DNA of 56,092 nucleotides from assembly GCA_016934395.1 (NCBI GenBank), contig JAFGSZ010000152.1, forward strand, positions 1 to 56,092, given 5' to 3'. This stretch comes from Bacteroidales bacterium. GTDB taxonomy: Bacteria > Bacteroidota > Bacteroidia > Bacteroidales > UBA10428. Below are positions 1-56,092 of this stretch, piece by piece. A model generated the notes under the pieces. That model had not been told where the DNA came from and did not search any database. It saw nothing but the letters and a program-made list of their open reading frames with translations. Made by a program: the position numbers and the translations under genes. The first letter of the stretch is position 1; every line of letters starts with the position of its first letter.

Positions 1-82
1 ACCGGCCTTATCAGGGAGCACTGCGCAAAAATACTCACGTTAGCTCGAAAATTCAACTGTTTTCTGGGACGGTAGGGTGATT

Positions 83-220
83 GCACACAACGGTACGCCG
101 GTAAGGTGTCGTAGGCGTTGCATCGCATTAAGTTTTGTTTGGAAAGATACAAAAAAGCAACTTACGTTCTTATCGCCCGTGATACAACATAGCCTATGCA
201 CTTTACCGGCTGTTGTATGC
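83..220 (-). repeat. attC-like imperfect palindrome
   Basis: The outer arms GCACACAAC (83-91) and GTTGTATGC (212-220) are complementary at 8 of 9 positions. The inner arms at 97-116 and 192-210 are complementary at about 17 of 20 positions with one bulged base. Short unpaired spacers separate outer and inner arms on each side. This two-box arrangement with a bulge and a roughly 75-nt central loop matches the architecture of attC sites (R and L boxes, extrahelical base), although the core sequence is not canonical. It lies 3' of the ATPase gene, where a cassette attC belongs. Confidence 0.55.
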
Positions 221-250
221 TGGCCGTATTTCTGTCCTCCGTGCGTTTGT

Positions 251-320
251 GCAGCTATACTCTTTGGCAAGTTTTGGTTTGAGCGAAGGAATTGTGAGAC
301 TTGCCAATGTGTATTGCTGC
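251..320. repeat. Hairpin near the 3' side of the ATPase cassette
   Basis: The outer stem is GCAGCTATAC (251-260) with GTATTGCTGC (311-320), 9 of 10 paired. The inner stem is TTGGCAAGT (264-272) with ACTTGCCAA (299-307), a perfect 9 of 9. Three-base bulges separate the two stems. It shares the pattern CTCTTTnGCAAG...CTTGCnAATGTG with the hairpin at 3069-3130. It sits 16 nt past the stop codon of the ATPase gene, so it could also terminate or protect that transcript, but there is no T-tract on the minus strand. Confidence 0.6.
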
Positions 321-335
321 GAAGGGCATGATGTA

Positions 336-2816
336 TTAATTCACTATGTTCCAATTTATATTTCCACATTTACATTTGACACAATCTATACTTGCTCCAT
401 TAAAACTTCCTCGAATTGCTGAGCCGCAGCTTTCACATGAAAAAACTTTATTACATAATTCATCAAATGCTTTTACTACCGGCTTAAAATCATTTTTTGA
501 AAAGTTACCCCATTCATTATAATGTACTGCTGGATTAATCATCCATTGTTCAACTTGAGTTCTATTGATAATTTCAATTGCTTCATTTTCTAAGGCACTT
601 AACTTCTCAAAAACATCTTGTTGCCTTAACTTTTGAGCAGTACCTTTTGCCTTTTTTAAAAGTCTTTTATATTGACCAATCGCTGATGTAACAAAATCAC
701 CAAGGCTGCCACCATCCCCTATAATATAAGGAACAGGAGCTCTTAAATTATGACATACATGTCTTGTGAATTCTTCTAATCCTCTTCTTAATTTTGCGGC
801 GGCAGCATTCACATCATCATGATTTAAGTCTGTTTCTATCTTTTTCCAAACTTCAGCTTCATAGTGAAGAATCGGGCCAGTATCCACATTCCAATTAAAA
901 AAGTTTAGCATTTGCTTGCTTTCAACTACTCCTTCAAATCTTAATTGATTAGCCCATGCTGTTTCATGTGTTGTAATAATAAGTTGCTTTTCATTAAAGT
1001 TTTTCGCTAATACAGAACAAAAAGACCTTCTATGGTCAATATCAACAGACATTACAACATCATCTAATATTGTTAAATCAATTAGTCCAGAATTCAAATA
1101 TTCAGAAAGTGCAAGGAATAAACATATTCCCATGCTATCTTGATGACCTTCACTGTGCATTGCATTAGGAGGATGCAATCCTCTACCATAAAAATCAACT
1201 TTAAGTTTTAAACCAGAATCTTGAGGTGCAAAGCTTGCATCAAAATTATCTTCATCAGAACCATGCATTTCCTTATATAGGCCTACAAATCTATCCTTAA
1301 TTTTATCATAAAGACTTTCTAAAACTTCATTTCTAGCCTCAACATATTTTTTTCCTAATAAAGACGCTCTGTTGAAAGAAATCAACAGTACATCATAAGT
1401 CTCTTGGCTTTCTTCTACGTTTTTAATTCTTTCTGACAGTTTTGTCAAATTATCCCATGCAGTCTGTTCGGGAGTTGCTTCGGGAAACTGCACTTTAACT
1501 TCTGACTCCAAATTATCCAAATCAGTATCAGAAATTGTATTAGAATAGAGTTTTTCTATTTCATCTGTAGGGAAATCTTCTTCATTAAATTTTTCAACAG
1601 GATTTTTCAATGCATTTGAAAAATTTAATAGTTTATCGTTCCAATCTGATAAACAAGTAAATCCTTTTTTTAGGTTCTCGTTTGATTCAATTGATTCTTT
1701 TGATGAAGAAACAGGTCTAAGTGTTTCGATTAGTTGATTTAACCTATTTTTTATTTTGCTAATTAAACCATCAATTTTACTAATACTTTGCTCTAAGTCT
1801 TTTTGAACTACACTTTCGTTATCAACTCGCGCTTGTAAATACTTTTTTAAATCTCCTTGAGCCCATTCTTCATCACAAAGTGGACATTCACCCGAATCCC
1901 TAAGTAGTTTGATTCCAGTAACAGTAAAGCTATATCTCTTAGAATTCCAACTAGCTTCACTATCTTCATTTATTTTGTTGACTGTTTCATGTAATTTTTT
2001 AATTGCTTCTTTTAATTCAGTAGAATCCTTTTCAATTTCTCCAGTTTTTAAATTGTTACAACGTTCCGCTAGAATTTTATGATTAACACTTGATGGATTT
2101 ATTTGAATACTTCCTATACCTTCTTTTAATTTGCTTGAATCAATTTCTTTTAAATCTTCCCCTCCAAGTTTTTGACGTTGTTCATTTATAAAATTAAGTA
2201 ATTCAGTTGTTTCATATTTTGGATGGCCAGTGATTGACAATACAGATTGTTTCGCTGTATCTAATGAGCTTTCGGCGGTATTAAGTTCGCGTTTATATTC
2301 TCCAAATACCTTTACAAGATTTAGGCGGATATCTTCAAGCTCTGTGAGTTTTAATACTTTTTGTATTTCTTGAGCCCTTGTAGAAGATTTTGAAGTAATA
2401 AGCTTTAATATTTCCCGTCTTGTAAAAACATATTGTCCACGATTTAAAAGTTCCAAAAGCGATGATAATTGACTCTTGTATTTATTATCATAGATAAGTT
2501 CATTGGGATTTTGCATTGTCCGTGAAATGTGAATCTCATCATCTATATCAGGTACTTTTATTATTGCATTTACTTCGACACTTGTTAAGTCAGATTTTTT
2601 ATCAATATGAGGGCCATATTCTTTTAATGAAATATCTTCAGTGCCTTCACCAACTAGTCTTGCAATTTTTCCAGTTAACAAAAAATCAAGTGCATCAATT
2701 ACTGCGCTTTTTCCTGAACCATTCGGTCCATAGATAACTAACGATTTTCCTTCAGGTTCAATATTAAAATCAGGAATTCCTCGAATATTTTTAATTTCTA
2801 GTTTAAGAATTTTCAT
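336..2816 (-). CDS. SMC/Rad50-like AAA family ATPase with zinc hook and C-terminal zinc ribbon
   Basis: A large ATPase of the split-ABC type. The N-terminal Walker A is GPNGSGKS (about residues 30-37), followed by a long, charged, coiled-coil-rich middle with a CPLC zinc-hook motif (Cys311/Cys314). The Walker B region ILDDVVMSVD is near residue 585, followed by TTHE, the switch histidine. About 180 further residues form a helical C-terminal domain containing an LRRGLE segment and end in a zinc ribbon (CESC ... CVKCKC). Split-ABC proteins with zinc hooks act as DNA-end or nucleic-acid sensors; many stand-alone ones belong to anti-phage systems (Lamassu, ABC-three-component, RloC-like). No known effector domain is recognised here. 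The gene overlaps the 64-aa gene upstream by 14 nt, so the pair is an operon inside the cassette-like element. The ATPase class is well supported; a defence role is inference. Confidence 0.85.
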   Translation of the reverse strand: MKILKLEIKNIRGIPDFNIEPEGKSLVIYGPNGSGKSAVIDALDFLLTGKIARLVGEGTEDISLKEYGPHIDKKSDLTSVEVNAIIKVPDIDDEIHISRTMQNPNELIYDNKYKSQLSSLLELLNRGQYVFTRREILKLITSKSSTRAQEIQKVLKLTELEDIRLNLVKVFGEYKRELNTAESSLDTAKQSVLSITGHPKYETTELLNFINEQRQKLGGEDLKEIDSSKLKEGIGSIQINPSSVNHKILAERCNNLKTGEIEKDSTELKEAIKKLHETVNKINEDSEASWNSKRYSFTVTGIKLLRDSGECPLCDEEWAQGDLKKYLQARVDNESVVQKDLEQSISKIDGLISKIKNRLNQLIETLRPVSSSKESIESNENLKKGFTCLSDWNDKLLNFSNALKNPVEKFNEEDFPTDEIEKLYSNTISDTDLDNLESEVKVQFPEATPEQTAWDNLTKLSERIKNVEESQETYDVLLISFNRASLLGKKYVEARNEVLESLYDKIKDRFVGLYKEMHGSDEDNFDASFAPQDSGLKLKVDFYGRGLHPPNAMHSEGHQDSMGICLFLALSEYLNSGLIDLTILDDVVMSVDIDHRRSFCSVLAKNFNEKQLIITTHETAWANQLRFEGVVESKQMLNFFNWNVDTGPILHYEAEVWKKIETDLNHDDVNAAAAKLRRGLEEFTRHVCHNLRAPVPYIIGDGGSLGDFVTSAIGQYKRLLKKAKGTAQKLRQQDVFEKLSALENEAIEIINRTQVEQWMINPAVHYNEWGNFSKNDFKPVVKAFDELCNKVFSCESCGSAIRGSFNGASIDCVKCKCGNINWNIVN

Positions 2817-2997
2817 TATCCGATTCTTTTAATGATTTCGCAATCAACTCTTTTACTTTAATTTTATCAGTCAAATCAGTAGTCTTAATCTCAGTTAACA
2901 ACTCTTGATTAAATAGATCAGAATCACTTAATTTATCTACCATCTTTTCTAATATCTGGTCGTAAAGAGATTTTTCAATTTGGTTTGGATTACTCAT
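2803..2997 (-). CDS. Small acidic helical protein partnered with the ATPase
   Basis: A 64-residue, highly charged, probably all-helical protein with no signal peptide and no recognised domain. Its stop codon lies inside the start of the downstream ATPase gene (14-nt overlap), implying translational coupling and a shared function. In ABC-three-component anti-phage systems a short middle component accompanies the SMC-like ATPase. This protein has the right size and position for such a part, but I cannot assign it by sequence. It could also be an antitoxin-like regulator or a subunit stabilising the ATPase. The start chosen is the only ATG in the frame near the open end. Confidence 0.6.
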   Translation of the reverse strand: MSNPNQIEKSLYDQILEKMVDKLSDSDLFNQELLTEIKTTDLTDKIKVKELIAKSLKESDNENS

Positions 2998-3068
2998 AAT
3001 AGTATTGTTTAATCCTAAATTATTTCATTTTATCAATAACCACTCTTGTTATCAGAGCGTTGGCTAAG

Positions 3069-3130
3069 ATTAGGCTCTTTTGCAAGCTGAAGCATCAGCT
3101 TGTGTGTTTGGGCTTGCAAATGTGCCTAAT
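3069..3130. repeat. Hairpin at the 5' end of the ATPase cassette
   Basis: The outer stem ATTAGGC (3069-3075) pairs with GCCTAAT (3124-3130). The inner stem TTGCAAGC (3080-3087) pairs with GCTTGCAA (3112-3119), both perfect and separated by 4-nt bulges. A nested GCTGA/TCAGC stem lies in the loop. It shares sequence and bulge pattern with the hairpin at 251-320, so the two look like paired end structures of one element. It lies about 70 nt upstream of the small gene's start. Confidence 0.6.
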
Positions 3131-3150
3131 GTGGATCGGCCTTACGGCTT

Positions 3151-3159
3151 GCATACAAC
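3151..3159 (-). other. Putative cassette junction core site
   Basis: GCATACAAC on the plus strand (GTTGTATGC on the minus strand) repeats the outer arm of the palindrome at 83-220. No palindromic partner is visible to its right, so this end looks like the first cassette junction or an attI/chromosomal border rather than a second full attC site. Confidence 0.4.
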
Positions 3160-3644
3160 TTGTCTGTACCAGGATATTTTTTCTGTTTTTATACATATAC
3201 GGTATATATTCAGAATAAAAAGTCAGTTTCGAAACAAGCCGTTTTAATAAAATTAAACGTTTAATTTACCTTCCCAATTTCCACCTTTCCAATAAACAGT
3301 CAGCAATTTACAACATACTTATGGTATGTGCAAAAATCAGCTGCCTAATTTCAAGGTAAATAAAGACAAACACGATCCGGGTAAACAAAAGAAAATTACC
3401 CGGGGAATTAAAAGCGTTGATAAGGTCCGTCTGAGAATAATTTCCTGATCCTATGCTTCTAAAAAGTAAAATCTGTTTTAAATGTTGTTTGAAATTGGGG
3501 TTGTGCCAAAGCTGCATGTGTTAAAGTGGTGCGTATCCGTTTGAAAAAAAGACACGCACCTTGTAGTTTCGTTTGCACCGGTGAGAATTTAATGGTTCCC
3601 GGAATTAAATTCCTCACTCCCCACTCGTCAGGAATAATCTATCA
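3160..3644. other. Non-coding stretch between cassette and hydrolase gene
   Basis: I see no convincing gene. A 69-codon minus-strand frame at 3308-3517 has no recognisable motif and no plausible partner. The stretch is A+T-rich and probably holds the cassette border and the 3' flank of the hydrolase gene. Confidence 0.4.
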
Positions 3645-4595
3645 TCACTCTTCGGACCTGGAGGTAAGAAAGTCATTAACATCTAACCAGTGTATAAAGG
3701 CATCAAACCAACGATTACTGGTCCGATCGGGATTTCCCAAGCCGAAACCGTGACCACCATTTTGATAAAGATGAAATTCAACAGGTATGCCTGCTTTATA
3801 CCAGGAATCGATAATGCCAAACTGACCATTGAAGAGAAAATCATCTGTGGCTATAACATTGAACATGGGCGGAGCATTCTTTGGCACTTCTACCGGACCC
3901 ATTCCACCATAGATCGGACCGATGAAGGCCAGGTTCATGGTTTGAGAGTGCAGCGCAGCGTGCATTGTAAGGCCGGCACCGGCTGAAAAACCAATCATGC
4001 CTATTCTGGAAGTATCCACACCCCACTCCTTAGCCCGTTTAACAATCATGGCATAGGCGGTCTCAGCGTCTTCGAGCTGATTGGAAAGGTCGGGGCGCTG
4101 TGGACGCGGCGGTTTTGCGTCTTCAACAGAATCGGAGGCTTCAGACCGGGGAGTGAATACACGATTCATCCAGACCGTGAAGTCATCAAGCGACTCCGGT
4201 GTCGGATTAAGCCGGTACTTGAGCACAAAAGCGGCGATTCCCTGCTTTGTGAGCGCCTCTGCCACTTCCCAGCCTTCATTACCCATTGAAAGCCAAAGAA
4301 AGCCTCCCCCCGGAGCTACAATCACGGCCGCACCGTTTGCTTTACCAGGTTCCGGCAGGAATGGGGTAAGCGTTGCAGTGGTAATGTTACGGGCCATCGG
4401 GTCGCCCCACTGGCGGAACCATGTCTCCCGGGCAGGTTGATTATCGACACCACCTGTGCCGAGCACAATAGCATTTGGTTCGGCCGGGGTGTTGAGCGGG
4501 TAGATTGTTCCGTCCTGGGTTATTGCATATTCAGCATAGAAGAGTAAAAAACCCAAAATGGAGGTTTTAGCAAGATTTTTAAGTTTATAAAACAT
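3645..4595 (-). CDS. Secreted alpha/beta-hydrolase, acetyl(xylan) esterase-like
   Basis: A 316-aa alpha/beta-hydrolase of the carbohydrate-esterase/'esterase-lipase' type often found beside xylanases. Residues 1-27 form a signal peptide. An oxyanion-hole-like APGGGF lies at 94-99, the nucleophile elbow GFSAG at 202-206 (Ser204), a candidate acid in DDF (251-252), and the catalytic histidine in GHGFG (His282). Such enzymes remove acetyl or other acyl groups from xylan oligosaccharides, probably in the periplasm or outside the cell. The neighbouring upstream gene encodes a GH11 xylanase on the same strand, which supports a role in xylan breakdown, though a promoter between them suggests separate transcription. 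The exact acyl substrate cannot be read from sequence. Confidence 0.85.
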   Translation of the reverse strand: MFYKLKNLAKTSILGFLLFYAEYAITQDGTIYPLNTPAEPNAIVLGTGGVDNQPARETWFRQWGDPMARNITTATLTPFLPEPGKANGAAVIVAPGGGFLWLSMGNEGWEVAEALTKQGIAAFVLKYRLNPTPESLDDFTVWMNRVFTPRSEASDSVEDAKPPRPQRPDLSNQLEDAETAYAMIVKRAKEWGVDTSRIGMIGFSAGAGLTMHAALHSQTMNLAFIGPIYGGMGPVEVPKNAPPMFNVIATDDFLFNGQFGIIDSWYKAGIPVEFHLYQNGGHGFGLGNPDRTSNRWFDAFIHWLDVNDFLTSRSEE

Positions 4596-4740
4596 AATGA
4601 GATGATTTTGATTAGTTAATATTCAAATATAGTGTGTTTTTACAATTGTTCTTTGATTTCCCTTCCGCTCGTATATGAATTGTGGTAATTCCACATAAAT
4701 TAAAAGATTTTATATTCAGTTTCCTTAAAAGTATCTCACT

Positions 4741-4771
4741 CAAATATAAGAATTTCAGTATTCAGATCAAA
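4741..4771 (-). promoter_or_regulatory. Bacteroidota-type promoter for the esterase gene
   Basis: On the minus strand TTTG (4771-4768), a 19-nt spacer and TATATTTG (4748-4741) fit the -33/-7 consensus of Bacteroidota promoters. The predicted transcript would have a leader of about 140 nt before the start at 4595. The surrounding block (AATTCT before the -7 box and GATACTT after it) recurs upstream of two other genes, at about 6690 and 21445. Confidence 0.6.
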
Positions 4772-4912
4772 TTGGTTATAAACACAACAGGAAAGCTTAT
4801 GTGTTAATATAATGGCATTTTTCCTGAACCTGTAAATTTTTTTTTATGGTTCCGTATCCGTTGAAACTGGGGTTGGAAATCAGCTACGCCTGCTACCGCT
4901 TTTTATCTTTCT

Positions 4913-5920
4913 TCACTCTGGCTGGTAAACCAATAATTTGGCTGTATGGGTAAAGCTTTTGCTGTTCACATTCACAAAATAAATTCCGCTCTGCAGACCG
5001 GTAACCTGAATCAGATTATTTTTTATGCTTTCCCGGGAAAAAATAATCCTGCCCGAAGCATCATAAATTTTTACGCTGGCATCCGAAACAGGTTCATCCA
5101 GTTGAACGGATAAGGTTCCTGAGTTTGGGTTTGGATAAATATGTATGTTTGCAGGTAACTCAGACGCTCCATCTCTTATTAACGTCTCGTTATTCACAAA
5201 AACATCAAGTGCTGTAAAATTAAAACTTCCGCTGCTTTGATAACCTTCTACCACAAACGATACTTCATACAGGTTCCCCATGCCCATCCCCAGTGATTCC
5301 CACTTATCAAAATGGTCTGAAATATTAATTGTTCCGCTATTTCGTTCATCCCTCCGAATGCTGAAATACTGCTGAAAAGTAGCATTGCCTTGAATGGATG
5401 GTTGATTAACCCTTGTATTTTCATAGATATCGTAAGTACTGCCGTTAACAGTAATAGAACCTTTTGAAGAAGTGCCTGCGGCCATAGAGGGTATCCAGTT
5501 GCGCCAGTCTTCAATAATGTAATATTCCACCAAAGGTTCTACTGTCCATCCGTATATTGATAAATATGAATTTCCGGTTTCACTTGAAGGATTATAAACA
5601 CAATTGTAAGTGGAATAAAACCTGCCAATTTCATCATGTGTTTGTGTCTGGTTATAACCTAAACCACGGCGGGCCAGATAGTTGAATATTCCGCTCCATT
5701 CACCGCTGAAGAGTGCACCACTCCCCAGGGTCATACATGCAGTTCCCTGCGAGTACTGATTCCATAATTCATAACGAAAACCATCCTGCACACCGGCTAT
5801 CTGATCGGAACCGGCCTGTATACAAAAAGTCTGGGAACCTGAATTTTGAATCCCAAGAACTAAAAAAATCAATGTTAAACAAAATGTTAGTTCCGCTTTA
5901 TAAAAATTAGTCTTTTTCAT
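4913..5920 (-). CDS. GH11 endo-1,4-beta-xylanase with T9SS type A sorting domain
   Basis: A 335-aa secreted xylanase. I start it at the ATG ending at 5920 because a signal peptide (MKKTNF..., cleavage near GSQ) begins there; the longer open frame has an unlikely 45-residue extension. Family 11 signatures: a YxLWNQ strand, SGEWSG, YLSIYGW followed by PLVEYYIIEDW (nucleophile Glu132 in this numbering), and VEGYQSSG (acid/base Glu225). After residue ~250 comes a C-terminal domain with IYPNPNSG, YDASGR and LQSGIYFV, the type IX secretion type A sorting domain. The enzyme therefore hydrolyses internal xylan linkages outside the cell. It likely acts with the esterase downstream. No SusC/SusD pair is nearby. 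Confidence 0.93.
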   Translation of the reverse strand: MKKTNFYKAELTFCLTLIFLVLGIQNSGSQTFCIQAGSDQIAGVQDGFRYELWNQYSQGTACMTLGSGALFSGEWSGIFNYLARRGLGYNQTQTHDEIGRFYSTYNCVYNPSSETGNSYLSIYGWTVEPLVEYYIIEDWRNWIPSMAAGTSSKGSITVNGSTYDIYENTRVNQPSIQGNATFQQYFSIRRDERNSGTINISDHFDKWESLGMGMGNLYEVSFVVEGYQSSGSFNFTALDVFVNNETLIRDGASELPANIHIYPNPNSGTLSVQLDEPVSDASVKIYDASGRIIFSRESIKNNLIQVTGLQSGIYFVNVNSKSFTHTAKLLVYQPE

Positions 5921-6134
5921 GGTTGTGTTAATTTGTAGTTCACTGTTTTTATACGATAACCGAACCCTGTTTGTCTCGTTATATGTACGAATAAATGCTG
6001 GTAAAGTTCTATAGGCATTAAGCTGTGCCGGATCGCGGTCGTGTTTCAGTGTCACCAGTTAACACCGAATCAAATATTTATTAAACCATTACATTACCCG
6101 CATGCTTTTTAACCCCGTGTTATTAGTTGAACAT

Positions 6135-6605
6135 TTAATTATTTTCCCGGGGAGTCCAACCGTAAAGAACATTAAATATTTTCCATTTTCCATTAAATTT
6201 TGCCAATTGACAATAGTCAAAGAATCCATATTTTGTATTACTTGCTTTTGCCAGAGCACAGTTACCCGTGATATCATAAATTTCAACAGTTAGTTCAAAT
6301 TCTTTTTCAGGCTCCAGGTCATTAACTCTTACACCTTGCTCCCCGTTTCTTTTTGTTACAAATTTTAATTGAGAAGAACTCATATTAATGGTGTAACATA
6401 ATCCACTTTCATCCATTGCAACAGTTCTTTTAATAAGTTCGTCAGAAACTGCAGTTGAAACTCTGTCAATGTCACCATTTGCCCAACCTTCAACATAATC
6501 TCTGCATGATTTTTCAATTGCTAAACTATCTTCTTTAGTTTGTGCATTAACTGTCCATACGGAAAATATTGTCAATGCTAAAATTGTGCCCAAAATTTTT
6601 CTCAT
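6135..6605 (-). CDS. Secreted SnoaL/NTF2-like (putative lumazine-binding family) protein
   Basis: A 156-aa protein with a signal peptide (residues 1-21, cleavage after VNA-Q). The mature part begins with a helix containing CRDYVEGWANGD, typical of the cystatin/NTF2-fold 'putative lumazine-binding' and SnoaL-like families, and ends with a WKIFNVLYGW strand like the last beta strand of that fold. Family members are small periplasmic proteins of mostly unknown role. No catalytic residues can be named. It is transcribed alone from a promoter-like block at about 6690. Confidence 0.65.
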   Translation of the reverse strand: MRKILGTILALTIFSVWTVNAQTKEDSLAIEKSCRDYVEGWANGDIDRVSTAVSDELIKRTVAMDESGLCYTINMSSSQLKFVTKRNGEQGVRVNDLEPEKEFELTVEIYDITGNCALAKASNTKYGFFDYCQLAKFNGKWKIFNVLYGWTPRENN

Positions 6606-6687
6606 GACAAGTCTGTTTTCGTGAATAAAATGTTTTGCTTACAAATTAAAAAGATTATTTGTACAGTTACCCAATAAGTATAACATT

Positions 6688-6695
6688 CAAATGTA
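6688..6695 (-). promoter_or_regulatory. Promoter -7 box for the SnoaL-like gene
   Basis: TACATTTG on the minus strand (6695-6688) fits the TAnnTTTG -7 consensus. It is embedded in the same roughly 40-nt block found at 4741 and 21444. A -33 element is weak (TTG 15 nt upstream). The leader to the start at 6605 would be about 75 nt. Confidence 0.5.
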
Positions 6696-6823
6696 AGAAT
6701 TTTAGTAATCCAATCCACAGGGTAGCTTCCTTTTATTAAGACCGGTATTAAGCAGATATTTTCAATTCTTATTGAATGGCCGAAGGCATCTTTTGTAGTG
6801 CGTAAATACCCTCACTGTCCCGG

Positions 6824-7657
6824 TTAAATTTCTTCCCGTTCAAATTTGTCAATCATCTCACCGGCAATACTAATTCCCGGAGGGTGGTTTGGAAGATTTC
6901 CCCTGGTATACCAGGCTGCTTCGGTAATTTCAATATTATCGGGACAAACGGGTTGTCTGTCATCAGCTTCGGCAAAAAAACCGATCATCATTGAACCGGA
7001 AAATGGCCAGGGCTGACTTTTATAATACCGGATATTTTTAACGTCGAGGCCTACTTCTTCTTTTACTTCACGTTTCACCGCTTCTTCGAGCGATTCACCA
7101 ATATCAACATACCCTGCAACAAGCGAATGCCAGCTTTCAGGAAAATTTGCATTGTGTGCCAGAAGTATCTTATTGTTGTTTATTATAGCCACAATAATTG
7201 CAGGAGAGATTTTAGGAAAAACTGTTGTATTACAATTAGGACAAATAATAGCCCTTTCGTCCGGTTTTTCTTTTGTTGCTGATCCACACTTGCCACAGTA
7301 CCTGTTTTGTAAATACCAGTTCATCACCTGCAGTCCGACAATGCTTATCCACGCGATTTCTTTCTGTTTAAAGGTCCTGAAAAAATTTATTTCTTTAAAT
7401 ATAAACTGATCATTATCCATTTCAGGGCAATCCCAGATAAGAAAACAGGAAACATCATCGAGTGTAAACAAAAAAACATTTTTTATACTGGTTGAATAGC
7501 CAAAAAAATCCTTTTTCCGGGGTATTTCCAATTCCTCATTATTTTTTTTTACCAACAGCGTATTTTCCCGGTAATAAAGAATAAAATCTTCTTCCCTGAT
7601 TTCTTTAGCAGAAACAAACTGATTGTTGAACCGGTAGGGAAATATTTCATGAATCAT
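6824..7657 (-). CDS. nudC: NAD(+)/NADH pyrophosphatase NudC (RNA decapping Nudix)
   Basis: A 277-aa Nudix hydrolase of the NudC type. The zinc ribbon CGKC (121-124) ... CPNC (139-142) precedes the Nudix box, which runs from GYVDIGES to REVKEEVG (about 182-204) with all consensus glutamates. The NudC-specific SQPWPF motif follows at 214-219. NudC cleaves NADH/NAD to NMNH/NMN and AMP and removes 5' NAD caps from RNA in the cytoplasm. The N-terminal ~100 residues correspond to the variable NudC N-domain. It stands alone, with guaB upstream on the same strand 147 nt away. Length is normal for the family. Confidence 0.92.
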   Translation of the reverse strand: MIHEIFPYRFNNQFVSAKEIREEDFILYYRENTLLVKKNNEELEIPRKKDFFGYSTSIKNVFLFTLDDVSCFLIWDCPEMDNDQFIFKEINFFRTFKQKEIAWISIVGLQVMNWYLQNRYCGKCGSATKEKPDERAIICPNCNTTVFPKISPAIIVAIINNNKILLAHNANFPESWHSLVAGYVDIGESLEEAVKREVKEEVGLDVKNIRYYKSQPWPFSGSMMIGFFAEADDRQPVCPDNIEITEAAWYTRGNLPNHPPGISIAGEMIDKFEREEI

Positions 7658-7804
7658 ACGGATAACAGGTAAATCAAATTATTCTATAAAATATGGAAAT
7701 CCTGCAAAGACAGATGGAACATTGTTTTGCAGAATTACAGGTTTTTGTGTCTGCTTTTAAATAATCATGTTTATGGGGAAACTTACCATGCAACGTCCGG
7801 CATT

Positions 7805-9307
7805 TTAGTTGTTTGTCTTGGTTTCTTTTAAAATAATATCATGCGTTCCCCCTTCAATTATGCTTGTTGAAGACACTAATGTTATTTTTGCTACATTTTT
7901 TAGCTCAGGTATGGATAATGCGCCACAACTGCACATGGTGGATTTAATTTTACCTAAAGTAATTGCCAGATTGTCTTTCAGTTTACCGGCATAAGGCACA
8001 TAACTATCAACACCTTCTTCAAATTTAAGGCTGTCACTGTCTCCCAGATCATATCGCTGCCAATTTCTTGCCCGGTTTGATCCTTCTCCCCAATACTCTT
8101 TCACGTATGTTCCACCCACCATTAATTTTTTTGACGGGCTTTCATCAAAACGGGCAAAATATCTTCCCATCATTAAAAAATCTGCCCCCATAGCCAATGC
8201 AAGCACCATATGATAATCCTGCACAATTCCACCGTCAGAACAAATAGGAACATAAAGCCCATTTTTTGCGAAATATTCATCACGGGCTTTGGCTACTTCG
8301 ATTAATGCTGTAGCCTGGCCTCTACCGATTCCTTTCTGTTCGCGGGTTATGCAAATTGAACCTCCGCCAATTCCAACCTTTACAAAATCAGCGCCAGCCC
8401 CGGCTAAATAGTTAAAACCGTCATAGTCTATTATATTTCCGGCACCAATTTTAATTTTATCCCCGTAAGTTTTCTTTACAAATTTAATGGTATCTTTTTG
8501 CCATTCCGAGAAACCATCGGATGAATCAATACACAATACATCGGCGCCGGCATCCACCAATTCAGGAATACGTTCAGTATAATCTCTGGTATTCACACCT
8601 GCCCCAACCAATAATCTTTTATGGATATCTGTTAATTCGTTTGGATTATTTTTGTGATTATCGTAATCTTTTCTAAAAACAAAATATTTTAAATGCTGCT
8701 CATCATCTATAATCGGAAGCGCATTTAATTTTTTCTCCCAGATAATATCATTGGCCTCGTCCAGACTAATCCCGTATTGTCCTGTAATCAGTTTTGAATA
8801 TGGTGTCATAAAATCCTTTACTTTTTTATCCGGATTATCTCTGCCCGGGCGATAATCCCTGCTTGTTACCAAGCCAAGAAGTTTGCCGTTAAACTTGCCA
8901 TCTTCGGTAATACCTATTGTTGAGAAACCAGTCCTGTCCTTTAGTTCAATCACATCTTTTAATGTTTGTTCAGGAGTAAGATTGGCATCGCTAATTACAA
9001 ATCCGGCTTTGTATTTTTTTACTTTCCTCACCATCTCAGCCTGATCTTCGATTGACTGAGAACTAAAAATAAATGAAAGACCACCGTTCCTTGCCAGGGC
9101 AACAGCCATATTATCATCAGATACCGATTGCATTATTGCCGAAACAAACGGAATGTTTAAAACTATATCGGAGATCTCTCCTTTGTTATGTTTGGCCAGC
9201 GGCGTTTTTAAACTTATTCTGTCAGGAATACAATCCTTTGAAGTTAAACCCGGTATTAATATATACTCGCTAAATGTTCTTGAAATATCATCAAAAATTT
9301 GTGCCAT
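7805..9307 (-). CDS. guaB: IMP dehydrogenase
   Basis: A cytoplasmic TIM-barrel enzyme oxidising IMP to XMP, the committed step to GMP. I start at the ATG ending at 9307 (MAQIFDD), nine codons inside the longest frame, because homologues begin there. It contains two CBS domains inserted in the barrel (about residues 95-225; [18 protein letters not shown]), the NAD-binding CIDSSDG, the catalytic loop [11 protein letters not shown] with Cys319, GGIVQDYH, and a flap with RNWQRYD. CBS domains and the flap argue against GMP reductase. The catalytic loop has Gly where most IMPDHs have Pro (GIGPGS), and the sequence belongs to a divergent IMPDH branch, so kinetics may differ. It is monocistronic by spacing. 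Confidence 0.88.
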
Positions 9308-9709
9308 AAAAATATCTTTTGAAAAATTTTGCAAACTTAAATAAAATTAACAAATAGTATTTATTAATCCCTTTTGCTGTTAGTTTGTTGTGCTCCAAAA
9401 CAGTTTATTACAAATATTTTTTCTCTGCATCAATTATAGGTGTGTAACCCATATAAACAGCCATCCTAAACAGGGCCTATATTTCTTTTCTATCTGCTCC
9501 CTTTCCTTTTGAAGTTATTGTTTTTGCTTTCCCGAATTCTTAGTTAAAAGTAAGAAATAATCACAGCGTGTGCAAAAATTTGTGTGCTGTATTATTGGTT
9601 TCTGAAGGCATTTAATTTGTGGCTGAAAGAAAAAACCGGTGTAATTTATGGATTGGTAAGATGGGGAATCAGACAACATACATTCAGAATATACAACAAT
9701 AAAATTTTG
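9308..9709. other. Intergenic region upstream of guaB
   Basis: No gene seen. A segment near 9541-9561 (AGTTAAAAGTAAGAAATAAT) is nearly repeated at about 25840-25860, but both lie in low-complexity A+T-rich DNA. The stretch presumably holds the guaB promoter; I could not identify a convincing -33/-7 pair. Confidence 0.3.
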
Positions 9710-10228
9710 TCAGCCGGGAATGTTGTTTATTGGTTTGTATTCATTTTCTAACATTGAATATATTCTTTGAGACCGGTAACTGTTTCCTGTTTTACTATTC
9801 TCACGTAATGTGCCTTCTTTAATAAATCCTTCGGATTCATACAATTTTATAGCCCTGGTATTGTCATCATAAACATCCAGCCATAATCTGTGAAATTTGA
9901 GTTTTTCAAAACAGAGTTTTTTTATTAATCTCACGGTTTCTCTGCCAAATCCCAATCCTTTGTCATTTATAGTTATTCGTCTAAATTCCAGCACTCTGTT
10001 CGGATTGGTTATTCCAAAAATTATCACATGACCTGTTATTATATCATTATCCAAACGCCTGATTGACAAATGCAAACAATTTTCGTCTTCAAGAAGTTCC
10101 AAATGTTTCTCTTTTGAGTAATTGTGCACAAATTGATTATTTGAATTTTCAAATTCGATAATCTTATCAACATCTGAGAACATGGTATTACTCATTTTTA
10201 TCCTGTTTCCGACTAACTCAATATGCAT
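9710..10228 (-). CDS. GNAT family N-acetyltransferase (RimJ/RimL-like)
   Basis: A 172-aa single-domain GNAT. The acetyl-CoA loop is GLGFGRETVRLI (about 92-103), followed by RLWLDVYDDNTRAIKLYESEGF, the family-typical beta5-alpha4 block found in RimJ/RimL-type and spermidine-type enzymes, then EGTLRE. Such proteins acetylate amino groups of proteins, small amines or antibiotics; the substrate cannot be deduced. It has no signal peptide, so is cytoplasmic. It is transcribed alone. The pseudogene immediately upstream is on the same strand but 97 nt away. Confidence 0.85.
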   Translation of the reverse strand: MHIELVGNRIKMSNTMFSDVDKIIEFENSNNQFVHNYSKEKHLELLEDENCLHLSIRRLDNDIITGHVIIFGITNPNRVLEFRRITINDKGLGFGRETVRLIKKLCFEKLKFHRLWLDVYDDNTRAIKLYESEGFIKEGTLRENSKTGNSYRSQRIYSMLENEYKPINNIPG

Positions 10229-10325
10229 TGTATATTCCTCCCTTTATGTTGTTATGTCTAATAAACTTGCTTAAAACATGATATTTGAAGACATTACTCT
10301 ATATCACAAAACTACAATTTTATGT

Positions 10326-10871
10326 TTAATGTAATTCCGCCATCCTCAAAAGCTCAAGGGTTGTTTTCCAGTTTCGAGTGGTTGCCCCGACATTCAATTT
10401 TTTCTCAAGAAATGAATTATTTAATTTTGTTCTGCCATAACCGTTAGGACAATACAAATACACGGCTTTATCTGTTAAAAAAATAGCTTCTCCTTCTGCC
10501 TGTTTTTGCCGGATACTTTCCTGGTTAATGTTTACAGGTGGGGAAGATAAAAAGGTAACGTGCAAAAAACTGATGTCTTTTAACGGATCTGAAATAAAGG
10601 GATTGTTATTAATTATTGCCTGTAAATCTTCAATAGACAAAACAATTACAGGAACTTCAAAACCAAACTGTTTAATAATTTGCGTTGAGATTATTTGTTC
10701 CAGCTCTCATTGCCCGGATTGTATATACTGAAAAACCACATTCCCGCTTTGTATATAGGTCTGCACATGTTCAAAATGTAATGTTTCGTACATTTTTTTC
10801 AGGGCTTCCATTTTTATGGGTTTTTGTCCGCTTACATTAATGCCCCGTAATATTGAAATATAGCTTTTCAT
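10326..10871 (-). pseudogene. DUF1697 family protein, disrupted by an in-frame stop
   Basis: Translating from the ATG at 10871 gives a typical DUF1697 start (YISILRGINVSG, YIQSGNVVF) that runs 54 codons to a TGA at 10709-10707, then continues in the same frame (ELEQII ... FGFEVPV) to the natural end at 10326. The second part ends with LNNSFLEKKL and ATTRNWKTT, the conserved C-terminus of the family. The total would be 181 codons, normal for DUF1697, whose function is unknown. One nonsense change separates an intact gene from this one, so either a recent pseudogene or a sequencing error. Internal initiation downstream would lose the most conserved segment. Confidence 0.85.
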
Positions 10872-11135
10872 GTGGTGGTGTTTGGTTTAACCATTTTGAA
10901 TCTAATCCATATACCATAACAGGTGGTCAATACTTCCGGAACACCTTCTTCACAGATTGTTGGTATTTTTAATAAACTTCTTTTGCCAAAAAGCAGGCGT
11001 AAATTTATTAGTTATAAACTCCAATCCCCCGCCAAATATTATTAATTGAAAGTTAAGTATTAAATATTAAACTACACTATACACCATTAAACAATATAAT
11101 ACAATAATAAACAGTATTTATATAAAATAAATAAT

Positions 11136-11143
11136 TATATTTG
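11136..11143 (+). promoter_or_regulatory. Promoter -7 box
   Basis: TATATTTG matches the TAnnTTTG -7 consensus. It overlaps the first codon of the longest open frame (a TTG at 11141), which argues that translation really begins at the ATG at 11168, giving a leader of about 18 nt. No clear -33 TTTG is present at the usual distance. Confidence 0.5.
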
Positions 11144-11167
11144 TACTCCAACCAAAAATCATTTGAT

Positions 11168-11956
11168 ATGAAAAATTCAAATGGAATAAAAGAAGTATTT
11201 AGAATATTCCAAAATACGGAATCTTATTTTAGCGAAAGAAACACCCTGCAATCCAATAAGCTAATTTTTAATCAGCTATTAATTATCTGCAGTTTTACTT
11301 TTATATATGGAATTGTGATGGGCAGTTACCATAGTTTTATGCAATCCATTGCTGCAGGATTAAAAGTTATCGTTCTTTTTCTGGGAACCCTGTTAATCTG
11401 TTTCCCCTCATTTTTTGTTATTCAACAGGTACTGGGTTCAAAAATGAGCCTCAGGCAAATGATAATTATTGTATTAAGCGGATTTGTTCTTACCTCTGCC
11501 ATAGCATTATCTTTCTCACCCATTATTATTTTCTTTCAGATCACAGGGGGCAATTATCATTTTTTACAACTTCTCCATGTAATCATTTTTTTATTCTCGG
11601 GTATTTTTGGAATGAAACTTATGATTGATGCATTAAAGATTGCCTGTGAGAAAAAAAGTATTTATCCCCAGATCGGGGTTACTGTGTTTAGAATCTGGAT
11701 CATTATTCTGGCATTTGTCGGCATACAATTATCCTGGAACTTAAGACCGTTTTTGTGTAATAAAAATGAAGATTTTAAACTTTTCAGAAAATATGAAGGT
11801 AATTTTTATACGGCAATTGTGTATTCAGTCGATCAAATATTGTCAAAGAAAGATGCTCCGGTAAAGAACGAAATCAGGAAACCTTACATTTACTTTGATT
11901 CAACCAAAACAATATTAAGTGATAGTACAAAAATTTTAAATCTTTTGGAGAAATAG
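11168..11956 (+). CDS. Multi-pass inner membrane protein of unknown function
   Basis: A 262-aa membrane protein. About six hydrophobic segments are visible (near residues 35-55, 65-90, 100-122, 128-150, 178-195 in this numbering), followed by a soluble tail of about 65 residues that begins RPFLCNKNEDFKLF. I do not recognise the family with confidence. The ATG at 11168 is preferred over the upstream TTG because a -7 box overlaps the latter. Only 3 nt separate it from the HTH gene downstream, so the two are co-transcribed and may form a membrane sensor/regulator pair. Confidence 0.75.
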   Translation: MKNSNGIKEVFRIFQNTESYFSERNTLQSNKLIFNQLLIICSFTFIYGIVMGSYHSFMQSIAAGLKVIVLFLGTLLICFPSFFVIQQVLGSKMSLRQMIIIVLSGFVLTSAIALSFSPIIIFFQITGGNYHFLQLLHVIIFLFSGIFGMKLMIDALKIACEKKSIYPQIGVTVFRIWIIILAFVGIQLSWNLRPFLCNKNEDFKLFRKYEGNFYTAIVYSVDQILSKKDAPVKNEIRKPYIYFDSTKTILSDSTKILNLLEK

Positions 11957-11959
11957 CAT

Positions 11960-12157
11960 ATGGAGGCAGATATAATGACTCTTGAAGAGGTGGCAAAATA
12001 TTTAAAACTTAAACCCCAAACAATCTATACCTGGGCACAAAACGGGAAAATTCCGGCAGCAAAATTAGGTAAGGAATGGAGATTCAGAAAATCTGTTATC
12101 GATAAATGGTTTAATCAACATATTGATGATAAGTTTTCAGAACATCTTAAACCATAG
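11960..12157 (+). CDS. Excisionase/AlpA-type helix-turn-helix protein
   Basis: A 65-aa protein that is essentially one winged-helix domain: MTLEEVAKYLKLKPQTIYTW then GKIPAAKLGKEWRFRKSVIDKW, the hallmark of the MerR-like 'excisionase family' (HTH_17). These bind DNA as recombination directionality factors or small transcription regulators. There is no integrase nearby; with the membrane protein 3 nt upstream, a regulatory role is more likely than excision. It could start at ATG 11960 or at the internal ATG at 11975 (MTLEEV). Confidence 0.85.
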   Translation: MEADIMTLEEVAKYLKLKPQTIYTWAQNGKIPAAKLGKEWRFRKSVIDKWFNQHIDDKFSEHLKP

Positions 12158-12477
12158 CTGTCTCAAATTATCTGCTGCAACCAGACCTGTCCCCGGCCAA
12201 ACTTTTTTTATGACCCTCAGCTAAACCTGAAAACATTTATTGTTGCATCCCTTATAAACATTTTATTTATTAATGTATCGTCACTATTATAACACCATCA
12301 ATCTAAAGGTAATGAAAAATCAATTGTTTACCCCAACCCCTGAAGGGAGCAATTGATATTATCTACACCCTTTAGGGCTGGGGCAAATAGAGAGAATAAT
12401 TAGAGATTTCTGGTACAATTGTGACGAATCATAAAAGTTTTTATCTCTTTTAAGATTTAGTCGAAGTAATTACATAT
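12158..12477. other. Intergenic region with a REP-like inverted repeat
   Basis: No gene. The stretch separates the convergent HTH gene and the membrane protein gene at 12478-13164. It contains the inverted repeat listed at 12331-12383. Confidence 0.4.
12331..12383. repeat. REP-like inverted repeat (CCCC...GGGG)
   Basis: CCCCAACCCCTGAAGGG on the left and CCCTTTAGGGCTGGGG on the right form an imperfect inverted repeat, each arm itself partly self-complementary. Located between convergent genes, it may act as a bidirectional transcription stop or be a dispersed palindrome of the genome. Confidence 0.6.
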
Positions 12478-13164
12478 TTACTTTTTAATAACCTTATTGT
12501 CAATATCGTAAGCAATTCCGGCGATATAGGAATAATTTATCAGGAAAAGCGCCACAAACAGAAATGACCAGCAGATAATTAATATTTTATCAGGATCATA
12601 CATTCCGGGAACATATCCAAAAACCGAAATTTCTAACCCGATAATAAAAAAGGAAGCAGTGACTATTGTAGCAGACAACCAGGTTTTCGAAAGCATTTTT
12701 CTTACTTTCAGGGGAAGCGCTTTTATCCATCTATGGTTTTCTGTATTCATTTTCCGGGCATAAAGCCAGGTAAGTATATAAAACGGGATATGTCCGATTC
12801 CACCTCCGGTCAAAGTCAGGATAACGAATAGTATTAAAAAAATTACCGGTCCGTGTTTTTTATCTATATAAAAGAGGGTCCACCAAATAATAGCTGTGCT
12901 CACGAGTATTGCAGCAATGCCAGTGATTAGAAAATTGGGAATCAGGGTAAAGGCCCCATCGCTTCCATTTGGCCACATTCTTTGTGCCTCTCCTATTGAA
13001 TCGATAAACATTTTACCTGTGGAGGTATTGCCCTGAAGGATTTCGAAAAATCCGTGATGCATTCCGGAAATCGCCAGTGTAATGCCCAGTATGGTGGTGA
13101 TTACCCTTCGGGCTTTTATTTGTAGTTTTTCTGACAGGGTTTCTTTTAAAATTGTTGTTTTCAT
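12478..13164 (-). CDS. Multi-pass membrane protein of unknown function
   Basis: A 228-aa protein starting at the internal ATG ending at 13164 (MKTTILKETL), chosen because the preceding 19 codons of the open frame look non-coding. Six hydrophobic segments are visible (ITTILGITLAISG, FLITGIAAILVSTAIIWWTLFYI, GPVIFLILFVILTLTGG, FYILTWLYA, ATIVTASFFIIGLEI, ILIICWSFLFVALFLI). A MHHGFFEILQGN segment follows the first helix and a WPNG motif lies in the first loop; both look conserved but do not identify a family for me. The gene is isolated. Confidence 0.7.
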   Translation of the reverse strand: MKTTILKETLSEKLQIKARRVITTILGITLAISGMHHGFFEILQGNTSTGKMFIDSIGEAQRMWPNGSDGAFTLIPNFLITGIAAILVSTAIIWWTLFYIDKKHGPVIFLILFVILTLTGGGIGHIPFYILTWLYARKMNTENHRWIKALPLKVRKMLSKTWLSATIVTASFFIIGLEISVFGYVPGMYDPDKILIICWSFLFVALFLINYSYIAGIAYDIDNKVIKK

Positions 13165-13251
13165 TTTTATATTATTTAAGATTTTACTTAAAAACATCAT
13201 TGCTGTTAAGGATAAAGACATGCTCCGTTTTAGCGTTCAAGCCGTGCAGGC

Positions 13252-13284
13252 TTTTACTTTTTTTCTACAGCAAAAAAAAGTAAA
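13252..13284. repeat. T-tract/A-tract hairpin within a dispersed-repeat-like segment
   Basis: TTTACTTTTTTT (13253-13264) pairs perfectly with AAAAAAAGTAAA (13273-13284) around an 8-nt loop. The region 13220-13480 has no credible gene and resembles a non-coding interspersed element. The copy number in the genome cannot be told from this window. Confidence 0.5.
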
Positions 13285-13542
13285 CAAAAAATGCCGCCGC
13301 TACCATGAAGTTCCTAAAAATCAAATTGTTTGTCTAAGATCCGGAAACTCGCTACACTCAAACAACCCGGATTTTTTAACAACAACCAACTTGATTTTCT
13401 TAACGGAATTTCCCGAAGGCGGAAAGCAATCACCTGATTACAAATCACAATTGCAAACCAATAAGAAAAAGACATATTAGGATTATTATAAATTTTAACA
13501 GAACACCATTATAAAAAAATCTATTTCTAACCATTGCCTGCT

Positions 13543-14187
13543 TTAAAATTTATAACCAACCTGCAATACCGGACTGGGAACATAACTTTTATATTGTGCA
13601 TCAATAATTTTAAAATTATCAGGCACATTCCCGTTATAGGGCCAATAGCTATACTCACCACCCACTTCAAGGTAGAAAGGTTTTTTAAACAGGCTGATAT
13701 CGAAATGATATCCAATACGTGTGGCACATAATACCATAAATCCTGTTCCTGTTTTATTTTTAGTATTATCATAGTAATCTAATAGTAAAGGATTAATAAT
13801 TTGATCGATAAATAGTTTTTTCCAGAAGTAATGCTGATACGCCAATACCACTCCATACGAAAGTACATGTCCCGGATAGGTAACAGGATCAGACCATGAG
13901 GCAGACATTGGAGATGTATACTTGTATATATTCACTCCCACAATAAGATCGTTTTTTGGATTGAGCCGGCGCCCGTAATCTATTTCGAAGAAAAAGGTGT
14001 TATCATCAGGTATCAGTGAAGACAATACAAAAACAGAAGTCGCCAGGTAATTTTTCTTTTCCTGCGAATTATCTTCCTTGAAAGACACCGCTTTCTGGCT
14101 GTATCCATTTTGTGCAATTGCCAGGATCGCTGTTGCATAAATGAGGGTTACGATAATTATTTTAGTGTTAAATTTTATAGCATCCAT
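13543..14187 (-). CDS. Outer-membrane beta-barrel-like protein
   Basis: A 214-aa protein beginning at the ATG ending at 14187 (MDAIKFN), which has a strong GGAGG seven bases upstream, unusual in Bacteroidota and decisive for this start. The N-terminal signal peptide ends near GYSQ-K. The mature part has alternating hydrophobic strands (FFFEIDYGRRL, DLIVGVNIYKY, LSYGVVLAYQHYF, FMVLCATRIGYHF, FYLEVGGEYSYW) and ends VLQVGYKF, an aromatic C-terminus typical of outer-membrane barrels. Function unknown. The START-like gene lies 25 nt upstream, so they form an operon. Confidence 0.7.
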   Translation of the reverse strand: MDAIKFNTKIIIVTLIYATAILAIAQNGYSQKAVSFKEDNSQEKKNYLATSVFVLSSLIPDDNTFFFEIDYGRRLNPKNDLIVGVNIYKYTSPMSASWSDPVTYPGHVLSYGVVLAYQHYFWKKLFIDQIINPLLLDYYDNTKNKTGTGFMVLCATRIGYHFDISLFKKPFYLEVGGEYSYWPYNGNVPDNFKIIDAQYKSYVPSPVLQVGYKF

Positions 14188-14212
14188 AATATTTCCTCCC
14201 CATAGTTGGTGC

Positions 14213-14848
14213 TTAATAACTGATCTGATTATACTTGTAAAACACATTTCTGAAGCCTTCCAGTTCCTCCTGTAAGTGGCCTTCCCACTCTGCTTTTGCC
14301 TTCTTACCCCCTAAAATTCTTCCGATCATTTTATAGATGTAATTGGGCATTTGCATAACAATGGTAAACCTGAGTTCAGATTTTTGAATTCCCACATCGT
14401 TAAAATCGACATATACATAGGTATTACATGTATTTTCCCGCGTCCCCTTTTTTGTTTTAACCCTTATTACAGTGGGTTCAGACGATTTAAATATCAGCCT
14501 GCCGGGTATTACCTGCTCTACCAGGTAATCATGATGAATCATCTGATTCTCTTCCCCTTCCCTGCAATAGATCGTTGTTCCTTCTCTAATACTGTCGGAA
14601 TTGAGCAGTACAAATTCGTGGTGTTTTCCGGCAGTCTGTGAATAAATCTCATGATAATGATGTATATAATATTGGTATACCTCTTCCGATGAAGCATCAA
14701 TCATCAGGGAATCGCTCATTATAAATGAGTTCGGTTTAAACCTTTCTGCATAAAGCTTCACCATGTTCTTCCTGCTGATTAAAATCAGAATTACAAGTAT
14801 TGCCAGTACATTTGCCGATACAAAAAGGATAATTTTCTTTGTTTTCAT
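14213..14848 (-). CDS. Membrane-anchored START/SRPBCC-like protein
   Basis: A 211-aa protein with one N-terminal transmembrane helix (residues 6-24) and a soluble domain that starts IDASSEEVYQYYIHHYHEIY, reminiscent of the SRPBCC/polyketide-cyclase fold (first strand and helix), continues with GTTIYCREGEEN and PGRLIF, and ends in a long helix (GGKKAKAEWEGHLQEELEGF). Such domains bind hydrophobic ligands or lipids. It is co-transcribed with the beta-barrel gene downstream, pointing to an envelope role. The assignment is by fold pattern only. Confidence 0.6.
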   Translation of the reverse strand: MKTKKIILFVSANVLAILVILILISRKNMVKLYAERFKPNSFIMSDSLMIDASSEEVYQYYIHHYHEIYSQTAGKHHEFVLLNSDSIREGTTIYCREGEENQMIHHDYLVEQVIPGRLIFKSSEPTVIRVKTKKGTRENTCNTYVYVDFNDVGIQKSELRFTIVMQMPNYIYKMIGRILGGKKAKAEWEGHLQEELEGFRNVFYKYNQISY

Positions 14849-14970
14849 ACTATCCGGTATTTAATGAGTAAAAAAATTACACGGCAAATCAACGACAAAT
14901 AGAGGCATGCGTCTTTGCAAAGTATACTTTGCTCAGGTCAAAGTATAATTCAGTTAGCGGGAAGAATGAA

Positions 14971-15990
14971 TTAACTGGTGGTTTTAATATAATCGGAAGG
15001 TGTGAGCCCGGTTACCTTTTTAAAAGCCCTGTTAAAAGCCGATAGACTGTTAAAACCACAATCATAGGCAACACTGGCTATAGTAAACCCCTTTTGGACC
15101 TTTAAACTTATTTGTTCTTTTGCAAGGTTTATACGAAAGGTATTAATAAAGTCCCTGAAATTTGAATGTGCATTCTGGTTAATTACCTGCGAGAGGGTAT
15201 TTACCTGCATCGTGGTTTTTTTTGCCAGGGTATTAAGTGTAAGGTCCGGATCGAGATACAATTCTTTTTCGTTGATGAAATGGGAAACATTGGTAAATAG
15301 TTCACGGGATGTTTCTTCATCAATTCCTGTAAATTTATATTTATCCTTTTCAATGTTTGGCTCTTTAATTTTTAAAAACATCAGGTAATATACAAAGGCT
15401 GAATAGAATGTTGTTTCAAACAGGTGGTGTTCAATGTGTGTTATCCCCGATACGGGAAACTGGATCCATAAGGCTGCAAATACCGGAAACAGGTAATAGA
15501 TAATATAAAACTGTTTATTCTTTTGAAGATATAATTTTCGAACAGATAAATACGGTTTAATACAAATTAAAATATAGGCGAGGGATTGAAAACCCACCAG
15601 ATAAATCACGATCCATTCTTTAATGCCATAGTTGTTAAAATTATATTTAAGCAGACCAAGGATCAGCCAGGGTAAAAAATGAAAAAGAAACTGTTTTGGC
15701 CATATGAGCAGTTGCGGATTAAGCATTTTTTTTATGAATAAATACATGGCCGGTCCCTGACTGTATATTCCAATGAGATAAAGATTATGATAATAAGGTG
15801 AAAATTCCAGACCTAAAAGCTCCAGCACTGTTTTTGTAATCTGAAGCACAAATCCAAGGAGAATAATCTGAAGAAATAGTGTGGAATAGTTCGATTGGCT
15901 TCGGGTAAAATTCAAATAAATTATAAACGCCATGGAATTAAATACTCCCAATCCGCTAAAAACCAGTATAACAATTTGCCATGGTAACAT
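14971..15990 (-). CDS. AraC-family regulator with N-terminal membrane domain
   Basis: A 339-aa protein. The first ~210 residues contain about six to seven hydrophobic helices. The C-terminal ~100 residues are an AraC DNA-binding domain: NTFRINLAKEQI, then the second helix-turn-helix ASVAYDCGFNSLSAFNRAFKKVTGLTPSDY. Membrane-embedded AraC regulators are common in Bacteroidota and probably respond to envelope or extracellular signals. It is not obviously coupled to a target; the START-like/barrel operon downstream on the same strand, 122 nt away, is one candidate. Confidence 0.88.
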   Translation of the reverse strand: MLPWQIVILVFSGLGVFNSMAFIIYLNFTRSQSNYSTLFLQIILLGFVLQITKTVLELLGLEFSPYYHNLYLIGIYSQGPAMYLFIKKMLNPQLLIWPKQFLFHFLPWLILGLLKYNFNNYGIKEWIVIYLVGFQSLAYILICIKPYLSVRKLYLQKNKQFYIIYYLFPVFAALWIQFPVSGITHIEHHLFETTFYSAFVYYLMFLKIKEPNIEKDKYKFTGIDEETSRELFTNVSHFINEKELYLDPDLTLNTLAKKTTMQVNTLSQVINQNAHSNFRDFINTFRINLAKEQISLKVQKGFTIASVAYDCGFNSLSAFNRAFKKVTGLTPSDYIKTTS

Positions 15991-16116
15991 CTGGCAGAAT
16001 TATGTTTTACGTTTTACAATATAATCGAATGGCATTTTAAAACGCACCAAAATCAATTTACAGTAAACATAATTAAAAGCTCTAAATTTCGCAAACCACT
16101 GATTGCTAAACCGGTT

Positions 16117-16905
16117 TTATAAATTTATTCCGGTTTCGATATTTTTCGACAACTCGCTTATAAAGCGTGCCATGGGCGCACCGTCAATTACATCATGATC
16201 CGAAAGAATGGTCATATTGAGAATTTCCCTGATTTTTATGTTGTTATCAACTACTGCCGGCTTTTTCGTTATCGGACTTATTCCAAAACATATCGGATGG
16301 ACCGATATGGGTATAAACCAACCCTTTACTTTTCCCTCTGTTCCGAGTGAAGTAAATGCCACATTTCCCATTTTTTTAAAAGCAAGTTTTGGATGTTTCA
16401 ATACATATTTCCACACATAACTTCTCATAAATCCCGGAAGCAGATAGTATAACTTTTCTAATCGTGCAGCCTTTCTCTGAAGTACGATGTCTTTATTTGA
16501 AAGTTTCATATTTCTGGCATCAACAATCTGTTTGTTTATAGATTCAACAGGTATTTCATTTGCTTTTTCAATGATCAACGGAACAGGTACTTTTTCACCA
16601 TCCAAATCTTTTTCAACAACAATAGAAATATTGATATCCTCAAAAATCATCAGCTTATTTTTCCCGCTTAAGTAAGAGGATGCCGTTTCGTATTTTTTAA
16701 TGGTAGAACCGATCACGCTTATTAACCATGCTGTAAATGAAATTTTAGCGCTCTTCCCCTTATTGTAATGTTTTATTTTTTCGCGGCTTTCTGTTACATC
16801 CAGTTCAATGAGTCCGGCTACATGATGTTTCCGTTTTCCGGTCTCACAAACATCAATGGTGGCTATTCTTGAAGCCGGAAATTTTTGAGTTTTATATTTT
16901 AACAT
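16117..16905 (-). CDS. Stand-alone 2-oxoacid dehydrogenase E2-type acyltransferase domain
   Basis: A 262-aa protein homologous to the catalytic domain of dihydrolipoyl acyltransferases/chloramphenicol acetyltransferases. The C-terminal motif SDHDVIDGAP (His237, Asp241, Gly242) is the HxxxDG active site, and GNVAFTSLG corresponds to the core strand. It lacks lipoyl and E1/E3-binding domains, so it cannot work as a normal E2 and more likely acylates a small molecule. Its ATG follows the stop codon of the GH2 gene with no gap (TAA-ATG), indicating translational coupling. The metabolic link between them is not evident. Confidence 0.8.
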   Translation of the reverse strand: MLKYKTQKFPASRIATIDVCETGKRKHHVAGLIELDVTESREKIKHYNKGKSAKISFTAWLISVIGSTIKKYETASSYLSGKNKLMIFEDINISIVVEKDLDGEKVPVPLIIEKANEIPVESINKQIVDARNMKLSNKDIVLQRKAARLEKLYYLLPGFMRSYVWKYVLKHPKLAFKKMGNVAFTSLGTEGKVKGWFIPISVHPICFGISPITKKPAVVDNNIKIREILNMTILSDHDVIDGAPMARFISELSKNIETGINL

Positions 16906-19725
16906 TTAAGTATTTTTTATATCTGCCGCTTTTACATTAAAGCCAAATAACCTGCCCAGCTCTTCAGCGCTAAACGAATAATCCGGATTAAAATCATCAG
17001 AATCCATATAGTTAATAATCGATTGATACAATTGAAGGGCTTCGGGCTTATCCATTATCTTATTAAGCTGCGACATACAAACCAGCAATTTGCCCCGGCC
17101 AACTCTAAATTCAAAAATAAGCCCCAGTTTGTGATTTCGTTCCAGGTTATCAATTACCTGCACTATAGGTATATATTCCGTGGAAGTATTATCCAGAATC
17201 AATGAATTGCTGGCCTTAATAATAGAAAACCATTGCCAGTTGGTATGGAAATCGGTTGGAAAACTATAAAACAATGGATGTTCAGGATTGGTCAGCAGCC
17301 CTAACATACCCGGAGACACCGGTTTGTTCGCCCATTCGCTAATTCCCTTAAACATGCCGTAGTTCCAGAATTCGGGAGGAAAAAGCCCGGGGAAACTGTT
17401 TTTTTGGACATCCTCAGTTTGAGGGAAAAATAAAACTTTTGCGCCATGTTGTAATTCGGTAAGAACCTGACTGTTCAATTTCTCTGCAATAATTATATCA
17501 CCGGGTATTTCAACCGTTACTTTTGAAGGATAAACCCAAACAGGGTAAACGTTCTTGTATGCTGTAACGGATAGAGAAACAGTAAGGTTTAGTTTTTCGG
17601 CTTTAAAAATGGAAGAAAGGCTGCTATTTATTTCCCCTGTCTCAGACAAACCTCCGCATGGTATTTTTTGGTCAGAAAAAGATCCTTGTCCGACAACTGT
17701 TCCGTCCTGTTTTCTGATTTCCCAATTTAGCGCACCGCTTAATTTTTTCCCGGAATAATTGGCCACCACCACGTTGGCAAAAAAGTTTTCGTTGTTTGTC
17801 CAGCAATATTTGGGGAATTCGAGCAACAAAACAACATCGTTGCACGATTGCTTCCAGGCTTTGGGTGAAATTACATTTTTACTATCCATAAAAGCATCCA
17901 AAATACCAACCAGCGCTGTGCCCTGTCCCGGAAAATCCTGTAAGTCGAGCAATTGAAATCCGGCCATTCCCTCTGTACGCAGGGCGGCTTCCATTTCGGC
18001 CTTGTAACAAAGCGCAGACCAAACCCCGGATGCCAGATGAAAAATACTGTCCATATCGGCCATTCCCGCTTTTTCGAGCCTGTTTCGAAAAACCTCCAGG
18101 TTCCACGCACGCAACACACCGGTATATTTTTCAATCTCCCTGTAATCGGGAAAAATTTGATATTGCCCGATTTCATGACTTACAAGAGGAATACTCATCC
18201 GGGAAACTGCATAATCAAAATTAAGCTCTGTTGAAGGTGTCTGCGTGTTTAATATCCCGCCATCCCGGGAATCGGCAAAACATTGGGCAAGCCTGGTGTG
18301 GGTTAGTATGCTATCGCCGGCATAGGGAGTGCGGGCGCCGATAAAAAAATCGGAACATGCACGGGGCGCAACATACCCAATATTGTTATTCGATCCCATG
18401 GTATATAGAGGACGTGGATCGTATGCTTTAAAAGCCAAAATATTTTTTTCAACCAGATCGTGCCCGCTCCAGATTTCATTTCCGTGCGAGAACATTACAA
18501 AAGACGGGTGGTTGGCATAAGCTTTCAGCATCGCAAAACCTTCTTCCCTCAACATTTGAGCAACAGTGTCCGATTCCAGGCCTCCCCAGAACGGTAATTC
18601 GGCCTGAAGGTAAATCCCTTCCTGATCCGCTGCGGTAAAGGCGGCTTCGGGCGGACAATAAGAATGAAAACGATAATGGTTGATACCGTAGGTTTTGGCA
18701 ATTTTATATACACGAACCCAATCATCAACATTCATGGGCGGAAATCCGGTAAGCGGGAAAACCGCGGCTTCATGCTTGCCCCTTAAAAAAACAGTACGGC
18801 CGTTTATGGAAAATTGTGTTCCGGCAACGGCGAATTTGCGCATGCCAAAGGCCACTGTTTGGTCATCTTTACTTTTTCCGTTCGAGATCACTGCGGTTAC
18901 ATGATACATGGGTTGTTCGTATTCATCCCATAAGCTGCAGGTTTCACCAAATACATATTCCAGTTTTATGCGGGGTTGACAGGCAGTAGTTGATTTCTGA
19001 GATTTTAATCTTGTGGTTTTACCATGGTTTGTTTTTTCTACCCGGAGTTCGACATTTAGTGTTTCAACATTCAGCTGATTGTCTATTTCCAACTCCACAT
19101 CAAACTTTTCTTTGTCGATATCGGGATATACCTGAAGATTCGAGATATATGTTTTCGATGAAGCCTCAAGATACAGTTTGCCAATGAGCCCGTTCCAGTT
19201 GGTCTGGGTATCGTCGGAATAGATGTGAACATTGCCGTATGGAGTCAGTTTTAAATTGTTATTTATCTGAATCGTAATAAAATGCTCCCCGGGCGACAAA
19301 TATTCTGTAACATCAAATTGTTGCGGTGACTGGAGCAGTTGAGATGCTCCAACCAATATACTGTCGATCCATATTTTTGATGATTTGGTACGTTCAATAA
19401 ACAGCTGAACATGTTTATCTTTAAAACTTTCGGGAATGATTACTTTTTTTCGATACCAGGCAATACCTTCATACTTGTACACTCTGTTGAGGTGCATTGT
19501 TGTAGTATCGCGATTAGGAAACCCCTTTTGATTTAAATCGGTCGTTCCGGGCAGATGAATGGTGTCTTTTAAGTCATACAGATACCATTGCTGTTCTATC
19601 CCCACATTGGCAGTATCCAACGCAAACTGCCACTGTCCCTGCAGATCAACAATCATTCTGTATTGCTCTTGCGGAGCACTGCAGGATATGCAGGTTATTA
19701 ATAAAAAAAGGCAAATGTTTTTCAT
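16906..19725 (-). CDS. Glycoside hydrolase family 2 lipoprotein
   Basis: A 939-aa GH2 enzyme. The N-terminus has a lipoprotein signal with lipobox-like TCISC (Cys15), so it is anchored on the outer membrane or periplasmic side. Next come the jelly-roll sugar-binding domain (about 30-190; IAWYRKKV, HVQLFIERTK), the immunoglobulin-like domain (190-300), and the TIM barrel. The barrel has LRGKHEA, NHYRFHSYCPPEAA, the acid/base SHGNE (Glu417) and the nucleophile SHEIGQ (Glu518). The C-terminal ~300 residues form further beta domains. GH2 covers beta-galactosidase, beta-mannosidase and beta-glucuronidase; the motifs do not fix the substrate. The E2-like gene follows immediately. Confidence 0.9.
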   Translation of the reverse strand: MKNICLFLLITCISCSAPQEQYRMIVDLQGQWQFALDTANVGIEQQWYLYDLKDTIHLPGTTDLNQKGFPNRDTTTMHLNRVYKYEGIAWYRKKVIIPESFKDKHVQLFIERTKSSKIWIDSILVGASQLLQSPQQFDVTEYLSPGEHFITIQINNNLKLTPYGNVHIYSDDTQTNWNGLIGKLYLEASSKTYISNLQVYPDIDKEKFDVELEIDNQLNVETLNVELRVEKTNHGKTTRLKSQKSTTACQPRIKLEYVFGETCSLWDEYEQPMYHVTAVISNGKSKDDQTVAFGMRKFAVAGTQFSINGRTVFLRGKHEAAVFPLTGFPPMNVDDWVRVYKIAKTYGINHYRFHSYCPPEAAFTAADQEGIYLQAELPFWGGLESDTVAQMLREEGFAMLKAYANHPSFVMFSHGNEIWSGHDLVEKNILAFKAYDPRPLYTMGSNNNIGYVAPRACSDFFIGARTPYAGDSILTHTRLAQCFADSRDGGILNTQTPSTELNFDYAVSRMSIPLVSHEIGQYQIFPDYREIEKYTGVLRAWNLEVFRNRLEKAGMADMDSIFHLASGVWSALCYKAEMEAALRTEGMAGFQLLDLQDFPGQGTALVGILDAFMDSKNVISPKAWKQSCNDVVLLLEFPKYCWTNNENFFANVVVANYSGKKLSGALNWEIRKQDGTVVGQGSFSDQKIPCGGLSETGEINSSLSSIFKAEKLNLTVSLSVTAYKNVYPVWVYPSKVTVEIPGDIIIAEKLNSQVLTELQHGAKVLFFPQTEDVQKNSFPGLFPPEFWNYGMFKGISEWANKPVSPGMLGLLTNPEHPLFYSFPTDFHTNWQWFSIIKASNSLILDNTSTEYIPIVQVIDNLERNHKLGLIFEFRVGRGKLLVCMSQLNKIMDKPEALQLYQSIINYMDSDDFNPDYSFSAEELGRLFGFNVKAADIKNT

Positions 19726-19785
19726 TTTATTTTATTTAATTTGATGTGTGCTAATATATTATTAACAGGACACATATTGCAAAGA

Positions 19786-19824
19786 GTAAAGCTCGTTATA
19801 ATGCGTTTTGACGCTACTTGATGG
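19786..19824. repeat. Imperfect direct repeat, copy 1, flanking the toxin-antitoxin genes
   Basis: This 39-nt segment (GTAAAG...ACTTG) aligns without gaps to 20582-20620 with 29 of 39 identities. The two copies flank the toxin-antitoxin pair in direct orientation, about 800 bp apart. Confidence 0.55.
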
Positions 19825-19898
19825 TCGTAATTTAATGAATAAATATTACAGGAAATGTAAGTTTTACATCAACTGGCTCATGAAATAATAATCCTGAA

Positions 19899-20204
19899 TT
19901 AATCTAATGGTAATAATCCGCGTTTTCTAAGATCCCTTGCTGAATGATGTACAGTTAAAATATTCACTTTCCCTTTATCGTGATTGTAAATAATTCGATA
20001 ATTACCATATATCAGTTCCCTGAAATTCTCTTGATTTACTTCCGGGACAACTCTTCCAATTAATGGATTTTTTTCTAATCTCAATGCTTCCCTAATCAAT
20101 CCTTCTAAGGTAATTTTAGCATATTTTGGTGAATCCTTTGCAATAAAATCTGCAATATCTTCTAAATCATTCAAAGATCGTTTTGTCCAAATTATTTTAA
20201 CCAT
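19899..20204 (-). CDS. RelE/ParE-family toxin
   Basis: A 101-aa protein with the RelE/ParE fold pattern: VKIIWTKRSLNDLEDIADFI at the N-terminus, KNPLIGRVVPE in the middle, then FRELIYGNYRIIY and a C-terminal VHHSARD. These toxins cleave ribosome-bound mRNA (RelE type) or inhibit gyrase (ParE type); the sequence is closer to ParE/'plasmid stabilization' members. It overlaps the antitoxin gene by 13 nt, the usual antitoxin-first order. The module is bracketed by imperfect 39-nt direct repeats. Confidence 0.9.
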   Translation of the reverse strand: MVKIIWTKRSLNDLEDIADFIAKDSPKYAKITLEGLIREALRLEKNPLIGRVVPEVNQENFRELIYGNYRIIYNHDKGKVNILTVHHSARDLRKRGLLPLD

Positions 20205-20374
20205 TTGGAAAGTCTTTGTTTTACTTCTTCAGTTGTATAAACATTTCCTTCCTCTATATCTTTCAATCCTTGTTCAATTTTATCAATCACTATTAATTCC
20301 TCAATAACATCTTCAATCGTGAAATTATCAGGTAGTGAATCTATGGTTTTCTTAATTTTATCCTTTGTCAGCAT
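20192..20374 (-). CDS. Cognate antitoxin of the ParE-like toxin
   Basis: A 60-aa acidic protein ending in a helical segment TTEEVKQRLSKWLK, typical of small Bacteroidota antitoxins encoded directly upstream of ParE toxins. The N-terminal part (KIKKTIDSLPDNFTIEDVIEEL) probably forms the dimer or DNA-binding part. The identification rests on size, position and the 13-nt overlap with the toxin. Confidence 0.8.
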   Translation of the reverse strand: MLTKDKIKKTIDSLPDNFTIEDVIEELIVIDKIEQGLKDIEEGNVYTTEEVKQRLSKWLK

Positions 20375-20581
20375 ATCTTTTTTCTTTCAAAAATACAAAA
20401 AATCAATTAATTAATTTGCCTTAAGAATATAGTAATTCGCTGGTTGTTTAGGTGTGCAAACGGCAGTCCGTCTAAAGATTTTTTAATGGAGATTAGGTTA
20501 AAATATTTAAATTCTTAGACAAAAAGCAGGTGCAAATATTTGATTCATAAATAAGGTTTCTAGATAGTTAGACGTTATAGT

Positions 20582-20620
20582 GTAAAGTGCATTTTAATGC
20601 GCTTTGACACCACTTGGCAG
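20582..20620. repeat. Imperfect direct repeat, copy 2, flanking the toxin-antitoxin genes
   Basis: Partner of 19786-19824. This copy also contains a short palindrome, AAAGTGCATT and AATGCGCTTT around TT. Confidence 0.55.
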
Positions 20621-20635
20621 AAGTATTTTCACATC

Positions 20636-21355
20636 CTATTTTAAGTAATAATAAACTGGCACAACTATAGATTGTTTTACTTTCTGTCCATCCCGAAAAG
20701 CAGGTTTCCATCTTGGTGATTTTCTAATAGCAGAAACTGCTGATCCATTAAAGATAGAGTTAGTAGTTCTTTTTACTCTTGTTTCAGTTATATAACCACT
20801 TGTGTCAACAACGAACTCAACTAAAACACTTCCTGTAATTCCATTTTCAGCTGCTATGGGTGGATACTTTAAATTGTTCTGAATGAATTCTCTAAAATTT
20901 GTATTTCCTCTATAATTAAATTCTGGAGGTACTAAGTGTGGAAAATATGAAGTATCATGTCCATTATTTGTATAGCAATTTCCAATACTAAAGATATTGT
21001 TTTTATATAAATCTTTTCGTAAAATTTGTCCTGTTTTGTAATATCCTATCATGTAACCATCAATAGCTCCATCCTTATAATCAATTTCATAGTTTAATTC
21101 TCCAGAAACATAGTAAAGTCTGTATTTACCATCTTTTACATAGGGTACTAAACTTTGTAACTCAATAATCTCATGAGGCTGTCCATTCATATAAAAGTAA
21201 CTATCAGTAAGTTTCCCTTCCTTTTCAGAAAGATCACGATAATACACAGCAGATTCCTTATCAGTTATTGATTTATTCGAATCAAGGTAAATAATCTGAC
21301 ATTTTATGCTTAACGATAAAATTAAAATAATGAATATTAGAGATAGTCTTTGCAT
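20636..21355 (-). CDS. TonB C-terminal domain protein with YwqK/MORN-like repeats
   Basis: A 239-aa protein started at the ATG ending at 21355, where a signal peptide or anchor (MQRLSLIFIILILSLSIKCQ) begins. The middle has two text-like repeats (YRLYYVSGELNYEIDYKDG, GYMIGYYKTGQILRKD) of the MORN/YwqK kind. The C-terminal ~90 residues are a TonB-C domain: FREFIQNNLKYPPIAAENGITGSV, VEFVVDTSG, AIRKSPRWKPA. Bacteroidota often use such proteins as periplasmic or energy-transducer-like components rather than classical TonB, since ExbB/ExbD are absent here. It is transcribed alone from the promoter at 21444. Confidence 0.8.
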   Translation of the reverse strand: MQRLSLIFIILILSLSIKCQIIYLDSNKSITDKESAVYYRDLSEKEGKLTDSYFYMNGQPHEIIELQSLVPYVKDGKYRLYYVSGELNYEIDYKDGAIDGYMIGYYKTGQILRKDLYKNNIFSIGNCYTNNGHDTSYFPHLVPPEFNYRGNTNFREFIQNNLKYPPIAAENGITGSVLVEFVVDTSGYITETRVKRTTNSIFNGSAVSAIRKSPRWKPAFRDGQKVKQSIVVPVYYYLK

Positions 21356-21443
21356 AATATCGAATTTATCATTGTTGTTATTGATAATATTACTGCCCAA
21401 CTTAAAAGGATTTTATGCACTGTTTCCCAATAAGTATCTCATT

Positions 21444-21475
21444 CAAATATAAGAATTTAAGGCTATATCAACAAA
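21444..21475 (-). promoter_or_regulatory. Promoter for the TonB-C gene
   Basis: On the minus strand TTTG (21475-21472), a 20-nt spacer and TATATTTG (21451-21444) fit the Bacteroidota -33/-7 pattern. The block continues with GATACTTATTGGGAAACAG, shared with the elements near 4741 and 6688. The leader to the start at 21355 would be about 85 nt. Confidence 0.6.
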
Positions 21476-21523
21476 ACATTCTAAACGCAACATTGTATGA
21501 ATATATAAGTGCTGCTTGTTTTT

Positions 21524-23917
21524 TTACAACTTAGTTTTGCCAGGTACCAAACATATATCCTTACCCATCCATCTGAAAATTCCGCTTATCCCGTCGGGCA
21601 AGGTAATGTCTCCGGTTACTATATTTAAATTATCAAAATACAGGTTTACCCTCACAGGGCCATGAATAGTAGGATACACCGCTTCTATGGTTTTCAACCC
21701 TGCAGGATTGGGTTCTACAATAATAGTTTTAAAACCCGGACTTACGGGTTGTATTCCGGCTACCACGCTAAAGAAGTAATGAAGAGGATGGGCTGTCCAG
21801 GGGTGCACTTCCGAACGCGGATTTTGTTCAATACGCTTCTCGGGCGTGCTGCTCATGCCCATGTCTATAATTTCTTTCCAGGGAAACACTACCTCTGTAA
21901 AATTACCCACCCCGGTTTTTTCCATGGCCTCGAACAGATAGAAATAATAAAACAGATTGGCCTTACTGTCGAACCTGGTAGCCGGGTCCAGCAATTTTTC
22001 CATCAGTTGTTCTGATTCCGCTTTGGAGTGTGCCCCGCAAAGTACTGCCAGAATCCCTGCCCGCTGGTCATAAAACGTTTTTTCGGGATCGTCGGCATAG
22101 ATCCCTTTTATACTATCGAAGCAAAGTTTCCGTACGATTTCAGCATACTTCCGCCCCTGGTTTCGATAACCGGCAGCTTTTTCGCGGTAACCCAGCCATT
22201 CCAATATGTCAGCGGCATGATACAGTGTGTAGGCATAGTTCAGGGTGAGGATGGCGGAGTTGCCGTCTTTGTTTACTTCTGAATTGCCGCCTTTGGGCAG
22301 ATACCAGTCGATAAACATCTGGTATTCCGATTTGCCTACCAGTCCGTTTTCGTTGATCAGTCCTTCATAATAATCAAAAACCTCCTGAATTTCACCTAAA
22401 TAGGGTTCAATCCGGGTTTTATCACCTTCCAGCATCATCAGGTCGTGGAGCATATCGATCCAGATAAGGGAATACGGAGGGAGCACAAAAGTCGCATTCA
22501 GCGGGTAGCAACTGGTAATGTTGCCATCCGGCAGGCGTGAGTTATTAAACTGCTCCATGGCGCTGTGGAAATAAGTGAGGTCGCCTGTGAGCGAAGTCCA
22601 GCTTTTAAGATGCGGACGCAGGTCGCCCACATATTGCATTTGTTCGTAATATAAATCACTCAGCAGATTATCCTGGGCACAAAGTTCAAGGGTATGCCGG
22701 CAGATGTCCCATACCTGCCGGTATAACGGATTATCGGTTTTAAAATTTGCCTTTACAGGGAAAAAACCTGCCGAATATACATTGTAATAATCGTTAATCA
22801 GCAGGGGCTGATCCCGGGTTGTGATCTCCAGTTGTATAAACCGGAAAGCCCGAAACCACACCGGCTGAAAGATCCGGTCTTCTCCCCCGTCCATCAGGTA
22901 CACATCGGTAAGTCCTTTAATTACTTTTCCTTCCAATTCGTTGCGGTTGCCTTTATTATCTTTGGCATCATACAAGGCTTCCGAATATTTCACTCTGATT
23001 TGGGCATCCTTACCACCTGTAAGATTCAGTTTCGGATACCCTACCGTAACATATTCCTGGTCAATAAGCAGGGTATGTGTGGAGTGTGCCGGAATCTCCA
23101 GTGGGGCAAATCCAAACTTAAAATCTTTTCCCACATCTTTCAGATCGGAGCAGATAATCCGGACAAACAATTCTGTACTATCGGTCTGTATGGCAGTGGT
23201 CCGGGGCTGCAATATCCAGCCATGGCCCCACTCTGCTGTAATTTTTGGCTGGGCAAAAATCACTTCGGGATCTTTCCATTGGCTATCATCATACCCGGGT
23301 TGTTGCCAGCCCCAGGGATAATCAGCTGCCACAATGGAATCGGTGGGATTGGAGGCATAAAAACCACCTACTATATCGCCTTTGCCACGCCAGATTACCG
23401 GCCGTTCAAATATGCCTTCATTTTTAAAAACTTTCCAGTGGGTGTCGTTATTTGTGTTGATAATATATTCTTGTTCGGAATGGCCCTGCAATAAAAAACC
23501 CGTCTTAAAAGAGATGATCCCGTAACTGCGGTTTATGCCCCAGTTTTTCACTTCGGCAGCCACGGTGTTTTTCCCTGTTTGAAGAAAGGGCGCCAGATTT
23601 ATCGTCTCATACCGCCAATGCCGGAAATCGGCCAGCTGGGGACCATAACAAACTTCGCGGCCATTCACATACAAACGATAACGGTTATCCCCGCTAACAT
23701 GCACAATAAATTTCTCAGGAAGCTCGTCCATGGTAAAGGTTTTGCGAAAGTGCACCAAACTATATGCAGCCTGATCAATATCCGGATGGGTTATCCATTG
23801 TGAATTCCATATTTCCGGGTATTGCGGCAGGGGATTGCCCGGGTACTGGGCAATTAACCTGAATGTGAGAATTAAAAAACTAAATATCATGAAAACAATA
23901 CTTCTGTTTTTTTTCAT
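21524..23917 (-). CDS. GH78-type alpha-L-rhamnosidase
   Basis: A 797-aa secreted protein from the ATG ending at 23917 (MKKNRS, signal peptide to LIAQ). The N-terminal carbohydrate-binding beta domains carry HFRKTFTM and VSGDNRYRLYVNGREV, typical of bacterial rhamnosidases. From about residue 390 comes an (alpha/alpha)6 barrel containing YYEQMQYVGDLR (Glu425 in this numbering, in the position of the catalytic acid block) and IDWYLPKGG. The C-terminal beta domain includes FKTIIVEPN. GH78 enzymes release alpha-L-rhamnose from pectic, glycoside or algal polysaccharides. No rhamnose catabolic genes are in view. It is transcribed alone, with a promoter-like site about 45 nt upstream. Confidence 0.85.
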   Translation of the reverse strand: MKKNRSIVFMIFSFLILTFRLIAQYPGNPLPQYPEIWNSQWITHPDIDQAAYSLVHFRKTFTMDELPEKFIVHVSGDNRYRLYVNGREVCYGPQLADFRHWRYETINLAPFLQTGKNTVAAEVKNWGINRSYGIISFKTGFLLQGHSEQEYIINTNNDTHWKVFKNEGIFERPVIWRGKGDIVGGFYASNPTDSIVAADYPWGWQQPGYDDSQWKDPEVIFAQPKITAEWGHGWILQPRTTAIQTDSTELFVRIICSDLKDVGKDFKFGFAPLEIPAHSTHTLLIDQEYVTVGYPKLNLTGGKDAQIRVKYSEALYDAKDNKGNRNELEGKVIKGLTDVYLMDGGEDRIFQPVWFRAFRFIQLEITTRDQPLLINDYYNVYSAGFFPVKANFKTDNPLYRQVWDICRHTLELCAQDNLLSDLYYEQMQYVGDLRPHLKSWTSLTGDLTYFHSAMEQFNNSRLPDGNITSCYPLNATFVLPPYSLIWIDMLHDLMMLEGDKTRIEPYLGEIQEVFDYYEGLINENGLVGKSEYQMFIDWYLPKGGNSEVNKDGNSAILTLNYAYTLYHAADILEWLGYREKAAGYRNQGRKYAEIVRKLCFDSIKGIYADDPEKTFYDQRAGILAVLCGAHSKAESEQLMEKLLDPATRFDSKANLFYYFYLFEAMEKTGVGNFTEVVFPWKEIIDMGMSSTPEKRIEQNPRSEVHPWTAHPLHYFFSVVAGIQPVSPGFKTIIVEPNPAGLKTIEAVYPTIHGPVRVNLYFDNLNIVTGDITLPDGISGIFRWMGKDICLVPGKTKL

Positions 23918-23959
23918 ATTAATTTGCTTTAAAAAATACAATTCACATTCAGCCTCAGC

Positions 23960-23991
23960 TAAATGTAATAAATAAACCCTGTGTAAGCAAA
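23960..23991 (-). promoter_or_regulatory. Probable promoter of the GH78 gene
   Basis: On the minus strand TTTG (23991-23988), a 20-nt spacer and TACATTTA (23967-23960) resemble the -33/-7 consensus with one mismatch in the last base of the -7 box. The start codon is 43 nt downstream. Confidence 0.4.
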
Positions 23992-24092
23992 AATTTGTTT
24001 AAGGAATCATAAGGTCCTGAAGAATTTTAATCTTTAAAAAGATGTTATAAAAAAGAAGATTTTATGACTTATTAAGCCGGGTAAAAAAAGCA

Positions 24093-24109
24093 CGCGAAAA
24101 ATATTCGCG
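24093..24109. repeat. CGCGAA palindrome, copy 1
   Basis: CGCGAA and TTCGCG around a 5-nt loop. An almost identical palindrome, with the same final ATA in its loop, lies at 33275-33291. Both are in intergenic DNA downstream of minus-strand genes, so they may be terminator hairpins or a dispersed palindrome. Confidence 0.5.
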
Positions 24110-24203
24110 CCAGATGGGTTTCCTTCAAATCAACTTATTATTCATTAAAATGACCTTGAAACAATATTTTAGAATAAGTTGTAAAATGCCATGCACATTT
24201 ACC

Positions 24204-25205
24204 TTATCTATTAAAAACCTGTTCCTCAGTAAGATGACCATCTGCAATTACTGTTTCTCGAATATTGTTCTTATCAACCATAACGGGCTCGAACAGAATT
24301 GACGGAACTTCTATTTTACCATTATAAACTTTCTCAGACCATTCAATTTCCTCATTTTTTGCCAATTTAACAGCAATTTCAGCAGATTTTTGTCCTAGTG
24401 TTTTTAATGACTTATACATAGTCATTGTTTGCCTCCCGTCAAGTATATCGTGTATTGCCTCTAAGTCTCCATTTTGTCCTGTCAACAAAACCTTGCCCGA
24501 AAGCTCCCAATTATCCAGTGACATTAATACACCCCTGGCAAGTATATCTCCTCCTGTAATAATAACATCAATATCTCTGGTATAGTTAAAATACTCTTCA
24601 ATATTGAGATAGGCATCAAGCTCTATCCATTCATTTAAATATTTGCTTACTACAAGATCTATATCACCTGTAGTGATATATGGCTGAAGTATATTCATCA
24701 CTCCTTTATTTATAAGAAGGGAGTTATTATCTGTTTCAGGACCATTAATAAAAATATATTTGCCCTTAGGTTTTATTTCAGTAACATATTTAGCCATATA
24801 TTCGCCAACAAGAACACTATTAAATGAAATATAATAATCTACGTCACTTTCCAGTATAAGACGATCATAAGAAATCACTTTAACACCATTTTTGTGTGCT
24901 ACAGATACAATGGCTCCTGCAGCCTTCGAGTCAACAGGTATTACGACCAATACTTTTACCCCGGAGTCGATAAGTTCAATGGCTTGATTCAACTGATTAT
25001 TTGGATCGTTCGATGCATCCCGTACCATTGGTATTGCACCCAAATCCTTAACTTTTTCTTCGAAAAATTCTTGATCTTTATACCATCTAAGATTAATATA
25101 ACTTGCCATTAAAAGACCAATTTTAGGAGCTGACTGTTTCTCCTGCCCAAAAATTGATATTGATAGAAAAACAACTGTGAGCGTTAATAATAATATTTTT
25201 TTCAT
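24204..25205 (-). CDS. Xylose-type periplasmic sugar-binding protein (XylF-like)
   Basis: A 333-aa type I periplasmic binding protein. Start at the ATG ending at 25205, where a signal peptide (MKKILLLTLTVVFLSISIFGQ) begins. The mature protein shows the XylF/RbsB pattern: KIGLLMAS, RWYKDQEFFEEKVKDLGA, NQAIELIDSGVKVLVVIPVD, VISYDRLI, YYISFNS, YIFINGPETDNNS, LLTGQNGDLEAI. Closest to D-xylose-binding proteins. Normally such a protein feeds an ABC permease (XylGH), but neither permease nor ATPase genes are near. Bacteroidota rarely use sugar ABC importers, so this may serve as a ligand sensor for another receptor. Substrate by family similarity only. Confidence 0.85.
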   Translation of the reverse strand: MKKILLLTLTVVFLSISIFGQEKQSAPKIGLLMASYINLRWYKDQEFFEEKVKDLGAIPMVRDASNDPNNQLNQAIELIDSGVKVLVVIPVDSKAAGAIVSVAHKNGVKVISYDRLILESDVDYYISFNSVLVGEYMAKYVTEIKPKGKYIFINGPETDNNSLLINKGVMNILQPYITTGDIDLVVSKYLNEWIELDAYLNIEEYFNYTRDIDVIITGGDILARGVLMSLDNWELSGKVLLTGQNGDLEAIHDILDGRQTMTMYKSLKTLGQKSAEIAVKLAKNEEIEWSEKVYNGKIEVPSILFEPVMVDKNNIRETVIADGHLTEEQVFNR

Positions 25206-25424
25206 TTTTGTTGTTATTATTTGTCTAAACCAATGTATTTCTAATATACAAATTATTTTAGACATTTTAATAGTAGTATTAAAATTGGTAGTTGTTTTGT
25301 TAGTTGTAAAGAAACATTCTAAGCTAAGTCTACTTCTGTTAATTTCCTGGTGCTTTTTTTCTCTGACAAATACTTCTTTTTTATTTCCTGCTCATTTCTT
25401 TGGTTTATATTTTTAATACATCAT

Positions 25425-25733
25425 TCACTGCATTACCAACACATAAACTAACCCCAAATTCCCTGACAAGATTGTAAAAATCCGGGGACGAAAACCAACT
25501 ATCTGCCCGTAGTTTGATTTTATCCCTGGAAATCTTGCATGTATCTTCTTTATGATTCGTTTTAATATGGCATTAATCCATTTACCTGAATCGCTATTGC
25601 TCGGCCGGCACACTAGTAAAATAATTTCCCCGCTGTTACCATCCTTATTGATCGACTCATTATACATCCACTGGTAAATAATATCCGTTAAACAACTACA
25701 GTTGCTGTGCCACATGGTATGGGTACTGGGCAT
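25425..25733 (-). pseudogene. IS1380-family transposase remnant
   Basis: A degenerate fragment of the transposase catalytic core. One frame reads NSGEIILLVCRPSNSDSGKW and AILKRIIKKIHARFPGIK, matching the block before the second catalytic Asp in IS1380 transposases. The expected continuation KLRADSWFSSPDFYNL is present but in another frame, so a frameshift lies near 25510. Further stops follow downstream (to about 25270). The N-terminus, the ends and the terminal inverted repeats are missing. It marks an old insertion between the sugar-binding protein and the GNAT gene. Confidence 0.75.
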
Positions 25734-25739
25734 TTAAAA

Positions 25740-26036
25740 AAAAACGATCCCGACAAACAAGCAAATTATCAGAAATACAATTAATCTGTTCTTTGCAATT
25801 TTAAATTGGTTTGAGAAAAACATTCCGCTTTTTTGCTTAGCTAAAAGTAAGAAATAATATTTTTACCGATAAGGAACTGAATACTAAATTACAGGATAAA
25901 ATGCAGAACAAGACACAAAAGGGGTTGAGGTACAAGGGCACAAGCGGTCATGTCTGTCGACAGGTAAGAGCTTGCGCCAGGCATGGGTTTTTTTTTTATA
26001 TCAATTGAAGTTGGAACTAACTACTAATAATTAGTA
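25740..26036. other. Intergenic region beside the transposase remnant
   Basis: No gene seen. A possible GC-rich palindrome around 25950-25985 (GTCTGTCGACAG) and an A+T-rich remainder are probably debris of the insertion sequence. Confidence 0.3.
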
Positions 26037-26636
26037 TCAATCCACATAATACCGGACCATGGGCCTGTTTTTCGATTTCCGGTCTACAATTTTAAAACCT
26101 GCCCGTTCAAACGATTTATATAATCCTATCCACGCAAATGCATCGGGAAGACCTTCTTTTGCGGGTATGGTCGGATAGGCTTCTATAATTTTAATCCCAT
26201 TTTCTTTGGCATATTGTATAACCCCTTTCAGCAATTCAACCGAAATGCCCAAACGCCTGAAGTTTTTAGCAATAAAAAAACAAGGTATTGACCACACCGG
26301 ATTGTTGTCAATACGCTTGTGAACCCGTGATTTTTCCAGTTTAATAAAATCTTCCCGCGGCGCAAAAGCACACCAGGCAATGGCTTCTTCTTCATAAAAG
26401 CCAAGTATTCCGGTGGGCTTATTTTCAAAAACAAGGTTTTTCATAGCCTTCCTGTTTCCATTTTCGGTTTTCCCCTCGATAAAATCAGATTTATTAAGAC
26501 GGTAATACATACACCAGCAATTTCCACAGGCTCCCCGTTCCCCAAACAACTGAACAAAATTTCCCCAATTCGATTTATTTAAGGGCTCAAATGTTAATTG
26601 ACTTAAAAATTCATGGTCAGTATCCGTATGTGTCAT
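26037..26636 (-). CDS. GNAT family N-acetyltransferase
   Basis: A 199-aa protein from the ATG ending at 26636 (MTHTDTDHEF); the 32 codons upstream in the open frame look non-coding. Conserved pieces: GNCWCMYYR near residue 37, GILGFYEEEAIAWCAFAPRE (first strands), CFFIAKNFRRLGISVELLKGVIQYAKENG (acetyl-CoA loop and helix) and GLYKSFERAGF near the end. This matches a family of GNAT proteins with a cysteine/tryptophan-rich N-terminal motif found widely in bacteria. The substrate is unknown. It is transcribed in the same direction as the unknown gene upstream, 123 nt away. Confidence 0.85.
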   Translation of the reverse strand: MTHTDTDHEFLSQLTFEPLNKSNWGNFVQLFGERGACGNCWCMYYRLNKSDFIEGKTENGNRKAMKNLVFENKPTGILGFYEEEAIAWCAFAPREDFIKLEKSRVHKRIDNNPVWSIPCFFIAKNFRRLGISVELLKGVIQYAKENGIKIIEAYPTIPAKEGLPDAFAWIGLYKSFERAGFKIVDRKSKNRPMVRYYVD

Positions 26637-26759
26637 AATATTATGATTTTGTAATATACCGGCATTTTTGTTCGAGCCGGTGAACATAACAGCACATTCA
26701 CAGGTGAATTTATAAAAAATTCGTCTCAGCAACAGAAAACTGCTTAACCAGAATAATTC

Positions 26760-27953
26760 TTACGGACTAATACCCTTGTTCGTATTGGTTTTTTCAATAT
26801 AATTATTTAGTTGATCTATCCAATACTCTTGCATTTCATATTTTCTTCTGTCCGGCTGTTTTTCAAATATAGCATCAACCTCCGGATATTGGTCTATAAT
26901 GTAATCAAGATTTTCGTTATTGAAATAATAGGTTTCTCCGGTTGCCAGATCAAGTATAAAGGTCCCCCTGGTGCCCGAACTGGAAATTGCCCCGGCAATG
27001 GCACCGCCTATTAGCCCTCCAACCACCACACCTACTGCTATTGCACTACCATTCATCCCGGTGGTTGTTCCCTGAAAAACCGTATATTGTCCTGTCGGGA
27101 TTATTTCGTTAAACCCAAAACTGTTACCATCTGCCTTATCGTTAATATAAATTTTCTCTCCGTCACTAAACCCGTATATTAAGGATAAAAAAACTTCCTG
27201 ATCAAATTTAAACGTAGAATCAACAATCTCCAATTTAAGTTCCTCTGTGTTTCCTCTGTTTTTATATTTTTTTCCCTCTCTGTTATACACAATATAGTCG
27301 TATGAAAATGCCGGACAATTATTTCTAAACTCAATAAATGACCCATAAAAACCAATCTTAGGAGTTTCTGTCAGTATTGGAAAACTTCCGCTATTTTTAT
27401 GCAATGAAGATGTTGTTTTTTTATCTATAAAATTAAATAATTGCAGGCTTTCATTTATACAATGTTGTAAAAGGACTTCATGATGCGGAGTAACCTCCAT
27501 ACCGTTAAAACTATCTTTTGTAAGCGTGGAATAAATAAGTTCGCGGTTACTATTTAAGTATTCAATCTCAACTATTACGGATGCAATTTCACTTCCATTC
27601 TCAACCCTTTCATTAAATGACACGTTTTTAACAACCATTATAGTTGGAACAGATTCTTCGGTTAATGGTTTTGTAATAGTCTGAAAAGTAAGATAATTTT
27701 TAAAAGTTGTAGCTAATCCATGTTTAAATCCAACATCAGCTATTTTATTAAATGCCCCTTTTCTCACCTTTCCAAAAGATATCGTAGTATCTGCATGATA
27801 ATCTATTAATTCTGTAATAAAAAAATTACGGTCAATAATTTCAAGGGGTTTAACCGATGTATAATCCAATTCAATCAGATGCAATTTAGCCTCTTGAGAA
27901 TAGGACAGATTGGTTACAATAATTAAAGTGCAAATTAATCGTACTATCTTCAT
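26760..27953 (-). CDS. Secreted protein of unknown function with glycine-rich segment
   Basis: A 397-aa protein with a signal peptide (residues 1-19, cleavage before QEAK). The middle shows no recognised domain. Residues ~305-335 form a hydrophobic glycine-zipper-like stretch (AIAVGVVVGGLIGGAIAGAI), then a short beta segment GTFILDLATGETYYFN. Glycine zippers insert in membranes or form assembly cores in envelope proteins. It is followed 37 nt... on the other side by no partner downstream, but the lipoprotein gene lies 37 nt upstream on the same strand, suggesting an operon of three envelope proteins (28599, 27991, 26760). Confidence 0.65.
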   Translation of the reverse strand: MKIVRLICTLIIVTNLSYSQEAKLHLIELDYTSVKPLEIIDRNFFITELIDYHADTTISFGKVRKGAFNKIADVGFKHGLATTFKNYLTFQTITKPLTEESVPTIMVVKNVSFNERVENGSEIASVIVEIEYLNSNRELIYSTLTKDSFNGMEVTPHHEVLLQHCINESLQLFNFIDKKTTSSLHKNSGSFPILTETPKIGFYGSFIEFRNNCPAFSYDYIVYNREGKKYKNRGNTEELKLEIVDSTFKFDQEVFLSLIYGFSDGEKIYINDKADGNSFGFNEIIPTGQYTVFQGTTTGMNGSAIAVGVVVGGLIGGAIAGAISSSGTRGTFILDLATGETYYFNNENLDYIIDQYPEVDAIFEKQPDRRKYEMQEYWIDQLNNYIEKTNTNKGISP

Positions 27954-27990
27954 AAATTTAGGTTTTAATTATGTTACTGATTATTCACAA

Positions 27991-28587
27991 TCAGTAATTG
28001 TAAAAATTTTCATATCCTATACCAAAATCAAACCTGCCGTATGAAATTGCAATAGGCTCATCGTTGAGGAATGTTTTCAAATTAAAATACCCTGAAACTA
28101 TCGTTCTTGTGAGTTCCTCATCTACATACAGAAGTTGAACCCTGTTAAATTTAAGTTCACCTTCAATCAGATTCAGGATGGTTGTTTCATTTGTGGTTTT
28201 CAATATTGCCTGCCGGCCGGTCTCTTTGAGGTTTATGGTTGTATTATCCAGTTCAGTAAGATCATAGTATGTAGCCGGGGAATAGCCTTTTATCGAGAGT
28301 TTCAGGTCAACATCCATATTATCCATCCGGCCTCTGAAAATAATATGAAGGGTATCCGGATTGACAATGATCTTCACCGGAAGTTCGTATTCAGTTGAGA
28401 TAAAAGGTTTCCTGTCTATATATGCCCCAAAGGTATTATATCCCCACTCCGAGTAAATGGGTAATCCGGGATAGTAGGGATCTTCGATAAAAACAGTCTG
28501 CGACAAACTGATATCATCCATTTTTTCGCATGAAGAAAAGAATACGGGTATCAGTATAATCAGGTACAGATAACTAATAATTTTCAT
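27991..28587 (-). CDS. Lipoprotein of unknown function
   Basis: A 198-aa protein with a lipoprotein signal (IPVFFSSC, Cys20). The mature part is mainly beta, beginning with MDDISLSQTVFIEDP. No known domain is recognised. It lies 11 nt downstream of the beta-barrel gene and 37 nt upstream of the glycine-zipper gene, all on the minus strand, so the three probably act together in the envelope. Confidence 0.65.
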   Translation of the reverse strand: MKIISYLYLIILIPVFFSSCEKMDDISLSQTVFIEDPYYPGLPIYSEWGYNTFGAYIDRKPFISTEYELPVKIIVNPDTLHIIFRGRMDNMDVDLKLSIKGYSPATYYDLTELDNTTINLKETGRQAILKTTNETTILNLIEGELKFNRVQLLYVDEELTRTIVSGYFNLKTFLNDEPIAISYGRFDFGIGYENFYNY

Positions 28588-28598
28588 GGTTTACTGTT

Positions 28599-29399
28599 TT
28601 ATTTTGGTTTTTTTACTTGAAACTGAACAGAGAATTTAAACCCGGCATAATAGTCGACCTCCGTAAGGGCGAAATTATTTCTGCTAAGGAAAAGCGAGGG
28701 AAGGAAAACTTCAAAAATATAGTTGGTTTTGTTTTCCTTACCTAGTAAAAATCCTACTGAGCCATAGAGCGTGGAATAGAAATTATTCGAAGAAATTCCG
28801 ATATTGTCCAGAATTTCATCCTGGTAACTTTCCATGGTTTTCTCCTGAAAATTAATATCTGTTTCTTTTTTCAGGTTAAAGTTGCTGAATTCGATCCCAA
28901 CTTTACCAAATAATCCGAAATTTTGAAACTTAAAAGGAATAAATCGTAACTCCAGGGGAATAGAGATAAAATTGTTCGATTCGGAAATATTCTTCACGCG
29001 GGCAAATTTGGTATCGGTATTTACCATAGAATATCGCAGGTAGAAAAAGTTTGCCCTGTCGGAACTGTAGCCGGTTATTTCGCTCCGGAAACCTGTATAC
29101 CGCACACCGGTTGAAATCCCCGTTTTTAATCTGGTATTAAAATATTCCCATTTTAATCCCAAAACAACTCCATAGGTTTCTGAAGAAATAGAACCGTTGG
29201 AAACCTGATCCACATAATACGAACTGATATTTTGCCTGACGGAAATACTTTCCCTGATCTTGCCATCCGGATAAATTGCCCCGAATTCAACATGCAGTAA
29301 ACCAACCCATTTTCCCGGTGTGTTTTCAGGCAAATCCTGGGCATGAAGGGTTAGCCAGGGGAGGCTGATTAAGAAGAAGCTTAGCAGGATGTTTCTCAT
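28599..29399 (-). CDS. Outer-membrane beta-barrel protein
   Basis: A 266-aa protein with a signal peptide ending LHAQ-D. Alternating strands typical of barrels are visible (YGVVLGLKWEYFNTRLKTGISTGVRY, FISIPLELRFIPFKFQNFGLFGKVGIEF, YSTLYGSVGFLLGKENKTNYIFEVFLPS, YYAGFKFSVQF). It looks like an outer-membrane protein-beta-barrel (OmpA-like/PorT-like) member. It is the first gene of a tight three-gene cluster. Function not assignable. Confidence 0.7.
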   Translation of the reverse strand: MRNILLSFFLISLPWLTLHAQDLPENTPGKWVGLLHVEFGAIYPDGKIRESISVRQNISSYYVDQVSNGSISSETYGVVLGLKWEYFNTRLKTGISTGVRYTGFRSEITGYSSDRANFFYLRYSMVNTDTKFARVKNISESNNFISIPLELRFIPFKFQNFGLFGKVGIEFSNFNLKKETDINFQEKTMESYQDEILDNIGISSNNFYSTLYGSVGFLLGKENKTNYIFEVFLPSLFLSRNNFALTEVDYYAGFKFSVQFQVKKPK

Positions 29400-29758
29400 A
29401 TAAGGTGTTTTGTTTTACGTGTTGATTTAAGTATTTTTCTAATCGACGCCAACATTTCTTTTGTAAGATTAAAAGCATTCAGCGTTGCATTGTTTTTGTT
29501 TACCAATATATAAAAAAGTGGTTTATGTTCATATTCATTGCGGATAAACTTAGCTTTTGTTACTAAAGACTTTGCATATATTCTTTGTTGAGATAACGCA
29601 ATTTATTTGACAATTTATATTTTTCTAAATACACCATTCCATTATCCAACGTATATATTCTTTTTCCATTCCCTCTAACCCGGCCTTAAATGTAAAAAAT
29701 TTAGTATGTATTGCCAAGATTTGTCCTGACAATTAATACTCCAATAAAATCCGTTTGC
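29400..29758. other. Intergenic region
   Basis: 359 nt of A+T-rich sequence without a credible gene. It should contain the promoter of the three-gene envelope cluster, but I could not identify a clear consensus site. Confidence 0.3.
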
Positions 29759-31093
29759 CTATTTTTCAAAATAACGCTCTGCAAATTTTATAAATACCGG
29801 CCAGTTTGGTCCCACGGTATGACCTCCTTCATGCTGTCTGAAGGCGATATCGCCTTTGATTAATGTGGTTTCCTGCGGGGGAAACTCTGTAGCACCCAGC
29901 CCCCTTTTTCCCAGGAGCTTATATACCGGTCCGGCGTGTACACCTGCTAAAAACATACCTTTGGCATCAATCCAATTCCCTTCCACAGCAGGCGATCCGG
30001 CGCTTATAAATACCGGCCTCGGGGCACACAGCGCCACAAGTTCATGGGCATCCACAGGCAGGTCGTTGGGCGTAAGAGGCCCTGCATATTTTATAAAGTT
30101 TGGGGCAAACCAGTGGTATTCTCCGGAAGCTGCCAGGTTTTCCACCTGCTCCCCGAAAACACGTCGTAAAATTTTAGCGCCCCCGGCCCCCGATGAACCT
30201 ATAAGTCCGATAGCAAAACGGGGGTCATAGGCCATAGTAACAATGGCAGCTTTACCATAGCGCGAAAGGCCTTCAATACCTACACGCTTTTCGTCTACGT
30301 TTTTGTCGGTTTCAAAATAATCCAGCGCCCGGCTGGCTCCCCAGGCCCAGGCCCGCAGGGTTCCCCAATCATCTGCTTTTCTGGGCTCGCCTTTATTTAC
30401 CAATCCAATAATACCTTCCTTTAACCCGGCGCCAAAATCGGCCTGATAGCTGGTAGGGATTAATATGGCGTATCCCCATCCTTTTTCCAGCAATTGTTGT
30501 TGCCAGGTTGGACCGTCAGGTTTGGGCATTTTCCAGTGTGCCGGAAAAATAAATCCAAATTCCATTATTACCGGTACCGGACCGGCAGCATCTGCCGGTG
30601 TAACAAGCGTTAACTGAATGTCGACCTTAATGGCAGGATATGCAGAATTATCCACATGGCCCAGAAGGAACTTTTCGCGTGCAGGCTGATCTCCAATTAC
30701 TGTATCTTTTTCCCCAACTACTTCCCAGGTAACGGCCGGCGTATTTGCGGGGACTCTTCCATATACTTCCCGGTCGAAATCTTCAAAAATCTCCGGCTTT
30801 CGTTTTTCCCATTGTTCGGGGGTAGTGACTTTTTTACCATTTTTAAATATCAGCGGATCGGGTAAACTGGTGTAAGGTGAAGCTTTGGATTCATCGGTAT
30901 TGGCGGCATTTGGCGCATCCGGGTTACCTGAAGGTCCCGGGCGCAATTCCGTAATCCCCAGTAATTTTTTCATTGCCTGATGATCTTCCGTGTTAAGCTT
31001 GTTTATGCTGTCGCGCCATTGCTGGGATATTTGTGCAAATGCCTGTGGTGCAATAAAACAACACAGCATTAGGAAGTATATGAATTTTCTCAT
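29759..31093 (-). CDS. CE15-like glucuronoyl esterase
   Basis: A 444-aa secreted alpha/beta-hydrolase (signal peptide 1-20). The nucleophile motif GLSRYGK (275-281, Ser277) is a variant of the GxSRxGK motif of CE15 glucuronoyl esterases. The DDWGTLRAWAWGASRALDYF helix before it, the ALCAPRPVFISAG strand and the C-terminal RQHEGGH (catalytic His425 or His421) fit the same family. CE15 enzymes cleave ester bonds between lignin alcohols and 4-O-methyl-glucuronic acid side chains of xylan. Together with the GH11 xylanase and the acetyl esterase about 24 kb away this suggests glucuronoxylan degradation. It is monocistronic. Confidence 0.85.
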   Translation of the reverse strand: MRKFIYFLMLCCFIAPQAFAQISQQWRDSINKLNTEDHQAMKKLLGITELRPGPSGNPDAPNAANTDESKASPYTSLPDPLIFKNGKKVTTPEQWEKRKPEIFEDFDREVYGRVPANTPAVTWEVVGEKDTVIGDQPAREKFLLGHVDNSAYPAIKVDIQLTLVTPADAAGPVPVIMEFGFIFPAHWKMPKPDGPTWQQQLLEKGWGYAILIPTSYQADFGAGLKEGIIGLVNKGEPRKADDWGTLRAWAWGASRALDYFETDKNVDEKRVGIEGLSRYGKAAIVTMAYDPRFAIGLIGSSGAGGAKILRRVFGEQVENLAASGEYHWFAPNFIKYAGPLTPNDLPVDAHELVALCAPRPVFISAGSPAVEGNWIDAKGMFLAGVHAGPVYKLLGKRGLGATEFPPQETTLIKGDIAFRQHEGGHTVGPNWPVFIKFAERYFEK

Positions 31094-31318
31094 AAAAAAA
31101 TAGTATTAAAATTCGATTCATGAAGGTACACTCTAAAAAATAAAAATTTCAGACTTTTATGAAAAAAGCTTATGGGCACCCAAATTTTTTTTTCAGTTTT
31201 ACCGGCACCCGAACCATCCGGAACAATGTTTTTCGGAATCGTTAGTTCCGGAAAAAATCGCCTGTGTACCTGAAAAAGCTTCATGTTAACACAATATAAC
31301 AGTGTATTGATACAGGAA

Positions 31319-31918
31319 TTATTTCATATCATAAATCTTATCTACAATACCGTATTCAACAGATTCTTTTGCATTCATCCAATAATCCCTGTCGAAATCT
31401 TCAATTATTTGCTTCACGGACTGATTACAGTTTTTTGCCAGAATTTCAGCTGAAATTTGTTTTGTTTTTAAAATCTGCCGGGTTTGAATCTCTAAATCAG
31501 AGGCCCTTCCCTGCATTAATCCAATACTTGGTTGATGGATCATTACCTCTCCCAGGGGAAATACATAACGCTCACCTTTATGTCCGGCAGATAAAAGAAT
31601 CGAACCCATAGAGGCAGCCAGTCCCATACATACGGTTGAAACCGGCGAAGAAATCAGGTTCATGGTATCCAGTATTGAAAATCCGGAAGTTACTATTCCC
31701 CCGGGACTATTAATATAAAAGGTGATTTTTTCTCCGGGATTTACTGATTCCAGGTACAACAACTTGCTTACAATATCCTGTGCCGATTCATCATCCACCT
31801 CACCCCACAGAAATATTTTTCTTTGTTCAAGAAATTTTAAATCAATCAAATTTTGTATTGACTGTTTTTTTTCTTTGTTGTCAGGTTCCTCCTTGGTATT
31901 CATTTTTCGTATGATCAT
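31319..31918 (-). CDS. clpP: ClpP-family serine protease subunit (divergent ClpP)
   Basis: A 199-aa ClpP. Key features: [28 protein letters not shown] oxyanion region (70-74), GLAASMGS with nucleophile Ser103, MIHQPS with His128, and a [13 protein letters not shown] segment that supplies the acid. A charged extension of about 30 residues replaces the usual short propeptide. No clpX follows, and the sequence differs from the housekeeping clpPX type, so it is probably a second ClpP working with a Clp ATPase encoded elsewhere. The start may be MIIRKM or the Met six codons in. Confidence 0.9.
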
Positions 31919-32272
31919 ATTTAAAGTTTTTAAGTTTATATCTATTTTATGCTATTGCATTAGTATGGTTCGGATGTTTATTGGAATAATTAGTTGCTGT
32001 CCGGTTTATAATATTAAACATACTCTTCAATTAATGTGTACAATAACCAATTTTTTCAAAGTTTTTAGTTTCGTTTAACCAATGCTAATGTATCTATTTT
32101 AAGATTCATTTTCAAAAAATTGTTTTTATAAAATTTCAGGACTTCATAAACACTAACTAGGGTTTTAAAACTGCAGCTTAGGAATTCCTGCATATTTATA
32201 ACAGTTTTTACTTCCCAACAATTTGCAGGTATTGCTTGTTAATACACATAGAATTAAAAATATAGGTTTTTT
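31919..32272. other. Divergent intergenic region between clpP and ppsR
   Basis: 354 nt separating divergent genes; it must carry promoters in both directions. It is A+T-rich and I see no gene, strong repeat or riboswitch-like structure in it. Confidence 0.35.
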
Positions 32273-33133
32273 ATGGCGCAAAGTTCCGTTAAAAAAGTAG
32301 TCCCCATTTATGTTGTTTCCGGCGGCCGTGGTGTGGCCGGGCATACAATGGTAAATTCGCTGCTGATACAATACCCTGAAAACAAATTTCCCATCGTGGT
32401 TATTCCCAATATACAGACTCCGGAAAAAATAGAGGAGACCGTACTTAAAGTTAAAAAAGCAAATGGCGTGCTGACCCACACCATGGTGAATACAAAATTA
32501 CGGCAGATATTAATCGAATCGTGCAACAGAAACGGGGTTAAAGAAATTGATTTTATGGGCGGACTGGCGAATTTTATTGAACAGGACCTGGGTATGGAAT
32601 CGGTGAATGTACCCGGTTTGTACAGCCGAATTAATTCCCTGTATTTTGAACGTATTGAAGCCATTGAATATACCATGAGTCAGGACGACGGGATAAATCC
32701 TGAACGCCTGAAAGGCGCTGAAATAATTTTAGCAGGCGTTTCGCGAAGCGGGAAAACACCGCTGAGTGTATATATGTCAATGTTTGGATGGAAAGTAGCC
32801 AATGTGCCCCTGGTTTTTGGACTGGAACCTCCACCGGAATTATTTCAGATTGATCCGAGACGGGTTTTCGGATTGTCTATTAAAATTAACTACCTGATTT
32901 CCCAGCGTCATAAACGGCTGGCACAAATGAGAAACCTGAACAACCAGTCGTATATCGATCAGGCTGCAGTAAGAAATGAAATCCGGTATGCCGATATGAT
33001 TTTTGAACGGGGGCATTTTACAAAAATTAATGTTACCAATAAACCGATCGAAACCAGCGCCAATGAGATTATCGGTCATATATCCGACCGTTTTGGTCAG
33101 CAGGAACGGAAACACCAGGCACCGGAAGCATGA
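32273..33133 (+). CDS. ppsR: Pyruvate, phosphate dikinase / PEP synthase regulatory protein
   Basis: A 286-aa DUF299-type bifunctional kinase/pyrophosphorylase. The N-terminus PIYVVSGGRGVAGHTMVNSLL and the P-loop GVSRSGKTPLSVYM (155-168) are hallmarks, with FGLSIK and RIKxxR-like segments after it. These enzymes phosphorylate and dephosphorylate a threonine next to the catalytic histidine of PEP synthase or pyruvate phosphate dikinase, switching between glycolysis and gluconeogenesis. The target gene is not in the window, so I cannot say which dikinase it regulates. Cytoplasmic; monocistronic. Confidence 0.92.
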   Translation: MAQSSVKKVVPIYVVSGGRGVAGHTMVNSLLIQYPENKFPIVVIPNIQTPEKIEETVLKVKKANGVLTHTMVNTKLRQILIESCNRNGVKEIDFMGGLANFIEQDLGMESVNVPGLYSRINSLYFERIEAIEYTMSQDDGINPERLKGAEIILAGVSRSGKTPLSVYMSMFGWKVANVPLVFGLEPPPELFQIDPRRVFGLSIKINYLISQRHKRLAQMRNLNNQSYIDQAAVRNEIRYADMIFERGHFTKINVTNKPIETSANEIIGHISDRFGQQERKHQAPEA

Positions 33134-33208
33134 TTAAAGAATAAAAAAGGCACAAGTAGCATACCTGCGCCCATTTTTTAGATTGTAATATCGAATGAAG
33201 TGCAACGC

Positions 33209-33262
33209 AATGAGATTTCTCCAATATTAATTCGAAGGAATCTTGGTTCTGGAGATTGCATT
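33209..33262. repeat. Imperfect inverted repeat downstream of ppsR
   Basis: AATGAGATTTCTCCA (33209-33223) is largely complementary to TGGAGATTGCATT (33250-33262). It sits between the convergent ppsR and asnB genes and may be a dispersed repeat or bidirectional terminator. Confidence 0.45.
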
Positions 33263-33274
33263 AATTAACTCGAA

Positions 33275-33291
33275 CGCGAAGAATATTCGCG
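33275..33291. terminator. CGCGAA hairpin between convergent ppsR and asnB (possible terminator)
   Basis: CGCGAA pairs with TTCGCG around a 5-nt loop; with one mismatch the stem extends by CGA/TCG. It matches the palindrome at 24093-24109. No T-tract follows on either strand, so a terminator role rests only on its position between convergent genes. Confidence 0.4.
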
Positions 33292-33325
33292 CTCGGTTGT
33301 CAATTATTTATTTATAGTTGTTTTA

Positions 33326-34993
33326 TTATTTATACCCCTGTACGTGAACATTTTTCACTGCACGGCCGGAAGGATCCGCGTTATTTCTGAAACTTTCATC
33401 CCAGGCCAGTGCTTCTGCTGTGCTGCATGCTATAGACTTTACTGAAGGCACACAGGCTGCTGCCTGATCAGAAGGAAAATGTTCACTGAAAATGGACCGG
33501 TAATAAAACTCTTCTTTCGACATGGGCGGATTTATGGGAAAACGAAATTTAGCATTGGCCAGTTGCTCGTCCGATATTGCTTTTGAAGTAACCTCTTTCA
33601 GGGTATCAATCCAGCTATACCCCACTCCGTCGGAAAATTGTTCTTTTTGTCTCCAGGCTACACTTTCCGGAAGATATTCTTCAAAAGCTTTTCGAAGGAT
33701 CCATTTTTCCATCCGGCCGTTTTTGGCCATTTTTTCTTCAGGATTTAAGCGCATAGCCACATCCATAAATTCTTTATCAAGGAACGGCACACGCCCCTCA
33801 ACACCCCATGAAGCCAGTGATTTATTCGCACGAAGACAATCATATAAATGTAGTTTGCTTAGTTTCCGCAAGGTTTCTTCATGAAACGATTTTGCATCCG
33901 GGGCTTTATGAAAATACAGGTACCCGCCAAATATTTCATCAGCGCCTTCACCCGAAAGTACCATTTTTATACCCATCGACTTAATCACCCTCGACATAAG
34001 GTACATCGGCGTGGAGGCCCTGATGGTAGTCACATCATATGTTTCCAGATGATAAATCACATCGCGGATAGCATCAAGCCCTTCCTGTATTGTAAAATGT
34101 ATTTCATGGTGTATGGTCCCAATATGATCGGCCACTTTTTGAGCAGCAGCAAGATCCGGAGAGCCTTCAAGACCAATTGCAAACGAGTGCAACTGAGGCC
34201 ACCAGGCTTCTTTTGTATCCTCGGTCTCTACTCTTTTTGCAGCATATTTTTTTGCTATGGCAGAAGTAACAGAAGAATCCAGTCCACCTGAAAGAAGCAC
34301 ACCATAAGGAACATCAGACATTAACTGACGGTGGACAGCATTTTCCAGGGCCTGGCGAAGATCCTCTATACTGGCAGGATTATTTTTAACATTTTCATAA
34401 TCCATCCAGTCACGTGTATACCACTTTTTTAATTCGCCATCTTTGCTGTACAAATAGTGACCGGGAGGAAATTCCTCAATTTTTTTACACCAGCCTTCCA
34501 GTGCCTTCAATTCGGAGGCTACATAAAAATTACCATCCTGATCCCATCCCCTGTACAAGGGGATTATTCCGATATGATCGCGTGCAACTAAATAGGTGTT
34601 TTTTTTAGCATCATACAGAGCAAATGCAAAAATGCCATTCAGGTCCTCAATAAAATCTATGCCTTTCTCATTATAAAGGGCAAGAATAATTTCACAATCC
34701 GAATGTGTAAGAAATTCGTAAGGCTTTTTTAATTTTTTCCGGATATCCATATGATTGTATATCTCCCCGTTTACAGCCAGTACAAGACTTTTGTCTTTAC
34801 TGTATAAGGGTTGACCACCCGATTGCGGATCTACAATTGATAACCGTTCATGAGCCAATATAGCATGTTCATTAGAATAAATTCCTGACCAGTCCGGCCC
34901 CCGGTGACGTACCTTCTTTGACATTTCCAGTACCTGCGTCCTTAATTTACCGGATTCCACTTTTAAATCAAAAGCACCTACTATTCCACACAT
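33326..34993 (-). CDS. asnB: Asparagine synthetase B (glutamine-hydrolysing)
   Basis: A 555-aa cytoplasmic enzyme making asparagine from aspartate, glutamine and ATP. The N-terminal nucleophile Cys2 follows the initiator (MCGIVG), with RHRGPDWSG, NGEIYNH and DLNGIFAFALYD in the glutaminase domain. The synthetase domain has the pyrophosphate loop LLSGGLDSS, the LSGEGADEIFGGY motif and WGVEGRVPFLDKEF. Length is the usual ~550 for class B enzymes. Single gene; the next gene upstream is 325 nt away. Confidence 0.96.
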   Translation of the reverse strand: MCGIVGAFDLKVESGKLRTQVLEMSKKVRHRGPDWSGIYSNEHAILAHERLSIVDPQSGGQPLYSKDKSLVLAVNGEIYNHMDIRKKLKKPYEFLTHSDCEIILALYNEKGIDFIEDLNGIFAFALYDAKKNTYLVARDHIGIIPLYRGWDQDGNFYVASELKALEGWCKKIEEFPPGHYLYSKDGELKKWYTRDWMDYENVKNNPASIEDLRQALENAVHRQLMSDVPYGVLLSGGLDSSVTSAIAKKYAAKRVETEDTKEAWWPQLHSFAIGLEGSPDLAAAQKVADHIGTIHHEIHFTIQEGLDAIRDVIYHLETYDVTTIRASTPMYLMSRVIKSMGIKMVLSGEGADEIFGGYLYFHKAPDAKSFHEETLRKLSKLHLYDCLRANKSLASWGVEGRVPFLDKEFMDVAMRLNPEEKMAKNGRMEKWILRKAFEEYLPESVAWRQKEQFSDGVGYSWIDTLKEVTSKAISDEQLANAKFRFPINPPMSKEEFYYRSIFSEHFPSDQAAACVPSVKSIACSTAEALAWDESFRNNADPSGRAVKNVHVQGYK

Positions 34994-35318
34994 ATAAAAT
35001 ATCCTTTATTATTTTTCTTAATTATTTGTCATATAATACCTACAAAATAAAATCCTAAAAACGAATTTTATTAGTAACATACTTTCTTATATAAATGTTT
35101 ATAATAAAAACAGGTTAATTTCAGGGCATGAAAATACAATTTTCCTGTGAATTTATGCATTTATTATAGTCAGGAAATTAAAAAAACATGCAGGAACAAC
35201 TTAAATTGGATTAATTTACCCGAAATACGAATTGAATTAATCACCTTTTACTATAAACAACTTGCTAAATCTATTTACAAGTTACCGGTCTGAACAGGAA
35301 ATTATAAGCTATGTATAA
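34994..35318. other. Intergenic region upstream of asnB
   Basis: 325 nt, very A+T-rich, no gene visible. Presumably contains the asnB promoter and the 3' flank of the beta-propeller gene. Confidence 0.3.
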
Positions 35319-36569
35319 TTAATCTGACTTATCTGATAATTTTACCACATATATATCGTGTTCCCCGGAAGCTTTTTGAAACAGATCACCCCCGGTTCCC
35401 CCGGTATGATAGATATTTCCCTCACTGTCAATAGTAACATCCTTACCGCAGGTACCTCCAAATTCACCCTGGGTAATAAATTCTTTTTTCCATAATAAAT
35501 CCCCGTCTGTAGTATATGAGCGACAGTAACCTTCGCAGGCAGGCCAGTTCTGGCATCCGCCAACCAGAATATCCCCATAATTTTTATGTGTAAGGGTCAT
35601 CGCCAGGATGCCATCCCAATTTTCCCGGCCAAACTGTCTTTTCCATACTTCCTCGCCCTTTTTATTAAACTTCACCAGAAAGGCATCTCCTTTTCCGGAC
35701 TGATCTCCGGCAAAATCCCCGCCTGTGGACCCGCCGATAAAAATATTACCCGATGTATCACCGGTTATAACAGCCGGTGCATCAAACTGAGCCGTTGCTC
35801 CGAAAATTTTAATCCACAAAGCATTTCCCGTGCTATCCAGTTTACTGTAAAATGCATCAATATTTTTCCCTTCATCCTGGTAAGGTATTCCGTTCACCGT
35901 TCCGCATATATATACTTCGTTTATTCTATCTACATAAATTCCGGATCCCGTTTGCGGTGTATCAGATAAATGCTGCCTGATCCAAAGTACTTGTCCCCTA
36001 TTATCAAGTTTTGTTATAAATACATCTGAAGATATATTTCCTTCACCCGCCAAATTTCCATCTGTCGATCCAACAACATAACTGTTTCCGGATTCATCGA
36101 TATCAATGTTATTTGCCGATTCATTTTTTACTGAACCGATCTGTTTTACCCAAACAATATTTCCGTTGGCGCTGATTTTTGCCACAAAAGCATCCTTTTC
36201 ACCTGCCGCAGTGTTATTTTCGAAACTTCCTTTTGTATCTCCAACAAGATAACATTCCCCGTTTGTATCCACTTTCATTACATTAAGCCTGTCATCATTT
36301 GCTGAACCAAAACGCAACTGCCATAATTGATTTCCTTCAGCATCATATTTATATACAAACAAATCTGTACCTCCTGAATAATTCTCAGCGAGACTGTCAT
36401 TCGTCTCGCCTGCCAGGTAAAGGTTATTCTCCGAGTCAGTTCCCACACATTTTCCAAACTCTTCAGATTGTGTTCCCATTTGACGCGCCCAAACTATTTC
36501 CGGTTCGTTTTGTGCCTGAATAATAGAATGGATTCCCGATAGCAGTAAAAAAACAAATACATATTTCAT
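35319..36569 (-). CDS. Secreted SBBP/beta-propeller repeat protein
   Basis: A 416-aa protein with a signal peptide (1-19). The mature part is made of about seven repeats of roughly 50 residues with the pattern WxxQxGsxxxE...ID.sGNsYvvGst.G.......G..DaFvtKld..G (for example ANDDRLNVMKVDTNGECYLVGDT and SANNIDIDESGNSYVVGST), the SBBP 'beta-propeller' type. Such proteins are extracellular or surface-located with unknown binding partners. No sorting domain is visible at the C-terminus, so it is probably periplasmic or released. Monocistronic. Confidence 0.85.
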   Translation of the reverse strand: MKYVFVFLLLSGIHSIIQAQNEPEIVWARQMGTQSEEFGKCVGTDSENNLYLAGETNDSLAENYSGGTDLFVYKYDAEGNQLWQLRFGSANDDRLNVMKVDTNGECYLVGDTKGSFENNTAAGEKDAFVAKISANGNIVWVKQIGSVKNESANNIDIDESGNSYVVGSTDGNLAGEGNISSDVFITKLDNRGQVLWIRQHLSDTPQTGSGIYVDRINEVYICGTVNGIPYQDEGKNIDAFYSKLDSTGNALWIKIFGATAQFDAPAVITGDTSGNIFIGGSTGGDFAGDQSGKGDAFLVKFNKKGEEVWKRQFGRENWDGILAMTLTHKNYGDILVGGCQNWPACEGYCRSYTTDGDLLWKKEFITQGEFGGTCGKDVTIDSEGNIYHTGGTGGDLFQKASGEHDIYVVKLSDKSD

Positions 36570-36745
36570 GATGATGGATTTAGGTTTAACACTTGGGAGA
36601 AGCTTAACTATTGTATGATAAGCTCAGGTGTTTTTACCCTAAGAATTTTAATGAATTTTATTAATCAGGTATAAATATTAATAGAAACAAATTTTATTTC
36701 AATATAAAATAATCTAACTTGTATTAAGTTAAAAATGAAAATTTT

Positions 36746-36931
36746 ATGAATACGAATAACAACCTGGAATCACAAAAAGGCAGGTGGTTGCCGGTGTTTT
36801 TTTATGGCTGCAATATCCTTACCTGGCTGGTGATAGGTTTATTGTTCCGTCAGTTTAATTTTCTCTGGCTGCTGGTTTTTCCAATAGCTGCAATTCTTTT
36901 GTATATTTATTCAATTCGAAATAAAAAATGA
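36746..36931 (+). CDS. Small two-helix membrane protein
   Basis: A 61-aa protein with two hydrophobic helices (WLPVFFYGCNILTWLVIGLLF and FLWLLVFPIAAILLYIYSI) and a basic tail. Its stop overlaps the ATG of the carotenoid gene downstream (ATGA), so the two are translationally coupled and probably act in the same membrane step. I do not recognise a family. Confidence 0.65.
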   Translation: MNTNNNLESQKGRWLPVFFYGCNILTWLVIGLLFRQFNFLWLLVFPIAAILLYIYSIRNKK

Positions 36932-37560
36932 TGCACCCGAATTTTACATTATTGCTGGTGAGTACCATTATTTTCTCTGCAATTATTGTAGCCTACATAA
37001 TCTGGCGTTTCGGAGTAATTAATGCCCTATCGTTTATTATTGTTACCGGCTTGTTTGCTGCTATCATGGATTTTATTTCGGCTTTCGTGGCCTTAAATTA
37101 TGAATATCCCGGGAAATCAAAACTTTGGGTGTTTGTTTTTATTTTTTTTGGCTGGACCAGTGTGTGCGGAAGCTGTATGTTTATGGCTGAGGGTATCCTG
37201 GTAAAAAACGGACATTCGATTAAAACCCAGAAAAATATCTGGTGGACCCTTCCTTTGTTAACAGCTGTTTTTGCTGTATTGCTCGATCTGTTTATCGATC
37301 CTGTTGCAGTTGCTTCCGGATACTGGGTGTGGTTTATAAAAGGCACTGTTTATTTTGAAATACCCCTGCTTAATTTTGTGGGCTGGTTTGTACTGATGTT
37401 TTGCGCACCACTGGCATGGATACTTATCTTGCGAATACAAAAGCTGAAAAACTGGATGAGACTAATCCTTTCCGTGCTTATTTTATTTCCCCTTATTATT
37501 GGCAGTGCAATTTTATCAACCGTATTAAACGGAATTATTTCTGCATTAGGATTACAGTAA
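36928..37560 (+). CDS. Carotenoid biosynthesis protein of the CruF/DUF422 family
   Basis: A 210-aa membrane protein with about seven hydrophobic helices. The signature of the family is DLFIDPVAVASGYWVW followed by FEIPLLNFVGWF, and conserved SAFVALNYEYPGK in helix two. CruF members hydrate the psi end of carotenoids (C-1',2'-hydratase); others of the family are only annotated 'carotenoid biosynthesis'. Bacteroidota carotenoids are membrane pigments. The start may be either of two adjacent ATGs (36928 or 36931). Coupled to the small membrane protein upstream. Confidence 0.8.
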   Translation: MMHPNFTLLLVSTIIFSAIIVAYIIWRFGVINALSFIIVTGLFAAIMDFISAFVALNYEYPGKSKLWVFVFIFFGWTSVCGSCMFMAEGILVKNGHSIKTQKNIWWTLPLLTAVFAVLLDLFIDPVAVASGYWVWFIKGTVYFEIPLLNFVGWFVLMFCAPLAWILILRIQKLKNWMRLILSVLILFPLIIGSAILSTVLNGIISALGLQ

Positions 37561-38938
<1,378 letters not shown>

Positions 38939-38985
38939 TATGTTTCTGTAAATATGCATCAATATAAAGATCTTAGGTCCACGGC

Positions 38986-39789
38986 ATGAAAAAAGTGATT
39001 TTTATAACCGGAATTTCTTCAGGTTTTGGAAAATCTACCGCTGAACTACTGGCTGAAAAAGGATACATAGTATACGGTACAAGCCGTAAACATTTTGAAA
39101 CAGATAGCAGAATTACTTTATTACATCTAAATATTTCCGATCAGGCTGCAGTTAATAAGGCAGTATACGAAGTGGTTAGAAAAGAACAAAAAATTGATGT
39201 TCTTATAAACAATGCGGGTATGGGTATTGCAGGTCCGGTTGAAACCACCTCAGCGGATGAGATCAAAATGCAGATGGAATCAAATTTTTATGGCGTTGTA
39301 CATACCATACAGGCTGTTTTACCCTTTATGCGGAAACAGAACGGCGGTTTAATTATCAATATAAGTTCTATAGGAGGCTTAATGGGTCTACCGTATCAGG
39401 GATTTTATGCTTCCAGTAAATTTGCTGTAGAAGGACTTTCTGAATCCTTGCGTATGGAATTAAAACCTTTTGGTATCCAAATTGTACTTGTAAATCCCGG
39501 TGATTTTAACACCAATTTTACAGCCAGCAGAAAAATTAATAATACAGACCTAGAAAACCCCTACACTGCACAGTTCAAAAAAACCCTGTCTGTGATTGAG
39601 AATGACGAAAATTCCGGATTACAACCCCTGATCCTTGCCAGAAAAATTTATGCTATTATAAAAAAAGACCACCCGAAATACAGGTATATTGTTGCTTCCT
39701 TTGATCAGAAGCTGGCTGTTTTTTTAAAATATCTTCTCCCGGATACATGGTTTTTTAAAATTCTGCAACATCATTATAAAATTAAATAA
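38986..39789 (+). CDS. Short-chain dehydrogenase, candidate 3-ketosphinganine reductase
   Basis: A 267-aa classical SDR. The Rossmann motif TGISSGFG lies at 8-15, NNAG near 77-80, the catalytic Ser in INISSIGG, and the YxxxK active site in YASSK. The C-terminal extension (PDTWFFKILQ) is hydrophobic and may touch a membrane. It sits 47 nt behind serine palmitoyltransferase, so the likely reaction is NADPH reduction of 3-ketosphinganine to sphinganine; the family by itself does not fix the substrate. Confidence 0.8.
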   Translation: MKKVIFITGISSGFGKSTAELLAEKGYIVYGTSRKHFETDSRITLLHLNISDQAAVNKAVYEVVRKEQKIDVLINNAGMGIAGPVETTSADEIKMQMESNFYGVVHTIQAVLPFMRKQNGGLIINISSIGGLMGLPYQGFYASSKFAVEGLSESLRMELKPFGIQIVLVNPGDFNTNFTASRKINNTDLENPYTAQFKKTLSVIENDENSGLQPLILARKIYAIIKKDHPKYRYIVASFDQKLAVFLKYLLPDTWFFKILQHHYKIK

Positions 39790-39929
39790 TCCCGCTACCT
39801 GAATATCCTTTAATTCTATAAATGCTTGTTATAACTGAAAAAATTACAGTTTGTTAATACTTCATATATTCTTCACGGATCACAATAAAAAGGACTTAAG
39901 TTTAAAATCGTGTTTTATTTTTGGTGAAT

Positions 39930-39995
39930 TCTTTGTGCTTTTGAGTCTTAGTGGCAAAATATTAATAGCCACGAAGTCTCTAACTCACAAAGAGT
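39930..39995. repeat. Imperfect palindrome (TTTGTG...CACAAA type)
   Basis: CTTTGTG, GAGTC and GTGGC on the left (39931-39955) mirror GCCAC, GACTT-like and CTCACAAAG on the right (39968-39994) with small mismatches. It lies in the 355-nt gap between the SDR and a lipoprotein and has the look of a dispersed repeat. No gene is seen in this gap. Confidence 0.55.
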
Positions 39996-40174
39996 CACAA
40001 ATACACATGACAACACTAATTTAAACTTGAGCCATAAAAAGTTATAAACATGTTTAAATCAGTAAAATCCGCCAGATTAAACATTTTTTAACATATTGGT
40101 AAAAAATTTTACAATATTTTATATTTCAATGAGTTATTTTTATAATGAATATGTCTAATCAAAACCAACATGAT

Positions 40175-40942
40175 ATGCATAATAAAAAATTTAATTTCCT
40201 CGCGCCGGTAGCACTTCTATTAGTTGCTCTTCTTTTTGTTTATTCCTGTAAAAAAGATGAAGATGATACCACACCTCCGGGTCCGGTAACCGATCTTACT
40301 GCCAGTCCGGGAGATAGTGAAGTTACCCTTGGATGGACAGAACCTACAGATGCTGATTTGCTAAATATTGAAATTTCCATTTCACCGGGATCGTATTTAC
40401 CCATTACAGTTATAAAAGGGACAAGTGGCGGAACAATTACAGGATTAACAAACGGTACGTTGTATACTTTTTCTGTTGTGACTATTGACGGGGACGGAAA
40501 CAGGTCTGCTGCAGTAACTGCAGACGCCAAACCCAATGTACCCCTGGTGATCACCGCGCCTAACCAGGCCGATTATAATGCTTATGGCCCGCCTACTTTT
40601 ACCCTGGATGGCACGGGCCATGCCAAAATTAATATTACTTTTAACCGTGCAATAAATGTAAGTACCTTGGTGGGCGGACAAACTGTGTATATCCAAAGCG
40701 GAACTAACATTGTTTCGGGTGGTATTACTTACGACACAGGCACCAATACTGCCACCTTTACCTCTACACAACCAATTGCTGACTGGTGTTCATTCAGTCC
40801 TGACTGTACATTCAAATTTATTGTAGTAGGTACCGATGCCGGCCAGGGAGCAGTGTTAGATACAGATGGTATGCATATTGACGGAGATGAGGATGATACT
40901 CCCGGTGGTAATTACGAATTAACACTTACAGTAATAGGATAA
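40175..40942 (+). CDS. Lipoprotein with fibronectin type III domain
   Basis: A 255-aa lipoprotein from the ATG at 40175 (MHNKKF), since the signal sequence begins there and ends at FVYSC, with a lysine/aspartate-rich tether after it. Residues ~35-120 form one FnIII domain (PGPVTDLTASPGDSEVTLGW, ITGLTNGTLYTFSV). The C-terminal ~120 residues are another beta domain (GTGHAKINITFN, VYIQSGTNIV). Surface or periplasmic binding protein of unknown ligand. A strong terminator follows 25 nt after the stop. Confidence 0.75.
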   Translation: MHNKKFNFLAPVALLLVALLFVYSCKKDEDDTTPPGPVTDLTASPGDSEVTLGWTEPTDADLLNIEISISPGSYLPITVIKGTSGGTITGLTNGTLYTFSVVTIDGDGNRSAAVTADAKPNVPLVITAPNQADYNAYGPPTFTLDGTGHAKINITFNRAINVSTLVGGQTVYIQSGTNIVSGGITYDTGTNTATFTSTQPIADWCSFSPDCTFKFIVVGTDAGQGAVLDTDGMHIDGDEDDTPGGNYELTLTVIG

Positions 40943-40966
40943 TATATTTTAAAATATCCCTTTTCA

Positions 40967-41000
40967 ATCCACCCTGTTATTGCAGGGTGGATTTTTTTGT
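40967..41000 (+). terminator. Rho-independent terminator
   Basis: A perfect 10-bp stem (ATCCACCCTG with CAGGGTGGAT) around a 6-nt loop is followed by a run of seven T. It ends the FnIII lipoprotein transcript. Confidence 0.85.
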
Positions 41001-41095
41001 TTTTAACTTTATCAATTCTAAAACGTATTAAGGGTATTATGATTTCCATGAAATAAAAACAGAATAATAAATAAAATATAGCTATTAGTTATTTA

Positions 41096-41103
41096 TAAAT
41101 TTG
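41096..41103 (+). promoter_or_regulatory. Possible -7 box of the DUF6340 gene
   Basis: TAAATTTG matches TAnnTTTG and lies 17 nt before the ATG at 41120. A -33 element is not obvious. Confidence 0.35.
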
Positions 41104-41119
41104 ATTAAAATATATTGGG

Positions 41120-42136
41120 ATGAATAAACTACTTTTTTTCTTTACTATAGGCATTTTAACCTTATCCGGCTGTTCAGCCTCCAGGATGAGTTTTAATGTT
41201 ATGGCTCCGGCCAATAAAGTTATTCCGAAAGAAATTCAAACCCTGGCTATAATCGATCGTTCCGTACCCGAAAACGAAGACCTGAACAAAATTGAAGGAA
41301 TACTCACCGGCGAAGGCCTTGAACAGGATAAATTATCTACGCAGTTTGTACTCGACGGGTTAAGAGAAAGCCTGAGCACATCCTCCAGGTATAATGTTAT
41401 CAGAACTACTGAAATTATGAAGGGTTCAGGGTCCGGATTTTTGTTTCCAACCCCCTTACCCTGGGAAAAGGTTGAACAGCTGTGTGAAAAATACGATGCA
41501 GATGCGATTGTATCCCTGGAAACCTATGATTCGGATTTTATCATCTCCAAAGATATTCTTTCATTAACGGATTTGAGGGTTAATGGAACTGCCTCGGTGA
41601 ATTGCGGATTTAGAATGTATTTCCCTTCAGAAAAAAGTATAATCGATGAATTTCACTTTTCTCACAAGCAGAGCGGTGAGATTGATGCCAGATCCATCCG
41701 GGCGGTTATCGGTACCTTAATAACAAAAAATGCAGTTATCCACGATGCCAGTTTTACTGCAGGAATGATCTATGGAGAAAGAATTACACCATCATGGTAC
41801 AGGGTGTCCCGTGACTATTTTAAAAAATCGAAAGGGGATTACGATTTTGAAGAAGGCGCCCGTATGATGGAACTTAACGACTGGGATAAAGCCACAGCTG
41901 CCCTGGAAAAAGCGCTGGAAAGTAATAAAATGAAAACCCGCGGTCGCGCAGCACATAACCTCGCAGTGGTTAACGAAATTCTGGGCGATTTACCGGCTGC
42001 CAAAGAATGGACCACGGTTGCCTGGGGAAAATACAAGGAAAAAAAGTCAAAAGACTATGGGTATATCCTCACACGCAGAATACAAGATCAGAAAGCCCTG
42101 GAATACCAGCTTGAGAAAAATGAGGGAGATCAATAG
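41120..42136 (+). CDS. DUF6340-type lipoprotein with TPR-like C-terminus
   Basis: A 338-aa lipoprotein (signal with TLSGC, Cys18). The N-terminal part (PANKVIPKEIQTLAIIDRSVPE) and VSRDYFKKSKGDYDFEEGARMMELNDWDKATAALEKAL match Bacteroidota lipoproteins annotated DUF6340, whose C-terminus is a tetratricopeptide-like pair of helices. Function unknown; probably an outer-membrane-anchored periplasmic scaffold. It is convergent with the glycosyltransferase gene, 22 nt away. Confidence 0.8.
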   Translation: MNKLLFFFTIGILTLSGCSASRMSFNVMAPANKVIPKEIQTLAIIDRSVPENEDLNKIEGILTGEGLEQDKLSTQFVLDGLRESLSTSSRYNVIRTTEIMKGSGSGFLFPTPLPWEKVEQLCEKYDADAIVSLETYDSDFIISKDILSLTDLRVNGTASVNCGFRMYFPSEKSIIDEFHFSHKQSGEIDARSIRAVIGTLITKNAVIHDASFTAGMIYGERITPSWYRVSRDYFKKSKGDYDFEEGARMMELNDWDKATAALEKALESNKMKTRGRAAHNLAVVNEILGDLPAAKEWTTVAWGKYKEKKSKDYGYILTRRIQDQKALEYQLEKNEGDQ

Positions 42137-42158
42137 AACTATTTTGAGCTTTTACTGC

Positions 42159-44834
42159 TTAGTAAGCAAATAGATTATTATACAAATTTATCGTTTGGTT
42201 TGTATAAACAATCTTACCCAGATAGCTCTTTTGTTTTTCAAGCAGCTCTTCCCAATAATCATATTTTGTCAGCAGTTTATGCACTTCGCGAATAACTGCC
42301 TGGGGTTTATTTATATCGAAAGCTCCGAACTTTTGATCAAACAATTCTGCTATACCCGCATCGGCAGTATACAATACAGGAACACCCCATTTTATGGCTT
42401 CGGCAATAACAAGTCCGTATGGTTCGCTGCGCGATGGGACAATAATTAAAGATGCACCGTCAAAGGCCAGGTATCTTTCCTTCCACTGCAATTCCCCCAA
42501 TAATTCCACCGGTTTGCTGAATTCGTAATTAGGAGGCGGTAATTTATAGGTTTCAACCAGGTAATCTGTGTTAAACCCCCCGGAACTGTCTTCCATTCTG
42601 ATAATGTGGGTATAGGGCCATTCACCCTGAATTTTATAGGATATAAAACCTTTTTCAACAAGCACCTGCTCCAAATCCTTACTATGCTTTTTTGATAAAG
42701 GGCCATACCGCTCTTCAATTTTGAATAGTTTCTTTTCAAAATTTATCTGAAAGCCTGCAGGTTCAATAGTTTCAAATAATTGCAGATTTTTCTTAATTGA
42801 TTTAACCGGATTATATTTCACAGGATGTTGGGGGAAGAGTCCGTTAACGATTTCTCCAATTTCACGCTCCAGGGGCCCTCTTCCGTACATCAGGAAATGG
42901 GGTTTTGTACCAGGTTTTTTCTCGTTTATAATTTGATGAGCAATATTAACGAAAATATCAGGCCCTTTCTGGCTGCTCATCCGGCCTATAAATACCACAT
43001 TCTTGGAATCAAAATCACCCATATTGCTGTTTGTGGCCAGGTTCAGATCATCGATATTCGAAAGATAATTAGGAAGCACTACCAGATCCTTCCTGTTATA
43101 TTCATCACTAATTTTGCGGGCAGTAAAATTACTTACAGCAATTACCTTATCGGCAGCTATTGATGTGCTTTCTTCAATTTTTCTGATCATTTTACTTCTT
43201 AATTCCTTTTCCTGACGATCGCTTTCCAAAGAATGAAAATGAGCAAACCATCTTACATTTTTCTTTTTATTCTGAAGCAGCTCTTTAACTTTTAATCCTG
43301 CCCGGGCACAAATCCAATCGTGGGTATATACAATCGATATGGGTAACTGTCCCTTTTGAAAATCATCAATATTATTGAGTACCCATTGTTCAATGTTTGT
43401 AGCATATCGTTCAGCAACTCCATATATGGTGGTCCTTTTTCTTTTTTTAAAGTCTTTCCGGTTCAGCATATCATTATTATACACATTAGAAAACGATGTG
43501 CCGTAAATACCGCAATATATCGAAGTGTAAACCGATAACGGCGAGGTGTCTTTATCGTGTACCGAAATAATGTCAATTTCATTTCCGAATATTGAAGTAT
43601 CGATAAATTCTTTTGGCCAGGGTACAAAAAGTAATATACGCCAGTTGCTTTTATTTAAATTATAAATATAATGGTACAAGGCAGTCCATCCGCCGCCTGA
43701 AACAAAAGGCGGAAATTCCCATGCGATCATCAGAATTTTTCCTTTTGGGGTTGTGGTATTTGATCCATAGTATTCTACCAGCATGTTGTTAAACTGAACA
43801 TTCAGGTTTTTTACCCTGCGCCAGTTTCGTGTAAGCTTCCAGGCTTCCGTAACTTCAGATAATTTTGTTTTACTAAAATCTGCATTATATAAATCTGCAC
43901 CTTCCCACAGCACCCTGCGGAAGTCAGCTTCCGATAAGTTTGCATCATAAAAAGAAGCGCCGGCAACATCGGCAAACATAAAATTCGCCCCTGTAAGATT
44001 AGCATGGTTGAAAATTGAACCGTTTAGCCTGGCCGATTCAAAAACCGAGTTATTGAGATCACAACGTGTAAAGTTTGAATCCTCCAAAATCGCTTCCCTG
44101 AAGTTTAAACCTTCTAAGTTGGTTCTTCCTGTTTCAATCTTTGGCTTAAAATCTGCTTTAATCAAATGAAGCCCCTGCCATGAAACGTCTTTTAAAAGCT
44201 CGTTGGGAAATTTTGTGAATGCTTTTTCTACTACCGAGGTCAGTGTTTCAATCGTCTGCTTACTGTTTTTTTGTCTTCCGGCAAAGGCCAGTGCACAGGC
44301 AATTTGCTTTTTAAAATCATACGGTTCTTTAATTCTGTTTGAAAGGTCGATAAGATAGGATAGGCGGGCAATACTCGCCGCCCTGTCCGATTCCTTTTCT
44401 GACGATAAACCTGCCCATATTTCAGACAGGGCATGCTGCGCATCCACTATTTGCCGTTCTTTTTCTATTGCCTCTAACTTATTTCTTTCTTTTTCTTTTT
44501 CTTCAAGCGCCCTTTTTTCAAGATCTTTTTGGTATTCCCGGTCCTTTTGCTTTTCCTCAATATATTTATACACCGTCCATACCAAACCCAATACGGCGGC
44601 CAACCAGCCAAATGTGCTTTGAATAATTTCAATCATATTCAGCCAGAAGCTTTCAGAAAGTTTTATTGTTAAGACCGTATCAAGATTATCTGCACTAAAA
44701 AAATTATCGCCTGATAAATCATTTGCAATATTGCTTTTAATAAATGCACCGGCAATCACCAGCGTTAAGTAAATAAGAAATAAAATACCCATTAAAAGCC
44801 ACAGGAACTTATTAATTTTTTCGAGTTTTTTCAT
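42159..44834 (-). CDS. Membrane-anchored fusion: pentapeptide repeats plus GT4/GT5-like glycosyltransferase
   Basis: An 891-aa multidomain protein. Two transmembrane helices (10-32 and 68-90) flank a ~35-residue external loop, followed by a charged coiled coil (92-138). A helical segment then leads to a pentapeptide-repeat solenoid (about 225-325: LEGLNF, NFTRCDL, GSIFNHANLTGANF, EADF). From ~364 a GT-B glycosyltransferase begins (AWEFPPFVSGGGW, then THDW, VVFIGRMSSQKG), ending with the SEPYGLVIAE (EX7E) signature. An insertion of about 100 residues interrupts its C-lobe. The architecture is unusual; it suggests a membrane-tethered enzyme making a cytoplasmic glucan or glycan. It has no operon partner and is convergent with the DUF6340 gene. 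Confidence 0.85.
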   Translation of the reverse strand: MKKLEKINKFLWLLMGILFLIYLTLVIAGAFIKSNIANDLSGDNFFSADNLDTVLTIKLSESFWLNMIEIIQSTFGWLAAVLGLVWTVYKYIEEKQKDREYQKDLEKRALEEKEKERNKLEAIEKERQIVDAQHALSEIWAGLSSEKESDRAASIARLSYLIDLSNRIKEPYDFKKQIACALAFAGRQKNSKQTIETLTSVVEKAFTKFPNELLKDVSWQGLHLIKADFKPKIETGRTNLEGLNFREAILEDSNFTRCDLNNSVFESARLNGSIFNHANLTGANFMFADVAGASFYDANLSEADFRRVLWEGADLYNADFSKTKLSEVTEAWKLTRNWRRVKNLNVQFNNMLVEYYGSNTTTPKGKILMIAWEFPPFVSGGGWTALYHYIYNLNKSNWRILLFVPWPKEFIDTSIFGNEIDIISVHDKDTSPLSVYTSIYCGIYGTSFSNVYNNDMLNRKDFKKRKRTTIYGVAERYATNIEQWVLNNIDDFQKGQLPISIVYTHDWICARAGLKVKELLQNKKKNVRWFAHFHSLESDRQEKELRSKMIRKIEESTSIAADKVIAVSNFTARKISDEYNRKDLVVLPNYLSNIDDLNLATNSNMGDFDSKNVVFIGRMSSQKGPDIFVNIAHQIINEKKPGTKPHFLMYGRGPLEREIGEIVNGLFPQHPVKYNPVKSIKKNLQLFETIEPAGFQINFEKKLFKIEERYGPLSKKHSKDLEQVLVEKGFISYKIQGEWPYTHIIRMEDSSGGFNTDYLVETYKLPPPNYEFSKPVELLGELQWKERYLAFDGASLIIVPSRSEPYGLVIAEAIKWGVPVLYTADAGIAELFDQKFGAFDINKPQAVIREVHKLLTKYDYWEELLEKQKSYLGKIVYTNQTINLYNNLFAY

Positions 44835-45232
44835 TGCACGTTGTTTAGATACCTGTATTCTGAATGAAGTGAAAATTCCCCGGTTAACTTTTTATAATGC
44901 ATGAAAAGAATCCCTGTTAAAATTCAAATTCCCTGAATTGCAATAAATCTTGCCTGTTACGTAATTTTTAAAAGCCTAACTCATAATTCACCTTCAAAGG
45001 ATTCATGCTAAATAAAATCCAATTTATAAAATATTTCTGAAGATTGTATGGCAAAAAAATAATTTGATATTATCCGGAAGCTCTGTTTTTTTGGCGGATG
45101 ATGTAAATAATTAAAAAGGCTGGCCTTTATAGGGATTCTGTTATAAAAATTAAATTTTCATAAAGCAGCGCAAAAGAGTAATTGATTATAAAAATTTAAA
45201 AAGAAAAAAAAAGTAAAAACCCTATACTATCG
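44835..45232. other. Intergenic region
   Basis: 398 nt without a gene. A+T-rich with poly-A/T runs near 45195-45215; it carries the promoter of the glycosyltransferase fusion and the 3' end of the phosphate operon. No strong hairpin terminator is visible. Confidence 0.35.
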
Positions 45233-47002
45233 TTATTTTTTACTCAATGAAAATATAAATTCTATCCCTCCCTCTTTCCGGTTTTTTGCAGATATTTCAC
45301 CTTTATGAAACAATACGGCATTTTTTACGATAGCCAGGCCCAGACCGGAACCTTCGTATTCTTCTGATTTTTCTTTACCTGCACGGTAAAACCGTTCAAA
45401 AATACGGGGAAGATATTCTTCAGCAATTCCGCTCCCGGTATCGGAGAATGAAAAATAATAATTGTATTTGTCTTCAAGGTACATCTTTATAGAAACGTGG
45501 ATTTTTTTCCCTGCATATTGAATGGAGTTTTCCAATAAATTTTGAAAAATTGACGCTACCAGGGAATCATTCCCTTTAATCACTATATCCTCTGCAATAT
45601 CAATATCAACCTTTATTTGTTTTTCAGCAAGGTACATATGCTGATTTTCAACAACTCCTTTTACAATTTTATGGATATTAACGTTCTTTACAGTATACAG
45701 ACTTCCTACTTCTTCAATCTTATTTAACACTCCCGTATCGTATGTAAGTTTGGTCATACGTTTTAACTGCTTCATAGCTTTTTCGGCATATGCTATTTGT
45801 TCTTTGGAAGACAGGTTGGGATTTTTAATCACATTTTCGAGCAATACTTTCATGGCATTCAGCGGCGTCTGCAGCTCAAGGGCTATATTGTTGGTCATTT
45901 CCTGCTTTAAGATTTTTCTTTTCTCAAGTTTTGTAATATCCGTAATTGATATTTCAAAGCTGTTATCCTGGAAAAGAATACACCGTATATTAAAAAATTT
46001 ACCTCCCCTGTTAATTTCAAATTTAATACCGGGAAGTTCGCCTGTATGAGGCAAACCGGCATTTTCGCGGTTGGCTTCCAGAAATTCATTTATTGGCGAA
46101 AGTTCTTCAATTGAAAAAATATTGTCGAGAGAAACCGTAAGCTTATCAGAAATGGTATTGATGTATTGAATAAAATGATTGTTTGCCATTATCTTTTTCT
46201 TTTTGGAAGTAAAAAACGCAATACCTTCCTGGGCAATCTGTATATGGCTGATCAGTTTCTCCTTTTCGGTCTGGATATCATTTTTTGCCCCTTGCAGTTT
46301 ATTAAAAATTTCTACAATCTGATTTCCGATAACACCAATTTCATTTTTTGGAAATTCGATATTCGAATTAATTTCTCCGGTTTTACTTGCCTGAATAGCA
46401 AAATCCCGTAAAGAGGAAACAGATTTCCCAAACTTATCTGCAACATAGGCCAAAGAAGCCCAGATAATAAAAAACAGGATAAGAATTACCAGCAGGAATA
46501 ATTTATTGGGGGTGAGTAATTCTCTTCCCTGAATATCATAAAGCATGGCCGTACGCACAAAATAATCATTATACATTTTTGCATAATAGTAGAATTTTTT
46601 ACCGGTAGATGCCGAAAGCCTGATGTTTGAACCTGAATCGGAATACAGCGCTTTTTGAATTTCAGGACGACTTTTGTGATTTTCCATATTCTGATATTCA
46701 TCCACAAAACTGTCGTACAACACGATACCGTCAAAATCTATAATAGTAACCCTGATGTGCTTTTCCTGAAAAAGATGCACCAGTGAATCCAGCTGTTTAT
46801 AATTCTTTGAGCCGTAAATATTATTATCCGTAAGGTAATTCTGTACCAGCCCGGTATAGGTATCCAGGGTTTTCTCAAGACTGCTGATCTTATAATCTTT
46901 CTCCCTTTTATATTGAAAGGCGCCGATAATTACGGTAAATACCAAAAAAACACCAAAAAAATAAAGAAAGAGTTTTTGTTTGTATCCATACCTGGTTATC
47001 AT
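45233..47002 (-). CDS. PhoR-like sensor histidine kinase lacking the phospho-acceptor histidine
   Basis: A 589-aa two-TM sensor (helices about 10-30 and 168-190) with a periplasmic sensor domain, a HAMP-like linker, a PAS-like region (240-360) and a kinase core. The H-box reads NNIALELQTPL where active kinases have SHELRTP/AHELKTP: the histidine position is Leu375 (codon CTT, one base from CAT). The ATP-binding motifs look intact: FQNLLENSIQYAG (N box), SDTGSGI (G1), FERFYR (F), GSGLGLAIVKN (G2). So it may bind ATP but cannot autophosphorylate at the usual site, unless this is a sequence error. It closes the phosphate operon 71 nt after phoU. No response regulator is near. Confidence 0.88.
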   Translation of the reverse strand: MITRYGYKQKLFLYFFGVFLVFTVIIGAFQYKREKDYKISSLEKTLDTYTGLVQNYLTDNNIYGSKNYKQLDSLVHLFQEKHIRVTIIDFDGIVLYDSFVDEYQNMENHKSRPEIQKALYSDSGSNIRLSASTGKKFYYYAKMYNDYFVRTAMLYDIQGRELLTPNKLFLLVILILFFIIWASLAYVADKFGKSVSSLRDFAIQASKTGEINSNIEFPKNEIGVIGNQIVEIFNKLQGAKNDIQTEKEKLISHIQIAQEGIAFFTSKKKKIMANNHFIQYINTISDKLTVSLDNIFSIEELSPINEFLEANRENAGLPHTGELPGIKFEINRGGKFFNIRCILFQDNSFEISITDITKLEKRKILKQEMTNNIALELQTPLNAMKVLLENVIKNPNLSSKEQIAYAEKAMKQLKRMTKLTYDTGVLNKIEEVGSLYTVKNVNIHKIVKGVVENQHMYLAEKQIKVDIDIAEDIVIKGNDSLVASIFQNLLENSIQYAGKKIHVSIKMYLEDKYNYYFSFSDTGSGIAEEYLPRIFERFYRAGKEKSEEYEGSGLGLAIVKNAVLFHKGEISAKNRKEGGIEFIFSLSKK

Positions 47003-47073
47003 TGTGTATTCGGTTTTTAAGTAATATTAAAAAAACAAATTATATCCCCCGGTTCAAAGGTTTCTTCAAACTT

Positions 47074-47766
47074 TTACATTTCGGGCAGGTTCTTTTTATG
47101 CCTGATGTCTACACCTTCGAATGAATATATGGCAGCCTCGGCAATATTGGTTGCCAGATCTGCAATTTGCTCAATATTCGATACTATATTTCTTAAGTTT
47201 AAAAAGGTTATAAGCAACTGCCTTGCTTTTTCGTTCAGTTCTGTTTTTTTTACCAGTTTTTCTAGCAGTTTTCTATGAAGCTTATCTACACTTTTTTCAT
47301 CATTAATCACAGAAAGAGCAGATTCTTTATCTGAATAATTAAAAGCAATTATCGAACGCTTTACCATTTCAACACTTATAGTAAGCATCTTTGTAAGAAG
47401 CTTTGTAAACCTGCTGTACAATTCCTGCGAATTTATTTCTTCAATATAACGAAGACTGTCCCAAATCAAATCACCAATACGTTCCAGGTTATCCGAAATC
47501 CTGTAGCAGGCCATAAGTTTTCTTAAATCCGAAGCCATCGGATGATACAATGTTATGGTGTTTATAACCTTATCACTGATTTTAACTTCATATTTATCGA
47601 GCTTATGTTCATCTTCTTTAGCTTTTTGAAGAATTTCCTCGCCTAATTTAATTTTTCCTGATAAAATAAACTCCATAAATAAATTCAGCTGCGACAAGGT
47701 GATTTCAGCCGCCTTTTCTACATCTTCGGAAACCGATTGTATTGCCATTTCCTTTTTTATGCTCAT
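47074..47766 (-). CDS. phoU: Phosphate transport system regulator PhoU
   Basis: A 230-aa all-helical PhoU with two three-helix repeats. Conserved stretches: MASDLRKLMACYRISDNLERIGDLIWD in the first repeat and FLNLRNIVSNIEQIADLATNIAEAAIYSF in the second, holding the metal-binding E/D(x)xx(E/D)-type positions. PhoU binds PstB and the PhoR kinase and represses the Pho response when phosphate is plentiful. It lies between pstB and the kinase gene, which is the standard place. Confidence 0.93.
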   Translation of the reverse strand: MSIKKEMAIQSVSEDVEKAAEITLSQLNLFMEFILSGKIKLGEEILQKAKEDEHKLDKYEVKISDKVINTITLYHPMASDLRKLMACYRISDNLERIGDLIWDSLRYIEEINSQELYSRFTKLLTKMLTISVEMVKRSIIAFNYSDKESALSVINDEKSVDKLHRKLLEKLVKKTELNEKARQLLITFLNLRNIVSNIEQIADLATNIAEAAIYSFEGVDIRHKKNLPEM

Positions 47767-47802
47767 AATATCGCCTGTTTTTATACTGTTTTAATCCTCC
47801 TG

Positions 47803-48585
47803 TTATCCGAACTTCCCGGTGAGATAGGCCTCTGTTCGTTTATCTACAGGATTAGAGAAAATATTCTTGGTTTTCCCGTACTCAATAAGTTCACCCAGGT
47901 ACATAAACATCGAATAATCCGATATTCGTGCTGCCTGAGACATATTATGTGTTACCAGGATAATTGTGTAATCCTTTTTCAATTCCACCAAAAGGTCTTC
48001 AATTTTAGTTGTGGCGATCGGGTCTAACGCAGATGTGGGTTCATCCATAAGAATAATTTCAGGTTTATAAGCCAATGCCCGCGCAACACATAATCTCTGC
48101 TGCTGACCTCCCGATAAAAATGTTCCCCGCTTAAACAGGGCATCTTTTACTTCTTCCCATAATGCCACTTCTTTTAGTGACTTTTCTACAATTTCATCCT
48201 TAACACTTCTTTTAAGCTTTTTCCCGTTAAGTTTATATCCGGCAATTACATTATCGTAAATACTCATAGTTGGAAAAGGATTCGGACGTTGAAATACCAT
48301 TCCGATTTTTCTCCTGAGTTCTATGGCACTAATTTCAAAAATATTCTCATTATCAAGAAAAATTTTCCCAACTACCTCAGTATTCGGGTAAAGTTCATGC
48401 ATACGGTTTATTGCCCTGAGGAGGGTACTTTTACCACATCCCGAAGGCCCCATAATTGCTGTAATACTGTTTTTCTTAATTCCGGCATTTACATCCTGTA
48501 CGGCATATTTACCGGGCTCGTATGCAATTGAAAGACGTTCAATAGTTAAAAGCGGTGAATTTATTTGTATTATTGCATCATTCAT
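47803..48585 (-). CDS. pstB: Phosphate ABC transporter ATPase PstB
   Basis: A 260-aa ATPase. Walker A GPSGCGKST, the Q-loop FQRPNPFP, signature LSGGQQQRLCVARAL, Walker B EIILMDEPTSALDP and switch histidine THNM are all present; the FQRPNPFPMSIYDNV-like stretch is specific for PstB. It drives phosphate import through PstC/PstA. Six nucleotides separate it from pstA. Start MNDAIIQ; the first ~10 residues are variable. Confidence 0.96.
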   Translation of the reverse strand: MNDAIIQINSPLLTIERLSIAYEPGKYAVQDVNAGIKKNSITAIMGPSGCGKSTLLRAINRMHELYPNTEVVGKIFLDNENIFEISAIELRRKIGMVFQRPNPFPTMSIYDNVIAGYKLNGKKLKRSVKDEIVEKSLKEVALWEEVKDALFKRGTFLSGGQQQRLCVARALAYKPEIILMDEPTSALDPIATTKIEDLLVELKKDYTIILVTHNMSQAARISDYSMFMYLGELIEYGKTKNIFSNPVDKRTEAYLTGKFG

Positions 48586-48591
48586 CTTCTG

Positions 48592-49476
48592 CTATATTTT
48601 CCACCTTTTAGAAATCCTTTTCGCAAGTATATTGAAAAATAGTACAAAACCCATAAGAAACAATGAAGAACTCCATATTAATTTCACCATATTAGGGTCG
48701 TTGTAAAATTCCCAGATCAATAAAGGCACTGCGCTGGTGGGTTGCGCAATATTTAAATTGATTCTGCTGCTGCCCAGGGCGGTTAACATTAACGGGGCGG
48801 TTTCACCAATTATTCTTGAAACAGCCAGCAATATTCCGGTAAGAAGCCCGCTTAATCCCGAAGGAATCAACACTTTGAACAATACTTTGTGGTAGGGAAC
48901 GCCCAGTGCAAAGGCGGCTTCCTTATAGGTTTCGGGTATCATTTTTAAAGTTTCTTCAGTAGACCGTATAATTAAGGGCAACATCATTATCGAAAGTGAA
49001 GTACTACCGGCTAAAGCGGAATATCCGTTAGTAATATGCCTGACTACCCACATGTAGGCTATTACACCCAGCACTATTGAAGGAACACCCTGCAAAATAT
49101 CCGCGATTGTGCGTACCGTGCCGGCAAACCTCGACTCAGGATTTTCAGAAAGATACACTCCGGTCAGCACCCCTACAGGAACAGCCATTAAAGAGGCAAG
49201 CGCCACCATTAAAAGAGTTCCAACAATACCGTTGGCAATCCCTCCGGGTATGGTTTCATTATTGGCAACAGCAACCATAGCTTCCAGTGTATTGGGAGCT
49301 ACCCGGGTAAAAAAGTCAAAGTTAATCTGACTGATTCCCTCTCTGACCAGCTTATACAAAATTAAAATCAGCGGTAATACCGTAATGCCTGAAAGAACAA
49401 TCACCCCTATATAAAAAATACGGTCTTTCAACACACGTCTTAAATCCAGCTTTTTATGAGAGATACTAACCTGCAT
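48592..49476 (-). CDS. pstA: Phosphate ABC transporter permease PstA
   Basis: A 294-aa permease with six hydrophobic helices. The cytoplasmic loop ETLKMIPETYKEAAFALGVPYHKVLFKVLIPSGLSGLLTG is the EAA motif that contacts PstB, and PxVxLGxxAYMW and IVGTLLMVALASLMAVPVGVLTGVYL are typical of PstA. It forms the inner-membrane channel with PstC. The gene lies 19 nt after pstC and 6 nt before pstB, in one operon. Confidence 0.94.
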   Translation of the reverse strand: MQVSISHKKLDLRRVLKDRIFYIGVIVLSGITVLPLILILYKLVREGISQINFDFFTRVAPNTLEAMVAVANNETIPGGIANGIVGTLLMVALASLMAVPVGVLTGVYLSENPESRFAGTVRTIADILQGVPSIVLGVIAYMWVVRHITNGYSALAGSTSLSIMMLPLIIRSTEETLKMIPETYKEAAFALGVPYHKVLFKVLIPSGLSGLLTGILLAVSRIIGETAPLMLTALGSSRINLNIAQPTSAVPLLIWEFYNDPNMVKLIWSSSLFLMGFVLFFNILAKRISKRWKI

Positions 49477-49495
49477 AGAAAATCCTAACTTTTAG

Positions 49496-50347
49496 TTAAT
49501 AAATTCTTTTCATTATTAATTTACCCAAAAAATTCACAAGAGCAGTAATTAAAAATAATAGTAAACCTATCGCGATTAGAGAACTTAATTTTAGCCCGTC
49601 GGCTTCTCCAAATTGGTTGGCAATAACACTGGCCATAGTATTGCCCATTCCAAACAATCCTTTCGGGATAATATTGGCATTTCCGATAAGCATGGTAACC
49701 GCCATAGTTTCCCCTAATGCCCGTCCAAGCGATAATACATAACTGGCAATAACTCCGGAACTGGCAGTAGGCATTACAATTGTTGTGATAACCTCCCTGC
49801 GGGTAGCCCCCAGTGAATAGGCAGCTTCTTTAAGCTCATCCGGAACCATCGAAATGATTTCGTTACTTAACGATGTGGCATAGGGAATTATCATTATAGC
49901 CAATACCAGTGAGGCTGTAAATATTCCCAGCCCGTGTTCGTTGATTCCAATATTCACAAACAGGGGTTTCAGCACATAAAATCCCCACAAACCATATACA
50001 ATAGAGGGTATTCCCGCCAAAAGATCAACAAGTGTTCCCAGGATCCCTGCAATCTTTTTTCCCTTAAAATATTCTCCTAAAAATAATGATGTTGAAAATG
50101 CCAGGGGAAAACAAATAATTAATGCCAGCATTGAGGTAATCAATGTTCCTGCAATAAAAGGTAAGGCCCCATAAGACTCCCTTCCTTCGGTGGGATTCCA
50201 TTCCGAGGAAAAAATAAATTTTATGCCAAATTCTTTAAAAGCGGGCACGGCCCCCCCAAATAATGAAAAAGCCATGCCTCCTGCAATCACCACTATGATT
50301 ATTGCAGCAAATGTAAGTATGTATTTTGTTACCTTTTCTGCATTCAT
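49496..50347 (-). CDS. pstC: Phosphate ABC transporter permease PstC
   Basis: A 283-aa permease with six hydrophobic helices. Recognisable: KFIFSSEWNP in the first loop, FGALPFIAGTLITSML-like helix two (YGALPFIAG), AGIPSIVYGLWGFYVL, and the EAA loop DELKEAAYSLGATRREVITTIVMPTA. It lies 37 nt after the end of the pstS gene. It forms the channel with PstA. Confidence 0.94.
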   Translation of the reverse strand: MNAEKVTKYILTFAAIIIVVIAGGMAFSLFGGAVPAFKEFGIKFIFSSEWNPTEGRESYGALPFIAGTLITSMLALIICFPLAFSTSLFLGEYFKGKKIAGILGTLVDLLAGIPSIVYGLWGFYVLKPLFVNIGINEHGLGIFTASLVLAIMIIPYATSLSNEIISMVPDELKEAAYSLGATRREVITTIVMPTASSGVIASYVLSLGRALGETMAVTMLIGNANIIPKGLFGMGNTMASVIANQFGEADGLKLSSLIAIGLLLFLITALVNFLGKLIMKRIY

Positions 50348-50384
50348 TCTTACTAAATTACCTTAAAAAACGGAATTCACAGTA

Positions 50385-51455
50385 TTACTTTTCAGATAAT
50401 AATGCTTTTCCGTCATAAGTTACCGAGCTTAAAATATTCTTTGCCAATACAACAGCTCTTTCAGGTAATGGTGAATAATGAATTTTTTTGGTGACCTGCT
50501 GTGCTTCGTCGCTTACAAGCCATTCTAAAAGTTTTACGGTTTCCATAGCCTGTTCTTTAGAACGATTATTATAGTTCTGTTCTTTATAAAGAATAATCCA
50601 TGTAAAACCACTTATAGGATAAGCCTCCGGATCGATTGAATTGGTAAGCATTACACGCGTGTCTGCTGGGATATCACCTTTCGCTGCAGCGCTGATGCTT
50701 TCTGCATTGGGTTTAATATAGTTGCCTGCAGCATTTTGTAACATAGCAAAAGAAATATTCTGTGCAAAAGCATATTCAGATCCGATATATCCCAAAGAAC
50801 CTTCAGTTTGACCAATCGTGCCGGCAACCCCGGGATTTCCTTTCGCGCCCATACCAACAGGCCAGTTTAATGATTTACCCCTTCCTACTTCCTGTTCCCA
50901 GGCCTCACTGATTTTCGACATATAATCGCTAAAGATATAAGTAGTTCCGCTTCCGTCTGATCTTACAACTACCGTTATTTTTTTATCGGGAAGGTTCACA
51001 CCGGGGTTGTTTTCCTCAAGGGCAGCATCATTCCATTTGGTAATTTTACCCATAAAAATTCCTTCAAGTAATGTTGTGGTTAATTTTAATTCGGGTACTT
51101 CGGGCAGGTTATAAGCTATAACTACTGCTCCAATACACGTTGGAATATGTACCACTTCTGCCGGCATCTCGGCAAGGTTTTCATCACTCAGATAAGCATC
51201 AGTTGCCCCAAAATCTACTACTTTATCAGTAAGGCTTCTTATTCCGCCTCCTGAACCAATACCACCATAGGTAATGCTAATCCCTGTTTTTTCCTGATAA
51301 TTACTAAAAACCTGGTTGTAAAATGGCATAGGGAATGTTGCCCCGGCTGCCGTTATCGATATTTTTGAATCGGCGCTGCCACTCTTTTGCTGGCCTTGTT
51401 TACAAGCAGTCATTATAAGTAATGCTGCAATAATTACTAAGTGTATTTTTTTCAT
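50385..51455 (-). CDS. pstS: Phosphate-binding lipoprotein PstS
   Basis: A 356-aa binding protein started at the ATG ending at 51455, where the lipoprotein signal (MKKIHLVIIAALLIMTAC) begins; the 21 codons upstream are unlikely. Phosphate-binding pocket motifs: AAGATFPMPFYNQVF, YGGIGSGGGIRSLTDKVVDFGATDAYL, and RSDGSGTTYIFSDYMS. PstS captures phosphate in the periplasm and hands it to PstCA. The preceding porin gene is 86 nt away in the same operon. Confidence 0.94.
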   Translation of the reverse strand: MKKIHLVIIAALLIMTACKQGQQKSGSADSKISITAAGATFPMPFYNQVFSNYQEKTGISITYGGIGSGGGIRSLTDKVVDFGATDAYLSDENLAEMPAEVVHIPTCIGAVVIAYNLPEVPELKLTTTLLEGIFMGKITKWNDAALEENNPGVNLPDKKITVVVRSDGSGTTYIFSDYMSKISEAWEQEVGRGKSLNWPVGMGAKGNPGVAGTIGQTEGSLGYIGSEYAFAQNISFAMLQNAAGNYIKPNAESISAAAKGDIPADTRVMLTNSIDPEAYPISGFTWIILYKEQNYNNRSKEQAMETVKLLEWLVSDEAQQVTKKIHYSPLPERAVVLAKNILSSVTYDGKALLSEK

Positions 51456-51540
51456 TTTAAATAATTTTAAAAATATTTTGCAATAATAGGATTTCGAAAG
51501 TAAGATAACGTTATACAAAAGTTATGTAATTGTTATTATA

Positions 51541-52533
51541 TTAAAAAGAAACCGACACATTAAGGTAAATCATCGATAAAAAGGAATCGTTATTATCTGC
51601 CGGATTCCATCCCTGAAAGTTGGGTGCGATCTGGATTCCCTTAACCGGTGTAAATTCCAAACCGGCAAGAATAAGTTGTCCGTCTTTGGCCAGGTTCCAA
51701 TCATCTGTCTCGCCCGAAAGGGTATTGGAGGTAAGGTAGTCATACCTTGCAAAAAGCTCAAACTTTTTCCCCAAAGCCACAGCTCCATAACCGGAAAATC
51801 CCGAAAGATTGTGATCTTTGATCATTTTATTATTATTCTGCAGGTTATATTCCACACCCAATGAAACTCCTTCAAAAGTATAACCAATAAATGTTGCAAT
51901 AGTGATTTGTGAAGCATCATTTTTCATCCAGTCAAAATAGCCCCGGATAGTCAGGCCATCCAATGGATTTAAAGTTATTCCCAAACCGGCTTTATAAGTA
52001 CTGTCTAACTGTACTTTTTTATACCCTTCGCCGTTTGTAAGAGCAATATCTGCCTGAATAAAATCTGCAACTTTATAAGAAACACTGGTTCCCAGGTCGG
52101 CGCTTGGATTCAGACCATATTCATCCTGAAAAGATTTATAAATGTAACGGCGGCCCCAGAATTTTTCCTGCACTTTAAAATGCAGCGTCCCAATCATACC
52201 AAAATTGGCTGAAAAATTATTTTTCTTATAATTAATAAATGCGTTCTTTAAAAATGCAGTATGCTGTAAACTTCCGGATCCGGGATTGCCAACGTCCAAC
52301 AACACTCCGCCCGAAAATTCTTCACTGAAATTATAGTTGTAACCAAAATATGCCCTTGTAACTTCAAAAGCGCTGGCATTTTTATCTTCAAATAGTTGTG
52401 TATGGAAATTCGTAAAAATCCGGATGGTAGGTTTCCCATTTGGAATGAATTTTTCCTCTGCCGGGGTTTCCTGACTGAAAATCCCTGTTAATACACCAAT
52501 CAAAAACAACAATACTAAAAAACTTTTTTTCAT
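51541..52533 (-). CDS. Phosphate-operon outer-membrane porin (OprP/OprO-like)
   Basis: A 330-aa secreted protein (signal to FSQ) resembling phosphate-selective porins of the OprP/OprO group: RIFTNFHTQLFEDKNASAFEVTRAYFGYNYNFSEEFSGGVLLDVG at the N-terminus, strands such as KFELFARYDYLTSNT and GLEFTPVKGIQIAPNFQGWNP at the C-terminus, ending with a C-terminal aromatic strand (LNVSVSF). It is the first gene of the pst operon and probably lets phosphate cross the outer membrane. A Pho-box-like array lies about 70 nt upstream. Confidence 0.82.
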   Translation of the reverse strand: MKKSFLVLLFLIGVLTGIFSQETPAEEKFIPNGKPTIRIFTNFHTQLFEDKNASAFEVTRAYFGYNYNFSEEFSGGVLLDVGNPGSGSLQHTAFLKNAFINYKKNNFSANFGMIGTLHFKVQEKFWGRRYIYKSFQDEYGLNPSADLGTSVSYKVADFIQADIALTNGEGYKKVQLDSTYKAGLGITLNPLDGLTIRGYFDWMKNDASQITIATFIGYTFEGVSLGVEYNLQNNNKMIKDHNLSGFSGYGAVALGKKFELFARYDYLTSNTLSGETDDWNLAKDGQLILAGLEFTPVKGIQIAPNFQGWNPADNNDSFLSMIYLNVSVSF

Positions 52534-52602
52534 ATTTTAAAAATTAATTTTAACAATTCGAAGACAAATAACCGGCGAAATTTTTTAAGAACCGTTACCC
52601 CA

Positions 52603-52631
52603 GCATTAATCTAATGTTAAGTTAATGTTAA
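52603..52631 (-). promoter_or_regulatory. Pho-box-like array of three 7-bp direct repeats
   Basis: On the minus strand the region reads TTAACAT-TAAC-TTAACAT-TAGA-TTAATGC: two perfect and one near copy of a heptamer at 11-bp spacing (52625-52631, 52614-52620, 52603-52609). This spacing is the one used by PhoB/PhoP-type OmpR-family regulators, and TTAACA is the known core of the Bacillus PhoP box. It lies 70 nt upstream of the porin, the first gene of the pst operon. Confidence 0.65.
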
Positions 52632-52674
52632 TTCCCGCAAACAGCAATTTTTTTGTTGGAAAATATTTTCTCAT

Positions 52675-52713
52675 AAGATTAATAATCAATCCTTTAGAAG
52701 GATTATTTATCTT
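52675..52713 (-). repeat. Long imperfect hairpin upstream of the pst operon
   Basis: AAGATTAATAAT and AATCCTT on one side pair with AAGGATT and ATTTATCTT on the other around TAG. It lies between the end of the PorP/SprF gene and the Pho-box array, so it may be the terminator of that operon, but no T-tract follows on the minus strand. Confidence 0.45.
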
Positions 52714-52832
52714 AATATTACCTTAAATTAAAATAATATTTATCTTAAATAAAAGGATGAAATAACAGGCTGGCATAAATTCCTATACCGCAAAAAATGT
52801 AAGAAAAAGCTTTAGTAATTCAACTACCGCCA

Positions 52833-53834
52833 CTAATATTCGTTGAGCCATTTATAACGTCGTGCACTATCGGCAAACCTAATGGCGAGATAGATTTCGT
52901 GCGACCCAAAAGTTTGTTTCATAATAGAGCTAAGGTTATAGTCGAATGCATATCCAAAATAATATTTATCCACCATCAGGCCCGCAAAAAATACCAGGGT
53001 GTTGCTTGTACGATAACCCAGGCCAGCCCAATAATTATCCATATACGTTAGTTTAGCCTGAATATCCATCTGGGCCGCGTTGCCTTCAGGGAACTTAAGT
53101 AATGTAGTTGGACTCAGCAGGAAATTATCAGAAATACTGTAATCCCTGTATCCTGCCATAATATAATAGTGCCGTTTTAATTTATAATCCCCGGAACCTG
53201 CATTACCGAACTGTAGGGAGGATTGAAATAATTGTGCAATTGAAAATCCTCCAAACAAACCTTTCTGATTGTAAAAAACACCTACAGAAGCATCGGGTAT
53301 AAAAAAGGAATTTCTTGAACCGGTAATCAGATAATCCGGAACATCATCAGAGAGTATCACTTTATCTTCTGCAAGCCGGGTTTGATAAAGAGTTCCTGTC
53401 AAACCCATAGAAAGCTGCCCGGGCCCAAGCGGAATATGATAAGAGTAAGTCCCCTCTATTCCCGTGCGGTCAATCAGGGAATTGTGATCGTTAAAGATAT
53501 GGGCTCCCCATCCCACGCGTCCGGAACGTGAATTTAACCTTTTCCTTTTGCGCACAGACTCATCTTTTGAAATAAAACTTTTACGAAGAATCCGGGAATC
53601 TATAGATAATGAATGGATTTTCGGTGTACCTTTAAAACCCACCCATTGTTCGCGTGCCATAAGATTTAATGTAGTGAAGCCCTCCGCTCCGGCCGCTGCC
53701 GGATTCAGCAGAAAACTGTTCAGGCTGTATTGAGAATATAAGGGTAATTGCTGACCTATTGATTCGGTTTGTATAAATAATATAAATAAGGCCGCCTGTA
53801 TACCGGTCCTGATTAATCTATGATATTGTTTCAT
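52833..53834 (-). CDS. PorP/SprF-family type IX secretion membrane protein
   Basis: A 333-aa outer-membrane protein from the ATG ending at 53834 (MKQYHRL), with a signal peptide ending near SIGQ-Q. The conserved start of the mature protein, LPLYSQYSLNSFLLNPAAAG, followed by TTLNLMAREQWVGFKGTPK, is the mark of PorP/SprF proteins, and the last strands (YYFGYAFDYNLSSI, GSHEIYLAIRF) complete a barrel. SprF-type proteins attach or export a specific T9SS cargo, often encoded directly upstream. Here the giant repeat protein ends 40 nt upstream, matching the classical SprB-SprF arrangement. Confidence 0.9.
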   Translation of the reverse strand: MKQYHRLIRTGIQAALFILFIQTESIGQQLPLYSQYSLNSFLLNPAAAGAEGFTTLNLMAREQWVGFKGTPKIHSLSIDSRILRKSFISKDESVRKRKRLNSRSGRVGWGAHIFNDHNSLIDRTGIEGTYSYHIPLGPGQLSMGLTGTLYQTRLAEDKVILSDDVPDYLITGSRNSFFIPDASVGVFYNQKGLFGGFSIAQLFQSSLQFGNAGSGDYKLKRHYYIMAGYRDYSISDNFLLSPTTLLKFPEGNAAQMDIQAKLTYMDNYWAGLGYRTSNTLVFFAGLMVDKYYFGYAFDYNLSSIMKQTFGSHEIYLAIRFADSARRYKWLNEY

Positions 53835-53874
53835 TCTCAAGGTTGTTAAATAGGTTTCTCTCAATGTTAAATAA

Positions 53875-56092
53875 TTATCGGATAATTGTTACCGTACCTG
53901 TAATTTCTACATTTTCACTTTTTATTCTAAGAATATAATAATAGGATTCCATGGGCAATTTTTTACCATTCGAGGTTCCATCCCAATCATTCGCATAACC
54001 GCCATTCTTTCTGTACACCAGTCGTCCCCAACGGTCAAAAATTTCAATTACTGCATCGGGAAATAATTCTATGTTATTGATTACCCAGGTTTCATGAACT
54101 CCATCGTCATTGGGTGTAAAAGTATTGGTTATGTCGCCCAGCAGATCAAATACATCGCAAATATCAACGTATATTGAACTGCTTGCAGAACAACCATTAT
54201 TATCGGTTACTGTAACAGAAATAGTGCGTTTACCTTCTTCAATAGTAATCGGATTTCCAATATCGCCAGTGGACCATAAATATTGCGCAAAATTACCGGC
54301 ATCCAGGGTAAGTGTTCCACCGCATAATGCCGTATCACTTCCTAAATTAATTTGTGGTAAGGGATATACAACAACATTTGCTTCATCGGAACCTGTACAA
54401 CCATAAACATCAGTAACAGTTAAACTCACTGTTCCGGTTATCTCGGTAGAAAATGTCGAACCGGTGCTGTTGTCCTGCCATAAATATTCCGAGTAGTCTC
54501 CTGACGGAATGAAGACAGCAATTTCTTCTTCACATATTTCCCGGTCTTCTCCAAGATCGGGCAATGGATTAGAAATAAGAACCACTCCGGAAACGGGATC
54601 GCCGGTGCATCCATCAAGATTTGTTTCGCTCAGAGTTATGGTATATGCACCGGGTAGTACATCCCAACTCAATACAATCGAATTTCCTGTTTCGGTAATT
54701 GGTCCATAGCCGGAAACCGACCATTGATAGGTTGAGCCCGGAGTTGCCTCAACCGAGTAGGTAAAATCCCCGCTACCCAAACATACAACATCTATATATT
54801 CAGGTGGAACTGTTGTAGTTGTGTTCGATGTACTGATTTCACCGGTGACAGGAAGACTATTTGCAATTCCTGTTGCAGGTCCTGTCCATGCACCCTGGCA
54901 TCCTAGACTATTCACTACACGTGTCCAAACCTCTATGGTTTCTCCTTCAGCAAGCTGACTGGTGTATTCATAAGGAGCTGTGTTATCAGTAAAAATAATA
55001 TTCGTTCCCCCATCTATTGAAAATTCGATATAATCTGCATCTGTTGTAGTGCCTGTAAAAGTTATATCCCCGGTTCCGCATCGTGAAACATCCTGCACGG
55101 TTACTACAGGTTCAATACCAACTGAGATATAACCAATTTTTATTTCTGTATCTTCTATTCCGTCTGTTACCGTTAAACTAACGGTTTTATTTCCTGATGT
55201 TAAATATAGCACATCATGCGGACCTTCACCTGATGCAGTAGCCGGAACAGCTCCTTCGCCAAAGTCCCAGGCAAATACAGAATTTTGTGATGTTCCGGTT
55301 GAAGTACTCGTAAATACAATTTCTTCATCCAGACATACAGAAAGTTTATCAGCCACAAAGTTGGCATTCAAAGTACATCCGGTCAAATTCACAGTTAATG
55401 TCCTTACAGGGCCTTCACAACCGTTTGAATTAACTTCATATACTGTTATATCGTCGCTTATTGAGCCAAAATTAACAATAATTGAAGCGCTTGAGGGGTC
55501 TCCAATTATCGCAGCTCCGGCAGGTACTTCCCAATAATAGGTTGATCCGGCTGTTGGATCCACACTATAAACTTCTCCCTCTGCATAACACACCGGCAAG
55601 GTATTACCAGAAATTATTGAAGTTACAGGCAAAGGATGAACAGTAACTGTTGTATTTACTGTGCCGGTAGTATTACATAAGCCTTCAAAAAGCACATAAT
55701 ATGTTGACGTGGCAGTAGGCGCTGTAATGTTTAAATTCTGACCATCGCCTAAATGATCCGTTAATCCGGCGTCACCATACCATTTTGCTATGGCGCCGGT
55801 TCCTAATACTCCACCTGAATAGCTAAGCTGAATTAAACTTAATTCATCATAGCAAAATTCCGCATAATCAGCATTTGCACTGGCTGGAATTACTGAAAGA
55901 GTATTAACAGTTACCATTGCATTTCCAAATAAGCCAATTGTATTGCATCCATTGGCATCGGTTACACTGGTAATGGTATAGGTGGTGGTACCTGCCGGGG
56001 ATACGCTGATGTTCGATCCGCTGGTATAATTATTTACCGTGGTGCCGTCACTTAATACTACCGTGTAGGGTGAAGTGCCGCCGGTGATCGTG
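53875..56092 (-). CDS. Giant T9SS cargo protein with type B sorting domain (5' truncated by window)
   Basis: The reading frame stays open from the stop at 53875 to the window edge, so at least 738 residues of a longer protein are seen. The visible part consists of many Ig/PKD-like beta repeats rich in Thr, Ser and Gly, such as FVADKLSVCLDEEIVF, VFAWDFGEG, SVTDANGC and GCTGDPVSG, with repeated cysteines. The last ~90 residues are the gliding-motility-associated C-terminal domain (ITNTFTPNDDGVHETW, IEIFDRWGRLVYR, YYYILRIK), a type B sorting signal that keeps the protein on the cell surface. Together with the downstream PorP/SprF gene it probably forms an adhesin/secretion pair. Confidence 0.88.
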   Translation of the reverse strand, partial: TITGGTSPYTVVLSDGTTVNNYTSGSNISVSPAGTTTYTITSVTDANGCNTIGLFGNAMVTVNTLSVIPASANADYAEFCYDELSLIQLSYSGGVLGTGAIAKWYGDAGLTDHLGDGQNLNITAPTATSTYYVLFEGLCNTTGTVNTTVTVHPLPVTSIISGNTLPVCYAEGEVYSVDPTAGSTYYWEVPAGAAIIGDPSSASIIVNFGSISDDITVYEVNSNGCEGPVRTLTVNLTGCTLNANFVADKLSVCLDEEIVFTSTSTGTSQNSVFAWDFGEGAVPATASGEGPHDVLYLTSGNKTVSLTVTDGIEDTEIKIGYISVGIEPVVTVQDVSRCGTGDITFTGTTTDADYIEFSIDGGTNIIFTDNTAPYEYTSQLAEGETIEVWTRVVNSLGCQGAWTGPATGIANSLPVTGEISTSNTTTTVPPEYIDVVCLGSGDFTYSVEATPGSTYQWSVSGYGPITETGNSIVLSWDVLPGAYTITLSETNLDGCTGDPVSGVVLISNPLPDLGEDREICEEEIAVFIPSGDYSEYLWQDNSTGSTFSTEITGTVSLTVTDVYGCTGSDEANVVVYPLPQINLGSDTALCGGTLTLDAGNFAQYLWSTGDIGNPITIEEGKRTISVTVTDNNGCSASSSIYVDICDVFDLLGDITNTFTPNDDGVHETWVINNIELFPDAVIEIFDRWGRLVYRKNGGYANDWDGTSNGKKLPMESYYYILRIKSENVEITGTVTIIR

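Follow-up and report, generated by a model that had tools for sequence, protein, structure and literature searches.

Histidine kinases that lack the phospho-acceptor histidine are an already known kind. DivL of Caulobacter is reported to signal although it has neither kinase nor phosphatase activity (PMC4211667). Its acceptor site holds a tyrosine (an alanine in one species); the protein binds DivK~P and is conserved among alphaproteobacteria. ChrS of Corynebacterium glutamicum has lost its kinase activity and still has a signalling effect. The hybrid kinase CCNA_03265 of Caulobacter was also reported to be without the conserved histidine, and its authors consider the nearby H151 as the acceptor. 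We found no description of a PhoR pseudokinase in the searched open-licence papers on PhoR, pseudokinases and phosphate.

We analyzed a stretch of 56,092 nucleotides from a Bacteroidales genome (referred to as the window), which encodes a PhoR-derived sensor protein of 589 amino acids (45233..47002, minus strand). Like DivL, this protein combines DHp and CA domains with a residue other than histidine at the acceptor position, the structural mark of a pseudo-histidine kinase; it differs from DivL in having leucine at the site, in being found in a single genome, and in that its partners, PhoU or the Pst transporter, are only proposed. Its likeness to ChrS would lie in the loss of kinase activity with a signalling effect present, whereas the lesion in ChrS is a CA-domain frameshift from laboratory evolution and the regulator ChrA is still there. 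We consider it probable, with some reserve, that the protein is a lineage-specific pseudo-histidine kinase that descended from PhoR, has dropped out of phosphotransfer and signals by contact.

A PhoR-derived kinase in the pst-phoU operon

The kinase gene closes an operon-like series of minus-strand genes, which comprises a porin-like gene at the operon head (51541..52533), pstS (50385..51518), pstC (49496..50347), pstA (48592..49476), pstB (47803..48585), phoU (47074..47766; PF01895, 110.5 bits) and the kinase. The pstB and pstS genes were assigned by Pfam and locus comparison, pstC by locus comparison, and pstA by 65 to 68% identity to the pst operons of loci L278, L279 and L282. The porin-like gene, which has no Pfam match, occupies the same place in these three loci and in L087; we take its product to be OprP-like by name, no family match being available for it.

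The initial annotation had called the kinase the PhoR of the phosphate operon, and its neighbors as well as its score bear this out, since the Bacteroidetes PhoR family of NCBIfam (NF053855) matches residues 7-588 with 616.5 bits against a curated cut-off of 500. The order of domains is a membrane N-terminus, a Cache-like sensor (24.2 bits in Pfam, below the cut-off of 27), a second membrane helix, a PAS-like region, the DHp domain without acceptor histidine, and the ATPase (CA) domain (HATPase_c, 80.2 bits). The HisKA profile matches residues 366-430 with 25.1 bits, slightly below its cut-off of 26.9, and scores 29.4 bits in the whole-genome search. The reading frame is open over all 589 residues, and its codon-position GC resembles that of phoU. 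In the AlphaFold2 model of the single chain (53-sequence alignment; mean pLDDT 85.6, pTM 0.49) the DHp domain forms a two-helix hairpin (357-393 and 399-431); the top Foldseek matches of this model are WalK (9a5d) and VicK (4i5s), with DivL (4q20) at ranks 31 and 35. The search for a second intact PhoR that had been proposed with the initial annotation returned one NF053855 match in the genome at E <= 1e-90, and the next-best kinase is only 31% identical over residues 355-588.

The kinase therefore agrees with the Bacteroidetes PhoR proteins in its full-length homology and score, domain order and pst-phoU neighborhood, but departs from them in having no acceptor histidine in the H-box, no lysine or arginine at H+3 and an altered ATP lid, and in that its PhoB partner was not found. 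Judged by its sequence, it is a Bacteroidetes PhoR relative by descent and should not be filed as a working histidine kinase.

Replacement of the phospho-acceptor histidine

The H-box of the window kinase reads NNIALELQTPLNAM. Codon 375, at the phospho-acceptor position (45878..45880, minus strand), is CTT (AAG on the plus strand) and encodes leucine, and the HisKA alignment is unambiguous here, so that the replacement described in the initial annotation stands. Histidine occupies this column in all 201 other orthologue loci, namely 97/97 (L070-L166), 28/28 (L250-L277), 60/60 (L344-L403), 13/13 (L404-L416) and 3/3 (L417-L419), among which genomes recur, the first 185 loci representing at most 177 distinct sequences. 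Among 393 genomes sampled evenly across the order, PhoR above the NF053855 cut-off was found in 101 (the window's genome included), and the 100 others all have the histidine.

The use of another nearby histidine as acceptor was also considered, and is rejected: the DHp domain of the window kinase (residues 356-432) contains none, unlike CCNA_03265 with its H151, and the orthologues all carry the canonical one. Autophosphorylation at the canonical site should thus not be possible for this kinase. The genome has 65 HisKA hits, 62 of which carry the histidine (54 scored by script and 8 by eye). The three that do not are the window kinase (Leu), C102:14862-15071 (L319; Gln) and C133:4047-4247 (L343; Asn).

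The other residues were compared over 120 aligned full-length orthologues (93 in an earlier set), the alignments leaving out L084-L086, whose proteins are short, and one sequence from each of two duplicated pairs. In the DHp domain (45707..45937, minus strand), the most-changed part of the protein, position H+3 is Gln378, where all 120 orthologues are basic (Arg in 73, Lys in 47); Val386 replaces glycine (117 orthologues; alanine in the other 3), and Asn390 replaces the threonine of 117/120. The residues Glu376 and Thr379 (H+1 and H+4), which we take to be those of the E-x-x-T motif, are retained together with Pro380. In the CA domain (residues 479-589; 45236..45568, minus strand) N488, N492, D521, G523, G525, F535-R540, G551, G553 and G555 are kept. 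The earlier description of the N, G1, F and G2 boxes as intact holds for their cores but not for the ATP lid, which has Glu544 (G544E; Gly in 118 of 120 orthologues), Lys545 (R545K), Glu547 (R547E) and Glu550 (G550E), the last three at positions that are Arg, Arg and Gly, respectively, in every one of the 120.

These departures bear on the simplest artefact, a single-base sequencing or assembly error at codon 375. The leucine is known from one genome and, as was remarked in the initial annotation, the leucine and histidine codons here are one base apart; however, residues 378, 386, 390, 545, 547 and 550 also depart from the orthologues, the DHp branch is the longest of 52 (see below), and one wrong base would leave the absence of phoB unexplained. 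We rejected an error as the sole cause because several fixed residues are altered together, and give this explanation a negligible probability.

Apparent absence of the PhoB regulator

A PhoB-type regulator gene adjoins the kinase on the same strand in 177 of 185 orthologue loci (95/97, 23/28 and 59/60 in the three largest sets). It lies upstream of the kinase in 176 of them, including 12 counted by eye in loci where the match to the kinase starts some way into the protein, and downstream in one (L372). The distance between the two genes is 0.6-1.0 kb in four loci (L110, L119, L250, L253), and a few of the regulators are contig-end fragments. Among the eight loci without a neighboring regulator, L136 and L368 have no upstream sequence, and L093, L254, L255, L262, L273 and L277 look genuine. 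In the window, the place just upstream of the kinase that phoB takes in most orthologue loci is the 71-bp gap between phoU and the kinase (47003..47073).

A permissive tblastn search for a phoB remnant in the window gave a best E-value of 0.22, and no cognate PhoB was found elsewhere in the genome by protein search, family search or tree. Both the protein query and the family search are able to detect a relocated PhoB, as they do in genome G217 (contig C46, 60% identical). The genome has eight OmpR-type regulators, and a tree of 61 regulators places all eight outside the PhoB clade (35 rows, 99/99 support). The nearest of them is 42% identical to a Butyricimonas PhoB, and it and its neighbor score 204.4 and 212.8 bits against the cut-off of 270 for the PhoB family NF053854. 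As the assembly consists of 155 contigs (98.63% complete, 4.32% contamination) and is the sole genome of its genus compared, PhoB could sit in a missing part.

The PhoB-like regulators on contig C117 of this genome were considered as PhoB orthologues and rejected by both the tree and the NF053854 cut-off. At this locus (L205; 9747-13640) a transporter gene is flanked on either side by a PhoB-like regulator of the OmpR type, neither of which reaches the cut-off. We assume that the transporter, which has no NCBIfam match, is a PiT-type phosphate transporter. It is possible that these two proteins are substitute phosphate regulators in a genome that lacks PhoB.

Within the order sample, 90 of the 101 genomes with PhoR have a PhoB above the cut-off. 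In six of the remaining 11 the regulator gene is cut by a contig end (G135, G197, G207, G297, G301, G369), which leaves five real candidates for genomes without PhoB: that of the window, G118, G218, G302 and G376. The last four have no PhoB above the cut-off and keep the acceptor histidine, hence loss of phoB does not force loss of the histidine. A common ancestry of the phoB loss with family f97 is unsupported, as they do not come out together in the kinase tree, although the position of the window kinase itself has a support of only 88/75.

Several orthologue loci have unusual arrangements. Loci L278 and L279, of G118 and G218, are porin-pstSCAB-phoU-phoR operons with an intact histidine, no phoB in the operon and none above the cut-off in the genome; they raise the question of which regulator serves their kinases. 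Locus L093 of Lutimonas halocynthiae (Flavobacteriaceae) encodes a PhoR orthologue with intact histidine and has no pst or phoB match within its 19.8 kb, the kinase gene being adjoined by genes that read like trp genes. In L250 and L253, about 0.6 kb separates the regulator fragment from the kinase and includes an open reading frame, whose product presumably resembles the four-helix-bundle proteins of the rRNA intervening-sequence type.

Distribution of sequence change along the kinase

Branch lengths were fitted on a fixed tree of 52 kinases, and DHp/sensor and CA/sensor ratios were calculated over 41 tips. For the window kinase, the tip branch measures 0.61 in the sensor half (15th longest of 52), 1.36 in DHp (the longest) and 0.46 in CA (4th). 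Its DHp/sensor ratio of 2.24 compares with a median of 0.45 over the 41 tips; 100 column bootstraps give a 95% range of 1.37-4.26, the DHp rate being imprecise because the domain has only 77 columns. In 98 of the 100 bootstraps, DHp exceeds its expected length by more than the full length of the sensor tip branch. The CA/sensor ratio of 0.75 ranks sixth of 41, an unexceptional rate that is compatible with a working ATPase and a scaffold alike. The next-highest DHp/sensor ratio, 1.60, belongs to the L093 kinase, which is likewise without a neighboring phoB.

Identities and near-invariant positions follow the same pattern. In its identity to other rows, the window kinase is the lowest of 121 for DHp, whereas 104 of the 121 lie below it for the sensor half. 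Across the 120 orthologues, the sensor half (residues 1-355; 45938..47002, minus strand) departs at 0 of 29 near-invariant positions and residues 356-589 at 8 of 49, a difference of modest significance (Fisher p = 0.023); the smaller, earlier set of 93 orthologues gave 0/27 and 13/56. Synonymous sites are expected to be saturated because protein identity is about 45%. The largest number of departures in residues 356-589 for any other row, 13, was found in a PhoR match with an in-frame TGA (L263; G180:C24:14400-16145), possibly a frameshifted or decaying PhoR copy.

Drift of the whole protein should have added equal change to the sensor half; since the excess is in DHp, the sensor half has seemingly remained under constraint. 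On these branch estimates, uniform decay does not fit the pattern.

Functional interpretation

The initial annotation had offered a phosphatase-only partner, a scaffold or a heterodimer as possible roles of a kinase that cannot autophosphorylate. A phosphatase-only sensor, with its kinase activity lost but still dephosphorylating a regulator, would make use of the retained E376 and T379, and the two PhoB-like regulators at another locus might be its substrates; in EnvZ, PMC5727384 describes H243A as abolishing kinase activity and T247A as abolishing phosphatase activity. The same paper describes the acceptor histidine of HK853 as helping to activate the hydrolytic water, and the HK853 H260A complex as showing only inactive-state signals (PMC5727384). 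This part of the histidine in the phosphatase reaction makes the phosphatase-only role less likely, and the cognate PhoB that it would dephosphorylate was not found; moreover, the basic residue at H+3 is lost, helix 1 is changed beyond it, and DivL is reported to have neither activity (PMC4211667). We regard the phosphatase-only role, the part of the earlier proposal that has been weakened, as very unlikely. A heterodimer, in which the protein pairs through DHp with another histidine kinase and modulates it, has precedents in the ChrS pseudokinase with HrrS (PMC9491836) and in RetS with GacS (PMC12189002). The DHp domain is still predicted to be a hairpin, and the many histidine-bearing HisKA proteins of the genome are potential partners; on the other hand, the kinase has no close paralogue among them and its diverged DHp offers no pointer to a partner, which makes this role distinctly unlikely. 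The kinase might instead be a decaying relic of a system abandoned at the loss of phoB, drifting towards a pseudogene. The missing PhoB and the lost acceptor, H-box and lid residues would agree with such decay, but the 589-residue frame is open, the sensor half is as conserved as in histidine-bearing orthologues, and the excess change is mainly in DHp, exceeding the whole sensor branch in nearly all bootstraps. We therefore consider a relic unlikely.

The pseudo-histidine kinase that we favor would have originated from an ordinary Bacteroidota PhoR that was paired with PhoB inside the pst operon. In the order of events that we infer, the operon lost its phoB, which to judge from the assembly is gone from the rest of the genome too; DHp would then no longer have had to match a response regulator, and changes followed at the acceptor histidine and at neighboring H-box and ATP-lid residues. 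Sensing was probably retained, given that constraint persisted on the periplasmic and PAS halves as DHp diverged. The protein would still read the phosphate signal but relay it through its shape and its contacts instead of handing on a phosphate; candidate contacts are PhoU or the Pst transporter of the same operon. In E. coli, PhoU is reported to contact PstB as well as PhoR, the latter via its PAS domain (PMC4423584), which makes a PhoR-like scaffold at the transporter plausible. The protein probably continues to read its signal by contacting proteins of the Pst-PhoU complex. More tentatively, and with rather low confidence, it may have left two-component signalling altogether now that PhoB is gone and, with its sensor and PAS parts retained, control phosphate uptake directly through PhoU/Pst contacts, DHp serving only as a dimer joint.

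The pseudo-histidine kinase proposed here would be a histidine kinase caught after the loss of both its phosphotransfer partner and its acceptor site, in a system whose components are understood in other bacteria. Since the change is concentrated in the regulator-contacting domain, the protein lets one ask what a sensor kinase keeps without phosphotransfer, and the four genomes with intact PhoR and no PhoB above the cut-off (G118, G218, G302 and G376) are natural comparison stages.

Other observations in the window

The Pst proteins of the window (47803-51518) are 65-73% identical to those of L278, which belongs to another family, but only 21-56% identical to those of L070 from the same family. 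Either a transfer of the pst operon or its differential loss could account for this pattern. On the minus strand at 42159-44834 lies a gene for an 891-residue protein without a PADLOC match, which combines a membrane-type N-terminus, pentapeptide repeats (residues ~238-328) and a GT4-type glycosyltransferase (~366-860; Pfam GT4-conflict, 55 bits).
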